Shown here piece after piece: positions 1 to 64,000 of a stretch of 64,000 bases of DNA (its first letter is position 1; each line of letters starts with the position of its first letter). The position numbers were made by a program, and so were the translations under genes. The notes below the pieces were generated by a model. The model was given only the letters and a program-made list of their open reading frames with translations. It did no database searches and was not told where the DNA came from. Source of the stretch: Mesorhizobium sp. Root554. Lineage in GTDB: Bacteria > Pseudomonadota > Alphaproteobacteria > Rhizobiales > Rhizobiaceae. The stretch spans positions 234,238-298,237 of the forward strand of contig NZ_LMGA01000001.1 of the NCBI RefSeq assembly GCF_001427025.1, given 5' to 3'.

Positions 1-411
1 CTCGCCATCGTCCGCCGCGTTACCGCGCTGGGCTCATTCCTCGACACCGAGGACGGCAGGAACCTGCTCGCCGGAACCAAGCGCGCCGCCAACATCCTCG
101 CCGCCGAGGAGAAGAAAGGTACGGCGGTCGCCGCTGCCGTCGATCCGTCGTTGTTCCGCGACAATGCCGAGAAAGTCCTGCTCGCCGCGGTGAATCAGGC
201 CGAGAGCGAAGCCGCGCAAGCGATTCGGAATGAAGACTTTTCCGCCGCCATGCTTGCCCTTAGCGCATTGCGTGAACCGGTTGATTCATTCTTTGAAGGC
301 GTGCTCGTAAACGACGAGGATGCGGCGGTGCGGGCCAACCGGCTGGCGCTGCTTTCGCGCATCCGCGCCGTCACCGGTCAGGTCGCCGACTTCTCCAGGA
401 TCGCCGGCTGA
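1..411 (+). CDS. glyS: Glycyl-tRNA synthetase beta subunit, C-terminal part (5' truncated by window)
   Basis: The frame is open from base 1 to the TGA at 409-411 and gives 136 residues. The end of the protein carries the [22 protein letters not shown] pattern typical of the C-terminal anticodon-binding region of bacterial GlyS. GlyS pairs with GlyQ to charge tRNA-Gly in the cytoplasm. The catalytic alpha subunit and most of beta must lie to the left of the window. The next gene is convergent and begins only five bases beyond the stop, so no room is left for a conventional terminator. Confidence 0.9.
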
Positions 412-415
412 GACA

Positions 416-913
416 TCAGCGCGTGGCCTCCACGGCTTCGCGCAGGTTCTTGGGCCCCTGCTCGCCATTCGGAGGCAGCGGCGTCTTGTCCTCTTGAGGC
501 GCGGTGGCCGGCGCCGAAGCCGAAGACATTGCCGCAGCCGGGTTCGACGACGATGCGCCGCCGACGATACCGGCGCGGATCACAAGCGGTCCGGCTCCCG
601 GCGGTCCGCCGCGTTTGTCCGGAATGGCCGCCACCTTCTCGTCGGTCACCTCCGGCGCGCCCATCACGACAACGGACCGGGTCTGGATATCGGGCGCGGT
701 CGCGGCGCGCGCTGGCGCGACCGAAATATCGGGTGCCGGTGCGGCTGGCGTTTGCCGGCCGGCCGGGGAGGGTGGCGGGCCTCCGATCGCGACAATCGAC
801 GGCGTCGCCTCGGCCCCCGGCCCCGGCGTCACGAATGAAGAAGCCTGCGCGCCAAAAATCGTTGGCGCGATCGTCGCGGCGAACGACAGCAGGACCGTTC
901 CTGTCCGGCGCAT
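416..913 (-). CDS. Small secreted Pro/Ala-rich hypothetical protein
   Basis: I do not recognise the family. The frame is open further upstream (to 1009), but the ATG at 913 is preceded by AGGGAG at a good distance and opens directly into a signal peptide (MRRTGTVLLSFAATIAP, cleavage probably after AQA), so I chose it: 165 residues. The mature protein is low in complexity, rich in Pro, Ala and Gly, with one more ordered part around VVVMGAPEVTDEKVAAIPDKRG. It is probably periplasmic or envelope-associated. It sits tail to tail with glyS and is transcribed away from sua5. No function can be inferred from composition. Confidence 0.6.
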   Translation of the reverse strand: MRRTGTVLLSFAATIAPTIFGAQASSFVTPGPGAEATPSIVAIGGPPPSPAGRQTPAAPAPDISVAPARAATAPDIQTRSVVVMGAPEVTDEKVAAIPDKRGGPPGAGPLVIRAGIVGGASSSNPAAAMSSASAPATAPQEDKTPLPPNGEQGPKNLREAVEATR

Positions 914-1066
914 GAGGCTGGCTCCCTTGTTGTCTTCCCACCATAGGCCGCATGGATTGATGCCGGCTTGCGGCAAAGCATAGGCTTTTAGTGATTGATA
1001 ATTTGCCACCGCGCCCTTGCCGCCGGGCCGTGGCCGTTATAGCCACCCGGCTGAAAGGACCAGACG

Positions 1067-2044
1067 ATGGCCGAGATCATTTCCGCTACGAGCGGGCGGG
1101 CGCTGCAACAGGCGGCGGCGTTGCTCGCGGCCGGCGAGGTCGTGGCGATCCCGACCGAGACGGTTTACGGGCTGGCCGGCGATGCCACCAATGGCGAGGC
1201 CGTGGCGCGCATCTTCGAGGCCAAGGGCCGTCCGCGCTTCAATCCGCTGATCGCCCATGTCGCGGACATGGAGATGGCGCACCGCATCGGCGTCTTCGAT
1301 CCCCTCTCGGAACGGCTGGCGGAAAAATTCTGGCCGGGACCGCTGACATTGGTTGTGCCGCTGCGGGCAGGCTCCGGCATTCATCCGCTGACCACCGCCG
1401 GTCTCGACACCATCGCGCTGCGGATGCCGAAGGGTTTTGGCGGCGAATTGATAGCGCACCTTGGCCGGCCGCTCGCCGCGCCGAGCGCCAATTCGTCCGG
1501 CAGGATCAGCGCCACGACCGCCGCGGCGGTCGCCGCCGATCTCGGGGCGAGAATCCCGCTTGTGGTCGATGGTGGCCAGACGCCGGTCGGTCTGGAATCC
1601 ACCATCGTCAAGGTCGAGGACGGGCGCCTGCGCCTGCTGCGGCCGGGCGGCATATCGGCTGAAGAACTGGAAGACGCCGCTGGGACAGAACTCGTGCGCG
1701 GCGCGCACGGCATCGAGGCGCCGGGCATGATGGCGTCGCACTATGCGCCGGGCGCAGCCGTCCGGCTGAACGTCGACGACGTGCATCCCGGCGAGGCGCT
1801 GCTCGCTTTCGGCCCCAGCCGCGCGGCGGGCTGGCAGAACGCTGTCGCGGTGAAAAACCTGTCCGAACAGGCCGATCTGCGCGAAGCCGCCACCAATCTC
1901 TTCGCCTTCCTGCAGGAACTGGACCGCAGCGGCGCGGCCACCATTGCCGTCGAACCGATCCCTCTCCAGGGCCTTGGCGAGGCGATCAACGACCGGCTGG
2001 CGCGGGCGGCGGCCCCGCGTGACAACACGGTCAAGGAGGCCTAG
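1067..2044 (+). CDS. sua5: L-threonylcarbamoyladenylate synthase, Sua5 type
   Basis: This enzyme makes threonylcarbamoyl-AMP from threonine, bicarbonate and ATP, the first step of the t6A37 tRNA modification in the cytoplasm. The 325-residue protein has the YrdC fold with PTETVYGL at residues 29-36 and KGRPRFNPL at 53-61. After about residue 200 there is a second Sua5 domain (GMMASHYAPG region), so it is the long Sua5 form and not the short TsaC. The stop is nine bases before the next ATG, so it is probably co-transcribed with the FAD-linked oxidase. That is a common neighbourhood in rhizobia but has no obvious functional logic. Confidence 0.93.
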   Translation: MAEIISATSGRALQQAAALLAAGEVVAIPTETVYGLAGDATNGEAVARIFEAKGRPRFNPLIAHVADMEMAHRIGVFDPLSERLAEKFWPGPLTLVVPLRAGSGIHPLTTAGLDTIALRMPKGFGGELIAHLGRPLAAPSANSSGRISATTAAAVAADLGARIPLVVDGGQTPVGLESTIVKVEDGRLRLLRPGGISAEELEDAAGTELVRGAHGIEAPGMMASHYAPGAAVRLNVDDVHPGEALLAFGPSRAAGWQNAVAVKNLSEQADLREAATNLFAFLQELDRSGAATIAVEPIPLQGLGEAINDRLARAAAPRDNTVKEA

Positions 2045-2053
2045 TTTTTCGTC

Positions 2054-3484
2054 ATGGATGAAATGACCTCACCGCTGTCACCCGAGTTGGCCCGGCGGTT
2101 CGCCGCCATCGTCGGCGACAAATACGCGCTTCACGACCAGGGCGACATCGAGCCCTACATCACCGAGCGGCGCGGCCTCTGGCACGGCCGGACCTCGCTG
2201 GTGCTGCGTCCCGGCAGCGTCGAGGAAGTGAGCCGCATCATGCGGCTGGCGACGGAAACCGGCACGCCCGTCGTGCCGCAGAGCGGCAATACCGGCCTTG
2301 TCGGCGGCCAGACGCCGGACGCTTCCGGCCGCGAGATCGTGCTGTCGCTGTCGCGGCTGAACCGCATCCGCGAAATCGACGTGCTGTCGAACACCGTCAC
2401 GGCGGAAGCTGGCGTGATCCTGCAATCGCTGCACGACGCCGTCGATGCTGTCGACCGGCTTTTCCCGCTGTCGCTGGCCTCGCAGGGCTCGTGCCAGATC
2501 GGGGGCAATCTGTCGTCCAATGCCGGCGGCACCGCCGTGTTGTCTTACGGCAATGCGCGCGAACTCTGCCTCGGCGTCGAGGTCGTGCTGCCGACCGGCG
2601 AGGTGTTCGACGACCTGCGCAAGCTGAAGAAGGACAATACCGGCTACGATTTGAAGAACCTGTTCGTCGGCGCGGAAGGCACGCTCGGCGTCATCACCGC
2701 CGCCGTGCTGAAGCTTTTCCCCAAGCCGAAGGGCCATGAAGTGGCCTTTGTCGGGCTGGAATCGCCGGAGGCCGCGCTCGCCCTGTTCGGTCTCGCGACC
2801 GACCGCGCCGGCGCGGCGCTGACCGCTTTCGAGCTGATCGGCAAGCGGCCCTACGATTTCACCATGGCGCACGGCAAGGGCATCGCGCGGCCCCTGTCGG
2901 GCGATTGGCCCTGGTATGCGCTGGTGCAGATTTCCTCCGGCCGCTCGGCCGAGGATGCGCGTGCTTTGATCGAGGACATCCTGTCCGCCGGCCTGGAAGC
3001 CGGGCATGTGGGGGATGCCGTGATCGCTGCCAGCCTGGCGCAGGCAGCGGCGTTCTGGAACTTTCGCGAAATGCTGTCGGATTCGCAGAAGCCGGAGGGC
3101 GCGTCCATCAAGCACGACATCTCGCTGCCGGTCGCTTCCATTCCCGCCTTCATCGCGGAAGCGGAAAAGGCGGTTCAGTCGGTCAGCAAGGGCGCGCGCG
3201 TCGTCTGCTTCGGTCATATGGGCGACGGCAATCTCCACTATAACGTCTCGCGCCCGGCGGACGGCGACGACGCGGCTTTCCTCGATCTCTACCGACCGAT
3301 GAACAAGGCCGTGCATGACGTGGTGCGGGCGATGAACGGCTCGATCTCGGCCGAGCACGGCATCGGCCAGTTGAAGCGTGACGAACTGCTGGCCACCGCG
3401 CCGCCGGTCGGCCTCGATCTGATGCGCCGCGTCAAGGCGGCGTTCGACCCCGCCGGCATCATGAATCCGGGTAAGGTTATCTGA
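2054..3484 (+). CDS. FAD-binding oxidoreductase of the D-lactate/D-2-hydroxyacid dehydrogenase type
   Basis: The 476-residue protein has an N-terminal FAD-binding type 4 (PCMH) domain with PQSGNTGLVGGQTP at about 75-88 and SQGSCQIGGNLSSNAGG further on. The C-terminal FAD-linked oxidase domain carries FGHMGDGNLHYN and AEHGIGQLKRDEL. These are hallmarks of the family that includes GlcD, D-lactate dehydrogenase (cytochrome) and D-2-hydroxyglutarate dehydrogenase. The exact 2-hydroxyacid is not readable from sequence. No iron-sulfur partner (GlcF type) is adjacent, which favours the single-subunit D-2-hydroxyglutarate or D-lactate type. A second in-frame ATG lies at 2063. It is likely translated from the sua5 transcript. 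Confidence 0.88.
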   Translation: MDEMTSPLSPELARRFAAIVGDKYALHDQGDIEPYITERRGLWHGRTSLVLRPGSVEEVSRIMRLATETGTPVVPQSGNTGLVGGQTPDASGREIVLSLSRLNRIREIDVLSNTVTAEAGVILQSLHDAVDAVDRLFPLSLASQGSCQIGGNLSSNAGGTAVLSYGNARELCLGVEVVLPTGEVFDDLRKLKKDNTGYDLKNLFVGAEGTLGVITAAVLKLFPKPKGHEVAFVGLESPEAALALFGLATDRAGAALTAFELIGKRPYDFTMAHGKGIARPLSGDWPWYALVQISSGRSAEDARALIEDILSAGLEAGHVGDAVIAASLAQAAAFWNFREMLSDSQKPEGASIKHDISLPVASIPAFIAEAEKAVQSVSKGARVVCFGHMGDGNLHYNVSRPADGDDAAFLDLYRPMNKAVHDVVRAMNGSISAEHGIGQLKRDELLATAPPVGLDLMRRVKAAFDPAGIMNPGKVI

Positions 3485-3574
3485 ACCTTCACCGGTGGGA
3501 TTCCGATAACCATCTGCCGGAATCAGCAAAATTTAACTGACTTTCTTAAGCGCGGCGGTAAGGAGCCGGCGCTA

Positions 3575-3647
3575 CCTTCCTGTTCAAGAGGCCGGGAAAA
3601 CCGGTCCGGAGAGACCGGAACACCGGCTCTCAGGAGAAACAGGAAGG
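3575..3647 (+). promoter_or_regulatory. Nested hairpin leader covering the ribosome binding site of the DUF6101-like gene
   Basis: Three nested stems are visible. The outer stem pairs CCTTCCTGTT (3575-3584) with AACAGGAAGG (3638-3647), a perfect 10 bp match. A middle stem pairs AGAGGCCGG (3587-3595) with CCGGCTCT (3623-3630) with one bulge. An inner stem pairs CCGGTC (3601-3606) with GACCGG (3613-3618). The right outer arm contains AGGAAGG, the best Shine-Dalgarno for the ATG at 3654, so the fold would hide it. AGGAG at 3632-3636 is an alternative. The structure is seen directly; a regulatory role is inferred. I do not recognise it as a known RNA family. Confidence 0.55.
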
Positions 3648-3653
3648 CAATTT

Positions 3654-4226
3654 ATGAGCACCGGACTGAAGCCAGTCTGGGCGGGACGCAACATGCGCCT
3701 CGACCCATTCCGCCTGCCGCAAGTAGTAAGCTATGCGACCCGCGACGACTTCGGCGATGTGACTTTCACCATCGACCATCGCGGCGCGACGGTTAAGCGC
3801 CTGCTGGAGATGAGCGGCTTGCCGGCGGTGATCGCCTTGCCGGCCTGCGCCTTCCGCGGCGTGGCGGCCCGGGCGATGGAAGATCCGTATGGCAGTGTCA
3901 CGGTGACGCTGGAGCTTCTCCACAACGATCCCATGCTTTCGGTGCCGCTGCTGGTGGCCGACGATCTCAACGACGTCGCCGCCGACTGGCGCGCCTGGGC
4001 CGATGCCTATCGCCTGCCCATGTTGCTGATCGAGGCCGACGGCGTCGCCCGCACACTGGAAGAGTCGCTGGGCGCGGCGATCAAGGCGCTGCCGCCGCAG
4101 GAGCGCCGCAAGGGCCGCATCTCGACCACGCGCCGCCCGCGCTTTCTTGCCCGCCGCCGCACCGGCGACCTCGGACTGCGCCTCGTCGTCGACGGCGAGG
4201 AGATCATCTCGCGCGAAGTGGAATAA
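3654..4226 (+). CDS. DUF6101-like conserved rhizobial protein
   Basis: The 190-residue protein resembles a group of uncharacterised alphaproteobacterial proteins annotated as DUF6101. I am recalling that name from similarity and cannot check it here. There is no signal peptide or membrane segment, so it is probably cytoplasmic. The N-terminal half contains a beta-rich segment (VTFTIDHRGATVKRLLEMSG). The last 60 residues are rich in arginine (RRKGRISTTRRPRFLARRR), which would allow nucleic-acid or membrane contact. It stands alone behind a strongly folded leader and is followed by a MITE-like repeat and convergent ubiA. No function is known to me. Confidence 0.75.
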   Translation: MSTGLKPVWAGRNMRLDPFRLPQVVSYATRDDFGDVTFTIDHRGATVKRLLEMSGLPAVIALPACAFRGVAARAMEDPYGSVTVTLELLHNDPMLSVPLLVADDLNDVAADWRAWADAYRLPMLLIEADGVARTLEESLGAAIKALPPQERRKGRISTTRRPRFLARRRTGDLGLRLVVDGEEIISREVE

Positions 4227-4231
4227 CCTGC

Positions 4232-4392
4232 ACCCTCCCCCTTGTGGGGAGGGTCGCGGAGAAAGCCGGGCTTGCGAGGTTTTTGACGCGGGGTGGGGGT
4301 GATCCGACGGCACTCTGTTGAGCACCCCTACCCCGTCTCTCAATCTTCGCTTTGCTTCGATTGCTCGCCGACCCTCCCCACAGGGGGAGGGT
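4232..4392. repeat. MITE/RIME-like palindromic intergenic element
   Basis: A 161 bp element with near-perfect terminal inverted repeats: 4232-4256 and 4369-4392 differ only by one extra T. Each arm is itself palindromic (CCCTCCCC, short loop, GGGGAGGG). It lies between the convergent DUF6101-like and ubiA genes, and both reading frames end just outside it. Short CCCTCCCC-type palindromic elements of this kind are common between genes in Rhizobiales. No coding frame or target-site duplication is evident. Its arms could act as bidirectional transcription stops for the two converging genes. Confidence 0.75.
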
Positions 4393-4405
4393 AAAAGGGT
4401 GCCGC

Positions 4406-5389
4406 TCACAACAGTGGCTTCACCGCGACCCATACCGCGCCGCCGATCAATCCGGCAAAGATCAGCCAGCCGACCTGATTGTTCGACTTGAACAGCCTCA
4501 GGCACTGGTCCGGATCGTCGATATCGAGCATCATGATCTGCCGCGCCATATGCGCGCCGGCCGCGATCAGGCCGGCCAGCGCCACGACCGGGACCTGCGC
4601 GGCGGCGAAGGCGACCGCGAAGCACATCAGCGCACCCGCATAAAGCCCCGCCAGCCAAGGCCTGGTATTTTCGCCGAAAAGCCGCGCCGTCGAGCGGACG
4701 CCGACGATGGCGTCGTCTTCCTTGTCCTGATGGGCATAGATCGTGTCGTAGCCGATCACCCACAGGATCGAGCCAATATAGAGCAGCGTTGCCGGGCCAT
4801 CGAGGTCGGCGAACTCGCCCGCCCATCCCATCAGCGCGCCCCAGGAAAACGCAAACCCCAGAACGAGTTGCGGCCAGTTGGTGATTCGCTTCATGAATGG
4901 ATAGATGGCGACCACCCCGAGCGAGCAGATACCGAGGCCGATGGCGAAGCTGTTGAACTGCAGCAGGACCGCAAGCCCGATAAATGCCTGGATCAGCAGA
5001 AACACCCAGGCCTGCCGCCGGCTGACCTGCCCGGAAGGCAGGGGACGCGAACGGGTGCGCTCGACCTTGGCGTCGATCTCCTCGTCGACCAGGTCGTTAT
5101 AGGTGCAGCCGGCGCCCCGCATGGCGACCGCGCCGAGCAGGAAAAGCACCAGCGTCGATAGCTGCGGCAGCAGCGAAAGCAGCGGATCGTCCGGGCGGGC
5201 ATAGGCGCTGGCGGCCATCGCCGCCGACCACCAGCAGGGCCACAGAAGAAGCTGCCAGCCGATCGGTCGGTCCCAGCGGGCGAGCTGCGCATAGGGCCAC
5301 AGCCAGCGCGGCAGCACCCGGTAGACCCAATGTCCGCTGGGCGCATCCGACACCCGGCCCTGCGAAGCCTTCGACTGGATTGTTTCCAT
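4406..5389 (-). CDS. ubiA: 4-hydroxybenzoate octaprenyltransferase
   Basis: UbiA attaches the polyprenyl tail to 4-hydroxybenzoate in the inner membrane during ubiquinone synthesis. The 327-residue protein has the two aspartate-rich motifs of the family: NDLVDEEID at 98-106, followed by RTRSRPLPSG, and DTIYAHQDKEDD at about 215-226. About eight or nine hydrophobic helices are visible. The open frame continues upstream to 5893, but the ATG at 5389 gives the normal family length and N-terminus, and the upstream part lies opposite purD. It is divergent from purD. Quinone made here serves the oxidase encoded at 28.8-34.1 kb. Confidence 0.95.
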   Translation of the reverse strand: METIQSKASQGRVSDAPSGHWVYRVLPRWLWPYAQLARWDRPIGWQLLLWPCWWSAAMAASAYARPDDPLLSLLPQLSTLVLFLLGAVAMRGAGCTYNDLVDEEIDAKVERTRSRPLPSGQVSRRQAWVFLLIQAFIGLAVLLQFNSFAIGLGICSLGVVAIYPFMKRITNWPQLVLGFAFSWGALMGWAGEFADLDGPATLLYIGSILWVIGYDTIYAHQDKEDDAIVGVRSTARLFGENTRPWLAGLYAGALMCFAVAFAAAQVPVVALAGLIAAGAHMARQIMMLDIDDPDQCLRLFKSNNQVGWLIFAGLIGGAVWVAVKPLL

Positions 5390-5549
5390 GGAACGGAAGT
5401 GGCAGGCGCTCCGCGTGGCGTCAAGCCGACACGTTGGCGCGGCGACCAGCCGGGCCGATGTGGGCTGCCGTACGTCATCCTGCCTTGACCTCCCGTCCCA
5501 TCGCCAATAGCGGAGAGGCCGCGAGACACGGATTGGTGAGGATTCGCAA

Positions 5550-6839
5550 ATGAAGGTTCTTCTGCTCGGTTCCGGCGGCCGCGAACACGCTTTGGCCTGG
5601 AAGCTGTCGGCCTCGCCGATGCTGACGACGCTATATGCCGCGCCTGGCAATCCCGGCATCGCCAAATGCGCCCATCTGGTCCCGCTCAATATCGACGACC
5701 ACGAAGCGGTGATGGCTTTCTGCACGGAACGGAAGATCGATCTGGTCGTCGTCGGCCCCGAGGGTCCGCTGGTCGCCGGCCTTGCCGATGCGCTGCGCGC
5801 CGCCGGCATCCGCGTTTTCGGGCCGTCGAAAGCCGCCGCCCAGCTTGAAGGGTCCAAGGGTTTCACCAAGGATTTCTGCGCGCAATACGGCATACCGACC
5901 GGAGCCTATGGACGCTTCGGCAATCTGGAGGAGGCCAGGGCCTATCTGGCCAGGACAGGCGCGCCAATCGTCGTCAAGGCGGACGGTCTCGCCGCCGGCA
6001 AGGGCGTCACCGTGGCGATGACGGTGGCCGAGGCGACCAAAGCGCTCGAGGCCTGCTTCGACGGCTCGTTCGGCGCGGCCGGCGCCGAGGTGGTGATCGA
6101 GGAGTTCCTGACCGGCGAGGAGGCCAGCTTCTTCTGCCTGTGCGACGGCGTTACCGCGCTGCCTTTCGGCACCGCCCAGGACCACAAGCGCGTCGGCGAT
6201 GGCGACACTGGGCCTAACACCGGCGGCATGGGCGCCTATTCTCCGGCCCCGGTGATGACGCCGGAGATGATCGACCGCACCATGCGCGAGATCGTCGAGC
6301 CGACCATGCGTGGCATGGCGGAGCGGGGTATGCCCTTTTCCGGCGTGTTGTTCGTCGGGCTGATGATCGGCGATGCCGGCACCAAACTTATCGAATACAA
6401 TGTCCGCTTCGGGGATCCCGAGTGCCAGGTGCTGATGATGCGGCTGAAGGACGATCTGCTTGTGCTGCTCAACGCGGCTGCCGACGGCCAGCTTGCGCAT
6501 GTCTCCACCCGCTGGTCTGACGAGGCGGCGCTGACGGTGGTGATGGCCGCGCGCGGCTATCCGGGCACGCCGGAAAAAGGCTCCGTCATCCGTGGTCTGG
6601 ACGAAGCCGCCGCCGACGGAGCGCAAATCTTCCAGGCCGGCACCGCCGTCAATGGTGGTGCGCTCGTTGCCAATGGCGGAAGGGTGCTGAATGTGACGGC
6701 GACCGGCGTCACGGTCAGGGAGGCGCAGGCGAAAGCCTATGCCGCCGTCGACCGCATCGTCTGGCCGGACGGATTCTGCCGCCGCGATATCGGCTGGCGG
6801 GCGGTGGAACGGGAAGCCGGCACAGCGAAGAGCGGTTGA
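5550..6839 (+). CDS. purD: Phosphoribosylamine--glycine ligase (GARS)
   Basis: PurD joins glycine to 5-phosphoribosylamine with ATP in the second step of purine synthesis. The 429-residue length is normal. The N-terminus [19 protein letters not shown] is diagnostic, and the ATP-grasp core is present ([51 protein letters not shown]). A possible promoter lies upstream at 5485-5513 (TTGACC, spacer, TAGCGG), but its -10 box is weak. The gene is divergent from ubiA and stands alone, with about 280 bases before the next annotated gene. Confidence 0.96.
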
Positions 6840-6904
6840 GCGCGTCGCGTCTCGCTGGATTCATTGTACCATCTGTACCCCCACCCAATTGAGTGAGGGC
6901 AATC

Positions 6905-7018
6905 ATGAAATTCAACGAGTGTGCGTCGAGTTTTGCAAATGGGCGGCCAGTTGCTGCTCATGCGGCTCGGTGCCGCCGCGCAATCCGCAAAAGGCACGAT
7001 CTCGCAAAATCCGCGTGA
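6905..7018 (+). CDS. Candidate small ORF, 37 residues
   Basis: An ATG at 6905 preceded by GAGGGCAATC, an excellent Shine-Dalgarno at ideal spacing, opens a 37-codon frame ending in TGA at 7016-7018. The product is basic and cysteine-containing (MKFNECASSFANGRPVAAHA, then an Arg/Lys-rich tail). It would be the only gene in the 282-base gap between purD and the acyl-CoA dehydrogenase. There is no homology I recognise, and its codon choice is not decisive at this length. It could be a leader peptide for the operon that follows, or chance. Confidence 0.25.
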   Translation: MKFNECASSFANGRPVAAHAARCRRAIRKRHDLAKSA

Positions 7019-7023
7019 CAAGC

Positions 7024-7040
7024 TTTGACGTTTACGTAAA
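7024..7040 (+). promoter_or_regulatory. Candidate LiuR/MerR-type operator (TTTGACGTTTACGTAAA)
   Basis: The site contains a perfect 10 bp palindrome TTTACGTAAA (7031-7040) preceded by TTGACG, which could serve as a -35 box at 7025-7030. Motifs of the TTGACGTTTACG type are known for LiuR, a MerR-family regulator of branched-chain amino acid and fatty acid degradation in Proteobacteria. It lies 82 bases before an acyl-CoA dehydrogenase/enoyl-CoA hydratase pair, the expected kind of target. The palindrome is seen; the regulator is inferred. No convincing -10 box could be fixed. Confidence 0.4.
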
Positions 7041-7121
7041 AAGAAGACGCAGTAGATTGCAAGTGACGTAGCCGGTGCGCCCTGCATGGTGTCGCGACGG
7101 CCATCCGGGGAGGACAACGGC

Positions 7122-8897
7122 ATGTATCGGGCACCTGTCGGCGAAATCGCGTTTACGCTCAAGCATGTTGCCGGGCTGAAGCCGGCGCTCGACAAAGGCG
7201 CTTTCGGCGAACTCGGCGAGGATGTCGTCGATGCCGTGCTGGAGGAGGCCGGACGCTTCGCCACCGACGAGATCGCGCCTCTGTACAAGGTTGGCGATGA
7301 GATCGGCGCGCAGCTCAAGGATGGCGCGGTGACCACGCCGCCGGGCTGGAAGGCGCTTTACCGGCGCTGGATGGACGGCGGCTGGAATTCGCTTTCCGCG
7401 CAGGAAGAGCATGGCGGCCAGGCGCTGCCCACCATGGTCGCGGTTTCCGTGCTGGAAATGTGGAACTCGGCGGCGATGGCGTTCGGCATCGGCCCGACGC
7501 TGACCATGGGCGCGGTCGAGGCGCTGGACAAGCATGCGTCGGATGCGCTCAAGGAAAAATACCTGGGCAAACTCGTCTCCGGCGAATGGATGGGGACGAT
7601 GAACCTGACCGAGCCGCAGGCGGGCTCCGATCTGGCTGCCCTGCGCACCCGCGCCGAACCGGCGGGCGACGGCACCTACCGCATCTTCGGCCAGAAGATC
7701 TTCATCACCTATGGCGAGCACGATTTCACCGACAACATCGTCCATCTGGTGCTGGCGCGCCTGCCCGATGCGCCGGCCGGCACGCGCGGCATCTCGCTGT
7801 TCCTGGTGCCGAAATTCCTCGTCGGCGACGATGGCAGCCTCGGAGAACGCAACGACGTGTTCTGTTCCGGGCTGGAGCACAAGCTGGGCATCCACGGTTC
7901 GCCCACCTGCACCATGATCTACGGCGACGGCTTTCAGGGCCAGACGCCGGGCGCCATCGGCTGGCTGATCGGCGAGGAGAACAAGGGCCTGGCCTGCATG
8001 TTCACCATGATGAACAATGCCCGGCTGGCCGTCGGCATCCAGGGCGTCGCCATCGCCGAGACCGCCTACCAGAAGGCGCTGGCCTATGCGAACGAGCGCC
8101 GCCAGGGCAAGAACGCCGGCTATTCCGGCCAAGGCATGGCGCCCATCGTCCATCACCCGGATGTGCAGCGCAATCTCCTGACCATGAAGACGCTGACGCA
8201 GGCGGCCCGCGCCATCGCCTATTCCTGCGCCCATGCGATGGACATGGCGCGGACCCGCAAGGGCGACGAAGCGCGGCACTGGCAGGAGCGCGCCAATCTG
8301 CTGACGCCGCTGGCCAAGGCTTTTCCCACCGATGTCGGCGTCGAGGTCTCGTCGCTCGGCGTGCAGATCCATGGCGGCATGGGGTTCATCGAGGAGACGG
8401 GAGCGGCGGCGCTCTACCGCGATGCGCGCATCGCGCCGATTTATGAAGGCACCAACGGCATCCAGGCCATCGACCTCGTCACCCGCAAGCTTTCGCTCGC
8501 CGGCGGCGAGCATGTTCACGCCTATATCGATGAGTTGCTGGAGATTGTTGCCGGCGTGCGGGAATCAAATCTTGCCGGCTTTGGCGCGACCGCCGACCGC
8601 CTCGACCGCGCTCTCGCCGATCTCACCGAAGCCACCCATGTTTTGCAGGCCATGCTGGTGGATGGCCGTGTCGAGGAAGCGCTGGCCGGCGCGACGCCTT
8701 ATCTGCGGCTTTTCTCGCTGGCGGCGGGCGGCGCGTATCTGGCGCGCGGCGCGCTGGCCGAGGGAGCCGAAGAGCGCATTTCGCCCTGCCGGTTTTTCGC
8801 TGAGAACCTGCTCGGCGAAACGGCCGCGCTCCGGGAACGCGTGGTGGATGGAGGCGAAAGCCTCGCCGCCGCTGCCAGGGCGCTCGTCTGGGCCTAG
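7122..8897 (+). CDS. Acyl-CoA dehydrogenase (long form, with C-terminal extension domain)
   Basis: This FAD enzyme should introduce the trans-2 double bond into an acyl-CoA. The ATG at 7122 was chosen over an upstream in-frame start (7086) because GGGGAGG precedes it and the family N-terminus MYRAPVGEIAFTL starts there: 591 residues. The core has MNLTEPQAGSDLAALRT, the FAD/substrate region, and YEGTNGIQAIDLV, whose Glu442 sits where the catalytic base is expected. About 120 residues follow, matching the C-terminal domain of the roughly 600-residue bacterial form. It is followed after 22 bases by an enoyl-CoA hydratase, the next step of beta-oxidation. Substrate chain length is not readable. 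Confidence 0.92.
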   Translation: MYRAPVGEIAFTLKHVAGLKPALDKGAFGELGEDVVDAVLEEAGRFATDEIAPLYKVGDEIGAQLKDGAVTTPPGWKALYRRWMDGGWNSLSAQEEHGGQALPTMVAVSVLEMWNSAAMAFGIGPTLTMGAVEALDKHASDALKEKYLGKLVSGEWMGTMNLTEPQAGSDLAALRTRAEPAGDGTYRIFGQKIFITYGEHDFTDNIVHLVLARLPDAPAGTRGISLFLVPKFLVGDDGSLGERNDVFCSGLEHKLGIHGSPTCTMIYGDGFQGQTPGAIGWLIGEENKGLACMFTMMNNARLAVGIQGVAIAETAYQKALAYANERRQGKNAGYSGQGMAPIVHHPDVQRNLLTMKTLTQAARAIAYSCAHAMDMARTRKGDEARHWQERANLLTPLAKAFPTDVGVEVSSLGVQIHGGMGFIEETGAAALYRDARIAPIYEGTNGIQAIDLVTRKLSLAGGEHVHAYIDELLEIVAGVRESNLAGFGATADRLDRALADLTEATHVLQAMLVDGRVEEALAGATPYLRLFSLAAGGAYLARGALAEGAEERISPCRFFAENLLGETAALRERVVDGGESLAAAARALVWA

Positions 8898-8919
8898 CAA
8901 CACAACAAGGAAACCCATC

Positions 8920-9672
8920 GTGACCGATCATGTAGTCGTCGAGCGCCGGGGCGCGGTTCAGATCATCCGCATGAACCGGCCCGACAAGAAGAACGCGCTC
9001 ACCAGCGCCATGTATGCCGCAATGTCCGCCGCACTGAAGCAGGGCGATGCGGACAGCTCCGTGCGTGCTCATGTCTTCCTCGGCGTGCCCGGCGCCTTTT
9101 CGGCCGGCAACGACATCGCCGATTTCATCACCATGGCAACCGGCGGGCAGGGTGGCGGCGAGGTGTGGGATTTCCTGATCTGCCTTGCCACCGCGCAAAA
9201 ACCGATGGTTTCGGGTGTCGACGGCATTGCGGTCGGGATCGGCACGACGCTGAACCTGCATTGCGATTTGACCTTCGCCACGCCGCGCACCGTGTTTCGC
9301 ACGCCGTTCGTCGATCTCGGGCTCGTTCCCGAAGCCGGCTCCAGCCTGATCGCGCCGCAGATATTGGGACGGCAGGCGGCTTTCGCGCTGCTGGCGCTGG
9401 GCGAAGGGTTTTCCGCCGAGAGGGCCAAGGCGGCGGGGCTGATCCATGAGGTTGTGGAGGAGGCGGAACTTGAAAACGCCACGCTGGCGGCCGCCGAAAC
9501 CATCGCCGCCAAACCGCCGCAGGCGATGAAGATCGCGCGCGACCTGATGCGTGGACCGACCGATGCGCTCGTCGCCCGCATCAGGCAAGAGGCCGATCAT
9601 TTCAGGGAACGCCTCACTTCAGACGAGGCGCGCGCCGCGTTGATGGCTTTCATGAGCCGCAAGAAGGCCTGA
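8920..9672 (+). CDS. Enoyl-CoA hydratase/isomerase family protein
   Basis: Crotonase-fold protein of 250 residues. The GTG at 8920 is the start, preceded by AAGGA; the open frame continues far upstream only as a shadow of the acyl-CoA dehydrogenase. The oxyanion-hole segments are visible (GAFSAGNDIADF, and GIAVGIGTTLNLHCDLTFA). Hydration of the enoyl-CoA made by the neighbouring dehydrogenase is the simple prediction. However, the two glutamates of classical hydratases are not clear, because the segment after the second oxyanion loop reads FVDLGLVPEAGSS with only one Glu. An isomerase-like or other crotonase activity is therefore possible. Confidence 0.88.
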   Translation: MTDHVVVERRGAVQIIRMNRPDKKNALTSAMYAAMSAALKQGDADSSVRAHVFLGVPGAFSAGNDIADFITMATGGQGGGEVWDFLICLATAQKPMVSGVDGIAVGIGTTLNLHCDLTFATPRTVFRTPFVDLGLVPEAGSSLIAPQILGRQAAFALLALGEGFSAERAKAAGLIHEVVEEAELENATLAAAETIAAKPPQAMKIARDLMRGPTDALVARIRQEADHFRERLTSDEARAALMAFMSRKKA

Positions 9673-9755
9673 TCCCTGCCGTTCGACCGCTGTTTCCGCC
9701 GCCCGCCGCGACCGGCGGTGGACCGCGTTTGCTCAACCGCCCGGCTGGGAACCGA

Positions 9756-9804
9756 TCACATCTTGTGAAACTGCGTCATCAACCGGTTTCAGGTCACATC
9801 TTGT
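9756..9804. repeat. Paired 11 bp direct repeat upstream of the lipoprotein gene
   Basis: TCACATCTTGT occurs at 9756-9766 and again at 9794-9804, 38 bases apart, in the 188-base gap before the RT0821-like lipoprotein gene. Both copies are followed by a short A/T-rich stretch. The arrangement would suit a regulator bound at two sites, but the spacing is not a whole number of helical turns. Nothing else is evident in this gap. Confidence 0.35.
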
Positions 9805-9860
9805 TAACCCCGGTTTGCTCATAGTTTTCGAAAGTTTTAGCTGTCAGTGGAGATTGCCGG

Positions 9861-10316
9861 TTGCCGCGCATCGCGCAAACTCTTCGCCGATTGCGTGACG
9901 GCGCATCCTGGGCCACGTCGGGGACGGTGCTGTTCTTCGCGGTGCTGCAACTCACCGGCTGCGGCGTTGGCGGCTTCAGCCTCGACAAGGCGGAGGTGGA
10001 TCATTCCATCCTGACCAGCGCCACGCCCGCCGCGGAAACGGCGGATGCCAATTTCACTTCCGATCAGGCGACCATCCGCAATGCGGTTTCCTCGGCTGAC
10101 ATCGAAAGCCTGGGCGGCAAGGCCATTCCCTGGGCCAACCCCGGCACCGGCTCGCGCGGATCGATCAACGAACTGGCCGAAACCAAGGATACCGGGGTCC
10201 TCTGCCGCCGCTTCAGCGCTTCGCGTGAAAGCTTCGATGGCGTGGCGATGTTCTATGGCCGCGCCTGCCTGATTTCCGAAGGCGCCTGGCGGCTGGACGA
10301 GTTCAAGGCACTTTGA
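9861..10316 (+). CDS. RT0821/Lpp0805-like surface lipoprotein
   Basis: A 151-residue protein with an N-terminal hydrophobic stretch and a lipobox LTGC ending at Cys34, so it is probably a lipoprotein. The C-terminal part (CRRFSASRESFDGVAMFYGRACL) matches the pattern of the RT0821/Lpp0805 surface-protein family common in Rhizobiales, as I recall it. The start is a TTG at 9861 with GTGGAG eight bases upstream; no better ATG is available in frame before the signal peptide. It is followed by the dnaJ-like gene after 111 bases. Function unknown; envelope location likely. Confidence 0.75.
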   Translation: MPRIAQTLRRLRDGASWATSGTVLFFAVLQLTGCGVGGFSLDKAEVDHSILTSATPAAETADANFTSDQATIRNAVSSADIESLGGKAIPWANPGTGSRGSINELAETKDTGVLCRRFSASRESFDGVAMFYGRACLISEGAWRLDEFKAL

Positions 10317-10427
10317 ACCTGTAGTGGCGATTTTCCTGGGGTATGACGCCCTCAAACACTGGAATTTCTTCCTATGCAGGCGCATATAGGGGGCAACTGA
10401 TCCCGTTCCCATTTGCAGGCAGGATGC

Positions 10428-11366
10428 ATGCGCGACCCCTATGAGGTGCTGGGCGTTGCCAAGAACGCCTCGGCCAAAGACATAAAATCGGCCTACCGCA
10501 AGCTCGCCAAGAAGCATCATCCGGACCAGAATCCGGACGATCCGAAGGCGAAGGACCGCTTTGCCGCGGCCAACCAGGCCTATGAAATCCTCGGCGACGA
10601 CAAGAACCGGGCGGCGTTCGACCGTGGCGAGATCGACGCCGACGGGAAGCAGCGCTTCCAGGGCTTCGAAGGCGCCGGCGGCGACCCGTTCGCCGGTTTC
10701 AGGCAATCGCAGGCCGGCCCCGGCGGGCAGCGCTTCGAATTCCGCAGCGGGCCGGGCGGCGATTTCGGCGGCGCCGACATTTTCAGCCACATTTTCGGCG
10801 ATGCGTTCGCGCAGCAGCAGCCCGGCGGCATGGGTGGGGGCGCCAGGCCCGGCGAGCGCCGCCGCCAGGCTCCCGCCGGCAACGACATCAATGTAACGCT
10901 CCCCATCACCGTCGAGGAAGCCGCCACGGCGCCCAAGGTCACGGCGATGTTCCCGGATGGCCGCAAGATCGCCGTCAAGCTTCCCGCCTATGTCGAGGAC
11001 GGCCAGACGATCCGGCTGAAAGGCCAGGGCGAGCAGGGCTACGGCCAGCCCGGCGACGCGCTGGTGAAAATCCATCTGCGCAGCCATCTCCGCTACCGCG
11101 TCGATGGACGTGACCTGCACGCGGATTTGCCCGTGCCGCTCAAGGATGCCGTGCTGGGCGCCAAGGTCGCGGTCGAGACGCCGACCGGCAGGATCGCCGT
11201 CAACGTGCCGGCCAATTCGAGTTCGGACAAGGTGTTGCGCATCCGGGGCAGGGGCCTGCCGCAGAAGGCCGGCGGCCATGGCGATCTCTATGCGCATGTC
11301 CGCCTGATGCTGCCCGAAGGCGGCAGTCCCGACCTCGAAAATCTGGTTCGAAACTGGAAAGATTGA
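10428..11366 (+). CDS. DnaJ C-terminal domain co-chaperone, CbpA-like
   Basis: The 312-residue protein has a J domain (residues 1-68) with HPD at 31-33, needed to stimulate DnaK. A Gly/Phe-rich linker follows (about 78-145), and then a DnaJ C-terminal substrate-binding region, with no zinc-finger cysteines. This is the type II (CbpA/DjlB-like) layout. I chose ATG 10428, with AGG just upstream, because an earlier TTG at 10413 adds only five residues before the conserved RDPYEVLGV. The gene stands between a lipoprotein gene and fabI. It is not the main DnaJ, which carries CxxCxGxG repeats. Confidence 0.92.
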   Translation: MRDPYEVLGVAKNASAKDIKSAYRKLAKKHHPDQNPDDPKAKDRFAAANQAYEILGDDKNRAAFDRGEIDADGKQRFQGFEGAGGDPFAGFRQSQAGPGGQRFEFRSGPGGDFGGADIFSHIFGDAFAQQQPGGMGGGARPGERRRQAPAGNDINVTLPITVEEAATAPKVTAMFPDGRKIAVKLPAYVEDGQTIRLKGQGEQGYGQPGDALVKIHLRSHLRYRVDGRDLHADLPVPLKDAVLGAKVAVETPTGRIAVNVPANSSSDKVLRIRGRGLPQKAGGHGDLYAHVRLMLPEGGSPDLENLVRNWKD

Positions 11367-11462
11367 GCTTTTCGTTCGCAGCCTCCCGCCTGTCGCGCTT
11401 GAAGGCTCGGTAAGCCTGTGCGATAGGCTGTCCAACCAGAAAATTCGTTCGGAGACGCTCAC

Positions 11463-12281
11463 ATGGCGGGTGGACAAGGGCTTATGGCCGGCAAGCGCGG
11501 CCTCATACTGGGCGTCGCCAACAATCGCTCCATTGCCTATGGCATCGCGAAATCCTGCGCCGACCAGGGTGCCGAGATTGCGCTGACCTATCAGGGCGAG
11601 GCGTTCAAGAAGCGCGTCGAGCCGCTGGCCGCGGAGCTTGGCGCCCATGTCGCCGGCCATTGCGACGTCACCGACCCCGAAAGCCTGGACGCGGTTTTCG
11701 CCGATGTCGCCAGGCGCTGGGGCAAGCTCGATTTCCTCGTTCACGCCATCGCCTTCTCCGACAAGGAGGAACTGACGGGCCGCTATGTCGAGACGACGCG
11801 CGACAATTTCCTGCGCACCATGGACATTTCGGTGTTCTCCTTCACCACGGTCGCCAAGCGCGCCGAGGCGCTGATGACCGACGGCGGCTCGCTGCTGACG
11901 CTGACCTATTACGGCGCCGAAAAAGTGATGCCGCACTACAACGTCATGGGCGTCGCCAAGGCGGCGCTTGAGGCGAGCGTGCGCTATCTTGCCGTCGATC
12001 TCGGCGCCAGGGGCATCCGCGTCAACGCCATCTCGGCCGGCCCGATCAAGACGCTTGCCGCGTCCGGCATCGGCGACTTCCGCTATATCCTCAAGTGGAA
12101 CGAATACAATTCGCCGTTGAAGCGCACCGTGACCCCGGAAGAAGTCGGCGATTCCGGCATGTATTTCCTCTCCGACCTGTCGCGCGGCGTCACCGGCGAG
12201 GTGCACCACGTCGATTCGGGCTACCACGTCGTCGGCATGAAGGCCGTGGACGCGCCCGACATTTCCGTCGTCAAGGATTAG
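11463..12281 (+). CDS. fabI: Enoyl-[acyl-carrier-protein] reductase (NADH)
   Basis: FabI reduces enoyl-ACP in the last step of each fatty-acid elongation cycle. The 272-residue protein is an atypical short-chain dehydrogenase with the FabI-specific GVANNRSIAYGIAK cofactor loop and the Tyr-x6-Lys catalytic pair at Tyr159/Lys166 (YNVMGVAK). SAGPIKTLAASGI, near the flexible substrate loop, is also typical. Start ATG 11463; a second ATG at 11484 would remove seven residues. It precedes a histidine phosphatase by 37 bases. In rhizobia FabI is one of the targets of triclosan-type inhibitors. Confidence 0.94.
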   Translation: MAGGQGLMAGKRGLILGVANNRSIAYGIAKSCADQGAEIALTYQGEAFKKRVEPLAAELGAHVAGHCDVTDPESLDAVFADVARRWGKLDFLVHAIAFSDKEELTGRYVETTRDNFLRTMDISVFSFTTVAKRAEALMTDGGSLLTLTYYGAEKVMPHYNVMGVAKAALEASVRYLAVDLGARGIRVNAISAGPIKTLAASGIGDFRYILKWNEYNSPLKRTVTPEEVGDSGMYFLSDLSRGVTGEVHHVDSGYHVVGMKAVDAPDISVVKD

Positions 12282-12318
12282 GTCCTCGGCCGGACCGTCC
12301 CTCCAATCTGTCAGTGCA

Positions 12319-12906
12319 ATGCCTCCCATCGTCTACATCGTTCGCCACGGCCAAACGGCCTGGAACGCAGAGTTCCGGCTGCAGGGGCAGGCCGACACCG
12401 AACTGAATGCGCTGGGGCGCGAGCAGGCGAACGCCAACGGACACAATCTGTCGGCGCTGATCCCCGATCCGCAGGGATTCGACTTCGTCGCCAGCCCGAT
12501 GCTGCGCACCCGCCAGACAATGGAACTGGCCCGTACCGCCATGGGCCTCGATCCGAAGGCTTATCGCACCGATCCACGTCTGGTGGAGATCAATTTCGGC
12601 GATTGGCAAGGCTTCACCATGGCCGAACTCGAGGCGCGCCAGCCGGGTTCGACGCATGGCAGATTCCACTACAAATGGGATTTCCTGCCGCCGGGCGCGG
12701 GCGCGGAAAGCTATGAGATGCTGCTGCAGCGGATACGGCCCTGGTACGAGGCGCTGAGCGCCCCGACCGTGTGCGTGACCCATGGCGGCATTGTCCGCGC
12801 GCTGTTCCGGCTGATCGGCAAGATGCCGAAAAGCGAAGCCGCGGCGCTGGAAGTGCCGCAGGACCGCATCCTGCGGCTGAGCGGCGGCAGGCTTGAGTGG
12901 TTGTAG
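12319..12906 (+). CDS. Histidine phosphatase family protein (phosphoglycerate mutase-like)
   Basis: The 195-residue protein begins with the RHG catalytic motif VRHGQTAWN (residues 8-16), where the first His forms the phospho-intermediate. It has a second catalytic His in CVTHGGIVRALFR. The overall pattern fits the GpmB/CobC-like branch, which contains broad phosphatases, alpha-ribazole phosphatase and mutases. The substrate cannot be fixed. The presence of bluB four kilobases downstream makes an alpha-ribazole phosphatase role thinkable but unsupported. It is likely co-transcribed with fabI. Confidence 0.88.
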   Translation: MPPIVYIVRHGQTAWNAEFRLQGQADTELNALGREQANANGHNLSALIPDPQGFDFVASPMLRTRQTMELARTAMGLDPKAYRTDPRLVEINFGDWQGFTMAELEARQPGSTHGRFHYKWDFLPPGAGAESYEMLLQRIRPWYEALSAPTVCVTHGGIVRALFRLIGKMPKSEAAALEVPQDRILRLSGGRLEWL

Positions 12907-12933
12907 GCTGGGCTGGGACGTCAGGTCCCGCCG

Positions 12934-13182
12934 CTACTCCGACAGGGTCATGTCGGTGATGACGTTTTCGCCATCCGTCACGTCGAAGGCAATGACGATG
13001 TCCATGCCTTCCTTCAGCGCTTCGACATCCATCTCGGGATTCATCTTGTAGGTCTTGCCGTCGTCCAGCGTCAGCGTCAGGTTTTCCTTGTCGATCTTCT
13101 GGATATGGCCCTCGGTCTGGCCGGCGAAGGCGGCGGTCGAAAGCAAAAACGTGGCGGCAACCGCGCCAATCAGCATACGCAT
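12934..13182 (-). CDS. DUF1344 small secreted protein
   Basis: An 82-residue protein with a clear signal peptide (MRMLIGAVAATFLLSTAAFA, cleavage after AFA) and a mature part of about 62 residues: a compact beta-rich domain (GHIQKIDKENLTLTLDDGKTY). It matches the DUF1344 family of rhizobial periplasmic proteins as I recall it. The open frame extends to 13260, but the ATG at 13182 is preceded by GAGGG and starts the signal peptide. Convergent with the histidine phosphatase gene and divergent from aroC. Function unknown. Confidence 0.8.
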   Translation of the reverse strand: MRMLIGAVAATFLLSTAAFAGQTEGHIQKIDKENLTLTLDDGKTYKMNPEMDVEALKEGMDIVIAFDVTDGENVITDMTLSE

Positions 13183-13389
13183 GAAAGCCCTCTTGTTTTT
13201 ATTTCCTTCGCGTGGAGCGAAAGGACAATTTGGCGATGAACGGAGCAGATCAGAAACCAACAGAATGTGTCAAAACTTAATCCGGCAGATCACAACCGGC
13301 TATCATGTGTATGACAAATTGACCCTCGCGGGAAACGCAAATAGAAGGCGTTGGTAAACCGGCCGGCTGCCGGCGGGGCGCTTGAACCA

Positions 13390-14559
13390 ATGTCTCACAA
13401 CACCTTCGGCCACCTGTTTCGCGTGACCACCTGGGGCGAGAGCCACGGCCCGGCCCTTGGCTGCGTCGTCGATGGCTGCCCGCCCGGCATCCGCTTCACG
13501 CGCGCCGATATCCAGGCCGAGCTGGACCGGCGCCGGCCCGGCCAATCGCGCTTCGTCACCCAGCGGCGCGAGCCGGATGAGGTGAAGGTCCTGTCCGGCT
13601 TCGTCACGGACGATGACGGCGAGACCATGATCACCACCGGCACGCCGGTCTCCATGCTGATCGAGAATATCGACCAGCGCTCGAAGGACTATGGCGAAAT
13701 CGCCCGCCAGTTCCGTCCGGGTCATGCCGACTACACCTATGAGACGAAATACGGCATCCGCGACCATCGCGGCGGCGGCCGTTCCTCGGCGCGCGAGACG
13801 GCGGCGCGGGTGGCGGCGGGTGCATTGGCGCGCAAGGTCGTGCCGGGACTTGTCGTGCGCGGGGCGCTGATCTCGATGGGCGAGAAATCGATCGATCGCG
13901 CCAACTGGAACTGGAATTTCGTCGAGGACGCGGAAAACCCGTTCTTCACGCCGGATGCGAAGTCTGTCCGGGTCTTCGCCGACTATCTCGACGGCATTCG
14001 CAAGGCCGGCTCGTCGGTCGGAGCGGTGATCGAGATTGTCGCGGAAGGCGTGCCGGCGGGGCTGGGCGCGCCGATCTATGCCAAGCTCGACCAGGACATC
14101 GCCTCCGGCCTGATGTCGATCAACGCGGTCAAGGGCGTCGAGATCGGCAACGGGTTCGAGGCCGCCCGCATCACCGGCGAGCAGAACGCCGACGAGATGC
14201 GCATGGGCAACGACGGCAAGCCGGTCTTCCTGTCCAATCATGCCGGCGGCATCCTCGGCGGCATTTCCACCGGCCAGCCGGTGATCGCGCGCTTCGCCGT
14301 CAAGCCGACCTCGTCGATCCTGACGCCGCGCAAGTCGATCGACAAGGACGGCAAGGACGTGGATGTCATGACCAAGGGCCGCCACGACCCCTGCGTCGGC
14401 ATCCGCGCCGTGCCGATCGGCGAGGCGATGGTCGCCTGCGCCATCGCTGATCATTATCTGCGGCATCGGGGACAGGTGGGGAACGAGGCAGTCGGCAATC
14501 GGCAATCGGCAGTCGATTTCCCGGCTCAACGGAAAGTCAGGCTGGAGGACCAAGAGTGA
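13390..14559 (+). CDS. aroC: Chorismate synthase with repeat-encoded C-terminal extension
   Basis: AroC converts EPSP to chorismate using reduced FMN, the last shared step of aromatic amino acid synthesis. Start ATG 13390 gives [20 protein letters not shown], the family N-terminus; an upstream in-frame start (13351) is not conserved. Family motifs include [15 protein letters not shown]-type text and [17 protein letters not shown]. The protein is 389 residues, about 25 longer than I expect for the family. The extra tail from about residue 366 ([16 protein letters not shown]...) is encoded by a GCAGTCG-type heptanucleotide repeat, so it is a secondary extension and probably harmless. Confidence 0.93.
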
Positions 14560-14609
14560 GCAAAAGATCAATCATGTTCCGACTGCCGACTGCCGACTGC
14601 CGACTGCCG
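14487..14609. repeat. Heptanucleotide inverted repeat (GCAGTCG x4 / CGACTGC x4) across the aroC stop
   Basis: The left arm (14487-14515) is four 7-base units, GCAGTCG, GCAATCG, GCAATCG, GCAGTCG. The right arm (14579-14609) is four perfect units of the complementary CGACTGC. Together they can form a stem of about 28 bp with two mismatches around a loop of about 63 bases that contains the aroC stop codon (14557-14559). The right arm ends five bases before the ribB ATG. The structure is seen directly; its origin by repeat insertion and expansion is inferred. Confidence 0.8.
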
Positions 14610-14614
14610 CTCTG

Positions 14615-15715
14615 ATGCCTTACGACCAGAAGAAGATCGTCGAAGCCGTGCGCGCGTTCGAGCGCGGCGAGATCGTCGTGGTGATGGACGACGACGGGCG
14701 CGAGAACGAGGGCGATCTGATCGTCGCCGCCGTTCACTGCACGCCGGAAAAGATGGCCTTCATCGTGCGCCATACATCCGGCATCGTCTGCACGCCGATG
14801 TTGAAGGAAGACGCAAGGCGGCTGAACCTCGCGCCGATGGTGGCGGACAATGATTCCGCCCACACCACGGCTTTCACCGTGTCCGTGGATTTCAAACATG
14901 GCACCACGACCGGCATCTCCGCCGAGGACCGCACGCTGACCGTCCGCAACCTGGCCAACGGCAATGTCGGCGGCGCGGATTTCGTGCGCCCTGGCCATAT
15001 TTTCCCGCTGATCGCGCGCGAAGGCGGCGTGCTGATGCGCTCGGGCCATACGGAAGCGGCGGTCGATCTGTGCAAGCTGGCCGGCCTGCCGCCGGTCGGC
15101 GTCATATCCGAACTGGTCAATGATGACGGCACCGTCAAGCGCGGCCCGCAAGTCGCCGCTTTCGCCGAGGAGCACGGGTTGAAGCAGGTCTCGGTGGCCG
15201 ATCTTATCGCCTACCGCCAGCGCCAGGAAACGCTGGTCGAGCGCGTCGCCTGTTTCGATATCGAGACACTGGGCGGCCCGGCCAAGGTCTTCACCTACAC
15301 GCTGCCATGGGACGTCATGGACCACGTCGCCATCGTCTTCGGCGACATCCGCGACGGCGAGGACGTGCCGGTGCGGCTGCATTCGGAGAATGTCGTCGCC
15401 GACGTCTTCGGCACCACGCACAAGCTCGACGAGATCGTGCGTTCCATGGGCGAGCGCAAGCGTGGCGTCATCGTCTATCTGCGCGAAGGCTCGGTCGGCG
15501 TCGCCCACCAGGACCGCAACCGGCCGGTCGCCGGCGAACGCGAGGACCATGACGAAGCCCGCCGCCGTGAAAACGAATGGCGTGAGATCGGCCTCGGCGC
15601 CCAGATCCTGAAGGACCTCGGCATTTCCTCGATCAACCTTCTCGCCTCCCGCGAGCGGCATTTCGTCGGGCTGGAAGGTTTCGGGCTGCGCATCACCAGC
15701 ACGGAAATCATCTGA
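14615..15715 (+). CDS. ribB: 3,4-dihydroxy-2-butanone-4-phosphate synthase with degenerate GTP cyclohydrolase II domain (RibBX type)
   Basis: The N-terminal half (1-205) is a complete DHBP synthase, turning ribulose 5-phosphate into the four-carbon unit of riboflavin, with DDDGRENEGD at 25-34 and HTSGIVCTP, RPGHIFPL and GHTEAAVDL. The C-terminal half (206-366) has the fold of GTP cyclohydrolase II, but the zinc cysteines are gone. The usual RVHSEC is RLHSEN here (Asn259), and no CDC follows. It should therefore lack cyclohydrolase activity, as in the RibBX form described in Proteobacteria. The start lies right after the heptanucleotide repeat, with no clear Shine-Dalgarno, so translation may depend on aroC read-through. 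Confidence 0.92.
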   Translation: MPYDQKKIVEAVRAFERGEIVVVMDDDGRENEGDLIVAAVHCTPEKMAFIVRHTSGIVCTPMLKEDARRLNLAPMVADNDSAHTTAFTVSVDFKHGTTTGISAEDRTLTVRNLANGNVGGADFVRPGHIFPLIAREGGVLMRSGHTEAAVDLCKLAGLPPVGVISELVNDDGTVKRGPQVAAFAEEHGLKQVSVADLIAYRQRQETLVERVACFDIETLGGPAKVFTYTLPWDVMDHVAIVFGDIRDGEDVPVRLHSENVVADVFGTTHKLDEIVRSMGERKRGVIVYLREGSVGVAHQDRNRPVAGEREDHDEARRRENEWREIGLGAQILKDLGISSINLLASRERHFVGLEGFGLRITSTEII

Positions 15716-15729
15716 CTTTTGATGCGCGA

Positions 15730-16467
15730 CTACCGGGTCAGCTTGTCGATTGCCGCCTTGAGTTGGCCTTCGCCTTCACCGCCAAAACGTTCGCTCATGA
15801 CGAGTTGGGATGGCGACAGGCGGCTTCGCCAGCCCTTGGTTTCCAGCTCAGGCCGAGGAGCGAATTCTGGCACCCGACCGACGCACAGATAAGCCACCGG
15901 AACGACATGGTCCGGGATCGACAGCAGCGATTTTAGCGCCGTTGTGTCGAGAATGCTCACCCAGCCGACGCCGATGCCCTCAGTGCGCGCCGCCAGCCAC
16001 AAATTCTGCACCGCGCAGACTGTGCTGAACACGTCCATCTCGGGATTGTGCCAGCGCCCGAGCGGCGAATCCCGCGCGCGCTCGCGATCGCAGGTGACGC
16101 AGAGGTTGAGCGCGCTCTCGCAAATCCCCTCAAGCCGCAACTTCCGGTAAAGCGCCTGCCTGTCCCCGGCGATGTGCGCGGCTTCTTCGCCGCGTGCCTT
16201 CAGGAACAGGTCGCGGACCTGCTCGCGGATGGCCCGGTCGCGGATGACGATGAAATTCCATGGCTGCATGAAGCCGACGGAAGGCGCGTGATGCGCCGCG
16301 TTGAGGATCCGCGCCAGGGTCGGATCGTCGATAGGCTCATCCGTGAAATCGGAGCGAACATCGCGGCGGGTGAAAATGGCCCGGTAAACGGCCTCGCGAT
16401 CCGCGTCGTCGAAGGCGGGTCTGGCGGCGGCGTCGACGGCATTAACGGGAGTATGAGTGGCGAACAT
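15730..16467 (-). CDS. bluB: 5,6-dimethylbenzimidazole synthase
   Basis: BluB breaks down FMNH2 with oxygen to make dimethylbenzimidazole, the lower ligand of vitamin B12. The 245-residue protein is a nitroreductase-fold enzyme with FTRRDVRSDF, HHAPSVGFMQPWNF and GVGWVSILD, as in rhizobial BluB. The frame is open to 16629, but ATG 16467 has GGGGAC just upstream and the longer version would translate the riboswitch. The gene lies downstream of a cobalamin riboswitch whose anti-Shine-Dalgarno can pair with its ribosome binding site. It is convergent with ribB, fitting a flavin link. Confidence 0.94.
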   Translation of the reverse strand: MFATHTPVNAVDAAARPAFDDADREAVYRAIFTRRDVRSDFTDEPIDDPTLARILNAAHHAPSVGFMQPWNFIVIRDRAIREQVRDLFLKARGEEAAHIAGDRQALYRKLRLEGICESALNLCVTCDRERARDSPLGRWHNPEMDVFSTVCAVQNLWLAARTEGIGVGWVSILDTTALKSLLSIPDHVVPVAYLCVGRVPEFAPRPELETKGWRSRLSPSQLVMSERFGGEGEGQLKAAIDKLTR

Positions 16468-16530
16468 CGCTTGTCCCCTCGCGATCGGCGGCAAGTCGCC
16501 CCGCCCGTCCATGCGGGGGACCATGTCTGC

Positions 16531-16685
16531 CGGGCCGGTCTTCTGGCTTGGGTTCATCCCGCTCCGGCGCCTTCCCGCCTGAAGGGCAGTGGCATTGACC
16601 GGAATGGTCCCCCTTACAGCGCTGGGCACGCCACGGATTTCAACCGTGTTCCCGATTCTCCCGCCTTGCGGCGGGCACCTGGCAG
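16531..16685 (-). promoter_or_regulatory. Cobalamin (B12) riboswitch of bluB
   Basis: Read on the minus strand, the element has the B12-box AAGCCAGAAGACCGGCC (16533-16549), GCCACTGCCC (16584-16593), CGGGAAGGCG (about 16567-16578) and, further 5', GGGAACACGGTTGAAATCCGTGG with CTGTAAG. All occur in the order of the cobalamin riboswitch consensus. Downstream, GTCCCC (16516-16521) is complementary to GGGGAC (16473-16478) in the bluB ribosome binding site, so a translational switch is likely: bound cobalamin would favour the sequestering hairpin. The element shares its 340-base gap with the start of the divergent HDAC-like gene. Confidence 0.92.
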
Positions 16686-16810
16686 CGAAACGAGGATAGC
16701 TGCCGCTGCTTTGCGTGAACAGGGCCGCGTCGGGTTTTTACGCGCGACTTTCCCCAGCCGAATTGCGCGTTTGCATGGCGGGGCCGGTTTCGGCGCTCTA
16801 TGTTAGGGCA

Positions 16811-17737
16811 ATGGTTACCCGTCTCTACACGCATCCCATCTACCTGGAGCATCTCACCCCGCCCGGCCACCCGGAGCGGCCGGACCGCCTTCGTGCGATA
16901 AGCCGGGCGCTGGATGAGGAAGGTTTCGCCGCGCTTGACCGGGTCGAAGCCCCGATGGGCGACGAACAGTCGATCCTGCGCGTCCATCCGGAGCCGTTCG
17001 TCGAAAGCGTACGCGCCGCGATCCCGCAAGCCGGACTGGCCAGCCTCGATGCCGACACTGTGGCGAGCCCGAAAAGCTGGCAGGCGACGCTGACGGCAAT
17101 CGGTGCCGCCAATGCCGCGGTGGACGACGTCTTCGAGGGCAGGGCGGCCAACGTGTTCGTCGCTTCGCGGCCTCCCGGCCACCATGCCGAGAGAACCACG
17201 GCCATGGGCTTTTGCCTGTTCAATCACGCCGCCATTGCCGCCCGCCACGCGCAGGCGAAACACGGCGCCGAGCGGGTGGCGATCGTCGATTGGGATGTCC
17301 ACCACGGCAACGGCACGCAGGATATCTTCTGGGACGATCCGACGGTTCTCTACTGTTCGACCCACCAGATGCCGCTCTATCCGGGCACCGGGGCCAAGAA
17401 CGAGACCGGCGCCGGCAATATCGTCAACGCGCCGCTCGCGCCGCAAACCGGCAGCGAGCAGTTCCGTGACGCCCTGCTGTCGCGCGTGCTGCCGTCGCTG
17501 GACGCCTTCGCCCCCGATCTCATCATCATTTCGGCCGGCTTCGACGCGCACTACCGCGACCCGCTGGCCGAGATCAATCTCACCGAAGACGATTTCGACT
17601 GGGCCACCGGGCAATTGATGGAACGCGCTGCCCGCCATTCATCCAACCGCCTCGTCAGCCTGCTGGAAGGCGGTTATGATCTGCAGGGGCTGGCATTCTC
17701 CGTTGCGGCCCATGTCGGGCGTCTCATGAAAGGATAG
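16811..17737 (+). CDS. Histone deacetylase family protein (acetylpolyamine amidohydrolase/AcuC-like)
   Basis: A 308-residue zinc hydrolase of the arginase/deacetylase fold. The catalytic His-His is in RPPGHHAE, and zinc ligands are in DWDVHHGNGTQDIF and SAGFDAHYRDPL. Bacterial members deacetylate polyamines, lysines or other small amides; the substrate here is not readable. ATG 16811 follows AGGGCA and gives the family N-terminus MVTRLYTHPIYLEHLTP; an upstream frame opening at 16715 is not conserved. xseB starts three bases after the stop, so the two are co-transcribed, an arrangement common in rhizobia. Confidence 0.9.
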   Translation: MVTRLYTHPIYLEHLTPPGHPERPDRLRAISRALDEEGFAALDRVEAPMGDEQSILRVHPEPFVESVRAAIPQAGLASLDADTVASPKSWQATLTAIGAANAAVDDVFEGRAANVFVASRPPGHHAERTTAMGFCLFNHAAIAARHAQAKHGAERVAIVDWDVHHGNGTQDIFWDDPTVLYCSTHQMPLYPGTGAKNETGAGNIVNAPLAPQTGSEQFRDALLSRVLPSLDAFAPDLIIISAGFDAHYRDPLAEINLTEDDFDWATGQLMERAARHSSNRLVSLLEGGYDLQGLAFSVAAHVGRLMKG

Positions 17738-17740
17738 GAA

Positions 17741-17992
17741 ATGGCCGACGAGCCGAACGAGGATGTCAAGGCGATGAGTTTCGAGCAGGCGCTCGATGCG
17801 CTGGAGAAGATCGTCGATGATCTGGAGCGCGGCGACGTGCCGCTCGACCAGTCGATCCGCATCTACGAGCGTGGCGAGGCGCTGAAGGCGCATTGCGACC
17901 GCCTGCTGAAGTCCGCCGAGGACAAGGTTGAGAAAATACGCCTGTCACGCGAAGGCCGGCCGGTTGGAACCGAGCCCCTGGACGCGGAATAG
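17741..17992 (+). CDS. xseB: Exodeoxyribonuclease VII small subunit
   Basis: An 83-residue helical protein with the XseB signature [22 protein letters not shown] (as FEQALDAL, then LEKIVDDLE) and [15 protein letters not shown]. XseB wraps around XseA to form the single-strand exonuclease ExoVII. The large subunit is not in the window. It lies three bases after the HDAC-like gene, and the stop is followed by an AAGGAGG Shine-Dalgarno for the DUF2277 gene. The xseB-dxs-tlyA order common in alphaproteobacteria is present here but interrupted by two extra genes. Confidence 0.93.
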
Positions 17993-18015
17993 CAAAGGCC
18001 GAAGGAGGTTCAGCG

Positions 18016-18303
18016 ATGTGCCGGAACATCAGGACGCTGTTCAATTTCGATCCGCCGGCGACGGACGAGGAGGTTCGCGACGCCGCGCTTCAATTCGTGC
18101 GCAAGTTGAGTGGAACCACGCATCCATCGAAGAAAAACCAGGATGTTTTCGACCGGGCTGTCGATGCGGTTGCCGCGTCGGCCCGCCAACTGCTGGATTC
18201 CCTGGAGACGACGCAGCACCCCCGCGATCGCGAGGAAGTCGCCGCCAGGGCGCGGGCGAAGTCGGCGCAGCGCTTTCCCAAGATCGTCTTCGAGGATTCC
18301 TGA
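18016..18303 (+). CDS. DUF2277 family protein
   Basis: A 95-residue protein starting MCRNIRTLFNFDPPATDEE, the characteristic opening of DUF2277: an early Cys and Arg followed by a conserved helical core. There is no signal peptide or membrane segment. GAAGGAGG lies at a good distance before the ATG. The stop is six bases before the pirin-family ATG, so it is tightly coupled to that gene and probably to xseB upstream. The function of the family is not known to me. Confidence 0.85.
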   Translation: MCRNIRTLFNFDPPATDEEVRDAALQFVRKLSGTTHPSKKNQDVFDRAVDAVAASARQLLDSLETTQHPRDREEVAARARAKSAQRFPKIVFEDS

Positions 18304-18309
18304 TCCGCC

Positions 18310-19230
18310 ATGAGCTTCTTCCCCGGAAACGACCCGCATGCGGGCGATGCGTTTGCCAGCGACCAGATCGAACTGATGGTCATCCCCAACGCGCGCGACA
18401 TTGACGGCTTCCAGGTCCGCCGTGCGCTGCCGACGGCGCGCCGCAGGCTTGTCGGCCCGTTCATTTTCTTCGACCGCATGGGGCCTGCCATCCTGCGCGC
18501 CGGGCAGGCGCTGGACGTACGCCCGCACCCGCATATCGGCCTGTCCACCGTCACCTATCTGTTCGACGGCAAGATCAGGCACCGCGATTCGCTCGGAACT
18601 GAAATGGTCATCGAGCCCGGCGACGTGAATTTGATGACCGCCGGCCGCGGCATCGTGCATTCCGAACGCACCCCGGAGGAGCTGCGCGGCGCGCCAATGT
18701 CGGTTTCGGGCCTGCAGACGTGGCTGGCCTTGCCGGACGGCAAGGAAGAGGTCGCTCCCGTCTTCGAGAATACCGCCAGCGCCACGCTGCCGCAATTCGA
18801 CTCCGAGGGTGCTCGAGGCCGCGTCGTCATCGGTGAATTCGACGGGCTGAAATCGCCGGTGCGCGCTGCTTCCGAAACGCTCTATGCCGATATGCGGCTC
18901 TCGCCCGGCGCCCGCGTTCAGATACCGGCCGATGCCGAGGAGCGCGCCATCTATACGCTGGAAGGCGAGGTGTCGATTTCCGGGGACGTTTTCCCCGCCG
19001 AGCGGCTGCTTGTCTTCCGTCCCGGCGACGAGATCGTCGTTTCGTCGCAATCGGGCGCGCATTTCATGCTCTTCGGTGGCGCGTCTCTCGGTTCGAAGCG
19101 CTACATCTGGTGGAATTTCGTGTCCTCTTCGAAGGAGCGCATCGAACAGGCCAAGAATGAGTGGAAAACCGGCCGTTTCGACATCGTTCCGGGCGACGAG
19201 GAAGAGTTCATCCCGCTGCCCGAAAGCTGA
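18310..19230 (+). CDS. Pirin family protein
   Basis: A 306-residue bicupin. The N-terminal pirin cupin carries FFDRMGPA and the metal-binding pattern RPHPHIGLSTVTYLFDG...HRDSLG, where His residues and a later Glu would hold Fe or another metal. The second cupin is weaker (LEGEVSISGDVF). Pirins have been linked to quercetinase activity and redox control, but no substrate can be assigned here. Six bases separate it from DUF2277. dxs follows after 73 bases. Confidence 0.88.
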   Translation: MSFFPGNDPHAGDAFASDQIELMVIPNARDIDGFQVRRALPTARRRLVGPFIFFDRMGPAILRAGQALDVRPHPHIGLSTVTYLFDGKIRHRDSLGTEMVIEPGDVNLMTAGRGIVHSERTPEELRGAPMSVSGLQTWLALPDGKEEVAPVFENTASATLPQFDSEGARGRVVIGEFDGLKSPVRAASETLYADMRLSPGARVQIPADAEERAIYTLEGEVSISGDVFPAERLLVFRPGDEIVVSSQSGAHFMLFGGASLGSKRYIWWNFVSSSKERIEQAKNEWKTGRFDIVPGDEEEFIPLPES

Positions 19231-19303
19231 GCCGCGTCACCGCCGCGCATTTACTTTGCCGGCCAGCCGTCCTATTTCGCATGGGTAGCACAGGCATATT
19301 GAA

Positions 19304-21217
19304 TTGAGCCCGAAACCTGAAACGCCGCTTCTCGACAAGGTCCGCATTCCTGCCGACCTGCGATCGCTTGATGAGAGCGATCTGCCGCAGCTTGCGGCGG
19401 AATTGCGGGCGGAACTGATCGATGCGGTTTCCCACACGGGAGGCCATCTCGGCGCGGGCCTCGGCGTCGTCGAACTGACGGTGGCGCTGCACTACGTCTT
19501 CAACACGCCCGACGACCGGCTGATCTGGGACGTCGGCCATCAGGCCTATCCGCACAAGATACTGACCGGCCGCCGCGACCGCATCCGCACCTTGCGGCAG
19601 GAGGGCGGCCTTTCCGGCTTCACCAAGCGCGCCGAGAGCGAATACGATCCGTTCGGCGCGGCGCACTCGTCGACCTCCATCTCCGCCGGCCTCGGCATGG
19701 CCGTGGCGCGCGACCTGTCGGGCGGCAAGAACAACGTCATCGCGGTCATCGGCGACGGCGCCATGTCAGCCGGCATGGCCTACGAGGCGATGAACAATGC
19801 AGGCGCTCTCGACGCGCGGCTGATCGTCATCCTCAACGACAATGATATGTCGATTGCACCGCCCACCGGCGCGATGAGCGCCTATCTGGCGCGTCTCGCC
19901 TCCGGCCGCGCCTATCTCGGGCTGCGCGATTTCGGCAAGAAGCTGACCGCTTATCTCGGCAAGCGCGCCGACCGGGCCATCAAGCGCGCTGTCGAGCACG
20001 CGCGCGGCTATGTTACCGGCGGCACCATGTTCGAGGAGCTGGGCTTCTACCATATCGGCCCCATCGATGGTCACAATCTCGAGCATCTGGTTCCTGTCCT
20101 CAAGAATGTGCGCGACAATGGCGACGGCCCGGTGCTGATCCATGTCGTGACGCAGAAGGGCAAAGGCTATGCGCCCGCCGAAGCGGCCGCCGACAAATAC
20201 CATGGCGTCAACAAATTCGACGTCGTCACCGGCGCGCAGGCCAAGGCGCCCGCCAATGCGCCGAGCTACACCAGGGTGTTCGCCGAAAGCCTGATCCAGG
20301 AAGCGCGCGAGGACGAGAAAATCGTCGCCGTCACCGCCGCCATGCCTTCCGGCACCGGCCTCGACCTGTTCGGCGATGCCTTTCCCGAACGGACTTTCGA
20401 TGTCGGCATCGCCGAGCAGCATGCCGTCACCTTCGCGGCAGGCCTCGCTACCGAGGGCTACAAGCCCTTCGCCACGATCTATTCGACCTTCCTGCAGCGC
20501 GCCTACGACCAGGTCGTCCATGACGTCGCGATCCAGAAGCTGCCGGTGCGGTTCCCGATCGACAGGGCAGGTTTTGTCGGCGCCGACGGACCGACGCATT
20601 GCGGCGCCTTCGACACCGCTTATCTCGCCCTGCTTCCCGGTTTCGTGGTCATGGCCGCCGCCGACGAGGCCGAACTCAAGCACATGGTCCGCACCGCCGC
20701 GGCCTATGATGAAGGCCCGATTTCCTTCCGCTATCCGCGCGGCAACGGCGTCGGCGTCGACATGCCGGAACGCGGGTCGGTGCTGGAAATCGGCAGGGGC
20801 AGGGTGCTGAGGGAAGGCACCAAGGTCGCGCTCCTGTCATTCGGCACGCGGCTTCAGGATTGCCTTCTCGCCGCCGAGGAACTCGGCGCCGCCGGGCTAT
20901 CGACGACGGTTGCCGACGCGCGCTTCGCCAAGCCGCTCGACGAGGATCTGATCCGCCGGCTGGCTCGATCGCATGAGATACTGGTGACGGTGGAAGAAGG
21001 CTCGGTCGGTGGTTTCGCCAGCCATGTCCTGCAATTCCTGGCGCATGAAGGGCTTCTGGAAAGCGGCCTGAAAGTTCGCCCGCTTATCCTGCCGGACGCT
21101 TTCGTCGACCAGGCCAAGCCGGAGAAGATGTATGTCGATGCCGGGCTCGACTCGACGGGCATCGTGCACACCGTCTTTTCCGCGCTTGGCCACTCCACCA
21201 GCGCCCAGCGCGCATAA
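19304..21217 (+). CDS. dxs: 1-deoxy-D-xylulose-5-phosphate synthase
   Basis: Dxs condenses pyruvate and glyceraldehyde 3-phosphate, the first step of the MEP isoprenoid pathway. The 637-residue protein is a full-length transketolase-like enzyme with [13 protein letters not shown], the thiamine diphosphate motif [16 protein letters not shown] starting at Gly150, and a complete pyrimidine and C-terminal domain. The start is a TTG at 19304, because no in-frame ATG precedes the conserved [12 protein letters not shown]. The ATG at 19281 is out of frame. The pathway's last enzyme, IspH, is at 35.5 kb. Products feed UbiA and CtaB in this window. Confidence 0.96.
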
Positions 21218-21325
21218 GCGCACAATATTTATTGTATTTTAGTGGTAAATTTCGGCTGCCTGGCGCTGCCGGAACTGGTCGCCTGGAGCATTGTGGAACT
21301 TGGTGCCGCAGCTGCTTGAAAACTA

Positions 21326-21352
21326 TCGAGGCGCCCATTTTGGGCGCTTCGA
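21326..21352. terminator. Hairpin in the dxs/xthA convergent gap
   Basis: TCGAGGCGCCC (21326-21336) and GGGCGCTTCGA (21342-21352) form an 11 bp stem with one G-T pair and a five-base ATTTT loop, midway between the convergent stops of dxs and xthA. No long T-run follows on either strand, so it is at best a weak or bidirectional terminator. Confidence 0.5.
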
Positions 21353-21404
21353 TGCCCCGAACCGGTATCACGGATCCAGCCATTCACTTTAAATCTCATC
21401 CTGG

Positions 21405-22181
21405 CTAAGTCTGCTTCAGCTTGACCCATGCCGGAGCATGGTCGCTCGCCCCTTCCTCGCCCCGCACGTCACGATCGACGCCAGCGTCTTCGAGGCGATC
21501 GGCGAGGTCAGGGCTCAACAGCAAATGGTCGAGCCGCAAGCCCGCGTCGCGCGGCCAACGGTTCCGCTTGTAGTGCCAAAAGGTGTAAATGCGCTCGTCC
21601 GGGTGGATCGTCCGCAGCGCGTCGGTCCAACTGCGGCCGACCAGTCTCTTGAATGCGGCCCTGCTTTCCGGCTGGATAAGGGCATCGTCATCCCAGGATT
21701 TCGTCGGGTAGATATCGAGTTCAGTCGGGGCGACGTTGAAATCGCCGGCGAGGACGATGGGAGCGCCGGACTTGCGGAGCTTAGTCGCATGCGCCTGCAG
21801 GCGCTTCATCCAGGCAAGCTTGTAGTCGAACTTCGGCCCCGGTTGCGGGTTGCCGTTGGGCGCATAGATCGATGCAATGAGGACTCCGCGCACCGCTGCC
21901 TCGATATAGCGGGCCTGAGTGTCATCGGGATCGCCCGGCAATTCTGTTCTGGTGACCACCGGCTCTGAACCGCGGGCCAGGATTGCGACGCCGTTCCAGG
22001 TCTTCTGCCCCACCCAGACCGAGCGATAGCCAGCCTCGGCTATGGCTTGTTCGGGGAACGACCGCTGATCGGCCTTCAACTCCTGCAGGCACACCACATC
22101 CGGCTTGCGGGTCCGCATCCAGGCCGTCAGGTTTTCCAGCCGCCGGTTGACATTGTTGATGTTGAAGGTGGCGATCAGCAC
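21405..22181 (-). CDS. xthA: Exodeoxyribonuclease III
   Basis: A 258-residue AP endonuclease/3'-exonuclease of base excision repair. The N-terminus MLIATFNINNVNRRLENL, LQELKADQRSFP, GDFNVAPTELDIYP and the final GASDHAPAWVKL give the metal- and phosphate-binding residues of the Xth (EEP) family. It is convergent with dxs. The family has paralogues in many rhizobia, so this may not be the only copy. Confidence 0.93.
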   Translation of the reverse strand: MLIATFNINNVNRRLENLTAWMRTRKPDVVCLQELKADQRSFPEQAIAEAGYRSVWVGQKTWNGVAILARGSEPVVTRTELPGDPDDTQARYIEAAVRGVLIASIYAPNGNPQPGPKFDYKLAWMKRLQAHATKLRKSGAPIVLAGDFNVAPTELDIYPTKSWDDDALIQPESRAAFKRLVGRSWTDALRTIHPDERIYTFWHYKRNRWPRDAGLRLDHLLLSPDLADRLEDAGVDRDVRGEEGASDHAPAWVKLKQT

Positions 22182-22412
22182 GGTCTATGCGCTCTCGACG
22201 GTTGGTTGCTTGTGGCTTGCAAGGGATGCCAAGCGATCTAGCGCGTTGCATCCGGCGCGTTGAATCAGTTTCCCAGCTTGATGAATCGGATTGTCTGAAA
22301 TCCATTCTAACGGCTTGTTTACGCTTCTTTTTGACAGCATGCTTACCTTGTCTCTTGGCCGTTTTTCAACGCGCACCTGCTAGGAAACGATCCGGCAGGG
22401 AGAATAAAAAGA

Positions 22413-22649
22413 ATGACACGGCTTCTCGCGGGCATGGCCTTTTTCATGCTCGTCACCGCGCAGGCGACGGCGGAAACGCCCTATGACCGCAAGCTGGAGC
22501 AGGCGGTCATGCGCATCGTCGCCGCCAAGATGGGCGACATACGCGGCGGCTTTTCCTACGCCCAGACACCGCAGTTGATCCGGGCTCCATCCGTCCCCTT
22601 CGCGGCGCCGCGTGAAGAGGCTTCGGCCGGGGCAAAGGACGCGGGCTGA
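22413..22649 (+). CDS. Small secreted hypothetical protein (78 residues)
   Basis: Not recognised. A signal peptide is clear (MTRLLAGMAFFMLVTAQATA, cleavage after ATA); the mature part is about 58 residues, beginning ETPYDRKLEQAVMRIVAAKMGDIRGGF, with a short amphipathic helix and a Pro/Ala-rich tail. CAGGGAG lies upstream of the ATG. It lies between xthA (divergent, 231 bases of gap) and tlyA (68 bases). The gap to the left shows TTGACA at 22331-22336, a possible -35 box, but no good -10 box. Confidence 0.6.
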   Translation: MTRLLAGMAFFMLVTAQATAETPYDRKLEQAVMRIVAAKMGDIRGGFSYAQTPQLIRAPSVPFAAPREEASAGAKDAG

Positions 22650-22717
22650 TCGTCCTCACCGCGGCACCTGCGGTCACAACGGTTGCGTTCGTGGTCCGCT
22701 TTCGCCATTGAAGGCGG

Positions 22718-23479
22718 ATGAACAATCAGCCAGCCAGCCAGCGTCAGCGGCTCGATGAACTGCTCGTCGAACGCGGCCTGTTCGCCAGCCGGTCGCGCGC
22801 CCGCGACGCGGTGCAGCGCGGCACGGTTTCCGTCGATGGACTGGCGCAGGTCAAGGCGGGTGTTCTGGTTTCCGGCGACGCCGAGATCGCCGTGGCCGAT
22901 CCGGCCCGGAATTATGTCTCGCGCGCCGCGCTGAAGCTGATCGCCGGGCTGGACCATTTCGGCTTCGATCCGCAAGGCGCGGATGCGCTCGACATCGGCG
23001 CATCGACCGGCGGCTTCACGCAGGTCCTGCTCGAGCGCGGCGCTGGCCATGTCACGGCCATCGATGTCGGCCACGGGCAGATGCATCCTTCGGTCCGCGA
23101 CGACAGCCGCGTGACATCCGTCGAGGGGCTGAACGCCCGCAACCTCACCGCGTCCGATCTGGCCAGACGCGTGCCGGATTTCATCGTCTCGGACGTTTCC
23201 TTCATCTCGCTGAAGCTGGCGCTGCCGCCGGCGCTCGCCCTGGCGGGCAAGGGCGCCAAGGCCGTCCTGCTGGTCAAGCCGCAATTCGAGGCGGGCCGCG
23301 AACGCATCGGCAAGGGCGGGCTGCTGAGGGACCCGGCGGATGCCGAGCGCATAGCCGAAGATTTGCGTGACTGGCTGAATGCCGTTTCGGGCTGGCATGC
23401 TGTCGGCCTGCATCCTTCGCCAATCGAAGGCGGCGACGGCAACAGCGAATTCCTGCTTGGTGGGATAAAGGACCGATGA
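22718..23479 (+). CDS. tlyA: TlyA family rRNA 2'-O-methyltransferase
   Basis: The 253-residue protein has an N-terminal S4 RNA-binding domain (RLDELLVERGLFASRSRARDAV, i.e. RLDELL through SRARDAV, residues 8-28). An FtsJ-like methyltransferase follows with the SAM site DIGASTGGFTQVLLERGA. TlyA methylates 16S and 23S rRNA ribose and is often misnamed hemolysin. The stop TGA overlaps the next ATG by four bases (23476-23479), so it is translationally coupled with the following RNA methyltransferase. Confidence 0.92.
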   Translation: MNNQPASQRQRLDELLVERGLFASRSRARDAVQRGTVSVDGLAQVKAGVLVSGDAEIAVADPARNYVSRAALKLIAGLDHFGFDPQGADALDIGASTGGFTQVLLERGAGHVTAIDVGHGQMHPSVRDDSRVTSVEGLNARNLTASDLARRVPDFIVSDVSFISLKLALPPALALAGKGAKAVLLVKPQFEAGRERIGKGGLLRDPADAERIAEDLRDWLNAVSGWHAVGLHPSPIEGGDGNSEFLLGGIKDR

Positions 23480-24711
23480 ACGTGCGTTTCACCATCGACA
23501 GGCTGGGCGCGCACGGTGACGGCATCGCCCGGACCGAGTCCGGCGATGTCTTCATCCCTTTCACGCTGCCGGGCGAAACGGTGACGGCGGCGCTTGCGAG
23601 GGATCGCGCCGCGTTGATGGCTGTGCTCGAACCGTCGCCGCTGCGTGTCGCGCCGCCCTGCCGGCATTTCACCGAATGCGGCGGCTGCGCGCTGCAGCAT
23701 CTGGAAGCCGAGGCCTACCGTGCCTGGAAAAGGGAGCGGGTCGTTCAGGCCTTGAGAGGAATCGACTGCGCTGTCGGTCCGATCATTGCCTGCGAACCGC
23801 ATACGCGCCGCCGCGCCACCCTGGCCGCGCGCCGCACCGAGGCCGGCATGCTGCTCGGCTTCAACCGGCATCTGTCGTCGGAGATCATTCCCATCGAGGA
23901 ATGCCCGATCCTGCTTCCCGAGATCGTCGGTGCTTTCGACAGGCTGAGAGCCGTTGCAAGTTCCCTCTGCACCACGACGAAGCCGTTTCATCTGACTGTA
24001 ACGGCCACGATTTCCGGCCTTGATGTCGCTGCTCAGGATTCTGGCCGGCTGGATGACAGGCAGCGTCGCGAGGCCGCGGATTTCGCCATCCGCGAAGGCC
24101 TGGCGCGGCTTTCCGTCGATGGCGAGGTCGTCGTCGAGACGAAAAAGCCCGTGGTCATGTTCGGCAATGTCGCCGTCAGCCCACCGCCCGGTGCGTTTCT
24201 GCAGGCGGCCCATCAAGCCGAGCAGGCCATGGCCGGGCTGGTCGGCGAGCATCTCACGAAAGCCAAGCGGATTGCCGACCTGTTTTCCGGCTGCGGCAGT
24301 TTCGCGTTGCGGCTGGCGTCGAAGTCCGAGGTCCATGCGGTGGAAGGCGATGCGGCCGCGCTTGCGGCGCTCGACCGCAGCTTTCGCTTCGCCAGCGGCC
24401 TGAAGCGGGTGACGACCGAGAAGCGCGATCTTTTCCGCCGTCCGCTCACCTTCAAGGAACTGGCCGCTTTCGACGGGCTGGTGTTCGACCCGCCGCGCGC
24501 CGGCGCCGAGGACCAGGCAAAGCAGATCGCCCGGTCGGACGTGCCTTATGTGGCCGCGGTGTCCTGCAATCCCGTGACGCTGTCGCGCGACCTGCGCATC
24601 TTGCTGGACGGCGGCTACAGGCTGACAAGCGTCACACCCATCGACCAGTTCCTCTGGTCGCCGCATGTCGAGGCGGTCGCGCTGCTGGAGAAGCCGCGGA
24701 AAAGGCGTTGA
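23476..24711 (+). CDS. RNA (uracil-5-)-methyltransferase family, RlmD/TrmA-like
   Basis: A 411-residue SAM-dependent m5U methyltransferase. It starts with a TRAM-like domain (IDRLGAHGDGIAR), has a probable [4Fe-4S] cluster site CRHFTECGGCALQH (with a further Cys after residue 95), the SAM-binding DLFSGCGSFALRLA, and the catalytic SCNPVTLSRD. It should methylate a uridine in 23S rRNA (RlmC/RlmD type), but the exact position is not decidable. The ATGA overlap with tlyA suggests a two-gene rRNA modification unit. An AT-richer toxin-antitoxin promoter begins right after it. Confidence 0.9.
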   Translation: MNVRFTIDRLGAHGDGIARTESGDVFIPFTLPGETVTAALARDRAALMAVLEPSPLRVAPPCRHFTECGGCALQHLEAEAYRAWKRERVVQALRGIDCAVGPIIACEPHTRRRATLAARRTEAGMLLGFNRHLSSEIIPIEECPILLPEIVGAFDRLRAVASSLCTTTKPFHLTVTATISGLDVAAQDSGRLDDRQRREAADFAIREGLARLSVDGEVVVETKKPVVMFGNVAVSPPPGAFLQAAHQAEQAMAGLVGEHLTKAKRIADLFSGCGSFALRLASKSEVHAVEGDAAALAALDRSFRFASGLKRVTTEKRDLFRRPLTFKELAAFDGLVFDPPRAGAEDQAKQIARSDVPYVAAVSCNPVTLSRDLRILLDGGYRLTSVTPIDQFLWSPHVEAVALLEKPRKRR

Positions 24712-24748
24712 TGGCGCGGGCTTGAATTGCGCACCAATTGCGCTTATT

Positions 24749-24766
24749 TTGACATATACTAGTCAA
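24749..24766 (+). promoter_or_regulatory. Palindromic operator/-10 region of the RES-Xre operon
   Basis: TTGAC-N8-GTCAA (24749-24766) is a clean inverted repeat, and TATACT at 24755-24760 inside it makes a good -10 box. It lies 16 bases before the antitoxin ATG. Such an operator would let the antitoxin or toxin-antitoxin complex block its own promoter, as known for related modules. The -35 box is weak. Confidence 0.5.
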
Positions 24767-24782
24767 TTCATGGATAGAATAA

Positions 24783-25154
24783 ATGAGGTCGGCGGCATTC
24801 CAAATTGCGGCATTGCGGTTTGAGGAAGGACGAACCCCCTTCCTCTCGGCAAGGCGCGTTGCCGAACAGCTTGGCGTCAATCTGGGTGAACTGGCCGGCC
24901 TTATCGGTGTCGCCCGCAACACGCTGACTGCCAAGACTGGCGCGCGCAAGGTCGATGCGGCTTTGAGCCCTGTCGTCCGCATTCTCTCGATGGCCAGTGA
25001 AATGGCCGGCGACGAACAGCGCGCCGCCATCTGGTTCAAGCATCAGCCGATCCCCGGCTGGGCCGGCAAGACGGCCTACGATCTCGTTCACGACGGCAAG
25101 GCCGAAAAAGTGCTTTCCTATCTGGAGGCAGTGCGTTCCGGCGTCTATGCCTGA
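24783..25154 (+). CDS. Xre/MbcA/ParS-type antitoxin
   Basis: A 123-residue protein with an N-terminal helix-turn-helix-like region (SARRVAEQLGVNLGELAGLIGV, i.e. SARRVAEQLGV then ELAGLIGVARNTL). The C-terminal toxin-binding domain of the DUF2384 type carries WFKHQPIPGWAGKTAYDLV and ends LSYLEAVRSGVYA. It should neutralise the following RES-domain toxin by covering its active site and repress the operon. ATG 24783 was chosen since the ATG at 24770 is in another frame and soon stops. Its last eight bases overlap the toxin start. Confidence 0.88.
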   Translation: MRSAAFQIAALRFEEGRTPFLSARRVAEQLGVNLGELAGLIGVARNTLTAKTGARKVDAALSPVVRILSMASEMAGDEQRAAIWFKHQPIPGWAGKTAYDLVHDGKAEKVLSYLEAVRSGVYA

Positions 25155-25659
25155 ATCACTGCCGCCGCAGGTGCTCTGGCGGGCCTTCGTCCCGCGCTGG
25201 GCTCATGTGCCGCTTTCGGGCGAAGGGGCGGCGCGTTTCGGCGGGCGATGGAATCCGGTCGGCGCCAGGACGATCTACGCGGCTCGCGAATTATCGACCG
25301 CCTGGGCCGAATACAATCAGGGCTTTGTCCAGCATCCGGCGCTGATCGCGCAACTTGAGCTGCTGCAGGCGCATCTGGCCGATTTGACCCATGAGGAGAC
25401 GCTGGCCGCTTTGAACATCGGACCGGACATCCATCGCTGCCAATGGCGCGACGCGATCGACCGGGGGCTGACGCCTGAGACGCACGCATTGAGACAGCGG
25501 CTGTTGGCAGACGGATTTGACGGCGTGATTTACCCCTCCGTCATGTCGCCGGGCGGCACATGCGTGGCGCTGTGGCGCTGGAACGAGGACGGCGCACCGA
25601 AGCTCAACGTCATCGATCCGGATCACCGCTTGCCCAAGACGACAGCCTCCTGGGTTTAG
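25147..25659 (+). CDS. RES-domain toxin
   Basis: The 170-residue protein shows the RES signature: Arg in FGGRWNPVGARTIYAA, Glu in ELSTAWAEYNQG, and Ser in IYPSVMSPGGTCVALW. Family members degrade NAD (MbcT) or ADP-ribosylate a metabolic enzyme (ParT); the target here is not known. ATG 25147 lies inside the antitoxin frame (8 bp overlap), ensuring coupled translation with antitoxin first. The frame is open upstream only as a shadow of the antitoxin. The pair is chromosomal, between a housekeeping methyltransferase and tldD. Confidence 0.88.
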   Translation: MPESLPPQVLWRAFVPRWAHVPLSGEGAARFGGRWNPVGARTIYAARELSTAWAEYNQGFVQHPALIAQLELLQAHLADLTHEETLAALNIGPDIHRCQWRDAIDRGLTPETHALRQRLLADGFDGVIYPSVMSPGGTCVALWRWNEDGAPKLNVIDPDHRLPKTTASWV

Positions 25660-25687
25660 CCGATCAGGAAAACAAGGTTCGGAGCGA

Positions 25688-27100
25688 CTAAACCCGCGTC
25701 CCGCCGACCGTCATCTGGTCCATCCTGAGATGCGGCTGGCCGACGCCGACCGGCACGCCCTGGCCGGCCTTGCCGCACATGCCGATGCCGGTATCGAGCT
25801 TCATGTCGTTGCCGATCATGGAGACGCGGTGCATGGCGTCCGGGCCGTTGCCGATGAGCATGGCGCCCTTGATCGGCTGGGTGACCTTGCCGTCCTCGAT
25901 CATGTAGGCCTCGGTGCAGCCGAACACGAACTTGCCGGACGTGATATCGACCTGTCCGCCGCCGAAGGACACGGCATAGATGCCGTTCTTGACCGAGGCG
26001 ATGATCTCCTCCGGCTCCCTGTCGCCGGCGGTCATGTAGGTGTTGGTCATGCGCGGCATTGGCTGGTGGGCATAGCTCTCGCGCCGCCCGTTGCCGGTCG
26101 CCTTCATGCCCATCAGGCGGGCGTTCTGCCGGTCCTGCATGTAGCCGACCAGCTTGCCGTCCTCGATCAGCACATTGCGCGCCGAAGGGGTGCCTTCGTC
26201 GTCCACGGTCAGCGAGCCGCGCCGTTCGGCGATGGTTCCGTCGTCGACGACCGTCACGCCCCTGGCGGCGACCTGCTGGCCGAGCAATCCGGCGAAAGCC
26301 GAAGTCTTCTTGCGGTTGAAATCGCCTTCCAGCCCATGCCCGACCGCTTCGTGCAGCATGACGCCTGGCCAGCCGCTCGACAGCACGATGTCGAAGGTGC
26401 CAGCCGGGGCAGGAATGGCCTCGAGGTTGACGAGCGCCTGCCGCAGCGCCTCCTGCGCGGTGTGCTTCCAGCTGTCCTCGGCGACGAACTGGTCGAAGCC
26501 GGTGCGCCCGCCAATGCCGAAGGAACCGCTTTCCTGGCGGTCGCCTTCGCCGACGACGACGCCGACATTGACCCGGACCAGCGGGCGGATGTCGCGCACC
26601 GTCTGGCCGTCGGCACGCACGATCTCGACATGCTGCCACGACGAGGTGAGCGAGGCCGTCACCTGCCGCACGCGCGGATCGGCGTTGCGCAAAAAGGCGT
26701 CGACCTCCTGCAGCAGCTTGGCTTTCGCCTCGAAGGACGGCGACGGGATCGGGTTCTCGTCGCTGTAGAGATGGCGGTTGGTGCGCGGCGGCGCTTCCGC
26801 CAGCGTGCCGGAATAGCCGCCCTTGACCGTGGCCACGGCATCGGAGGCGCGCAGGAGCGCCGCCTCCGACAGCTCGCTCGAATGGGCGTAGCCGCTTGCC
26901 TCGCCGGCCACGGCGCGCAGTCCGAAGCCCTGGTCGGTGTTGAAATTGGCCGTCTTCAGCCGGCCATTGTCGAACATCAGCGCTTCGCTCTCGCTGTATT
27001 CGAGGAACAGTTCGCCATCGTCGGCGCCGTTGAGCGTATCGGCGACGATCCGCTTGATGCGGTCTTCGGAAATGTCGAACTTGCCGATGAGGCTGGTCAT
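25688..27100 (-). CDS. tldD: Metalloprotease TldD
   Basis: A 470-residue zinc protease with HEAVGHGLEGD, giving the HExxxH zinc site at residues 250-255. TldD works with TldE (PmbA) to trim peptides, for example in microcin maturation and toxin-antitoxin turnover; TldE is not in the window. ATG 27100 opens the conserved MTSLIGKFDIS; the frame is open to 27163 but that part is not conserved. A cysteine-containing C-terminus (GMCGKAGQGVPVGVGQPHLR) is typical. It is convergent with the RES toxin, 28 bases away, so it is not part of that operon. Confidence 0.94.
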   Translation of the reverse strand: MTSLIGKFDISEDRIKRIVADTLNGADDGELFLEYSESEALMFDNGRLKTANFNTDQGFGLRAVAGEASGYAHSSELSEAALLRASDAVATVKGGYSGTLAEAPPRTNRHLYSDENPIPSPSFEAKAKLLQEVDAFLRNADPRVRQVTASLTSSWQHVEIVRADGQTVRDIRPLVRVNVGVVVGEGDRQESGSFGIGGRTGFDQFVAEDSWKHTAQEALRQALVNLEAIPAPAGTFDIVLSSGWPGVMLHEAVGHGLEGDFNRKKTSAFAGLLGQQVAARGVTVVDDGTIAERRGSLTVDDEGTPSARNVLIEDGKLVGYMQDRQNARLMGMKATGNGRRESYAHQPMPRMTNTYMTAGDREPEEIIASVKNGIYAVSFGGGQVDITSGKFVFGCTEAYMIEDGKVTQPIKGAMLIGNGPDAMHRVSMIGNDMKLDTGIGMCGKAGQGVPVGVGQPHLRMDQMTVGGTRV

Positions 27101-27409
27101 GGAGGGTTGTCCTGAACGGGGAATGGTTTTCACCGATGTAGGCGCGTCGGTCCCATTCGGCAACCGCTACTGGCGGACGGACGCCTTGATGCGAACCATG
27201 AAGGACTGCCATATCGCGGACCGATTTCCGCATATACATATGTTGGCGTGACGCTGCCAACGAAGGCGACGTCCAGATTGGCAAGGGAGCCTTCCTCGGC
27301 AAGGCCTTGATCCAGCAGTCTTTGCCGTTCCGCTCATTGGCCTTAGCCCCGCGAGGATATGGCAACCCCGCGGCGGAAGCTGTCCGCCGCAAACCTTCGA
27401 GGATCAAAA
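27101..27409. other. Intergenic gap between divergent tldD and cupin gene
   Basis: About 309 bases without a supported gene. It should hold both promoters. CATATACATATG at 27232-27243 is the only short repeated-looking element I see; no clear -35/-10 pair or hairpin could be fixed. Confidence 0.4.
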
Positions 27410-27937
27410 ATGCCGGTACGGGAAAGACCATCCTTCATCGCCCATTGGCATGACATCGAACACGACGACGACTGGCACTATGACGAAGATGACGAGCCGA
27501 TGAGCATCGGAGCGCCTTTCGGCAGACATTTCGGCCTGACAAAGCTGGGCATCCACCATCAGCGGCTGCCCCCCGGCCGGCGCACATCCTTTCCGCATGC
27601 CGAGAGTGCCGAAGAAGAGTTTGTCTACGTCATCGAAGGCGAACCTGACGTCTGGATCGACGGCTATCTCCATCGGCTAGTGCCTGGCGATGCCGTCGGG
27701 TTTCCGGCCGGCACCGGGATCGCGCACAGCTTTCTCAACAACACCGACGCCGACGTCCGCCTTCTCGTGGTGGGCGAACGGACCAAGCCGGAGAACCGTG
27801 TATTCTATCCCCTCCATCCTGAGCGCAGACCGCTGCATCCCGACTGGTGGGACGGTCATCCGACGCACGCGCTTGGTCCGCACGACGGAATGACCGACAA
27901 GCGGCGCGCAGAGAAGGCCAGGCGAAAAGCCGAATAG
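27410..27937 (+). CDS. Cupin domain protein
   Basis: A 175-residue single cupin. The metal-binding pattern is partly present: HHQRLPPGRRTSFPHAESAEEEFVYVIEGEP, then GDAVGFPAGTGIAHSFLN with the second-motif His. Similar rhizobial proteins are unassigned cupins. ATG 27410 has GAGGATC upstream and the conserved opening MPVRERPSFIAHW; an upstream in-frame ATG at 27359 has a similar site and would add 17 residues. It is convergent with the IalB gene, only one base from its stop. Substrate unknown. Confidence 0.8.
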   Translation: MPVRERPSFIAHWHDIEHDDDWHYDEDDEPMSIGAPFGRHFGLTKLGIHHQRLPPGRRTSFPHAESAEEEFVYVIEGEPDVWIDGYLHRLVPGDAVGFPAGTGIAHSFLNNTDADVRLLVVGERTKPENRVFYPLHPERRPLHPDWWDGHPTHALGPHDGMTDKRRAEKARRKAE

Positions 27938-27938
27938 G

Positions 27939-28454
27939 TCAGGGCAGCGCTGCGAAGCCTTCGCCGAAGCCTTTCAGGTCGACCGGGATGCCGATGCCTT
28001 CCTCAGGCGTCTGGAAGACGATGAAGGTCGCGGCCTTGCCGGTCTTCAGCGTGTCGAGCAGCGGCTTTTCGAGGATGACCTCGGCGTAGCACCCGTCCTG
28101 GAAGCAGCGGACGAAATAGGCGCGGCCGATATCCTTGCCGTCGACGTTCAGGCCAAGGCCGTTCGGCAAAAGCACGCCAAGGGGCGCCAGCACGCGCAGG
28201 ATTTCCGCCTTGTTGTCGGCGGTGCGCAGGACGACCACCGAAAGGCCCATCTCGGGCCTGTCCTCGGCGACGACATTCTGCATCATCACGCATTGCTCGG
28301 AGGTCGCGCCGGCCGGCGTATCGCAGATGATGGACCAGGCGCCATGGGTCGATTTCACCGTGCCGCTCGGCTGCGCGGCATACGCGCTTGCGCACATCGA
28401 CAGGGCGGCAAGCAGGACGACCTTCGCCGAAATTTTCGAGACCCAAGAGTTCAT
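27939..28454 (-). CDS. Invasion-associated locus B (IalB) family protein
   Basis: A 171-residue secreted protein with a signal peptide (MNSWVSKISAKVVLLAALSM..AYA) and the IalB pattern: WSIICDT, CVMMQN, LAPLGVLLPNGLGLNVDG, and FVRCFQDGCYAEV, with four conserved cysteines likely to form disulfides. ATG 28454 follows TGGAG and begins the signal peptide. The family was named from Bartonella, but is widespread in free-living rhizobia, where its role is unclear. It is divergent from the cox operon. Confidence 0.88.
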   Translation of the reverse strand: MNSWVSKISAKVVLLAALSMCASAYAAQPSGTVKSTHGAWSIICDTPAGATSEQCVMMQNVVAEDRPEMGLSVVVLRTADNKAEILRVLAPLGVLLPNGLGLNVDGKDIGRAYFVRCFQDGCYAEVILEKPLLDTLKTGKAATFIVFQTPEEGIGIPVDLKGFGEGFAALP

Positions 28455-28821
28455 AACGGCTCCATCACGAATCACGGCACTTTAAGCCCGGCAAAAGCAG
28501 AGGAAAAGCAGGCGACAGGCTTCAGTCCGCCTTGAATGCGGCTCGAATGCGGTTTTCAGGCCAAAATCCTCGTTCGGACCCGTTCGCCCTGCTTTATACC
28601 GTGCGATGGCGGAAAAACAGGCCCGGCGGGCAACCTTCCGCACGATATCTGGCGCGGCGTGCAGCCGCCGCCAGCCTTACGCGCAAAAATGCCGCACGGT
28701 TTCGGCCGCTCCTTTCTTGCGGCGGGAAAAAGAGTATGGTTTGAACCACGCTTAGCTGTCCGGGATTCCCGTTCGGGCATTGTTATGTATTCTTGCGGCC
28801 GGATCGTGAGGGCACTGGGAG
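28455..28821. other. Intergenic region upstream of the cox operon
   Basis: 367 bases between the divergent IalB gene and coxB. It should carry the cox promoter. I see a more A/T-rich patch around 28725-28800 (GGAAAAAGAGTATGG and TTGTTATGTATTC), but no -35/-10 pair at proper spacing, no Fnr-type TTGAT-N4-ATCAA box, and no convincing small gene. Confidence 0.4.
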
Positions 28822-29700
28822 ATGATGAGGGCGATGAGGAAATTTATTGCAGGCGCCAGCGCCACGACCGCGTTTCTCGCAGGTGCTTCCGCCCATGCGG
28901 CGCAGCCTGTCGAATGGCAGATGACATTCCAGCCCGCCGCCACCGGCATGATGAGCCAGATCACCTGGTTCGAGCATTACACGCTCTGGTTCATCGTACC
29001 GATCACCCTGTTTGTGCTGGGGCTGATTGCCTACTGCTTCTTCAGGTTCCGCGACAGCGTCAACCCGACCCCGACGCGCACGAGCCACAACACCTTCATC
29101 GAGGTGCTCTGGACCGTGGGGCCGGTCGTGATCCTGCTGTTCATCGCCATTCCCTCCTTCCAGCTTTTGACCGCGCAGTACACGCCGCCGGAAGAGCCGA
29201 AGCTGACCATCAAGGCGACGGCCAACCAGTGGAATTGGGACTACGAATATCAGGTCGATCAGCCGCTTTCCTACAACTCAGCCCTGCTGCAGGACGGCGA
29301 TCGCGCCGGTCTCGGCAAGGAAGACAAGGCTGCCTACCCGCGCCTGCTGGCGGTGGACAACGAGATGGTCGTGCCGGTCAACACGACGACGCGCGTTCTG
29401 GTGACCGCGGCCGACGTGATCCACGCTTTCGCCATGCCGGCTTTCGGCGTCAAGACCGACGCGGTGCCCGGCCGCATCAACGAAATCTGGTTCAAGCCCG
29501 AGAAGGAAGGCCTCTATTATGGCCAGTGCTCGGAATTGTGCGGCAAGGACCACGCCTTCATGCCGATCGCGATCCGCGTCGTTTCGGATGCTCAATACAA
29601 CACCTGGCTGGCAGCGGCCAAGGCAGACCTTCCCGGCGCCAACAAGGCGCTGATGGCCGAGGTCGAGGGTACCAACAAGGTAGCGGCCGCCGGCAACTGA
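28822..29700 (+). CDS. coxB: Cytochrome c oxidase subunit II
   Basis: Subunit II of the aa3-type oxidase accepts electrons from cytochrome c through the binuclear CuA centre. The 292-residue protein has a signal peptide, two membrane helices (about 55-75 and 95-115) and a periplasmic cupredoxin domain. CuA ligands are visible as His201, Cys236, Glu238, Cys240, His244 and Met247 (GQCSELCGKDHAFM). The aromatic patch QWNWDYEY is also present. Three possible ATGs lie at 28822, 28825 and 28834; GGGAG supports the first two. It is first in the operon coxB-coxA-ctaB-coxF-ctaG-coxC. Confidence 0.96.
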   Translation: MMRAMRKFIAGASATTAFLAGASAHAAQPVEWQMTFQPAATGMMSQITWFEHYTLWFIVPITLFVLGLIAYCFFRFRDSVNPTPTRTSHNTFIEVLWTVGPVVILLFIAIPSFQLLTAQYTPPEEPKLTIKATANQWNWDYEYQVDQPLSYNSALLQDGDRAGLGKEDKAAYPRLLAVDNEMVVPVNTTTRVLVTAADVIHAFAMPAFGVKTDAVPGRINEIWFKPEKEGLYYGQCSELCGKDHAFMPIAIRVVSDAQYNTWLAAAKADLPGANKALMAEVEGTNKVAAAGN

Positions 29701-29721
29701 CGCACGGCCAAGCAAGAATAG

Positions 29722-31389
<1,668 letters not shown>

Positions 31390-31410
31390 GCGGCAGCAGA
31401 ACGTTCAGGA

Positions 31411-31433
31411 CCGCCGGCCCCGCCGGCGGTTTT
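31411..31433 (+). terminator. Rho-independent terminator between coxA and ctaB
   Basis: CCGCCGGC (31411-31418), three-base loop, GCCGGCGG (31422-31429), then TTTT. An eight-pair all-G/C stem with a short T-run lies inside what is otherwise an operon, 50 bases before ctaB. It probably acts as a partial terminator. Confidence 0.75.
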
Positions 31434-31482
31434 GGCCAAACGGCCAGCGATTTTGGCCAGAATGACTGGAATTTGAGTACGT

Positions 31483-32427
31483 ATGGCCCTTGTTGACGAT
31501 ACCCGGATCGAAGAAGCGGGCTTTCGCGTGTCGGAAGCCACCGCCGGGGATTTCTTCGCCCTCTTGAAGCCGCGCGTCATGTCACTCGTGGTGTTCACCG
31601 CGTTCGTCGGGCTGGTGGCCGCCCCGGTCGCGATCAATCCGCTTCTCGCCGTCATCGCCATCCTCGCCATCGCCATCGGCGCCGGCGCGTCGGGCGCGCT
31701 GAACATGTGGTATGACGCCGACATCGACGCGGTCATGACCCGCACCGCCAACCGGCCGGTGCCGTCGGGCCGCGTGCTGCCCGGCGAAGCGCTGGTTTTC
31801 GGGCTCGTGCTGTCGGCGCTGTCGGTGATGACGCTCGGCGTGCTGGTCAACTGGCTGGCCGCCGTCCTGCTTGCCTTCACCATCTTCTTCTACGCCGTCG
31901 TCTACACGATGTGGCTGAAGCGCTGGACGCCGCAGAACATCGTCATCGGCGGCGCCGCCGGCGCTATACCGCCGGTCATCGGATGGGCGGCTGCGACCGG
32001 ATCGGTCAGCCTCGAAAGCGTCATCCTGTTTCTCATCATCTTCCTGTGGACGCCGCCGCATTTCTGGGCGCTGGCTTTGTTCAAGTCGGGCGACTATGCG
32101 CGCGCCGGCATCCCGATGATGCCGAACGTCGCCGGTGAGGCCTCGACCCGCCGCCAGATTTTCGCCTATGCGCTCGTTCTGGCGCCAATCGGCGTCCTGC
32201 CCTGGGCAATGGGCTATACGAGCGCCGTTTACGGTGTTGCCGCCGCGCTGCTCGGCATCGGTTTCGTCGGTTATTCCTGGCGGGTTTTCACCATGCCGGA
32301 CTCCGATCGGGTGATGAAGCCGGCCAAGGCATTGTTCGGCTATTCGCTGCTTTATCTCTTCGCCATCTTCGCGGCCTACCTTGGCGACAGCGTTGTCGAG
32401 CGGTTCCTCTCGATGGGTGGCCTGTAA
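31483..32427 (+). CDS. ctaB: Protoheme IX farnesyltransferase (heme O synthase)
   Basis: CtaB adds a farnesyl chain to heme b to make heme O, the precursor of heme A for CoxA. The 314-residue membrane protein is of the UbiA family: [21 protein letters not shown] (aspartate motif, seen as [12 protein letters not shown]) and a second acidic region in the loop with [17 protein letters not shown]. Nine hydrophobic segments can be counted. It follows the terminator after coxA, and its stop is two bases before the coxF ATG. Confidence 0.95.
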
Positions 32428-32429
32428 CC

Positions 32430-32594
32430 ATGCCCGAAGAAAAGCTCGAACTCGTCACCTTGACCGACCGGCAGAAGAAGGCCCGCCGCAATCGCTCGGT
32501 GGCGATTGGCCTGGCGCTTGGCGTGCTCGTCATCATCTTCTATGTGGCGACGATCGCCAAGTTCGGCCCCTCGATCCTCAACCGGCCGCTGTGA
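32430..32594 (+). CDS. coxF: CoxF, small cytochrome oxidase operon membrane protein
   Basis: A 54-residue protein too short for usual gene finders: [20 protein letters not shown] followed by a single membrane helix (about 23-42) and PSILNRPL. It fits in the gap between ctaB and ctaG, two bases after one stop and eight before the next ATG. Small CoxF proteins occupy this place in rhizobial cox operons. A basic RQKKARRNR cluster before the helix predicts a cytoplasmic N-terminus. It probably helps oxidase assembly, but no activity is known. Confidence 0.85.
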
Positions 32595-32602
32595 GGGATT
32601 GA

Positions 32603-33238
32603 ATGAGCCAGCCTGCTGAAAAAACCAGACAGAAGGCGACCGGTGCCAGGGGCAACGGCGTCGTCGCCGGCATTTGCGTGGCGTTTTTCGTCGGCATGAT
32701 CGGGATGGCCTACGCCGCCGTGCCGCTCTACCAGATGTTTTGCCAGGCGACGGGCTATGGCGGCACCACGCGGCGGACGACGCAATATGCCGACCGCGTG
32801 CTCGACCGCGACATCACGATCCGCTTCGACGCCAACACCTCCGGCGTGCCGTGGGATTTCGCGCCCGTGGCCCGTTCGATGACGATCAAGATCGGCGAGA
32901 CGGCGCAGGCGCACTATACCGCGACCAACAAGTTCGACAGGCCGTCGGCCGGCCGCGCGACCTTCAACGTCGTGCCGGAAATGGCCGGCGCCTATTTCAA
33001 CAAGGTGGAGTGCTTCTGCTTCACCGATACGACCTTGCAGCCAGGCCAGACGATGGATATGCCGGTGGTCTTCTATGTGGACCCCGACATCGTCAATGCG
33101 CCGGAACTGAAAGACATCAAGACGATTACGCTTTCCTATACGATGTTCCCGATCGAGGCGAACAAGCCGGTTGCCGCGGCGCCGGTCGAAGACAAGAGCA
33201 CGACTATTCCGAATACCGCAGAGACTCTCGGGGGTTGA
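32603..33238 (+). CDS. ctaG: Cytochrome c oxidase assembly protein CtaG (Cox11 type)
   Basis: CtaG delivers copper to the CuB site of subunit I. The 211-residue protein has one N-terminal membrane helix (about 18-38) ending [17 protein letters not shown], and a periplasmic immunoglobulin-like domain. The copper motif CFCF is visible in [16 protein letters not shown]. It starts eight bases after coxF. The stop TGA is one base before the coxC ATG, so translation is coupled. Confidence 0.95.
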
Positions 33239-33239
33239 C

Positions 33240-34124
33240 ATGGCAGACGCACACGCAAAACCGCAACACGACTACCATATCATCGATCCCAGCCCGTGGC
33301 CGTTCATCGGCTCGGTCGGTGCGCTCATCATGGCCATCGGCGGCGTCGCCTGGATGCAGTATCTCAAGGGCAACGAGTTCCACCTGGTCGGGTTGAACAT
33401 CGCCGGTCCGTGGATCTTCTTTGTCGGCCTGCTGGTCATCCTCTACGTGATGTTCTCGTGGTGGTCGGACACGGTGAAGGAAGCGCACGAGGGCCACCAC
33501 ACGCGGGTGGTTTCGCTGCACCTGCGCTACGGCATGATCATGTTCATCGCCTCCGAGGTGATGTTCTTCGTCGCCTGGTTCTGGGCCTTCTTCGACGCCA
33601 GCCTGTTCCCGAACGAAATACACCAGGTGGCGCGCGCCGAATTCACCGGCGGCGTCTGGCCGCCGAAGGGCATGGAGGTGCTCGATCCCTTCCACCTGCC
33701 GCTCTACAATACGATCATCCTGCTGCTTTCGGGCACCACGGTCACCTGGGCGCACCATTCGCTCATCCATGGCGACCGCAAGGGCCTGATCAACGGCCTG
33801 GTGCTCACCGTCGGCCTCGGGCTGTTGTTCTCCATGGTCCAGGCCTACGAGTACATCCACGCGCCGTTCGCCTTCAAGGACTCGATCTACGGCGCCACCT
33901 TCTTCATGGCGACCGGTTTCCACGGCTTCCACGTCATCATCGGCACCATCTTCCTGGGCGTCTGCCTGGTGCGCGCCATGCGCGGCGATTTCACGCCGAA
34001 ACAGCATTTCGGCTTCGAGGCGGCGGCCTGGTACTGGCACTTCGTCGACGTGGTCTGGCTGTTCCTGTTCGCCTGCATCTACGTGTGGGCCTCGCACGGC
34101 GCGGTCATCGAACACGCCGGCTGA
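33240..34124 (+). CDS. coxC: Cytochrome c oxidase subunit III
   Basis: The 294-residue subunit has seven membrane helices and family signatures [20 protein letters not shown], seen as [14 protein letters not shown], and [30 protein letters not shown]. It stabilises subunit I and binds lipid near the oxygen pathway. ATG 33240 starts [15 protein letters not shown]; the frame is open upstream only as a ctaG shadow. A terminator hairpin follows 23 bases after the stop, closing the core cox operon. Confidence 0.96.
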
Positions 34125-34146
34125 GCCCGGTCGAAATGATATGAGG

Positions 34147-34184
34147 GGGGTGGCCGTGGTGACATGGCCGCCCCTTGTCTTTTT
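34147..34184 (+). terminator. Rho-independent terminator after coxC
   Basis: GGGGTGGCC (34147-34155) pairs with GGCCGCCCC (34166-34174) with one G-T pair around a ten-base loop, and is followed by TTGTCTTTTT. Strong stem and T-run downstream of the last oxidase subunit gene. Confidence 0.8.
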
Positions 34185-34231
34185 GGCGTCGCTTTAAACG
34201 ACGCTCATGGCCTCGGCCGTGGGAGTTGATC

Positions 34232-34618
34232 ATGGATGAAGACAAAGCGCTGTGGGCGCCCGTCGAGCCGATTTCCGCCGGCCTGCGGGGCCGCTGCCCG
34301 CGCTGCGGCGAGGGCAGGCTGTTTTCCGGCTTCCTGTCGGTCGGCAAAAGCTGCGTCAATTGCGGACTGGATTATTCCTACGCCGATGCCGGCGATGGTC
34401 CCGCCGTCTTTGTCATCCTGATCATCGGTTTCGTCGTGGTCGGACTGGCGCTGTGGATGGAGGTGACGCTCAATCCGCCGCTATGGCTGCACTTCATCCT
34501 GTGGGTGCCGCTGACGCTGGTCCTCTGTCTCGGTGCGCTGCGCCTCATCAAGGGCGTGCTCTTGACGCTGCAATACAGCAACAAGGCCGCCGAAGGCAGG
34601 CTGGACGGCGGCAAATGA
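34232..34618 (+). CDS. DUF983 family membrane protein
   Basis: A 128-residue protein with an N-terminal zinc ribbon (RCPRCGEGRLF and CVNCGLDYSYAD, four Cys) and two membrane helices (about 50-70 and 75-95). DUF983 genes commonly lie between coxC and SURF1 in alphaproteobacteria, so a role in oxidase assembly is likely but unproved. ATG 34232 has GGGAG upstream; the open frame begins at a TTG at 34175 inside the terminator, which is not a plausible start. Its stop overlaps the SURF1 start (ATGA at 34615-34618). Confidence 0.85.
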   Translation: MDEDKALWAPVEPISAGLRGRCPRCGEGRLFSGFLSVGKSCVNCGLDYSYADAGDGPAVFVILIIGFVVVGLALWMEVTLNPPLWLHFILWVPLTLVLCLGALRLIKGVLLTLQYSNKAAEGRLDGGK

Positions 34619-35373
34619 GCACCGGTGTGCATCAAGCGGATGCGGGCCATAGTCGGCCCCGCAAGGCTTTGGCGCTGGTTCTCGGCGCAATCGCTTTCCT
34701 GATCCTGATCGGGCTGGGCACCTGGCAGGTGCAGCGCCTGCAGTGGAAGGAAGGCCTGCTGCACACGATCGAGACGCGTATGCATTCGGCGCCGCTGCCC
34801 CTGGCGGACGTGGAGCGGCAATTCGCTGCCTCCGGCGATGTCGACTATGTGCCGGTCACGGTGTCAGGTACATTCCTGAATCAGGGCGAGCGCCATTTCT
34901 TTGCTACATGGCAGGGCGATTCCGGCTTCAACATCTTCACGCCCTTGCTGCTCGATGACGGCCGCTACGTGCTGGTAAACCGGGGCTTCGTGCCCTACGA
35001 CCGCAAGGAACCGGCAAGGCGGCCGCAAAGCCAGCCTGCCGGCAGGGTCACCGTCACCGGGCTTGCGCGCAATCCGCTGGCCGGCAAGCCGTCGTCGATG
35101 GTGCCCGAAAACGATCCGGCCAAGAACATCTTCTACTGGAAGGACCGCGACGCGATGGCTGCAACGGCTGGGCTTCCGGCCGGCGCCGGCATCGTGCCGA
35201 TCTTCATCGACGCCGATGCAACGCCCAATCCCGGCGGTCTGCCGGTCGGCGGCGTCACCATTGTCGACCTGCCCAACAATCACCTGCAATATGCGGTGAC
35301 ATGGTACGGGCTGGCGTTGGCGCTGCTCGGTGTGCTGCTGGTGTGGCTGCGGCGTCAATACAAGGGAAAATAG
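34615..35373 (+). CDS. SURF1 family cytochrome oxidase assembly protein
   Basis: The 252-residue protein has the SURF1 plan: two membrane helices at the ends (about 18-38 and 227-246) with a periplasmic domain between, GTWQVQRLQWKEGLL just after helix 1, and LVNRGFVPYDRK in the middle. SURF1 helps heme a insertion into subunit I. Start ATG 34615 overlaps the DUF983 stop by four bases, so the two are translated together; upstream frame is shadow. Confidence 0.92.
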   Translation: MSTGVHQADAGHSRPRKALALVLGAIAFLILIGLGTWQVQRLQWKEGLLHTIETRMHSAPLPLADVERQFAASGDVDYVPVTVSGTFLNQGERHFFATWQGDSGFNIFTPLLLDDGRYVLVNRGFVPYDRKEPARRPQSQPAGRVTVTGLARNPLAGKPSSMVPENDPAKNIFYWKDRDAMAATAGLPAGAGIVPIFIDADATPNPGGLPVGGVTIVDLPNNHLQYAVTWYGLALALLGVLLVWLRRQYKGK

Positions 35374-35454
35374 AGCCGGATATTTGCCGGTGAGGGGTGC
35401 TTCGACGGCTGGCGTGGTATTTGGACCTGGCGCTTCTCAAATGCGCCGCCGGCC

Positions 35455-35483
35455 TTGACAGTGCGACACGCACGCCGCATTTC
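35455..35483 (+). promoter_or_regulatory. Candidate sigma-70 promoter of ispH-thrB-rnhA
   Basis: CTTGACA gives a strong -35 box at 35455-35460. CATTTC at 35478-35483, 17 bases on, is a poor -10 box. It lies 24 bases before the ispH ATG, in the 133-base gap after SURF1. Confidence 0.35.
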
Positions 35484-35506
35484 CAGCCTTGAACGGAACC
35501 GGAAGA

Positions 35507-36511
35507 ATGCTTCACACCAAGCCGCCCCTGACGATCAGGCTGTGCCAGCCGCGCGGCTTCTGCGCCGGCGTCGACCGCGCCATCCAGATCGTCGTGCTGG
35601 CGCTGAAAAAATACGGCGCGCCGGTCTATGTCCGCCACGAGATCGTCCACAACCGCTATGTCGTCGAGGGACTGCAGAACCTCGGCGCGGTGTTCATCGA
35701 GGAACTGTCGGAGATACCCGCAGAGCATCGGCGGTCGCCGGTGGTGTTTTCCGCCCATGGCGTGCCGAAATCGGTGCCGGCGGACGCGCAGGCCCGCAAT
35801 CTCTTCTATCTCGACGCCACATGCCCGCTCGTCTCCAAGGTACACAAGCAGGCCATGCGCCACCAGCGGCAGGGCCGCCACGTGCTGCTGATCGGCCATG
35901 CCGGCCATCCCGAGGTCATCGGCACGATGGGCCAGCTTGCCGAAGGCGCGGTGACGCTGATCGAAACCGAGGAAGACGTTGCCAATTTCGTGCCGCGGGA
36001 CGCCGATGCGCTTGGCTTCGTCACCCAGACGACGCTGTCGGTCGAGGACACCGCCGGCCTGCTGAAGGCGCTGGAGCAGAAGTTCCCGAACATGCAGGCG
36101 CCGGCGGCTGAATCGATCTGTTACGCGACGACGAACCGCCAGGACGCGGTGAAGGAGGCGGCTCCGGGCACCGATCTCTTCCTGACGGTCGGCGCGCCCA
36201 ATTCGTCCAATTCGCGCCGGCTGGTCGAGGTCGCCGAGCGTGCTGGCGCCAGGCGTTCGCTGCTGGTGCAGCGCGCCGGCGAGATACCGTGGGAGACCCT
36301 CGGCGATATTTCGGTTCTCGGCCTCTCGGCCGGGGCGTCGGCGCCCGAAATCATCGTCGACGAGATCATCGACGCGTTCCGCCAGCGCTTCGATGTCAGG
36401 GTCGAACTCGCCGCCACCGCCGAGGAAACGGAAAATTTCCCGGTCATGCGCGTGCTGCGCGATGTCGAGCTGACGCCCGCCGACATGGCTTTCGTCAACG
36501 GTACGGCATAG
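35507..36511 (+). CDS. ispH: 4-hydroxy-3-methylbut-2-enyl diphosphate reductase
   Basis: IspH forms IPP and DMAPP in the last step of the MEP pathway, with a [4Fe-4S] cluster. The 334-residue protein shows the three cluster cysteines in RGFCAGV (Cys19), [11 protein letters not shown] and [11 protein letters not shown]. The conserved His and Glu are in FSAHGVPK and the following motifs. ATG 35507 with GGAAG close by was chosen over a TTG at 35489. thrB follows two bases after the stop. The first pathway enzyme, Dxs, is at 19.3 kb. Confidence 0.96.
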
Positions 36512-36513
36512 GC

Positions 36514-37494
36514 ATGGCCGTCTACACCGACATCGGCGAGATCGAGCTCGCTGCTTTCCTTGAGCACTATGGCATCGGCGAACTGCTCTCCTACAAGGGC
36601 ATCGCCGAAGGCGTCGAAAACTCCAACTTCCTGCTCCACACCTCCACCGGCGCCTATATCCTCACGTTGTACGAGAAGCGGGTGAACCGGGACGACCTGC
36701 CGTTCTTTTTGGGACTGATGCGGCACCTCGCCGGCAAGGGCCTGAGCTGCCCGCTGCCGGTCACGCGCAAGGATGGCCAGACCATCAGCGAACTGGCCGG
36801 TCGCCCCGCCGCGATCATCACTTTCCTCGAAGGCATGTGGATGCGGCGGCCGACGGTGGACCACTGCCGCGAGGTTGGCAGGGCGATGGCGCAAATGCAC
36901 CTCGCCGGCCAGGATTTTGCCATGCGCCGGGACAATGCCCTGTCCGTGTCCGGCTGGCGGCCCCTGTGGGACAAGGCCCGCGACCGCGCCGGCGAGGTCG
37001 AAGAGGGGCTTGCCGCGGAAGTGGAAAGCGACCTGGCCTTTCTGGAAGCCAACTGGCCGACCGAACTTCCATCCGGCGTCATCCATGCTGATCTTTTTCC
37101 CGACAACGTCTTTTTCCTCGGCAAGCGCCTGTCGGGCGTCATCGATTTCTATTTCGCCTGTACCGACCTTCTGGCCTACGACATTGCCATCTGCCTCAAC
37201 GCCTGGTGCTTCGAAAAGGACAACGCCTTCAACCTGACCAAGGGCATGGCGCTGCTCGGCGGCTACACCGCCGTGCGTCCGCTTTCCGCCGAGGAGGCGA
37301 AGGCGCTGCCCATACTGGCGCGCGGCTCGGCCCTGCGCTTCCTGCTGACCCGGCTTTACGACTGGCTGAACACGCCGGCGGGCAGTCTGGTGGTCAAGAA
37401 GGACCCGCTCGAATATCTGCGGCGCATGCGCTTCCACCGGCAGATCGGTTCGGCCGAGGAATATGGCCTCAAGATCGAGACGGTGACGGCGTGA
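36514..37494 (+). CDS. thrB: Homoserine kinase (ThrB, APH-type)
   Basis: A 326-residue kinase of the aminoglycoside phosphotransferase-like ThrB family used by alphaproteobacteria, not the GHMP type of E. coli. It has [10 protein letters not shown], the Brenner motif [13 protein letters not shown] with catalytic Asp, and [19 protein letters not shown] for Mg binding. It phosphorylates homoserine, giving the substrate of ThrC, encoded at 45.5-46.9 kb. The stop overlaps the rnhA GTG start by four bases. Confidence 0.95.
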
Positions 37495-38027
37495 GGCGCG
37501 TCGAGGCCTATACGGACGGCGCGTGTTCCGGCAACCCTGGCCCCGGCGGCTGGGGCGCGGTGCTCCGCCTGCGCAGCGAAGGGGCCAATGACGGCGCGAC
37601 GCGCGAGCTCAATGGCGGCGAGCAGTTGACGACCAACAACCGCATGGAGCTGATGGCCGCGATCAGCGCGCTGAACGCCATCAAGGACGGCACCGTTGTC
37701 GACCTCTACACCGACAGCAGCTACGTCAAGGACGGCATTTCCGGCTGGATCGAGGGCTGGAAACGCAATGGCTGGAAGACGGCCGACAAGAAGCCGGTCA
37801 AGAACGCCGAGCTGTGGCAGGCGCTGGACGAGGCGCGCAAGCGTCATACCGTGACCTGGCACTGGGTGAAGGGCCATGCCGGGCACCCGGAGAACGAGCG
37901 CGCCGACGAACTCGCCCGCGCCGGCATGGCGCCATTCAAGCCGGCGAAGTCGGCCGCGTCTTCCGCCTCCGTCAAGCGAACCGGCCTGGCGAAGAAGCCG
38001 GTCCGGCGGTCCAACCAGAGCTATTGA
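37491..38027 (+). CDS. rnhA: Ribonuclease HI with basic C-terminal tail
   Basis: RNase HI removes RNA from RNA-DNA hybrids. The start is GTG 37491 (GTGA overlap with thrB). Catalytic residues are Asp9 ([11 protein letters not shown]), Glu53 ([10 protein letters not shown]), Asp75 (YTDSSYV) and Asp139 (NERADELA). The length, 178 residues, exceeds the usual 155: after the catalytic fold the protein ends with about 30 residues rich in Lys, Arg, Ser and Ala ([20 protein letters not shown]), probably disordered. The ispH-thrB-rnhA order is common in rhizobia. Confidence 0.94.
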
Positions 38028-38040
38028 GGCGCTGGCAGGC

Positions 38041-38520
38041 TTAGCGGATCAGCAGCGCCGAACCGAAAAGGCCGAGCGCGAACACCGTGTGCGAGACAAG
38101 GTTGAGCACTCGGACCTTCGTCGGATTGGGCGCTTTCGAGGACGCCCAGCCTGCGCCCATGCCGGGCGCCAGCAGGAACCAGCCGGCGCCGACCGTCAGA
38201 ATGCTCCAGATGAAGGCCGGCAGGAAGGTCGGTTGTACGAACCAGCTGACGCCGACAAGCAAGGCCAGAATGATCCCGTAGAGGATGCCGACCGCGTAGT
38301 GGAAAGCCCAACCGAGCGCCAGCTCGCCTGAATAGGGCGCGGCATTGCCGATGGCGTCGTGGAAGATTTTTCCATCGCGCAGATGCCAGACCCAGCGGCC
38401 GACAAGGCCCCAGTTCGGCCTTGGCAGCCCGAAACCGCGATTGAGGGCTATCGCCCACAAATCCATGAGCACCGTCGCGCCGAGACCGATCGCGGCTCCA
38501 CGCAGGACCAGTTCCAACAT
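38041..38520 (-). CDS. DUF2938 family membrane protein
   Basis: A 159-residue inner-membrane protein with about four or five hydrophobic helices. The motif LMDLWAIALNRGFGLPRPNWGLVGRW and HYAVGILYG match DUF2938 as I recall it. ATG 38520 has AGGAG upstream (GGAGCACCTGC spacing); the open frame starts 30 bases earlier. It converges on rnhA, 13 bases apart, and is followed in the other direction by the peroxiredoxin gene. Function unknown. Confidence 0.82.
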   Translation of the reverse strand: MLELVLRGAAIGLGATVLMDLWAIALNRGFGLPRPNWGLVGRWVWHLRDGKIFHDAIGNAAPYSGELALGWAFHYAVGILYGIILALLVGVSWFVQPTFLPAFIWSILTVGAGWFLLAPGMGAGWASSKAPNPTKVRVLNLVSHTVFALGLFGSALLIR

Positions 38521-38597
38521 GCAGGTGCTCCTGAACGTGATTGACTTCACGGCCGGCTTTTCGACACCGGCGCGGGATATGCGGCGAGATGGAATTT

Positions 38598-39083
38598 TCA
38601 GAGCTGCTCGAGGATTCTCACAGCGCCCGATTCCACCGCCTGGCCGGGCGCGCCCTCGATGTTGAGGGTGACGACCTTGCCGTCATCCACGATCATGGAA
38701 AACCGCTTCGAGCGCAGGCCCATGCCGCCGCCACTCGCGTCCATGTCCAGCCCCAGCGCCTTGACGAAATCGCCATTGCCGTCGGCGAGGTAGAGGATCT
38801 TGCCTTCGCCGCCGGTGAAGCGGGCCCATGCGCCCATGACATGATGGTCGTTCACCGCCACCACGGCCACCGTGTCGACCCCACGCGCCAGAATGGCGTC
38901 GTAATTGTCGAGATAGCCCGGCAGGTGGTTGTTGCTGCAAGTGGGGGTGAAAGCGCCTGGAACGGCGAAAAGCACGACTTTCTTGCCCGAAAATATCTCG
39001 GCCGTGCTCAAGGCCTTGCCGCCATCGGCGGTCATGGTCTTGAACGTCGCCTCGGGCAGCTTGTCGCCAACGGAAATCGTCAT
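38598..39083 (-). CDS. Peroxiredoxin (Prx5/glutaredoxin-type)
   Basis: A 161-residue thiol peroxidase with the peroxidatic site VPGAFTPTCSNNHLPGY, Cys49, and the family's VAVVAVNDHHVMGAW. It should reduce peroxides using glutaredoxin or thioredoxin. No second resolving Cys is present in the usual place, so it looks like a one-cysteine form. ATG 39083 has GAGG upstream and begins the conserved MTISVGDKLP; the upstream 15 codons are not conserved. It is a monocistronic gene between DUF2938 and the DsbD-like protein. Confidence 0.92.
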   Translation of the reverse strand: MTISVGDKLPEATFKTMTADGGKALSTAEIFSGKKVVLFAVPGAFTPTCSNNHLPGYLDNYDAILARGVDTVAVVAVNDHHVMGAWARFTGGEGKILYLADGNGDFVKALGLDMDASGGGMGLRSKRFSMIVDDGKVVTLNIEGAPGQAVESGAVRILEQL

Positions 39084-39156
39084 GAAAACCTCGCAAGTGG
39101 AAAAGCAGATGCAGCGATAGCGGAGCAAAGCTGACGCCGCAACCGCCAGGACCAGG

Positions 39157-39963
39157 TCATGGATAGGGCAGCAACCCTTCGACCGCGCCAGTGGTTCCCG
39201 TCACGGTGTAATGCAGCCCGGCGCCGGCGGGAATAGTGTCCGGCCGGTCGAGGATCGGCACGGAAAACAGCACCTTGCCGTTCTGTTCCGTCCGCGTCGG
39301 CGGGCCAAACATGTAATCCTGGTTCCCAGCGACGAAGAAATCCACGGCATCCGGCGCGCCTGGAGCAGCCACCTCGACATTCAGCGTCTCATCATCCCCT
39401 GCCACGGTGACGGCGCGGAAATCGCTTCTCTCCGCTTGCGGCAGCGCGGCGAACGCGGCCTTGACGAGTTGGGCGTCGGCGGCGTTGTCGGGGTCTGAGG
39501 CGGGGTCGACCGACAGCGTCGTCTGCACGGGAATACAGATGGTTTCGCAGATGCCGAGAAACACATGCGCTTCGATCAACGCTTTGTCGCCCGGGGATTT
39601 CAGCGTGAAGACGGCAGGCAAGGCTACCGAACGGTCGTAGCCCGCCCATTGCCCGTAGCCGTCGTCATGGCGCTGCGGCGCGGGAAAGGACAGGTCGATG
39701 CCTGCCACATTCGCGCTGGCGTTCACGTCGATCTGCGGCGGCACGCCACTGTCGCCCGGATCACGCCAATAGGTCTTCCAGCCCGGCTTGAGAGCGATCT
39801 CCAGAACGCCCTGTATCCGGCCCGCCTGATCGGCAGTCCCCGTCGTGACGAGCCGCACGCGGCCCCCCTGGCTTTCATACCAGGCCGACGACGACGCCGA
39901 GGCGAACCCGCAGGCCGCGACTGTAAAAAACAGGCTGAACGACAGGACTTTCAGCTTATTCAT
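39157..39963 (-). CDS. Stand-alone DsbD N-terminal (alpha) domain protein, secreted
   Basis: A 268-residue protein with a signal peptide (MNKLKVLSFSLFFTVAACGFASA) and the fold pattern of the DsbD alpha domain: WKTYWRDPGDSGVPPQ, LSFPAPQRHDDGYGQWAGYD, and the redox pair in FLGICETICIPVQ. The membrane DsbD-beta and thioredoxin-like gamma parts are absent, and no partner lies nearby. It may pass electrons from a separate CcdA/ScsB-type protein or simply bind a partner in the periplasm. ATG 39963 begins the signal peptide; 17 upstream codons are open but not conserved. Confidence 0.85.
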   Translation of the reverse strand: MNKLKVLSFSLFFTVAACGFASASSSAWYESQGGRVRLVTTGTADQAGRIQGVLEIALKPGWKTYWRDPGDSGVPPQIDVNASANVAGIDLSFPAPQRHDDGYGQWAGYDRSVALPAVFTLKSPGDKALIEAHVFLGICETICIPVQTTLSVDPASDPDNAADAQLVKAAFAALPQAERSDFRAVTVAGDDETLNVEVAAPGAPDAVDFFVAGNQDYMFGPPTRTEQNGKVLFSVPILDRPDTIPAGAGLHYTVTGTTGAVEGLLPYP

Positions 39964-40110
39964 GGCGGTGATTTGACGTTGTCTTTGTGGCGGCGCAACC
40001 GCAGGCGCCGACACGCGACCATCATTTTTGCGTGACCCGTGCGACGACGCCGGTCAAACCGGCTTGCTCCCGCATCTTTCAAGGCAGGCCAAAACGCGTT
40101 ACCTTGCGGC

Positions 40111-40719
40111 ATGGATCTTTTGCGTCACAAGAGGCCAGCCGCACGAAGCGGCTTCCTGGATGACCAGTTCCTGATTGCCATGCCCGGCATGAAGGACGAC
40201 CGTTTTGCACGCTCGGTGATCTATATCTGCGCCCATAGCGACGAGGGCGCGATCGGCCTCATCATCAACCAGACCCAGCAGATGCTGTTTCCCGACCTCC
40301 TGGTCCAGCTTGGCATCATGAACGAGCAGGAGGCCATTCGCCTGCCGCCGCAGACGCGCGATTTCGTCGTTCGCAACGGCGGTCCGGTGGACCGCAGCAG
40401 GGGCTTCGTGCTGCATACCGGCGATTACAGGGTCGACTCGTCCCTGCCTGTGTCGGACGACATCTGCCTCACCGCCACCGTCGATATATTGCGGGCGATT
40501 TCCGCCGGCAGGGGCCCGCGTCATGCCTTGATGGCGCTCGGCTATGCCGGCTGGGGCGCTGGCCAGCTCGAAAGCGAGATCGCCGAGAACGGCTGGCTGA
40601 CCTGTCCGGCCACGCCCGCGCTGCTCTTCGATAGCGACATCGAAAGCAAATACGATCGCGTGCTGGCGTCCATCGGCATCGATCTGGCGCATTTGAGCCT
40701 CGCCGCCGGTCACGCCTGA
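40111..40719 (+). CDS. YqgE/AlgH family protein
   Basis: A 202-residue protein with [27 protein letters not shown], seen as [12 protein letters not shown] and [12 protein letters not shown], and GAIGLIINQ, all typical of YqgE/AlgH. The family is widespread, with a solved fold, but no agreed function; an old claim links AlgH to alginate regulation. ATG 40111 begins the conserved part; 24 upstream codons are open. It runs tail to tail with the EAL gene, and their last ten bases overlap on opposite strands. Confidence 0.9.
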
Positions 40720-43601
40720 CCGACGGGATACTGTTCCTTCAGCAGCTTGACCACGGCATCGCCCGCCATCGGCGCGCCGAACATGAAGCTCTGGACATAT
40801 TCGCAGCCCATCTGCCGCAACTCCAGCGCGTCGCGCTGGTCCGAAATGCCTTCGGCGACGACCGACAGGCCAAGCTCGTGCGCCATGTTGACCATGGAGC
40901 GCAGCAGAACGGCCCGTTTCGGCGTCGTGTCGTCAACGAAGCTCTTGTCGATCTTGATCGTGTCGAAGGGAAAGCGCGTCAGGTAGGACAGCGACGAATA
41001 GCCGGTGCCGAAATCGTCGAGCGACAGGCCGATGCCCAGTTGCTTGAGCTTGCCCAGCACATGGGCGGCCTGCTCGGGATTGTCCATCACCAGCGATTCC
41101 GTCAGTTCGAGCCGCAGGCATCGCGGCTTGATGTTGGCGCGCGCGATCACCGAACGCACGTCGCTGACGAGATCGCGGCGGATGAGCTGGCGGCTCGACA
41201 AGTTGACCGAAACCGAAAGCGGCGTGTCGCCGATCTGCTTTTGCCAGCCGGCAAGGTCTTCGGCCGCCTTCTGCATGGCGAAAAGACCCAGCTGCACGAT
41301 GACGCCGCAGCTTTCCGCCACCGGAATGAAGTCCCCCGGCGGGATCATGCCGCGGCGCGGATGATCCCAGCGCAGCAGCGCCTCGAACCCGGCGACGCTG
41401 TTGTCCTCCAGCCGCACGATGGGCTGGTAGGCGAGGGTGAATTCGCGCCGCTCGATGGCGCGGCGCAGGTCGGACTCGAACTGCAGCCGGTCGGTGCCGA
41501 CCGTCCGGAAGGCTGGACGGAACGGTTCGATACGGTCGCCCCCGAAGCGCTTTGCCTGATGCATGGCAAGTTCGGCATCCTTGACGATGTCCTCGGCGGA
41601 AACTTCGGTCGATGTCCAGGTGATGAGGCCGATGGATGCCGTCAGAACGATTTCCCGCTTGGCGAAGGTGATCGGCGCGCTGATCGCGTGCTTGATTGCA
41701 TCGGCAACAGTGGCGATACGCGCCGGGTCCTGCTCGGACAGGAGCATCAGCGCAAACTGGTCGCCGGCGAAGCGCGAAAGCGAATCCTTCGGCTTGAGCA
41801 GCCGGTGCAGCCGCCGCGCCACGGTCAGCAGGATGGTGTCGCCTGCCGAAATCCCGAGCCCGTCATTGACCTGCTTGAAGCGGTCGATGTCGATGACGAA
41901 GACCGTCGGCCGCACCTTTTCCTCGGTGCGGGCAATCGAGATGACCGCCTCGAGGCGGTTCATGAAGAGTTCGCGGTTGGGCAGCCCGGTCAGATTGTCG
42001 TGAACGGCGTCGTGCAGCAGCCGTTCCTCGGATTTCTTCTGTTCGGTGACATCGACCATCGTGCCGACGCAGCGGATGACCTCGCCGTCGGACCCGACGA
42101 CGGGCCGGGCGCGCAGGGAAAACCAGTGATAGTGGCCGTCCGCGCCGCGCAGTCGGAAATTCTGCGACACGCGGCCGCGTCGATGTTCCAGCACAACGTC
42201 CAGCGTGGTGCGGAAGGTGTCACGGTCGTCGGCATGCAGAACGGGCAGCCAGTTGCGCGCCGCTCCGCCAAGGCTGTTCGGCGCCAGGCCGAGCTGAAGG
42301 CTGACGTCCGGACGCGTCACCACGCGGTCGCGCAGGACGTCCCAGTCCCAGACGGTGTCGCCGGAGCCAGAAACCGCCAGCGCCTGCCTTTCGAGATCGG
42401 AAAACAGACCCTGGTGCAGCGCGCCGCCGGCAAACGCATGTTGCATGACGGTAAAGCCGATCAGAAGGATGATCAGGATCAGCCCGCCGCCGAGCGCCGG
42501 CTGGGCGATATCATTGTCGAGCAGGCCGGTAACGGCCATCCATGAGCCGCATAGCCATAACAGCACCATGACCCAACTGGGCACGAGCATGATGGCGCGG
42601 TCGTAGCCGCGGATTCCGAGGAAGATGATGAGGCCGAGCCCGGTTACGGCTGTTGCCGCGAAGGAAAGCCGTGCGATGCCCGCGGCGATGGCCGGGTCGA
42701 TGATGGCGACGCCGGCAATGAGGATCAGGCCCAGCAGCCAGACGATTGCGCCATAGCTGAAATGGCCATGCCATCGGTTGAGATTGAGATAGGCGAAGAG
42801 GAAGACCACGAAGGTGGTGGCCAGCGCCACCTCGGTTCCGGCCCGCCATATCTGCTCGTTGCCGGGGGAAATTTCGATCACCTTGCTCAGAAAGCCGAAA
42901 TCGACGCAGATATAGGCCAGGACCGCCCAGGAAAGGGCGGCGGTGGCGGGAAACATCGAGGTGCCCTTGACCACGAAAAGGATGGTCAGGAACAGCGCCA
43001 GAAGCCCGGCAATGCCGATGACGATGCCGCGGAACAGCGTGTAGGAATTGACCGAATCCTTGTAGGATTCAGGCTCCCACAGATAAACCTGCGGTAGCTT
43101 CGGCGAAGCCAGTTCGGCGATGAAGGTGACGACGGTGCCGGGGTTCAGGGTGACAAGGAAAACGTCGGCGTCGTTGCTGCCCTGGCGATCGAGCGCAAAG
43201 CCTTCGCTCGGCGTGATCGCGGCGATGCGGGTGGCGCCGAGATCCGGCCAGAAGATACCGGAATTCACCAGCCTGAAATGCGGCGCGACGATCAGCCGGT
43301 CGAGTTGTTGGTCGGTGGTATTGGCGAGCGCGAACACGGCCCAGTCGCCGGTCGAGCGGGCATCGTTGGCCTCGACTTCGATTCGCCGCACGATGCCGTC
43401 CGGTCCTGGAGCGGTCGAAACCTGAAAATTCTCGCCCTGATTCCGGTAGATTTCGACCGCGCCGGATAGGTCCAGCGCAACATCGTCGCGGGAAATCTTG
43501 ATGGGTTCGACGGCAAAGGCGGCCGAAGCCGCGAAAAACGTCACGATCGCCGCGATGACGAAAGCAAGCAGCGACCCGTTTCGCAGGAAATGCCTCAACA
43601 A
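40710..43601 (-). CDS. 7TM-PAS-GGDEF-EAL protein with degenerate AGDQF, probable c-di-GMP phosphodiesterase
   Basis: A 963-residue membrane sensor. It has a signal peptide, a periplasmic domain (about 30-180), a seven-helix membrane region (about 185-385) of the 7TM-DISM type, a PAS domain (about 410-530), a GGDEF domain and an EAL domain. The GGDEF motif is replaced by AGDQF (612-616) and the I-site Arg is missing, so cyclase activity is unlikely. The EAL core is intact: Glu740-Ala-Leu, [26 protein letters not shown] and KIDKSFV. It should break down c-di-GMP, with GTP possibly tuning it. Start TTG 43601 is supported by AAAGG. Confidence 0.9.
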
Positions 43602-43613
43602 ATCAGCCTTTGC

Positions 43614-44219
43614 TTACGCCTTCTGGTGCTTCGGTGCGCCTTGCGGAAAGTCCTCCGCCAGGCGAGCGTAGAGGTAGTGGTCCTGCCACGTACCGTTGAT
43701 CTTGAGATAGGACCGCAGAAGTCCTTCGCGCTGAAATCCGGCTTTTTCAAGCACCCGGATAGAACGGGCATTGTCGGGAATACAGGCTGCTTCGATGCGG
43801 TGCAACCTCAGCGTATCGAAGGCGAAGCGGGCAAGCACGTTTACCGCGTCCGTCATCAGGCCGCGGCCGGAAAAAGGCTCGCCGATCCAGTAGCCGATAT
43901 GCCCGCTCTGGGCGACGCCATGACGGATATTGCCGAGCGTAATGCCGCCGGCAAGTCTTCCCGTGTTGCGGTCGAGGATGAAGAACGCGATGGCTATGCC
44001 CTGCGCATGGTCTTCGCGGTAGCGGCCGATGCGGTGACGCCACGCCGTACGCTCCAGCTCATCGGGGGTCCAGCGCGGTTCCCAGCGTTCGAGGAAGCCT
44101 CTGCTTTTGCCTCGCAGCGCCGCCCACTCCTGATAGTCGTTCGCCAGAGGCAGACGCAGCGTTACCTTTTCGCCCTTCAGCGCCGGCAGGTCGCGGCGGA
44201 AGAAAGGGAGCGCGAACAC
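43614..44219 (-). CDS. GNAT family acetyltransferase (RimJ/RimL-like)
   Basis: A 201-residue N-acetyltransferase of the RimJ/RimL group, with LARFAFDTLRLHRIEAACIPDNARSIRVLEKAGFQREG, seen here as LHRIEAACIPDNARS and VLEKAGFQREGLLR. It probably acetylates a protein alpha-amine or amino acid. The GTG at 44219 follows GAGG and gives MFALPFFRRDLPALKGEKV, the opening usual for rhizobial members; the open frame before it overlaps the M16 gene. It is 16 bases after the M16 stop and 12 bases before the EAL start, so it lies within the thrC-M16-GNAT-EAL operon. Confidence 0.87.
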   Translation of the reverse strand: MFALPFFRRDLPALKGEKVTLRLPLANDYQEWAALRGKSRGFLERWEPRWTPDELERTAWRHRIGRYREDHAQGIAIAFFILDRNTGRLAGGITLGNIRHGVAQSGHIGYWIGEPFSGRGLMTDAVNVLARFAFDTLRLHRIEAACIPDNARSIRVLEKAGFQREGLLRSYLKINGTWQDHYLYARLAEDFPQGAPKHQKA

Positions 44220-44235
44220 ATTGGCCTCGGAGAAA

Positions 44236-45528
44236 TCAGCCGGCGAGCTTGCGCGCCGCCGGTTGAACACCGGGCAGCGCATCGAGGATCGCTTCGTATG
44301 GCGCAAGGGTTCCAACCGGACCGACCGCTGTCAGCGTCGGCTTGGTTGTGAAAATCCGCGACGACAGGTCGGTAAGGCGGCCGACGGTCAACGCCGAAAG
44401 CCGTTCCATCAGCTCTTCCTTGGGAATAGGCCGCCCGAAAAGAAGGAGCTGGCGCGCGATCTGCGAGGCGCGGCTCGCCGGGCTTTCGGCCGACATGATC
44501 AGCCCGGCGCGATATTGGGCGCGGGCGCGGTCCAGTTCTTCCTGCAGGATATTTTCGCCGGTGCGCTCCAGTTCGGTGATGATGACGGGAACCAGCTTGG
44601 CGATGTCGCTTTGCCCGGTGGCGGCATGGACGCCGAATATGCCGGTGTCGGAAAAGCCCCAGTGAAACGCGTAGACCGAATAACAAAGGCCGCGCTTCTC
44701 GCGCACTTCCTGGAAGAGACGCGAGGACATGCCGCCGCCGAGGATCATCGACAGCACCTGCGAAGCGTAGAAGTCGCGCACATGATAGGCGCGGCCTTCG
44801 AAACCGAGAACGATCTGCGCATCCATCAGGTCGCGGTTTTCGCGGAAGTCGCCGCCGACATACTGCGCATATTGCGGCAATGTGCTCTCAGCCTTCTGCC
44901 GGAAGCCACCCAGCCGCTTTTCGACTTCCCGGACGAACTCGTCGTGCTTCACGTCGCCGGCCGCGACCACCACCATGCGCTCCGCCCCGTACTGGCGCTC
45001 CATGAAGTCGTGAAGCTGCTTCGAGGTGAAGGATTTGACGGTTTCGGGTGTGCCGAGGATCGAACGGCCGATTGTCTGGTGACGGAACGCCGTTTCGGTG
45101 AAACGGTCGAACACGATGTCGTCCGGCGTGTCGTGGGCGGCGCCGATCTCCTGCAGGATCACATGCTGCTCTCGGCGCAATTCTTCCGGATCGAACTCCG
45201 ATTCCTGCAGAATGTCGGCCAGGATATCGACCGCCAGCGGCATGTCGTCCACCAGCACGCGCGCATAGAACGATGTCGTTTCGACGCTGGTCGCGGCATT
45301 GATCTCGCCGCCGACATCTTCGATCTCGGAAGCAATCTGGAATGCGTTGCGTCGCTTCGTGCCCTTGAACGCCATGTGTTCAAGCAGATGCGCCATTCCG
45401 TGCTCTTCGTCGCGTTCGTTGCGGGCGCCGGACTTGACCCAGACCCCGAGGGCGACGGATTCGATGCTTGGAAGGGTTTCGGTGGCGACTGTCAGGCCGT
45501 TCGACAGACGGCTTACCTCAACACCCAT
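44236..45528 (-). CDS. M16 family zinc peptidase (processing peptidase-like)
   Basis: A 430-residue pitrilysin-type protease with the inverted zinc motif HLLEH at 47-51 (MAHLLEHMAFKGT) and the distal Glu further on in EVGAEINA-like text (GGEINAATSVETTSFYARV). It resembles the single-gene bacterial homologues of mitochondrial processing peptidase beta. ATG 45528 has GGGAG upstream. It starts 11 bases after thrC; this thrC-M16 order is conserved in Rhizobiales. Its own substrates are not known. Confidence 0.93.
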   Translation of the reverse strand: MGVEVSRLSNGLTVATETLPSIESVALGVWVKSGARNERDEEHGMAHLLEHMAFKGTKRRNAFQIASEIEDVGGEINAATSVETTSFYARVLVDDMPLAVDILADILQESEFDPEELRREQHVILQEIGAAHDTPDDIVFDRFTETAFRHQTIGRSILGTPETVKSFTSKQLHDFMERQYGAERMVVVAAGDVKHDEFVREVEKRLGGFRQKAESTLPQYAQYVGGDFRENRDLMDAQIVLGFEGRAYHVRDFYASQVLSMILGGGMSSRLFQEVREKRGLCYSVYAFHWGFSDTGIFGVHAATGQSDIAKLVPVIITELERTGENILQEELDRARAQYRAGLIMSAESPASRASQIARQLLLFGRPIPKEELMERLSALTVGRLTDLSSRIFTTKPTLTAVGPVGTLAPYEAILDALPGVQPAARKLAG

Positions 45529-45539
45529 ATAGAAACTCC

Positions 45540-46937
45540 CTAACGCGCCGCTCGTGCTCGGCGGCTGATGTAATCTTCCACCATTTTTACCTCTGATGGA
45601 AGTACCGCGTAGTTTTCATCAAAATCCATCATTCCGGCGAGCCATGCCGGAAGGGCCGGAGAGATCCCGCAGGCGGCTTCGACCGCGGCGGGAAATTTCG
45701 CCGGATGCGCGGTGCCGAGAACGACCATCGGCGTGCCCGACAATGCCTGCCCGCCAGCCACATGCACCGCCGCGGCCGTGTGCGGGTCGAGAAGGTAGCC
45801 GCTAGCCGCAAGCGTCTCCTTGATCGTCGCCGCCGTTTGCCCCACATCGGCCCGGCCGGCGCCGAATTCGGCGCGAATGGCGGCGATCTCACTGCTTTCA
45901 ACCGTGAAAGCGCCGGATTGCTTGAGCGAATTCATGTAGCGCCGCACGCTCTCCGCATCGCGGCCGGCCGCTTCGAAAAGCAGCCGTTCGAAATTGGATG
46001 AAACCTGGATGTCCATCGACGGCGAGGTGGTCGGCACGACGCCCCTCGTGCGGTACTCGCCGCTTTCGATGGTGCGCGCCAGAATGTCGTTGTCGTTGGT
46101 GGCGATCACCAGCCGCTCGATGGGCAGGCCCATGCGCTTGGCGGCGTAGCCGGCGAAGATGTCGCCGAAATTGCCGGTCGGCACGGTGAACGAAACCGGC
46201 CTGTCGGGCGCGCCGAGCGAAATGGCCGAGGAGAAATAATAGACGATCTGGGCCATGATTCGCGCCCAGTTGATGGAGTTGACGCCCGACAGCGCCACCC
46301 GGTCGCGGAAGCCGTGGTCGTTGAACATGTCCTTGAGCAGGCCCTGGCAGTCGTCGAAATTGCCTTCGATGGCCAGCGCATGGACATTGGCCGCCTGCGA
46401 GGTCGTCATCTGCCGCTGCTGGACAGGCGACACGCGGCCATGCGGGAACATGATGAAGATGTCGGTGCGGTCGCGGCCGGCGAAAGCGTCGATCGCCGCG
46501 CCGCCCGTATCGCCGGAGGTAGCGCCGACGATCGTCGCACGCTGGTCGCGCTCGGTCAGCACATGGTCCATCAGCCGCGCCAGCAACTGCATGGCCACAT
46601 CCTTGAACGCCAGTGTCGGCCCGTGGAAAAGCTCCAGCACGAATGTGTTGGCCCCGATTTGCACCAGCGGGCAGACCGCCTCATGCCGGAAGGTGGCGTA
46701 GGCTTCGCGCACCAGCGTTTCGAACAACGGCGCGGAAATCTCGCCGCCGACGAAAGGCGTCAGCACGCGGATCGCCAGGTCGGCATAGGGCAGGCCGCGC
46801 ATCGCCCGGATGTCGTCCGCCGAGAAATGCGGCCATTCCTGCGGAACATAGAGCCCGCCGTCGCGCGCCAGGCCCGTCAGGATGGCATCCGAGAAACCAA
46901 GCACCGGTGCTTCGCCGCGCGTGCTTACATAACGCAT
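45540..46937 (-). CDS. thrC: Threonine synthase
   Basis: A 465-residue PLP enzyme that turns O-phosphohomoserine into threonine. The PLP lysine is in HGPTLAFKDVAMQ, and ATSGDTGGAAI holds the phosphate. The N-terminal MRYVSTRGEAPVLGFSDAIL starts at ATG 46937; the open frame continues 25 codons upstream but lies in the shared promoter gap. It is the bacterial (type 2) form of about 460 residues, without SAM regulation. ThrB, the preceding enzyme, is nine kilobases to the left. Confidence 0.96.
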   Translation of the reverse strand: MRYVSTRGEAPVLGFSDAILTGLARDGGLYVPQEWPHFSADDIRAMRGLPYADLAIRVLTPFVGGEISAPLFETLVREAYATFRHEAVCPLVQIGANTFVLELFHGPTLAFKDVAMQLLARLMDHVLTERDQRATIVGATSGDTGGAAIDAFAGRDRTDIFIMFPHGRVSPVQQRQMTTSQAANVHALAIEGNFDDCQGLLKDMFNDHGFRDRVALSGVNSINWARIMAQIVYYFSSAISLGAPDRPVSFTVPTGNFGDIFAGYAAKRMGLPIERLVIATNDNDILARTIESGEYRTRGVVPTTSPSMDIQVSSNFERLLFEAAGRDAESVRRYMNSLKQSGAFTVESSEIAAIRAEFGAGRADVGQTAATIKETLAASGYLLDPHTAAAVHVAGGQALSGTPMVVLGTAHPAKFPAAVEAACGISPALPAWLAGMMDFDENYAVLPSEVKMVEDYISRRARAAR

Positions 46938-47066
46938 TTCCGACCGTCCATTGCCGCCCGGCCGCATCCTTGGCCGGATCAAGGTAAATTTTCTGGGCGC
47001 ACTCAGTCGCATTTTTGCCGCCGCGTTGCTATAGGACAGCAGCTTTACGAGAGGGAAGTGCAGTTC

Positions 47067-47780
47067 ATGGTGTTTCGTTCGTTCAGCAGCCGCTTTTTTG
47101 CCGGTCTGGCCTTATCCGGCTTTGTTCTGGCCGCCAGCGGTTGCCAATCCAGTGACAGTGCCAGTGTTCTGAACGTCGACGGCAAGTCCGGCGCCGCGCC
47201 GGCCGCCCAGACGGCGGCCGCGCCAGATGGCAAGACCCGGTCGAGCGAGCTGGAGGGCTTTTGCCCGAAAGTGACGCTGCGCGAAGGCACCGCCTATTTC
47301 AGCACCTATGCCAAGGGCGGCCAGGACGATCCGGCCAAGCTCGCCTATCAGGCATCCATTTCCGACGTCACCCGCAGCTGCAGCCGCGCCACCGGCGCGC
47401 TGACGATGACGATCGCCGTTGCCGGCAGGGTGGTGCCGGGTCCGCAGGCGGCCGCGGGCACCGTGACCATGCCGATCCGGGTGGCGGTGACACGCGGTGG
47501 CGAGGTTCTCTACAGCCAGCTGCATCAGTACAAGGTCCAGGTTTCCGACACCTCCGCGGCCACCCAGTTTGTCTTCACCGACGCCAATGTCAGCGTGCCG
47601 ATCCCGACCGGCAGGGAATATCAGGCATATGCCGGCTTCGACGAAGGTCCGCCCAAGGCCAAGAAGAGCGACGAGCCGAAGCGCGCCGTTCGCCGGGTGA
47701 GAAAACCGGCGCGGCAGGCTCCCCAGCCCGCACAGCCACAGGGCACTCAAGGCACCATGTCGGATATCCCGCGCGGATAA
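47067..47780 (+). CDS. Conserved rhizobial lipoprotein
   Basis: A 237-residue protein with a signal peptide and lipobox ASGC ending at Cys26. After a low-complexity linker there is a beta-rich domain with CPKVTLREGTAYFSTYAKGG and RSCSRATGALTMTIAVAGRVVPGPQA, with two conserved cysteines likely to form a disulfide. The C-terminus is basic and Pro/Gln-rich. GAGAGGG precedes the ATG at 47067. It is an unassigned envelope protein, widely present in rhizobia as I recall, and divergent from thrC. A perfect palindrome follows the stop. Confidence 0.8.
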   Translation: MVFRSFSSRFFAGLALSGFVLAASGCQSSDSASVLNVDGKSGAAPAAQTAAAPDGKTRSSELEGFCPKVTLREGTAYFSTYAKGGQDDPAKLAYQASISDVTRSCSRATGALTMTIAVAGRVVPGPQAAAGTVTMPIRVAVTRGGEVLYSQLHQYKVQVSDTSAATQFVFTDANVSVPIPTGREYQAYAGFDEGPPKAKKSDEPKRAVRRVRKPARQAPQPAQPQGTQGTMSDIPRG

Positions 47781-47797
47781 TCGCGGCGGTTGCAGGC

Positions 47798-47821
47798 AAG
47801 AGGCGGCGGCCGCCGCCTCTT
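47798..47821. terminator. Perfect 24 bp palindrome, likely bidirectional terminator
   Basis: AAGAGGCGGCGG followed directly by its complement CCGCCGCCTCTT, in the 49-base gap between the convergent lipoprotein and HAD genes. It can fold with a ten-pair stem and a GGCC loop, with A/T ends on both sides, so it may end transcription from both directions. Confidence 0.6.
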
Positions 47822-47829
47822 CACCATCC

Positions 47830-48516
47830 TCAGGCGTCGGACCAAGCGGAGAGCGCGTCCAGCACGCTTTTCAAATCCGCCCAGCGGCGAATGACGGTTT
47901 CGGCACCGGCTTCGGTCAGCGCATCGGCATGACCGGGATAGCTGTGCGAGGCGCCGGTGAAGCCGATCACCCGCATACCGGCAGACCGTCCGCCGGTGAC
48001 GCCATGCACCGAATCCTCGATGACGAAGGTGTTCGCGGGGTTCGCGCCCAGTGTATCGGCGGCGTGCAGGAAAACGTCGGGCGCCGGCTTCGTCTTGCCC
48101 GTGGGTGTCTCCAGCGCCGAGAAGATTCGACCGGCAAAGAGCGGCAGGAGCTGGGTCCTCTCCAGCATGAACTCGATGCGCTCGCCGCGGGAATTGGAGC
48201 AGATGCAGCGCGGCGCGGTCAACGCGGCTATCGCCTGATGGACGCCCTCGATGGCGCGGACTTCTTTCTTGAGCCGCTTGTCGATCAGGTCCTCGGCGCG
48301 GTCGATCATCGAGATCTGGAACGGGATGCGCGCCTTCTCCTCCACCGCGACCATGATGTCCTTGAAGGTGAGGCCGGCATAGGTCTCGGCAATCTCCTCG
48401 GCGGAAATCTCGTATCCGGCTTCCGTCAGAAGGTCGGCCTCGACGCGCGCGGCGATGATTTCGGAATCGACGAGCACGCCGTCGCAATCGAAAATGACAA
48501 GGTCTGGCTGGGGCAT
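47830..48516 (-). CDS. HAD family hydrolase (phosphoglycolate phosphatase-like, subfamily IA)
   Basis: A 228-residue phosphatase with motif I VIFDCDGVLVDSE (both aspartates present), motif II in CICSNSRGERI, motif III Lys in GKTKPAPDVFLHAA, and motif IV VIEDSVHGVTGGRSAGM. The cap is helical. It belongs to the GPH/beta-phosphoglucomutase-like group; the sugar phosphate cannot be fixed. Start ATG 48516. Divergent from ccrM with a 165-base gap. Confidence 0.9.
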   Translation of the reverse strand: MPQPDLVIFDCDGVLVDSEIIAARVEADLLTEAGYEISAEEIAETYAGLTFKDIMVAVEEKARIPFQISMIDRAEDLIDKRLKKEVRAIEGVHQAIAALTAPRCICSNSRGERIEFMLERTQLLPLFAGRIFSALETPTGKTKPAPDVFLHAADTLGANPANTFVIEDSVHGVTGGRSAGMRVIGFTGASHSYPGHADALTEAGAETVIRRWADLKSVLDALSAWSDA

Positions 48517-48645
48517 GGCGGTCCGCGTTCGATCTCAAGAGAGGGTAGCCTTCGCAGGCAAGCGGCGGGCATTACACCAACAGGACGCGCCGGGCAAATT
48601 CCGTCGGTCGCTTCATTAAATATTTACGCAGAACGGTAACCATAA

Positions 48646-49815
<1,170 letters not shown>

Positions 49816-49904
49816 CAGCGCCTGTCCGGACCGGTTGCAATCGCGCCGTGAGCCGCGCGGTCGCTTGAATCACCTTGTCAGCGGCCAAGCCGAAGCGATT
49901 CAAA

Positions 49905-50516
49905 TCAAACCGCGATTCCAAGCTGGTTCAGGTCCTGCGCGAGCCGCTCCGGGTCGGTGAACAGCACCGCCTGCCAGCCCGCCGCCTTGGCGCCGTCGAC
50001 ATTCTTCTGGCTGTCGTCGATGAACAGGGTCGCGGCCGGCTCGAGCCCGAAGGCGCGGACATGACGGTCGTAGATTTCGCGATCCGGTTTGATCGCCCTG
50101 ACCTCGCCTGAGACCGTCACGCCGCGCGGCCGTTTCAGGAACGGGAACCGCTCCTGCGCCTCCCGGAACGTGTCGGCGGCGAAATTGGTCAGCATGGTCA
50201 CGTCGCGCCCGGCGTCTATCAACCCTTCCATGATCGCGACGCTGCCGTCATAGGCGTGCGGCACCATCTCGTGCCAATGGCGGCGGAAGGCGCGGATATT
50301 GTCCGCGTGCGCCGGATGCTCGGCGATCAGCAGCGCCTCGGCGTCTTCCCATGTACGGCCGCGATCCTGCTCGATGTTCCAGTCATGCGTGCAGACGGTG
50401 TCGAAGAACCACTTTCGCTCTTCCGCATCGGGGATCAGCCGGCTGTAGGGAATATCCGGATCGTAGTGGATCAGCACCTTGCCGATGTCGAAGACGATGT
50501 GGCGGATTTCGGTCAT
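49905..50516 (-). CDS. HAD family hydrolase, YihX-like
   Basis: A 203-residue HAD-IA protein. Motif I reads FDIGKVLIHYD, where the position of the second Asp of DxD is Gly, as in the YihX (glucose-1-phosphatase) and haloacid dehalogenase-like groups. Motif IV is FIDDSQKNVDGAKAAGW. LTNFAADTF gives motif II. It probably dephosphorylates a sugar phosphate. It lies nine bases after the mutY stop on the same strand and is likely co-transcribed with it. Confidence 0.86.
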   Translation of the reverse strand: MTEIRHIVFDIGKVLIHYDPDIPYSRLIPDAEERKWFFDTVCTHDWNIEQDRGRTWEDAEALLIAEHPAHADNIRAFRRHWHEMVPHAYDGSVAIMEGLIDAGRDVTMLTNFAADTFREAQERFPFLKRPRGVTVSGEVRAIKPDREIYDRHVRAFGLEPAATLFIDDSQKNVDGAKAAGWQAVLFTDPERLAQDLNQLGIAV

Positions 50517-50525
50517 GCTTCCTCG

Positions 50526-51635
50526 TTACTGGCTTCGTTTCGTCGCGCCGGGGATCGCGGCTTCGATGGCTTTTTTCATGACGGTGGGCAAGGCTTCGTC
50601 ATTGAGCCAGCCTGGCCGCGACCAGAAATGGCCGGCGGGAGCAGGCATCTCGCCGACATCCGCCGCATAGACTGTGAGATCGAGCGAAAAATGCGTGAAC
50701 ACATGCGAGATGCTGCCCCGGTGCCGCCAGTCCGCCGGGAAGGGTGCAGCCTCTACGCCAGTCTCGCCGTCGAGGCGAGCGGTCCAGGCCGTGCCTGGCA
50801 CCTCGGTCATGCCGCCGAGCAGGCCCTTGTCGGGACGCTTGCGCAACAGGATCGCGCCGTCGCCGCGCACCGCGACGAAAGCCGCGCCGCGCCGCAGGGG
50901 CTTTTCGGATTTCGCAGGCCGCACCGGGTAAAACTCCGGGTCGCCGCTTGCGAGCGCGCTGCAATCCTCGCGCACCGGGCAAAACATGCATTTCGGCCGC
51001 TTCGGCGTACAGATCGTCGCGCCGAGGTCCATCATGGCCTGGGCGAAATCGCCCGGGCGAACCCGTGGCGCCATCTCTTCGACATGCAGCCGGATTTCGC
51101 GCTTGGCCTCCGGCAGCGGCGTCGCAATGGAACGCAGCCGCGCCACCACCCGCTCGACATTTCCATCGACCACCGCCGCCGGACGGCCGAAGGCGATCGC
51201 CGCGATCGCCGCCGCCGTATAGGCGCCAATGCCGGGCAGGGCGCGCAAGCCATCCTCGGTGTCCGGGAATGTCCCGCCTTGCGCGGCGACCAGATCGGCG
51301 CAGGCCTTCAGGTTGCGGGCGCGCGAATAATAGCCGAGCCCGGCCCAGGCCTTCATCACGTCGTCATTGCTTGCCGCCGCGAGCGCCGAAACGGTCGGCC
51401 ATCTGGCGGTAAAGGCGGTGAAATAAGCCTTCACCGCCTCGACCGTCGTTTGTTGCAGCATGACCTCGGAAAGCCAGACGCGGTATGGGTCCGGCAGCAC
51501 GCCGGCGGCGAGATCGCGCGGCGGAATACGCCACGGCAGTTCGCGGTGATGCGCGTCGTACCAGTCGAGCAGCCGGCCGGCGAGATCGTCGTCCCGGGCC
51601 TTTGCGGGCTTGCGGATGGGGCGTTGCGGTGTCAT
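50526..51635 (-). CDS. mutY: A/G-specific adenine glycosylase
   Basis: MutY removes adenine mispaired with 8-oxoguanine. The 369-residue protein has the HhH-GPD core with VMLQQTTVEAV, ALPGIGAYTAAAI, VVDGNVERV, the catalytic Asp expected in the last region, and a [4Fe-4S] site with four Cys in CTPKRPKCMFCPVREDC. The C-terminal NUDIX-like domain recognises 8-oxoG (FSHVFTHF-like text, ISHVFTHFSLDL). A TTG start at 51647 is open, but ATG 51635 is more likely. It is divergent from the DUF721 gene by 48 bases. Confidence 0.95.
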   Translation of the reverse strand: MTPQRPIRKPAKARDDDLAGRLLDWYDAHHRELPWRIPPRDLAAGVLPDPYRVWLSEVMLQQTTVEAVKAYFTAFTARWPTVSALAAASNDDVMKAWAGLGYYSRARNLKACADLVAAQGGTFPDTEDGLRALPGIGAYTAAAIAAIAFGRPAAVVDGNVERVVARLRSIATPLPEAKREIRLHVEEMAPRVRPGDFAQAMMDLGATICTPKRPKCMFCPVREDCSALASGDPEFYPVRPAKSEKPLRRGAAFVAVRGDGAILLRKRPDKGLLGGMTEVPGTAWTARLDGETGVEAAPFPADWRHRGSISHVFTHFSLDLTVYAADVGEMPAPAGHFWSRPGWLNDEALPTVMKKAIEAAIPGATKRSQ

Positions 51636-51683
51636 TGATCGAGGCAACCGGCCTTCGCCGTTTGACCGGCATCAGGAGAACGC

Positions 51684-52181
51684 ATGGCAGGGAAAAGGCC
51701 TTTCGGCAACCCCGTTCCCGTCAGCGATCTGGCGACTGAAATCCTCGACCCGATGTTGCGCAAGCGCGCCGGAATCTCGGTGGCGCTGGTGCAATCGTGG
51801 GAGGAAATCGTCGGCCCGAAGCTGGCGACCAGTTCGCGCCCGGAAAAGATCAACTGGCCCCGCCGCCTGCATGATGACGATCCGTTCGAGCCGGCGACGC
51901 TGGTCGTCGCCAGCGAGGGCATGGCGGCGCTGCATCTGCAGCACCAGACCGGTGAGGTCATCGGGCGCGTCAATTCCTTTCTCGGCTTCAACGCCGTCGG
52001 CCGTCTGAAGATCGTGCAGAAACCGTTGAGTGGGCCGGTAGCAAAGCCGAGACCGCGCCCGAGGCCGCTTTCAGATGGCGAAAAGTCGAAATTGTCCCGC
52101 ACAGTTGGCAAGATCGAGGATGACGATCTGCGCGCCTCGCTGGAGCGGCTTGGGGCCTCCATTCTCGGCGAGAAGAAGTAA
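51684..52181 (+). CDS. DUF721 (DciA-like) protein
   Basis: A 165-residue protein with a KH-like N-terminal DUF721 domain (VSDLATEILDPMLRKRAGIS, ALVQSWEEIVGPKLATSSRP) and a disordered tail (RPRPRPLSDGEKSKL). DciA-type DUF721 proteins load the DnaB helicase in bacteria that lack DnaC or DnaI. The tail here ends with a short predicted helix (DDLRASLERLGASIL) like that used to bind DnaB. It is divergent from mutY and followed by a DsbA-type gene, a common order in rhizobia (mutY-DUF721-dsbA-smc). Confidence 0.86.
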   Translation: MAGKRPFGNPVPVSDLATEILDPMLRKRAGISVALVQSWEEIVGPKLATSSRPEKINWPRRLHDDDPFEPATLVVASEGMAALHLQHQTGEVIGRVNSFLGFNAVGRLKIVQKPLSGPVAKPRPRPRPLSDGEKSKLSRTVGKIEDDDLRASLERLGASILGEKK

Positions 52182-52312
52182 TTCTCGCATATTCGTGATC
52201 GCGGTAAGAAAAATTGCCGATTGGATTGGGGACGGCAATGCCTTAATTCCCGCCAACTCTCGCCTTTTCGTGCTTCAGCATTGCAAAATCAATTTCCTGT
52301 CAGGTGATTCGC

Positions 52313-53062
52313 ATGATCCGACCCTTGTCCCGCAGAACCGTCCTGTCCACGCTGGCCGCCGTGCCTGCGGCGCTTGCGCTTGCAGCCTGCAGCGATTCCG
52401 GCGAGGAGGCGAATGCCGCGGATGCCAAGCCGGCAGCGCCGGCGCAGCCTGCTGCGTCCACAGCAACGGATACGGCAGCGCCCGCGACGCCTGCGGCCGC
52501 CGCGCCGGAATCGGCCGGCAATGTCGACATGGCGCAACTGCTGAAGCCTGGCGCGCTGCCGGAGAAGTCGCTCGGCAAGGACGACGCCAAGGTCACCATC
52601 GTCGAATACGCCTCGATGACCTGCCCGCACTGCGCGCACTTCGCCGAGACGACCTATCCCGAGCTCAAGACGAAATATATCGACACCGGCAAGGTCCGCT
52701 ACATCCTGCGCGAATTCCCGTTCGATCCGCGCGCCGAGGCAGGCTTCATGCTGGCGCGCTGCTCGGGCGACAATTATTTCGCCATGGTCGACGTGCTGTT
52801 CAAGCAGCAGGACAGTTGGGTCGCGGTGGAAAACGTCAAGGACTCGCTGTTGCAGATTTCCAAGCTGGCCGGTTTTACACAGGAGACCTTCAACGCCTGC
52901 TTGACGGACCAAAAGCTTCTGGACGATGTCAGGGCGGTGCAAAAGCGCGGCGCGGACGAATTCAAGGTGGATTCCACGCCCACCTTCTTCATCAACGGGA
53001 AAACCTACAAGGGTGCGTTGTCGATTGCGGAAATGTCGGCCATCATCGACCCGATGCTTTGA
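52313..53062 (+). CDS. DsbA-family thioredoxin-fold lipoprotein, likely Tat-exported
   Basis: A 249-residue protein. The N-terminus has a twin-arginine motif (SRRTVLS) and a lipobox LAAC ending at Cys26, followed by a long Ala/Pro linker and a DsbA-like domain. The redox site is CPHC at 104-107 and the cis-proline loop is STPTFFING. It should oxidise or shuffle disulfides in periplasmic proteins. ATG 52313 follows AGGTG; a GTG at 52304 is also possible. It lies 51 bases before smc, a conserved neighbourhood. Confidence 0.9.
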   Translation: MIRPLSRRTVLSTLAAVPAALALAACSDSGEEANAADAKPAAPAQPAASTATDTAAPATPAAAAPESAGNVDMAQLLKPGALPEKSLGKDDAKVTIVEYASMTCPHCAHFAETTYPELKTKYIDTGKVRYILREFPFDPRAEAGFMLARCSGDNYFAMVDVLFKQQDSWVAVENVKDSLLQISKLAGFTQETFNACLTDQKLLDDVRAVQKRGADEFKVDSTPTFFINGKTYKGALSIAEMSAIIDPML

Positions 53063-53113
53063 CGCCTCGCAGGCGGCTGAGCCGGCGCGCCGCAGGCGCG
53101 CGGAGCCGCGTGC

Positions 53114-56100
53114 ATGAAATTTTCCCGCCTTCGCCTCCTCGGCTTCAAGTCGTTCGTCGAGCCCGGTGAATTCGTCATCGAGCGCGGCCTGACGGGCATC
53201 GTCGGGCCGAACGGTTGCGGCAAGTCGAACCTGGTTGAGGCGCTGCGCTGGGTGATGGGCGAAAGCTCCTACAAGAACATGCGTGCGTCCGGCATGGATG
53301 ACGTCATCTTCTCCGGTTCGGGCACGCGGCCCGCCCGCAACACCGCCGAAGTCACGCTCTTCCTCGACAACATCGACCGCACCGCGCCGTCCGCCTTCAA
53401 CGATGCCGACGAGTTGCAGGTGTCGCGCCGCATCGAGCGCGAGGCCGGTTCCGTCTACCGCATCAACGGCAAGGAGGCGCGCGCCAAGGACGTGCAGCTT
53501 CTGTTCGCCGACCAGTCGACCGGCGCACGGTCTCCGTCCATGGTGGGGCAGGGCCGTATCGGCGAATTGATCCAGGCAAAGCCGCAGGCGCGCCGCGCGC
53601 TGCTGGAAGAAGCCGCCGGCATTTCCGGCCTGCATACCCGCCGCCACGAGGCCGAGCTGCGGCTCAAGGGCGCCGAGCAGAACCTCGAGCGGCTGGACGA
53701 TGTCGTCGGCGAACTGGAAAGCCAGATCGAGAGCCTGAAGCGTCAGGCCCGACAGGCCTCGCGGTTCAAGAACCTTTCCGCGGATATCCGCAAGGCCGAG
53801 GCCATCCTGCTGCATCTGCGATGGACTGCCGCCAAGCTGCAGGAAGGCGAGGCGCGTTCGGCGCTCGCCGTGGCGACCTCGCTGGTTGGCGAACGTGCCG
53901 CCTCGCAGATGAACGCGGCGAAGGAACAGGCCGTCGGTGCGCATCGGCTGCCGGAATTGCGCGATGCTTCGGCGGCGGCTGGCGCGGCTTTCCAGCGCCT
54001 GTCGATCGCGAAATCCCAGATCGAGGAGGAGGCCGAGCGCATCCGCGCCCGCCAGGGTGAGCTCGGTCGCCGGCTTCAACAGCTCGACGCCGACATCGCC
54101 CGCGAGGAGCGCATGGTGCGCGACAATGCCGAGGTGCTGGAACGGTTGACCGCCGAGGAGGCGGCGCTCAACGCCGACAATGCCGGCTCAGCCGAACGCG
54201 AGGCCAACACGCGCTCGGCTTTCGAACAGGCGACAGCGGCGCTGGCGGCCAGCGAAGACGTTCTGGCCCAGCTGACGGCGGAGCGGGCGGAAGCCGCCGC
54301 CGGGCGCAACCAGGTCGAACGGACGCTGCGCGAAACCGCCGAGCGACGCGACCGTTTTGCCCGGCAGCTGGCCGATGTGGACCGGGAGATCGCTGAACTC
54401 GCCGCGCGCATCGGCGGCCTGCCGGATCCTGCGGAGAAAAGGGTTCTGGTCGATCAGGCCGCCGCCGTGCTGGAGAAGGCCGAAGCCGACGCCATCCGCG
54501 CCGAGCAGACCGTATTCGAGGCGCGCGCCGCCGAAACGGGAGCGCGCTCGCCGCTTCAGGAAGCCAAGGCCGAGCTTGCACGCATCGAAACAGAGGCGCG
54601 CACGTTGGCGAAAATGCTGAATGCCGCCAGCGGCGACCTCTTCCCGGCGGTGCTGGAAAAGATCGGCGTCGACCGTGGCTTCGAAACCGCGCTGGGTGCG
54701 GCGCTTGGCGAAGACCTCGACGTGCCGCTCGATCCGGCCGCGCCGGCGCATTGGGGCGATATGGATGTCCAGTCCGGCGATCCGGCGCTGCCGGAGGGTG
54801 TCAGGACGCTGGCCAGCGTGGTTCGGGCGCCGCGCCAGCTGGCACGTCGCCTAGCGCAGATCGGTATCGTCGATGCTGCCGAGGGGCGTCGTTTGCAATC
54901 GCTTCTGGCTCCCGGCCAGCGGCTGGTCAGCCGCGAGGGCGCGCTGTGGCGTTGGGACGGCTTCACCGCCAGCGCCGATGCGCCGACGCCGGCCGCCATG
55001 CGTCTCGCCCAGAAGAACCGGTTGGCCGAACTGGACGCCGAGGCCGTTGCTGCGACCTTGGCCGTCCGGGGGGCGGAGGAAAAACTGACCCAGGCTGAGG
55101 TCGCGCTGAAGCTCAAGGTCGAGGAGGAACGGACAGCCCGCCAGGCCGGCCGCGACGCCCAGCACGCGCTGGATGCGGCCCGCAATGCGCTTCTCCAGGC
55201 GGAGAAGGCGTCGGGCGAACTGTCCAGCCGCCGCGCCGCCTCAGACGAGGCCCGCAAGCGGGTGGCGGAAGGGTTGGAAGAAGCCGCCGCCGCGTTTGCG
55301 CAGGCCGAAGCATTGCTGGCCAAGGCGCCGGATCTCGCCGACCTGCAGATGCGTTTGGATCAGGCCGCAGGCCATGTTTCGCGCGACCGGGCGGCCTTGG
55401 CCGATGCGCGTGCCGTCTATGAAGGGCTGAAGCGCGAAGCCGAGGCGCGGGCGCGCCGCTTGCAGGCTATCGGCGGGGAACGCGGCAACTGGCTGTCCCG
55501 CGCCGAGAATGCATCGGCGCAGATCGCAGCCCTCAATGAGCGCAAGACCGAAGCCGCCGCCGAACGTGCGACGCTGGAGGACGCGCCGGACGAACTGGAT
55601 GCGCGGCGGCGTGCGCTGCTGTCGCAGCTTTCGGAAGCCGAAACGCTGCGCCAGGCCGCCAGCGACCGTCTGCAGGAGGCCGAAAACCGCCAGTCCGCAT
55701 TGGACAAGGCGGCCACGGCAGCCATCCAGTCCCTGTCGGAGGCGCGGGAAAGCCGCGTTCGCGCCGAGGAGCGGCTGACAGCCGCCGACGAGCGTCGGCA
55801 GGAGGTCGAGGCGCGCATCCAGGAGGCGCTCAACACGCCGCCGCACCTGGTCATCCGCCACACTGGGCTCGAGGCGGACAGCCCGATGCCGGACGTTGGC
55901 GAAATCGAGCGTCAGCTCGACCGGCTCAAGATCGAACGCGAGCGGCTGGGCGCCGTCAATCTGCGCGCTGAGGAAGAGCAGAAGGAATTGTCGGAGCGGC
56001 TGGAAACCATCGTTTCCGAGCGCGAGGACATCGTTGAAGCCATCCGCAAGCTGCGTCAGGCGATCCAGAGCCTCAACCGCGAAGGCCGCGAGCGGTTGCT

Positions 56101-56572
56101 GGCCGCGTTCGAAGTGGTGAACGGCCATTTCCAGCGGCTGTTCTCGCATCTGTTCGGCGGCGGCACGGCGGAATTACAACTGATCGAATCAGACGACCCG
56201 CTGGAGGCCGGGTTGGAAATTCTGGCGCGGCCGCCCGGCAAGAAGCCGCAGACGATGACGCTGCTGTCCGGCGGCGAGCAGGCGCTGACGGCAATGTCGC
56301 TGATCTTCGCCGTGTTCCTGACCAACCCCGCGCCGATCTGCGTGCTCGACGAGGTCGATGCGCCGCTGGATGACCATAATGTCGAGCGCTTCTGCAATCT
56401 GATGGACGAGATGTCCGCCTCGACAGAGACACGCTTCGTCGTCATCACCCACAATCCCATCACCATGGCGCGCATGGACCGGCTGTTCGGCGTGACGATG
56501 GCGGAGCAGGGCGTCAGCCAGCTCGTGTCGGTCGATTTGCAGGCCGCCGAATCCATGCGCGAAGCAAGCTGA
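53114..56572 (+). CDS. smc: Chromosome partition protein Smc
   Basis: The 1152-residue protein is the structural maintenance of chromosomes ATPase that organises origin regions with ScpA/ScpB. Walker A is GPNGCGKS (31-38), the signature motif LLSGGEQ is at 1050-1056, and Walker B is CVLDEVD (1076-1082). Between them are two long coiled coils (about 170-490 and 660-1000), and the hinge lies near 510-640. The length is that of alphaproteobacterial Smc. ScpA and ScpB are not in the window. Confidence 0.97.
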   Translation: MKFSRLRLLGFKSFVEPGEFVIERGLTGIVGPNGCGKSNLVEALRWVMGESSYKNMRASGMDDVIFSGSGTRPARNTAEVTLFLDNIDRTAPSAFNDADELQVSRRIEREAGSVYRINGKEARAKDVQLLFADQSTGARSPSMVGQGRIGELIQAKPQARRALLEEAAGISGLHTRRHEAELRLKGAEQNLERLDDVVGELESQIESLKRQARQASRFKNLSADIRKAEAILLHLRWTAAKLQEGEARSALAVATSLVGERAASQMNAAKEQAVGAHRLPELRDASAAAGAAFQRLSIAKSQIEEEAERIRARQGELGRRLQQLDADIAREERMVRDNAEVLERLTAEEAALNADNAGSAEREANTRSAFEQATAALAASEDVLAQLTAERAEAAAGRNQVERTLRETAERRDRFARQLADVDREIAELAARIGGLPDPAEKRVLVDQAAAVLEKAEADAIRAEQTVFEARAAETGARSPLQEAKAELARIETEARTLAKMLNAASGDLFPAVLEKIGVDRGFETALGAALGEDLDVPLDPAAPAHWGDMDVQSGDPALPEGVRTLASVVRAPRQLARRLAQIGIVDAAEGRRLQSLLAPGQRLVSREGALWRWDGFTASADAPTPAAMRLAQKNRLAELDAEAVAATLAVRGAEEKLTQAEVALKLKVEEERTARQAGRDAQHALDAARNALLQAEKASGELSSRRAASDEARKRVAEGLEEAAAAFAQAEALLAKAPDLADLQMRLDQAAGHVSRDRAALADARAVYEGLKREAEARARRLQAIGGERGNWLSRAENASAQIAALNERKTEAAAERATLEDAPDELDARRRALLSQLSEAETLRQAASDRLQEAENRQSALDKAATAAIQSLSEARESRVRAEERLTAADERRQEVEARIQEALNTPPHLVIRHTGLEADSPMPDVGEIERQLDRLKIERERLGAVNLRAEEEQKELSERLETIVSEREDIVEAIRKLRQAIQSLNREGRERLLAAFEVVNGHFQRLFSHLFGGGTAELQLIESDDPLEAGLEILARPPGKKPQTMTLLSGGEQALTAMSLIFAVFLTNPAPICVLDEVDAPLDDHNVERFCNLMDEMSASTETRFVVITHNPITMARMDRLFGVTMAEQGVSQLVSVDLQAAESMREAS

Positions 56573-56599
56573 CACGCTGTAGCTTAGAGAGGTTTCCCC

Positions 56600-57580
56600 T
56601 TGCCTATTCTGGTCACCGGAGCCGCCGGCTTCATTGGCAGCCATGTCTGCAAGGCCCTGCTGGACAGGGGCGACGAGGTCGTCGGCATAGACAATCTGAA
56701 TGATTACTACGATCCGGCGCTGAAGGATGCGCGCCTCGCGCGGCTGACCGGCACGCCGGGATTCACCTTCCGCAAGATCGATATCGCCGACGAGCAGGCC
56801 ATGGACGGCCTGCGTGGCGAGGGGATCGTCAAGGTCGTGCATCTGGCCGCGCAGGCCGGCGTTCGCTACTCGCTGGAAAATCCGCGCGCCTATGTCCGCT
56901 CAAATCTGATGGGCCACATCGAGATCCTGGAGCTGTGCCGAAACCTTCCGAATTTCGAGCATCTGGTCTACGCATCTTCAAGCTCGGTCTATGGCGGCAA
57001 CAAGAAGGTGCCGTTCAGCGAGGAAGACCGCGTCGACCACCCGGTATCGCTCTACGCCGCCACCAAGAAGGCGGACGAACTGATGAGCCACACCTATTCC
57101 CATCTTTATGGAATTCGGCAGACGGGCCTGCGGTTCTTTACCGTTTATGGGCCGTGGGGCAGGCCGGATATGGCCTACTGGCTCTTCACCGAGGCAATCC
57201 TGAAAGGCAAGCCGATCCGCGTCTTCAACCAGGGCGAGATGTGGCGCGATTTCACCTATATCGACGATATCGTCGACGGCATTGTCGCAGCACTCGACAA
57301 ACCGCCGGCGTCGTCAGTCCTGCATCGCGTCTATAATATCGGCAACAGCCGCCCCGAACATCTCGGACGTTTCATCGACACGCTGGAAAAACTGCTCGGC
57401 CTGCCAGCGGAACGTCAGTATGAGGGGATGCAGGCTGGCGACGTCGAAAAGACCTTCGCCGATACGACCGCGATGGAACGGGATTTCGGCTTCAAACCGC
57501 GCGTGACCATCGAAGACGGCCTCGCGCGGTTTGTCGACTGGTACCGTTCGGAATGGAAGGGCGGCGCCAACAGCGCTTGA
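56600..57580 (+). CDS. NAD-dependent epimerase, UDP-glucuronate 4-epimerase-like
   Basis: A 326-residue extended short-chain dehydrogenase with ILVTGAAGFIGSHV for NAD and SSSVYGGN plus the catalytic Tyr-x3-Lys in SLYAATKK. The opening text NLNDYYDPALKDARL is typical of UDP-glucuronate 4-epimerases (LpsL type), which make UDP-galacturonate for surface polysaccharide. The start is TTG 56600, preceded by GAGAGG; no ATG comes before the Rossmann motif. It is 27 bases after smc and marks the beginning of the polysaccharide locus. Confidence 0.9.
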   Translation: MPILVTGAAGFIGSHVCKALLDRGDEVVGIDNLNDYYDPALKDARLARLTGTPGFTFRKIDIADEQAMDGLRGEGIVKVVHLAAQAGVRYSLENPRAYVRSNLMGHIEILELCRNLPNFEHLVYASSSSVYGGNKKVPFSEEDRVDHPVSLYAATKKADELMSHTYSHLYGIRQTGLRFFTVYGPWGRPDMAYWLFTEAILKGKPIRVFNQGEMWRDFTYIDDIVDGIVAALDKPPASSVLHRVYNIGNSRPEHLGRFIDTLEKLLGLPAERQYEGMQAGDVEKTFADTTAMERDFGFKPRVTIEDGLARFVDWYRSEWKGGANSA

Positions 57581-57581
57581 G

Positions 57582-58439
57582 CTATTTCACTTCCTCGAAC
57601 CGCAGATAGCTGATCTGCGAAACCGCGCCGGGGCTTTTGTAGTTCAGCAAAGCCATAGGCCTCACCGACTTGGTGCCGGGGCGGAACTGATTGTGGGTTT
57701 CATTGCCTTCACCGGTTATCTCGCCCTGCACTTCGACCCATCCGTCGCTGGATTTTATAATCCTGTTGGCGGTTGCCGCGTAACGGTGGGCGCCGGGGGC
57801 CGATGTCTGCAACACACCATTGCTGTCATAGGTCGCAAGGCCGACATAAGTGCTCGCGCCTTGCATTGCGGGGTCGTCGCTCAAAACCCTGATCTTTGCG
57901 GTCAGACGATAGGTCTTCGCAGGATCGATCGCGACTGCGTTGGCTGCGTAGATCGGGGATGGACCGGTCGCTTCAAGAACGTAGTCCTGACCGTCCTGCT
58001 TGCCAACATATTGCGGGTTGCCGGATGCAGCCTTTAAATTTTCCGGATCGATGGCGTATCCGGCAGCACCCCGGTCAAATTCGGGATTCGGCTTTTTCGT
58101 TCCCAGATACCACCAGCCGGCGCCTGCCAACACGATGACAGCGAGAGCTATCGCTATCAGGGGAACGGATTTGCTCCTTACGGTGGGTTCGGCAGCTCCC
58201 GGTCTCGTTGTCGATGTCTGCGAAGGCTGCTCCGGAGAATGTACCATTTCCACCTGCTCTATTTGAGTAATCGTGCTTTCCAGCGCGCCTATAAGATGGG
58301 TGAACTTTGGGTTTCCTGTGACAACGGCGCGAAATTTGTCATAAATCGCTTCCCGGGCCGCGCTCGTATTCTGCGGGAGCCTTGCGATTTCCGCCTCGAT
58401 CCGTTGCCGAAGTTTCTCAACCGGCGACTTGTCATCCAT
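57582..58439 (-). CDS. Single-pass membrane protein with helical cytosolic domain and carbohydrate-binding-like periplasmic domain
   Basis: Not recognised as a named family. The 285-residue protein has an N-terminal helical domain (about 1-65: VEKLRQRIEAEIARLP and HLIGALESTITQIEQVE), a Ser/Thr/Pro linker, one membrane helix at 91-112, and about 165 periplasmic residues. These have a beta-sandwich pattern (AVAIDPAKTYRLTAKIRVLS, GWVEVQGEITGEG, LRFEEV) like carbohydrate-binding modules of the CBM4/9 type. AGGAGG precedes ATG 58439. It converges on the epimerase, one base apart. A glycan-sensing or anchoring role is inferred. Confidence 0.75.
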   Translation of the reverse strand: MDDKSPVEKLRQRIEAEIARLPQNTSAAREAIYDKFRAVVTGNPKFTHLIGALESTITQIEQVEMVHSPEQPSQTSTTRPGAAEPTVRSKSVPLIAIALAVIVLAGAGWWYLGTKKPNPEFDRGAAGYAIDPENLKAASGNPQYVGKQDGQDYVLEATGPSPIYAANAVAIDPAKTYRLTAKIRVLSDDPAMQGASTYVGLATYDSNGVLQTSAPGAHRYAATANRIIKSSDGWVEVQGEITGEGNETHNQFRPGTKSVRPMALLNYKSPGAVSQISYLRFEEVK

Positions 58440-58500
58440 CTGGACCTCCTGCACTGGGCGGGTCGTAACCGAAGAACCCTGAAAGCTCAATATTTTCCAT

Positions 58501-58522
58501 CAAGCCTGAGCAGGTAGGCTTG
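58501..58522 (-). terminator. Hairpin downstream of tRNA-Gln
   Basis: CAAGCCT and AGGCTTG form a perfect 7 bp stem with an eight-base loop, 41 bases after the 3' end of tRNA-Gln on its strand. No T-run follows, so this is a weak or factor-assisted terminator at best. Confidence 0.35.
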
Positions 58523-58562
58523 GGCCAGGTGACGTCTGTCTACACTGCACGCCTGAATTGCT

Positions 58563-58637
58563 TGGCTGGGGCGCCAGGATTCGAACCTGGGAATGTCGGT
58601 ACCAAAAACCGATGCCTTACCACTTGGCGACGCCCCA
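58563..58637 (-). tRNA. tRNA-Gln (anticodon UUG)
   Basis: Read on the minus strand, the 75-base gene folds as a full cloverleaf. The acceptor arms are TGGGGCG and CGCCCCA, and the D-arm is GCCAAGTGGTAAGGC. The anticodon stem TCGGT/ACCGA has the seven-base loop TTTTGGT (anticodon TTG), and the T-arm is CCAGG-TTCGAAT-CCTGG. The discriminator is G and the CCA end is encoded. It lies within the polysaccharide locus. Confidence 0.96.
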
Positions 58638-58668
58638 TTGTCCGAGCCGCGTCTTCGACACGGTTGGG

Positions 58669-58697
58669 CTTATAGGCACGGCGAAGTCAAAAAACAA
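58669..58697 (-). promoter_or_regulatory. Candidate promoter of tRNA-Gln
   Basis: On the minus strand TTGTTT (58692-58697), a 17-base spacer and TATAAG (58669-58674) precede the tRNA 5' end by 31 bases. The -10 box is good, the -35 box only moderate. Confidence 0.5.
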
Positions 58698-58876
58698 TCG
58701 TCTGATTCGCCTATCTCCCAAACGCCTGAGCGGTGGTCGAAATACCCGCCAACATGCCTCCTCGACCGTATCGGGTTGGACCAAGGCTGGAAGAGTTGCC
58801 TGTGAATCCGGTTTTGTATAGACAGCGGCAAACTCATCCAGTCCCCCCCAAGGATCGTTTCAAGAGAGGATCGCAG

Positions 58877-59995
58877 ATGAATATCCAGTTCATCGATCTC
58901 GCAGCCCAGCAGTCGCGCCTTCGCCCCGAGCTTGACCGCGCGATCGCGCGGGTCCTGTCGGAAGGCCAGTACATTATGGGGCCGGACGTGGCCCGGCTGG
59001 AAAAGCAACTCGCCGAATTCTGCGGCGCCAGGCACTGCCTGACCTGTGCCAATGGTACCGATGCGCTGCAATTGGCATTGATGGCTCTGGGAATCAAACA
59101 TGGCGACGCGGTCTTTGTGCCTTCATTCACTTTCGCCGCCACGGCCGAGGTTGTGCCTTTCCTGAATGCGACCCCGGTCTTCGTTGACGTTCTTCCCGAT
59201 ACCTTCAACATCGATCCCGAAAGCCTCAAGCGCGCCATCGAAGAGGCGAAGGCCAAGGGCTTGCGGCCGGCCTGCGTGATTCCGGTCGATTTGTTCGGGC
59301 TGCCCGCCGACTACGATGCGATCGCGGCGATAGCACGGGAAAACGGTTTGAAGATCATCGGCGACAGCGCGCAAGGGTTCGGCGGTCATTATAAGGGCAA
59401 GGTCACCGGTTCGCTGGCCGATATCACCACGACCTCGTTCTTCCCGGCCAAGCCGCTTGGCTGCTATGGCGACGGCGGCGCCCTGTTTACCGACAATGAC
59501 GAACTGGCGGCGCTGATCGATTCCTACCGGGTTCATGGCAAGGGCTCGCACAAGTACTTCAACGAGCGGATCGGCATGAACAGTCGGCTGGATACGCTGC
59601 AGGCGGCTATCCTGATCGAGAAGCTCGCCGTTTATGCCGAAGAGATCGAGGCTCGCCAGCTTGTCGCGGATCGCTACAAGCGAGGGCTTTCCAACCGGTT
59701 CGAAGCGCCTTACGTGCCGGACGGGCTGAAGAGCGTCTGGGCGCAGTACACGCTGAAGCTGGCTTCGACAGAAGAGCGCGATGCGCTGCAGGCGAAGGCG
59801 AAAGCTGCCGGTGTGCCGACCGTGGTTTATTACCCCGTGCCGCTCCACAAGCAGAACGCCTATAAGGATTATCCCCGCGACCCGGCAGGATTGAAGGTGA
59901 GCGAAGATCTGTCTTCGCGGGTCATAAGCCTGCCGATGCACCCTTATCTGGAGCCGAAGGTGCAGGACGAGATCATCGCTGCCTTGCGGGATTGA
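58877..59995 (+). CDS. DegT/DnrJ/EryC1/StrS sugar aminotransferase, WbpE-like
   Basis: A 372-residue PLP enzyme that transfers an amino group to a nucleotide 3- or 4-keto sugar. The PLP lysine is in SFFPAKPLGCYGDGGA, with CANGTDALQLALMALG and GDSAQGFGGHYKGK also conserved. It resembles WbpE, which aminates UDP-3-keto-GlcNAcA, more than the 4-amino perosamine enzymes. ATG 58877 has AGAGAGG upstream; the frame open to its left is not conserved. No WbpB or WbpA partner is in the window. It supplies an amino sugar to the surface polysaccharide made by this locus. Confidence 0.9.
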   Translation: MNIQFIDLAAQQSRLRPELDRAIARVLSEGQYIMGPDVARLEKQLAEFCGARHCLTCANGTDALQLALMALGIKHGDAVFVPSFTFAATAEVVPFLNATPVFVDVLPDTFNIDPESLKRAIEEAKAKGLRPACVIPVDLFGLPADYDAIAAIARENGLKIIGDSAQGFGGHYKGKVTGSLADITTTSFFPAKPLGCYGDGGALFTDNDELAALIDSYRVHGKGSHKYFNERIGMNSRLDTLQAAILIEKLAVYAEEIEARQLVADRYKRGLSNRFEAPYVPDGLKSVWAQYTLKLASTEERDALQAKAKAAGVPTVVYYPVPLHKQNAYKDYPRDPAGLKVSEDLSSRVISLPMHPYLEPKVQDEIIAALRD

Positions 59996-60021
59996 AGTCG
60001 GATGACAGCTCCCTTCTGATA

Positions 60022-60912
60022 TTACAAGCGCCGCCCTGCTTCGTTCCACCGTCCAAGATACCGGCAGAAGATGCTGTGATCATTGCGGACTGGATCGACT
60101 AAGTCCGGGTAGCGTAAGGCAACCGCTCCGCAAACTTCGGACTGCAGTAATATTTTGTAAGCGCCGCCATCAGGAGAAAGGCGCAGCATCAGGTTTCCGG
60201 TTCGGGGAACAAGTGGTTTGATTTCGGCAAAAAAATCCGGAAATAAATTCTGGACGAGCAAGTACTTTGTTTTCACATCTTGATTCTTCTCGATCTCTCC
60301 CGACGAGATCGCCTGATAGAGTTTGGTCTCGGTTCGGGTCAGGACCTCTAAAGCATTTTCAATATTGGGTTCAGCCGACGACATGCTCTCGTTCAGCGCC
60401 TTGAGCTGCTCAAAACCTTCCGCCTGTCGATGCACATAGATCACGCCGGTTTCCTGAAGAAGGATACCGCACAGAAAAAGCAGCGAACCGCCCATGAAGA
60501 AGCCCGTGAGCGCGGGTTGCCAGATCCTGGGTTTCGTATTCGAAGGAGGCGGAGAGATATGTTCGGCGCTTCTCGGTGAGGGCAGTTCGCCCATAAGACC
60601 GGCTGCGTCTACAGAAAGCGATGTTCGCGCATGGAGGGGAGGCCTTTCAGACTTGTTTTTCCGCTCGGGGAACTCGGCTTCCACAGCTTGCAGGGAGGCA
60701 AGGAGGTTCTCCTTCAGGGCGCGAATGTCGGCTGCTTTTAGCGTCCCAACATTGTCGCCTATATAACGGGCCAACAAATCTGCGGCCGCGCCGTAACACA
60801 ACTGCCGAAATTCGGGATTTTGTGCATCGCCCATTTTCAAGAATCGTTGGATCGTAGCCACCTGGGGCTCACGAATGCTGTTTTCGGCTGCGTCATTTTC
60901 GTAGGGGATCAT
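60022..60912 (-). CDS. Single-pass membrane protein of unknown family
   Basis: Not recognised. The 296-residue protein has an N-terminal cytosolic helical region (about 25-80: FRQLCYGAAADLLARYI, LKENLLASLQAVEAEF), a proline-rich linker, one membrane helix at 134-153, and a periplasmic part of about 140 residues. That part has a helix (NESMSSAEPNIENALEVLTRTE) and a compact domain with two cysteines near the end. The plan is like that of the protein at 57582-58439. ATG 60912 lacks a clear Shine-Dalgarno; an ATG at 60834 is an alternative. It is divergent from the O-antigen ligase gene by 59 bases, and its base composition is lower in GC than the rest. Confidence 0.7.
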   Translation of the reverse strand: MIPYENDAAENSIREPQVATIQRFLKMGDAQNPEFRQLCYGAAADLLARYIGDNVGTLKAADIRALKENLLASLQAVEAEFPERKNKSERPPLHARTSLSVDAAGLMGELPSPRSAEHISPPPSNTKPRIWQPALTGFFMGGSLLFLCGILLQETGVIYVHRQAEGFEQLKALNESMSSAEPNIENALEVLTRTETKLYQAISSGEIEKNQDVKTKYLLVQNLFPDFFAEIKPLVPRTGNLMLRLSPDGGAYKILLQSEVCGAVALRYPDLVDPVRNDHSIFCRYLGRWNEAGRRL

Positions 60913-60971
60913 GGCAGATAATTACTCGCAGGGGTGGGATGCCCAACCTGCTTCACAAATGAGCCGTTGTT

Positions 60972-62390
60972 TTGGCTAAACTCGACAGACGGGAGAATCG
61001 AGTAGCAATCTCAAGCAGAGAAAAGTCAACTTTGTCGAATTTTTTTTGGAAGAAGATACATCGGTCCGACGAAAGTGCGTCGTTCCGCTGGTTGCTCTTT
61101 ATCGCATCAACAGTGGCATTGATGCCCGTCATAGGATCGGTTTCCTGCTTCATCTTTGGAGGTGGAGCTTTGTTGGCGTGGGCCTATCTCGTTTTTGATA
61201 AAGAGAAGTCTCTTAGCTGGAGTGCGCAAGATCGCACGATTGCGACGATATTTCTGATGTATATATTAATAAATTTTGCATTCTCTATTGGAAACAAAAA
61301 TATATTAGAAGGAATGAAGGATTTATTTGACAATCTTGGTTTCTTGCTTGTCTTATCTTTGCTTCCTGTTTTGAGGAATTATAATCGGAGTTATTGGCAA
61401 AGGTGGATACTCTATAGTATAGGTAGCGCTGGGCTTATCACCGGTATTGCAGCTGTTGTCGCCGTGATGATAACAAAATCGCCCCGAGTCGAAGTGTTTA
61501 CAGGCAATGCGTTGGTCTACGCTTATATGGCCGGCGTTTCAGGCTTGATGAACGGTTGGCTGGCGGTGGTTACCCGAGGTCGTCGGCAAGCCCTGTTCAC
61601 AGCGGCGTTCTTTTCAAGCGCAGTTGCGCTCCTGCTCTCCGGCAGCCGTGCGCCGATAGCGTTCTTCGTTGTGACCGCGGCGGCTGTCGGGCTGTTTTGG
61701 CTTTTTGCCTCGGCCCGGCAAAGTTGGTGGCGCGCTGCATTCGTCGCATATGTGTTTCTTTTTGCCTTGACCTGCGCTTACGAGCTTTTTTCGGATACGA
61801 TTGCTTATAGCGCAATCGCGGCGCGGTTCTCCACCTTGCTGGACACCATTCTGGAGCCGGGGATTGCGGGGGGGGATCCAGCCTTTGTCGAGCGGATCGA
61901 AATGTACAAGGCAGGACTCTTGGCCTTTTGGGATCATCCGATACTGGCCTATGGACGGCAGAACGTCATGAGCGTTGCAAGTCAGCAACTCGCCAATGAA
62001 CAGCCTTTTCCATACACGCATCTGCACAATGCCTATATTACCGAAGCGGTCTCTTCAGGCGTTTTGGGCCTTCTGGCCTTCATCGCCGTACTCTGGACAC
62101 CTCTGATCGCCGCGCAAAACACGTCTGCTCAATGGCGGGGGATGGCGATTTTGTTGGTCGGATACACGGCAGTCTACAACATGACGAATATCGGCTTCTA
62201 TCACGACATCAAAGTTTTCTATTATTGTGCGTTCGTCGTGTTGCTTAATAGCATTCCTAAAACACGCCCAGCGGACGTGATCTCCCCCGTAGCGGGAACA
62301 GATTATGCCACCTTTTTGACGCGGCAAGCCCTTGCAACTGGAGCCAGCGAAAACGGCAAACCGATTGCAATTCGCAGGTCGCTCATCTAA
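60972..62390 (+). CDS. O-antigen ligase/Wzy-like polymerase family membrane protein
   Basis: A 472-residue membrane protein with about 11 hydrophobic helices and the O-antigen ligase/polymerase signature: LLLSGSRAPIAFFVV, then a periplasmic loop ending PFPYTHLHNAYITEAVSSGVLGL, where the HxHNxYI-like motif is typical of the family. It should polymerise repeat units or join glycan to an acceptor. The start is uncertain: TTG 60972 has no clear Shine-Dalgarno, and a later TTG near 61031 is possible. Bases 61201-61440 are only about 35% G+C (85 of 240), unlike the neighbours, a sign of transfer. Confidence 0.82.
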   Translation: MAKLDRRENRVAISSREKSTLSNFFWKKIHRSDESASFRWLLFIASTVALMPVIGSVSCFIFGGGALLAWAYLVFDKEKSLSWSAQDRTIATIFLMYILINFAFSIGNKNILEGMKDLFDNLGFLLVLSLLPVLRNYNRSYWQRWILYSIGSAGLITGIAAVVAVMITKSPRVEVFTGNALVYAYMAGVSGLMNGWLAVVTRGRRQALFTAAFFSSAVALLLSGSRAPIAFFVVTAAAVGLFWLFASARQSWWRAAFVAYVFLFALTCAYELFSDTIAYSAIAARFSTLLDTILEPGIAGGDPAFVERIEMYKAGLLAFWDHPILAYGRQNVMSVASQQLANEQPFPYTHLHNAYITEAVSSGVLGLLAFIAVLWTPLIAAQNTSAQWRGMAILLVGYTAVYNMTNIGFYHDIKVFYYCAFVVLLNSIPKTRPADVISPVAGTDYATFLTRQALATGASENGKPIAIRRSLI

Positions 62391-62500
62391 AGACCAGCGG
62401 CTAAATCGTAGCTATCTCCTCTGGCATGCCGAAAAGAACACACGCTCGACGCGTTCTTTTGTGAGCTTTCAGCCGCTATCAGCCGGATTTCGAGGATATC

Positions 62501-64000
62501 ATGCAGCACCCTAAATCTACGTCGTCATCTCATGAATCGGTGGATGAAGAGAACGAGGTCAGCTTGCTTGGTTTACTCCAGGCAATCTGGGGCATCCGCG
62601 TATGGATCGTAGGTGGGATCCTGCTGGCGCTGTTGCTGGCTGTGGTGGCGGTTCTCGCATTGCGGGTGGGCGACTATCAGACCAGATCGCAGTATGTGAT
62701 CCAGTTCCGTTTTGAAGGCCGAGCCGAAAATCGCTATCCGAATGGCGTTCCATTCTCGCTGGGCGACATCGTTGCCCCCGCTGTGCTGACGCAGGTCTTC
62801 GAAGGGCAGAAGCTGGCAGAGCAGGGCCTTTCCCTGCGCGACTTCCAGTCGGCCGTCTCTATCTCGCCCTATGTCCCGACCCGAGCCTTCATCATAGCCT
62901 CCTACAGCCAGGCGTTGAATGCCCGAGGGGCGACTGTAGCAGAACTGCGGGAAGCCCAGGATGCGCTGACTCGCGATCTCGACATCGCCTCGCAACGCTA
63001 TGCCGTCATTACCTTCTCGCAGGAAGGATTTGCGCTCCCAGCAGACAAGGTTTCCGCCATTCTGACGGACATAGCCAAGACATGGGAAAGCACCGCGATC
63101 GAAACGCGCGGCGTGCTGAAGCAGGACATCCGCACCATCGACCCCAAGATATTCGATCCGGCCAATGTCCAGGGGCTGGAGCGCTTGAGCACGCTCGATT
63201 TCGTCAGCAAGAATCTTGTCGCGCTACGCGGCTACCTGAATCAGTTGGCCAGGCTGCCTGGCGGAAATTTGGCCCAGGACAAGACAACGGGACAGAATAT
63301 CGAATCCCTGGCACGGATGGTCGACCGGTCGGCAACGCAATTGACGCAGCTGCCGGCCGACTGGGCGGATTCGACGTCGGAAGCGAAATCGCAAGCGTTG
63401 GGCCTTCCGATCAACCTCTATTCCGAAACGCTTTTCGACCCCAAGCAGGTCGACAATATGGAATATCTGGTGGCGATCGACCTGCTGCGCGATCGGGCAA
63501 AGCTCATTCGTGACAATATCCAGCAGATCGTGGCGGCGCCGTCCGGCAATCTCGCAGTAGACCCTGAGACGGGGTTGGCGGCGCGCGATGTCGACCGTCT
63601 GTTGTTCGATACCACCGAAGGGGATCTGAAGCAGTTGACCGCGCCGATTCTGTCGCTCGGCATCGCCAAAAACCCCGATTTCGTACGGATTTATTACAAT
63701 TCGCGCTTGCAGGAACTGCGGCGTTCCAAGGAAACCCTGGAAAACAAGGCGCGAGTGCTCCAGAACGCCGGGCAGAGCTATCAGGGTATGGGCCGCAACG
63801 GCCCCCCGTCGGCCCAGGGTGGCGGGGCGGAATTTCCGGGCGGCAATTCGACGGTCATCCCGCAGTTCGGCGATGCCTTCCTCGATCGCATCATTGCGCT
63901 TTCTCAGCAGGGCGGCGATGCCAAGTTCCGGCAGGAACTGCTGAAGCAGATGGTGGATCTGCAGCAGGAAAGCGCGGACCTTGATGAGGAGATCGGCAGG
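62501..64000 (+). CDS. Wzz-like polysaccharide co-polymerase/chain-length protein (3' truncated by window)
   Basis: The frame is open from ATG 62501 (GAGG upstream) to the end of the window, 500 codons without a stop. An acidic cytoplasmic N-terminus (1-30) is followed by a membrane helix (about 33-55), then a very long periplasmic part. DYQTRSQYVIQFRFEGRAEN and YPNGVPFSLGDIVAPAVL recall the Wzz domain. After residue 120 the chain is helical and Gln/Leu/Arg-rich with predicted coiled coil. At about 500 residues without the second helix yet, it is larger than classical Wzz; a kinase domain of the BY-kinase type could follow outside. It should control glycan length with the preceding polymerase. 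Confidence 0.75.
   Translation, partial: MQHPKSTSSSHESVDEENEVSLLGLLQAIWGIRVWIVGGILLALLLAVVAVLALRVGDYQTRSQYVIQFRFEGRAENRYPNGVPFSLGDIVAPAVLTQVFEGQKLAEQGLSLRDFQSAVSISPYVPTRAFIIASYSQALNARGATVAELREAQDALTRDLDIASQRYAVITFSQEGFALPADKVSAILTDIAKTWESTAIETRGVLKQDIRTIDPKIFDPANVQGLERLSTLDFVSKNLVALRGYLNQLARLPGGNLAQDKTTGQNIESLARMVDRSATQLTQLPADWADSTSEAKSQALGLPINLYSETLFDPKQVDNMEYLVAIDLLRDRAKLIRDNIQQIVAAPSGNLAVDPETGLAARDVDRLLFDTTEGDLKQLTAPILSLGIAKNPDFVRIYYNSRLQELRRSKETLENKARVLQNAGQSYQGMGRNGPPSAQGGGAEFPGGNSTVIPQFGDAFLDRIIALSQQGGDAKFRQELLKQMVDLQQESADLDEEIGR

Follow-up and report, generated by a model that had tools for sequence, protein, structure and literature searches.

Two single-pass membrane proteins with putative RgsA-type N-terminal domains in a Mesorhizobium polysaccharide locus

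What would two single-pass membrane proteins of similar layout, encoded within a polysaccharide locus, be doing there? The question is raised by P1 and P2 of Mesorhizobium sp. Root554, whose genes lie in the 64,000-nucleotide stretch of DNA analysed here (the window; Table 1). An earlier note on this stretch had described the similar architecture, had matched neither protein to a named family and had proposed a pair for glycan sensing or anchoring. The architecture holds: both proteins are encoded by intact ORFs within the polysaccharide locus, and each has one membrane segment (overlapping hydropathy calls at residues 133-153 and 142-160 in P2), a linker rich in Pro, Ser and Thr, and an N-terminus in which AlphaFold2 predicts, with low confidence there, three helices (residues 6-19, 26-40 and 44-66 in P1; 16-29, 33-53 and 60-80 in P2). 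Among the flanking genes that had been named, the tRNA-Gln, the DegT aminotransferase and the Wzy_C gene were recovered, whereas the chain-length gene is unconfirmed, a 3' fragment of the frame from position 62501 having no Pfam match.

Table 1. Features of the P1/P2 locus, in window positions
Feature	Position	Strand	Basis
NAD-dependent sugar epimerase gene, adjoins P1	56600..57580	+	Pfam Epimerase 5.1e-57
P1 gene, single-pass protein of 285 aa	57582..58439	-	intact ORF, hydropathy
P1 periplasmic beta-sandwich, CBM-like and phage-tail-related, residues 119-285	57585..58085	-	PHROG, model, VIA, Foldseek
P1 membrane helix, residues 93-113	58101..58163	-	modelled helix 93-113; hydropathy 86-114
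P1 Pro/Ser/Thr-rich linker, residues 67-92	58164..58241	-	translation; low pLDDT
P1 cytosolic helical domain, probably RgsA-type, about residues 8-62	58254..58418	-	RgsA-only HMM, hhalign
tRNA-Gln (TTG), upstream of P1 and on its strand	58563..58637	-	
DegT-type sugar aminotransferase gene, between P1 and P2	58877..59995	+	Pfam DegT_DnrJ_EryC1 7.7e-107
P2 gene, single-pass protein of 296 aa	60022..60912	-	intact ORF, hydropathy
P2 periplasmic domain, invariant cysteines C261 and C283	60025..60453	-	alignment A12, 7 sequences
P2 membrane helix, residues 133-153	60454..60516	-	hydropathy
P2 Pro/Ser-rich linker, residues 85-132	60517..60660	-	read from translation
P2 cytosolic helical domain, probably RgsA-type, residues 16-84	60661..60867	-	RgsA-only HMM, hhalign
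Wzy_C O-antigen polymerase/ligase gene, divergent from P2	60972..62390	+	Pfam Wzy_C 2.7e-20
Putative chain-length determinant gene, extends past window end	62501..64000	+	open frame only

Kinship of the two N-terminal domains, which the earlier note had set as a test, is borne out by an HMM made from 33 RgsA N-domains, none of them from the window. Scored on 596 window ORFs, this RgsA-only HMM ranks P1 first (E = 3.2e-4) and P2 second (E = 5.3e-4), the next ORF lying at 0.08, and in hhalign the RgsA-type N-domain matches P1 with E = 1.8e-7 and P2 with E = 8.4e-7. With a combined profile lacking the row of P1 or P2, 0 of 2000 shuffles of either N-terminus attained the real score. Scored in bits, P1 has 13.6 and P2 12.7, the best of 2000 shuffles having 11.1 in either case. 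Profile-profile comparison relates the RgsA N-domain to that of the P2 relatives (E = 3.4e-11) and to that of a further kind of protein, referred to as L031-type (E = 7.3e-8). A whole-genome search with the RgsA-only profile matched P2 relatives at 2.7e-5, 2.6e-4 and 0.077; in this search, run in six frames, P1 was placed at E = 0.04, with an unrelated frame scoring better (0.023), and P2 did not appear at E <= 10. On the window ORFs, a profile of the L031-type domain reached P2 only at 0.061 and did not find P1, while hhalign gave nothing for P1 against the L031-type profile (E = 0.17) or for P1 against P2 as single sequences (E = 0.26). The link between P1 and P2 emerges via RgsA and the P2 relatives, and the domain is clearer in the P2 relatives of genomes G973 and G468 than in P1 and P2. 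By HMM, an RgsA-type N-terminus is absent from the P2 relatives in G898, G912, G831 and G1170, from one of those in G838, and from the P1 homologue in G1170 (4.9 bits). Judged from these profiles, the cytosolic N-terminal domains of P1 and P2 are homologous to the RgsA-type domain, with a signal that is faint for each singly. No Pfam or NCBIfam model matched the helical domain; Pfam hints of DotU, CD1107-like and SUZ domains lay far below the cut-offs and were dropped.

The domain that had seemed nameless does have a named bearer. A long-form N-domain protein adjoins purA in 34 of 34 loci checked, RgsA and PurA of Sinorhizobium meliloti carry the neighbouring locus tags SMc00644 and SMc00643, and the purA-adjacent protein is identified as RgsA by this synteny and by topology, the S. 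meliloti sequence itself not being part of the comparison. The RgsA-type N-domain, with about 65 residues, three helices and an invariant R, Y and E as in P1 and P2, was detected in 115 of 199 genomes of the order and in all 180 sampled from the family; profile A6 includes 24 of the 26 RgsA loci. The purA neighbours share the P1/P2 layout of a cytosolic N-terminus, one membrane helix and a periplasmic C-terminal part, but have a greater length (about 450-1030 aa in most frames) and occur order-wide, whereas P1 and P2 are rare and sited in glycan loci. Because of this siting, and since the genome has a separate purA-adjacent N-domain protein (G000:C1:2706560-2706763), P1 and P2 are not RgsA. 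In hhalign the C-terminal part of RgsA, for which some of the 33 C-termini are cut by the end of the locus, matched neither the domain of P1 (E = 0.39) nor the P2 family (E = 0.72). According to the 2020 report, RgsA of S. meliloti is an essential polar-growth factor found at the growing pole and the septum; it crosses the membrane with one helix, its N-terminus being cytoplasmic and its C-terminus periplasmic, and interacts in two-hybrid assays strongly with RgsE and RgsS and weakly with itself and TolQ (PMC7327166). In the same report, shorter homologues are said to resemble RgsA mainly in their C-terminal parts, and sequence and structure comparison to give no hint of its function (PMC7327166). 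The literature within reach, with most subscription journals outside it, holds no recognised description of the shared RgsA N-terminal domain or of P1/P2-type proteins.

The periplasmic domain of P1 had been read as resembling a carbohydrate-binding beta-sandwich, and the AlphaFold2 model (pLDDT about 72-90 across most of residues 161-283) agrees: as modelled, it is a CBM-type beta-sandwich related to phage tail domains. VIA aligns it with a phage baseplate fibre (Z 11.4) and with the beta-sandwiches of CBM22 (1dyo, 1h6x; Z 10.1), CBM15 (1gny; Z 9.4), and CBM16 and CBM4 (Z 9.0), and Foldseek gives E of about 2e-5 for CBM16/CBM22. Identity to these four CBM families is 7-17%, the fold in P1 is membrane-anchored and outside any glycosidase, and it is not exclusive to CBMs, since Eph receptor ligand-binding domains (Z 9.1) and meprin (Z 9.0) also align; no CBM family of Pfam or NCBIfam matched at E <= 10 within HMMER's filters. 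Binding of glycan by this domain would be in keeping with the modelled fold. The relation to phages appears in the sequence as well, with matches to the PHROG tail proteins phrog_21973 (E = 4.4e-32) and phrog_25032 (E = 3.5e-18) and to five Bacillus phage records, two of which are annotated as receptor-binding protein; that of phage PJN02 is homologous with 32% identity. HRY-type and HNQFRPGT-like stretches are conserved in common between P1 and the phage tail proteins. In the phage stretches that were read, the domain is one of several parts of a long protein (1141 to 2716 aa by frame), unlike P1, where it stands by itself in the periplasm and is joined to a cytosolic anchor. Scans of viral contigs gave no relative when the query was the domain of P1, a three-sequence profile or the Bacillus phage domain, and six loci with Shewanella and Tritonibacter domains as queries; identity between P1 and viral-contig domains reaches 44%. 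P1-related domains without the N-terminal part occur in the exopolysaccharide locus of Aquamicrobium defluvii and of a Mesorhizobium MAG. Single-query searches with P1 returned 2 of 101 genomes, its own included, and only its own among 397 genomes of the order.

The periplasmic domain of P2 is unrelated to that of P1 (hhalign E = 0.33), had no Pfam or NCBIfam match at E <= 0.1 and gave no sign of glycan binding. Its model, made from a single sequence, has a pLDDT of 46 and yields no fold. A pilin-like reading, with a two-cysteine C-terminus as its sole basis, was set aside. A single-query search found P2 relatives in 3 of 101 genomes, its own included.

The repeated association with polysaccharide genes that had been anticipated was found: of 16 loci with P2 relatives, 11 have glycan genes next to them; no glycan gene was seen in four others, and a SIS-domain gene only in the fifth. 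Genes of the Epimerase family make up 10 of 112 neighbours of these loci, compared with 2 of 126 control genes (Fisher p = 0.0099), for Pfam counts that were pooled, with the assignment of genes to loci checked singly for part and otherwise by eye. Wzy_C directly adjoins the P2-type gene in the window and in G973, and other neighbours include rml, mannose-1-phosphate guanylyltransferase, Polysacc_synt_2 and Bac_transf genes. In G1170, which belongs to another genus, a glycan locus has the gene of a full-length homologue of P1 next to that of a P2 relative; a pair of the P1-P2 type was seen in two genomes only. Neighbours, up to the eight nearest per locus and fewer in short stretches, were called with a home-made codon-usage caller rather than a standard one. 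As controls, 16 stretches were drawn from 11 genomes: G845 and, on the same contigs as the test loci, 10 of the 14 test genomes, with none from G1002, G898, G1170 or G912. Left out of the 16 were orthologues of kept loci in G845 (L140), G973:C1:420115 (L146) and G051 (L151), the stop-bearing G912:C58, the locus of G489, where the contig ends within the gene, and a weak match by the C-terminal domain alone in the window's own genome (L150); by reading, L140 and L146 lie beside glycan genes and L151 and L150 do not. In G468 the P2 relative has, by eye, a prophage-like block in its vicinity.

Taken together with the siting, a tentative role can be proposed, with somewhat less than an even chance of being correct: P1 and P2 may be accessory proteins of surface-glycan assembly whose RgsA-type domain serves for docking, perhaps so that assembly is sited, or glycan retained, at the growth zone. 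As membrane proteins of the surface-polysaccharide assembly line, they would use one helix to present different periplasmic modules, the CBM-like beta-sandwich in P1 and the two-cysteine domain in P2. The N-terminal domain would dock on a common scaffold in the inner membrane of the growth zone, such as RgsA itself, RgsE/GPR, RgsS or TolQ, and Wzy-type polymerisation or export, or the holding of nascent glycan, would be placed where new envelope forms. Docking, polar placement, glycan binding and a joint role for P1 and P2 would all belong to this proposal; that docking runs through the N-domain is a guess, the contacts of RgsA not being assigned to any part of it. Of the earlier pair for sensing or anchoring, sensing is without support, and a better guess is that the proteins anchor or dock to the growth machinery. 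The shared N-domain suggests a possible link between the site of cell growth and the site where the sugar coat is built. Members of the Hyphomicrobiales (Rhizobiales) place envelope synthesis at one pole, mostly without MreB, and the mechanism is an open question. If tethering holds, coat synthesis would follow cell elongation, and polar growth would be tied to the assembly of polysaccharides that serve attachment and symbiosis. In favour of such placement, two inner-membrane components of the LPS transport system, LptC and LptF, are reported at the growth pole of Brucella and Agrobacterium (PMC9938171).

The siting beside Wzy_C in the window and G973, and beside other glycan genes elsewhere, would also fit local co-factors of the polysaccharide machinery that attach to the Wzy complex, or to the chain as it grows, anywhere in the cell, with no polar role and with the N-domain as a generic module for oligomerisation or partner binding. 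The weak self-interaction of RgsA in two-hybrid assays (PMC7327166) points the same way, but the domain is best known from a protein of the pole, and strong matches are confined to the order: among 289 genomes of the class, with at most 20 candidates scored per genome and the share of order members in the sample not established, all four matches with E below 1e-10 come from members of the order, and four further genomes gave 1e-3 or worse. Such purely local action is a serious contender, though on the whole doubtful.

One helix joined to a periplasmic fold of binding type would also suit transmembrane sensors, in which P1 binds surface glycan on the periplasmic side and the cytosolic domain signals, for example as an anti-sigma-like regulator. 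NCBIfam indeed gives weak anti-sigma matches for P1 (NF052375; E = 0.012) and the L031-type protein (E = 0.0021), but they cover the linker and membrane helix rather than the N-domain, and their scores (15.6 and 18.1 bits) lie far below the cut-off of 100. As Pfam searches of ten neighbouring window proteins gave no sigma-factor or kinase family, and RgsA, the main bearer of the N-domain, is a growth factor, signalling of this kind is unlikely. The viral-contig, PHROG tail and Bacillus phage matches, with the block near the G468 relative, could instead mean that P1 carries a captured receptor-binding domain of a phage tail, for example masking a glycan used by phages, and that the siting reflects phage traffic. 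A periplasmic protein of the inner membrane would, however, be a poor decoy for a receptor on the outer surface, and a domestic function of P1 is suggested by the related domains in A. defluvii and the Mesorhizobium MAG and by its retention with P2 in G1170, which makes capture for such a purpose very improbable.

The proposed docking role can be extended to the N-domain at large, and the idea, possible if far from assured, is that the RgsA N-domain acts as a portable module for docking at the rhizobial growth pole, that its fusion to unrelated periplasmic modules tethers glycan assembly, and that P1, as glycan binder, and P2 are such a pair. If the domain is reused across unrelated periplasmic functions, its job would be narrowed to docking, with small accessory proteins as test cases. 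The L031-type protein (frames of about 350-440 aa), found in all nine genomes of the genus searched, resembles P1 and P2 in having the N-domain, a linker, one helix and a periplasmic C-terminal domain, which by hhalign is unrelated to those of P1, P2 and RgsA. In the window's genome its gene adjoins, by reading, a nitronate-monooxygenase-like gene and not a glycan locus. An apparent kinship of the RgsA and L031-type C-terminal domains (hhalign 8e-12) was obtained with an RgsA set that included at least one L031-type row (L047) and vanished on the clean set. Two further N-domain proteins, in G934 (L098) and G916 (L099), both outside the 16-locus count, have C-terminal domains resembling that of the L031 type (E = 9.4e-8 for L098, 3.2e-5 for L099), the former next to glycosyltransferase, MBOAT and epimerase genes and the latter next to DPBB_1 and DD-carboxypeptidase genes. 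Further N-domain matches are L100 and L102-L107.

P1 and P2, the two single-pass membrane proteins of the polysaccharide locus, have the architecture described in the earlier note: both are intact and comprise an N-terminal helical stretch, followed by a Pro/Ser/Thr-rich linker and a single membrane helix. No Pfam or NCBIfam match close to the cut-off was obtained for either. According to Pfam, a DegT sugar aminotransferase gene also lies between the two genes, P1 is adjoined by an NAD-dependent sugar epimerase gene and a Wzy_C polymerase/ligase gene is divergent from P2, while the “chain-length” gene also named in that note finds no support from Pfam. Beyond the window end (stretch L093) lie UDP-sugar dehydrogenase, glycosyltransferase, acyltransferase and Bac_transf genes. 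The GC content is 0.56 for P1, 0.53 for P2 and 0.50 for the Wzy gene, compared with 0.635 for the window.

Features of the P1/P2 locus (window positions)
Feature	Position	Strand	Remark
P1 gene	57582-58439	minus	285 aa, frame intact
tRNA-Gln	58563-58637		between P1 and P2
P2 gene	60022-60912	minus	296 aa, frame intact

With P2 as query, distant relatives were found in two other genomes (101 genomes searched), and one of these as query revealed a small family within the genus (6 of 146 genomes, counting that of the window). Profile A3, built from six N-terminal regions with P1 and P2 among them, matched a frame of 360-435 aa in 9/9 genomes and a longer frame of 508-620 aa in eight of the nine. 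The longer form adjoins purA in 8/8 cases in the genus and in 26/26 among the 30 order-wide loci, the remaining four being the shorter form. In S. meliloti, PurA is reported as SMc00643 (PMC4941405) and the polar-growth factor RgsA as SMc00644, whose N-terminus forms a large cytoplasmic part, followed by a single membrane helix and a C-terminal part in the periplasm (PMC7327166); hydropathy of the purA-neighbour protein suggests the same topology. Because it adjoins purA and matches this topology, the long form is called RgsA here, a naming based on locus tags and topology. Some caution on this identity comes from the report that shorter RgsA homologues have mainly its C-terminal parts in common (PMC7327166).

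Judged by sequence profiles, the N-terminal domains of P1 and P2 are homologous, a relationship revealed via RgsA as a third protein. An HMM of 33 RgsA N-terminal domains (N-domains), none from the window, ranked P1 first (E 3.2e-4) and P2 second (5.3e-4) among all 596 stop-to-stop window ORFs of at least 60 aa, the third reaching 0.081. An HMM of P2 relatives likewise placed P1 first (9.6e-4) and P2 second (0.27), and that of the L031 type, another protein with an RgsA-type N-domain, placed P2 first (0.061), with P1 absent from the list. In hhalign, where E-values are single-template and uncalibrated, RgsA aligned with the P2 relatives (3.4e-11), the L031 type (7.3e-8), P1 (1.8e-7) and P2 (8.4e-7), while P1 against the L031 type gave 0.17 and P1 directly against P2 0.26. 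When restricted to 26 RgsA N-domains of genera other than the window's, the HMM scored P1 at 13.6 and P2 at 12.7 bits (best of 2000 shuffles, 11.1), and the P2 relatives of G973 at 25.6 and 20.6, of G468 at 20.9 and of G051 at 17.4 bits. A possible bias towards look-alikes comes from the RgsA loci having originally been found with profiles that included P1 and P2. The P2 relatives of G1002, G938, G845, G1017, G916 and G838:C55 reached 4.2 to 9.8 bits, within the shuffle range, and the RgsA HMM misses those of G898, G912, G831, G838:C9 and G1170, as well as the P1 homologue of G1170. In a six-frame RgsA-only search (A6, 24 rows) P1 obtained E 0.04 versus 0.023 for an unrelated frame, P2 was missing from the list, and P2 relatives appeared at 2.7e-5, 2.6e-4 and 0.077.

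The N-domain is present in 180/180 genomes of the family (109/109 genera) and in 115 of 199 genomes of the order. Of 289 genomes of the class eight were matched, four of them order members (E 1e-13 or better) and the other four at 1e-3 or worse. Two matches per family genome are the rule (162 of 180); twelve genomes have three or four, the window's having four, and six have one, these being 1.1-1.6 Mb in size, although another 1.4 Mb genome has two. In G985 two of the three matches fall within one frame. The L031 type is a second widespread N-domain protein and may account for the second match in the 162 genomes. Its namesake (G000:C1:3520755-3520958 and its frame, in the window's own genome) represents proteins of ~350-440 aa with an RgsA-type N-domain, a linker, one helix and a different periplasmic domain.

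In hhalign none of the C-terminal domains of P1, P2, RgsA and the L031 type is related to any other (some RgsA C-termini being cut by the locus end), so the single N-terminal module occurs with at least four sorts of periplasmic domain. That of P1 matches the PHROG families phrog_21973 (tail protein, E 4.4e-32) and phrog_25032 (E 3.5e-18), five Bacillus phage records, four plasmid records (Shewanella, Tritonibacter and two Bacillus) and viral contigs with up to 44% identity. Its model (8 sequences; block-mean pLDDT 72-90 for residues 161-285) has CBM16 and CBM22 as best Foldseek PDB matches, and tail proteins are among its named best viral matches. VIA-align gave Z 11.4 for a mycobacteriophage baseplate fibre (rmsd 3.0, 139 aligned) and 10.1 for CBM22; Eph receptor domains also reach Z 9.1, so this fold occurs outside CBMs as well, and a CBM-like fold predicted for P1 would alone be no proof of glycan binding. 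The P2 periplasmic domain, with two invariant cysteines in an alignment of seven sequences, matched no known family, and its model was unusable for the fold.

A P2-family profile run on 394 family genomes gave at least 12 genomes with a match reaching the periplasmic domain. Sixteen P2-type loci were examined (the window, 12 from the P2-family and N-domain family searches and three from the genus search), and the repeated association with polysaccharide genes asked for in the earlier note was recovered in 11 of them, with at least one glycan-biosynthesis or glycan-modifying gene among the nearest genes: the window (Pfam), G468 (an epimerase of the window's type), G973 with two loci (Wzy_C and Polysacc_synt_2; an acyltransferase with SGNH), G1002 (mannose-1-phosphate guanylyltransferase type), G938 (NTP_transferase and RmlD), G898 (Polysacc_synt_2, Bac_transf, glycosyltransferase), G916 (glycosyltransferases, also an ExbD/TolR gene), G1170, G831 and G838:C9. 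G838:C55 has a SIS-domain gene only, and by eye and Pfam on part of the genes no glycan gene was seen at G912, G1017, G006 (permease, ftsK) and G467 (trigger factor). In the set of 112 neighbouring genes, the most frequent Pfam families, whose counts draw largely on the same genes, were RmlD_sub_bind (10), Epimerase (10), GDP_Man_Dehyd (9), 3Beta_HSD (9) and Polysacc_synt_2 (8). In 126 control genes from 16 hand-picked stretches Epimerase occurred twice and the other four at most once each (Fisher p 0.0099 for Epimerase; 0.0028 for RmlD, control taken as 1), while DegT and glycosyltransferases, at 3 versus 1, did not differ significantly (0.27).

The pair itself recurs in another genus, in assembly G1170 (81% complete, 6% contaminated), where a P1 homologue (38% identity, 106 of 281 columns, E 3e-59) directly follows a P2 relative on one strand (41.6% over P2 residues 132-296, E 8e-47), accompanied by epimerase, glycosyltransferase and Bac_transf genes; in this assembly the P2 relative is without the N-terminal domain. 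P1-like domains without the N-domain occur in Aquamicrobium defluvii, where genes for polysaccharide export and a sugar transferase function are neighbours, and in a Mesorhizobium MAG, beside a sugar transferase gene. The spread of P1 is underestimated, because the search of the 394 genomes used the P2-family profile.

RgsA is reported to be essential, to be located at the growing pole and septum, and to interact in two-hybrid assays strongly with RgsE and RgsS and weakly with itself and TolQ (PMC7327166); LptC and LptF are reported to occupy the growth pole of Brucella and Agrobacterium cells (PMC9938171). The common cytosolic domain could thus dock P1 and P2 onto an RgsA-linked growth-pole scaffold, where P1 would hold or recognise glycan. 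The earlier note, which had considered a glycan-sensing or anchoring pair, proves right on architecture, relatedness and gene association; the link to RgsA is added here. P1 and P2 apparently represent an undescribed use of an order-wide domain, and suggest a testable, hypothetical link that would connect the assembly of surface glycans with polar growth.

Several further features were noticed around these loci. P2 relatives with rml genes lie a few genes from an apparent SMC 3' end in G938 (L139, near 12721-13500) and G845 (L140, near 12994-13500), and such an end is also close to P1/P2 in the window and to the P2 relative of G468, a common position that may reflect a shared insertion site. 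In two genera N-domain or P2-type genes adjoin apparent cysD and cysN (L144, 3115-5834, G1170; L103, 3176-6078, G855), the G855 protein consisting of the N-domain and a C-terminal membrane helix, nothing more. The third P2 relative of G973 (L146, 6269-7413) has its N- and C-terminal parts in different frames and may be decayed or misassembled. Among loci bearing N-domain or P2-type genes, a DUF2793-type gene recurs in L098 (4404-5450) and L144 (8087-9361), by Pfam match, and in L093 (10347-11909) and L148 (11618-13054), by eye. In G468, the epimerase gene that neighbours the P2 relative is directly followed by a block that looks prophage-like by eye, with an integrase and phage-like structural genes (L094, 1102-17731).
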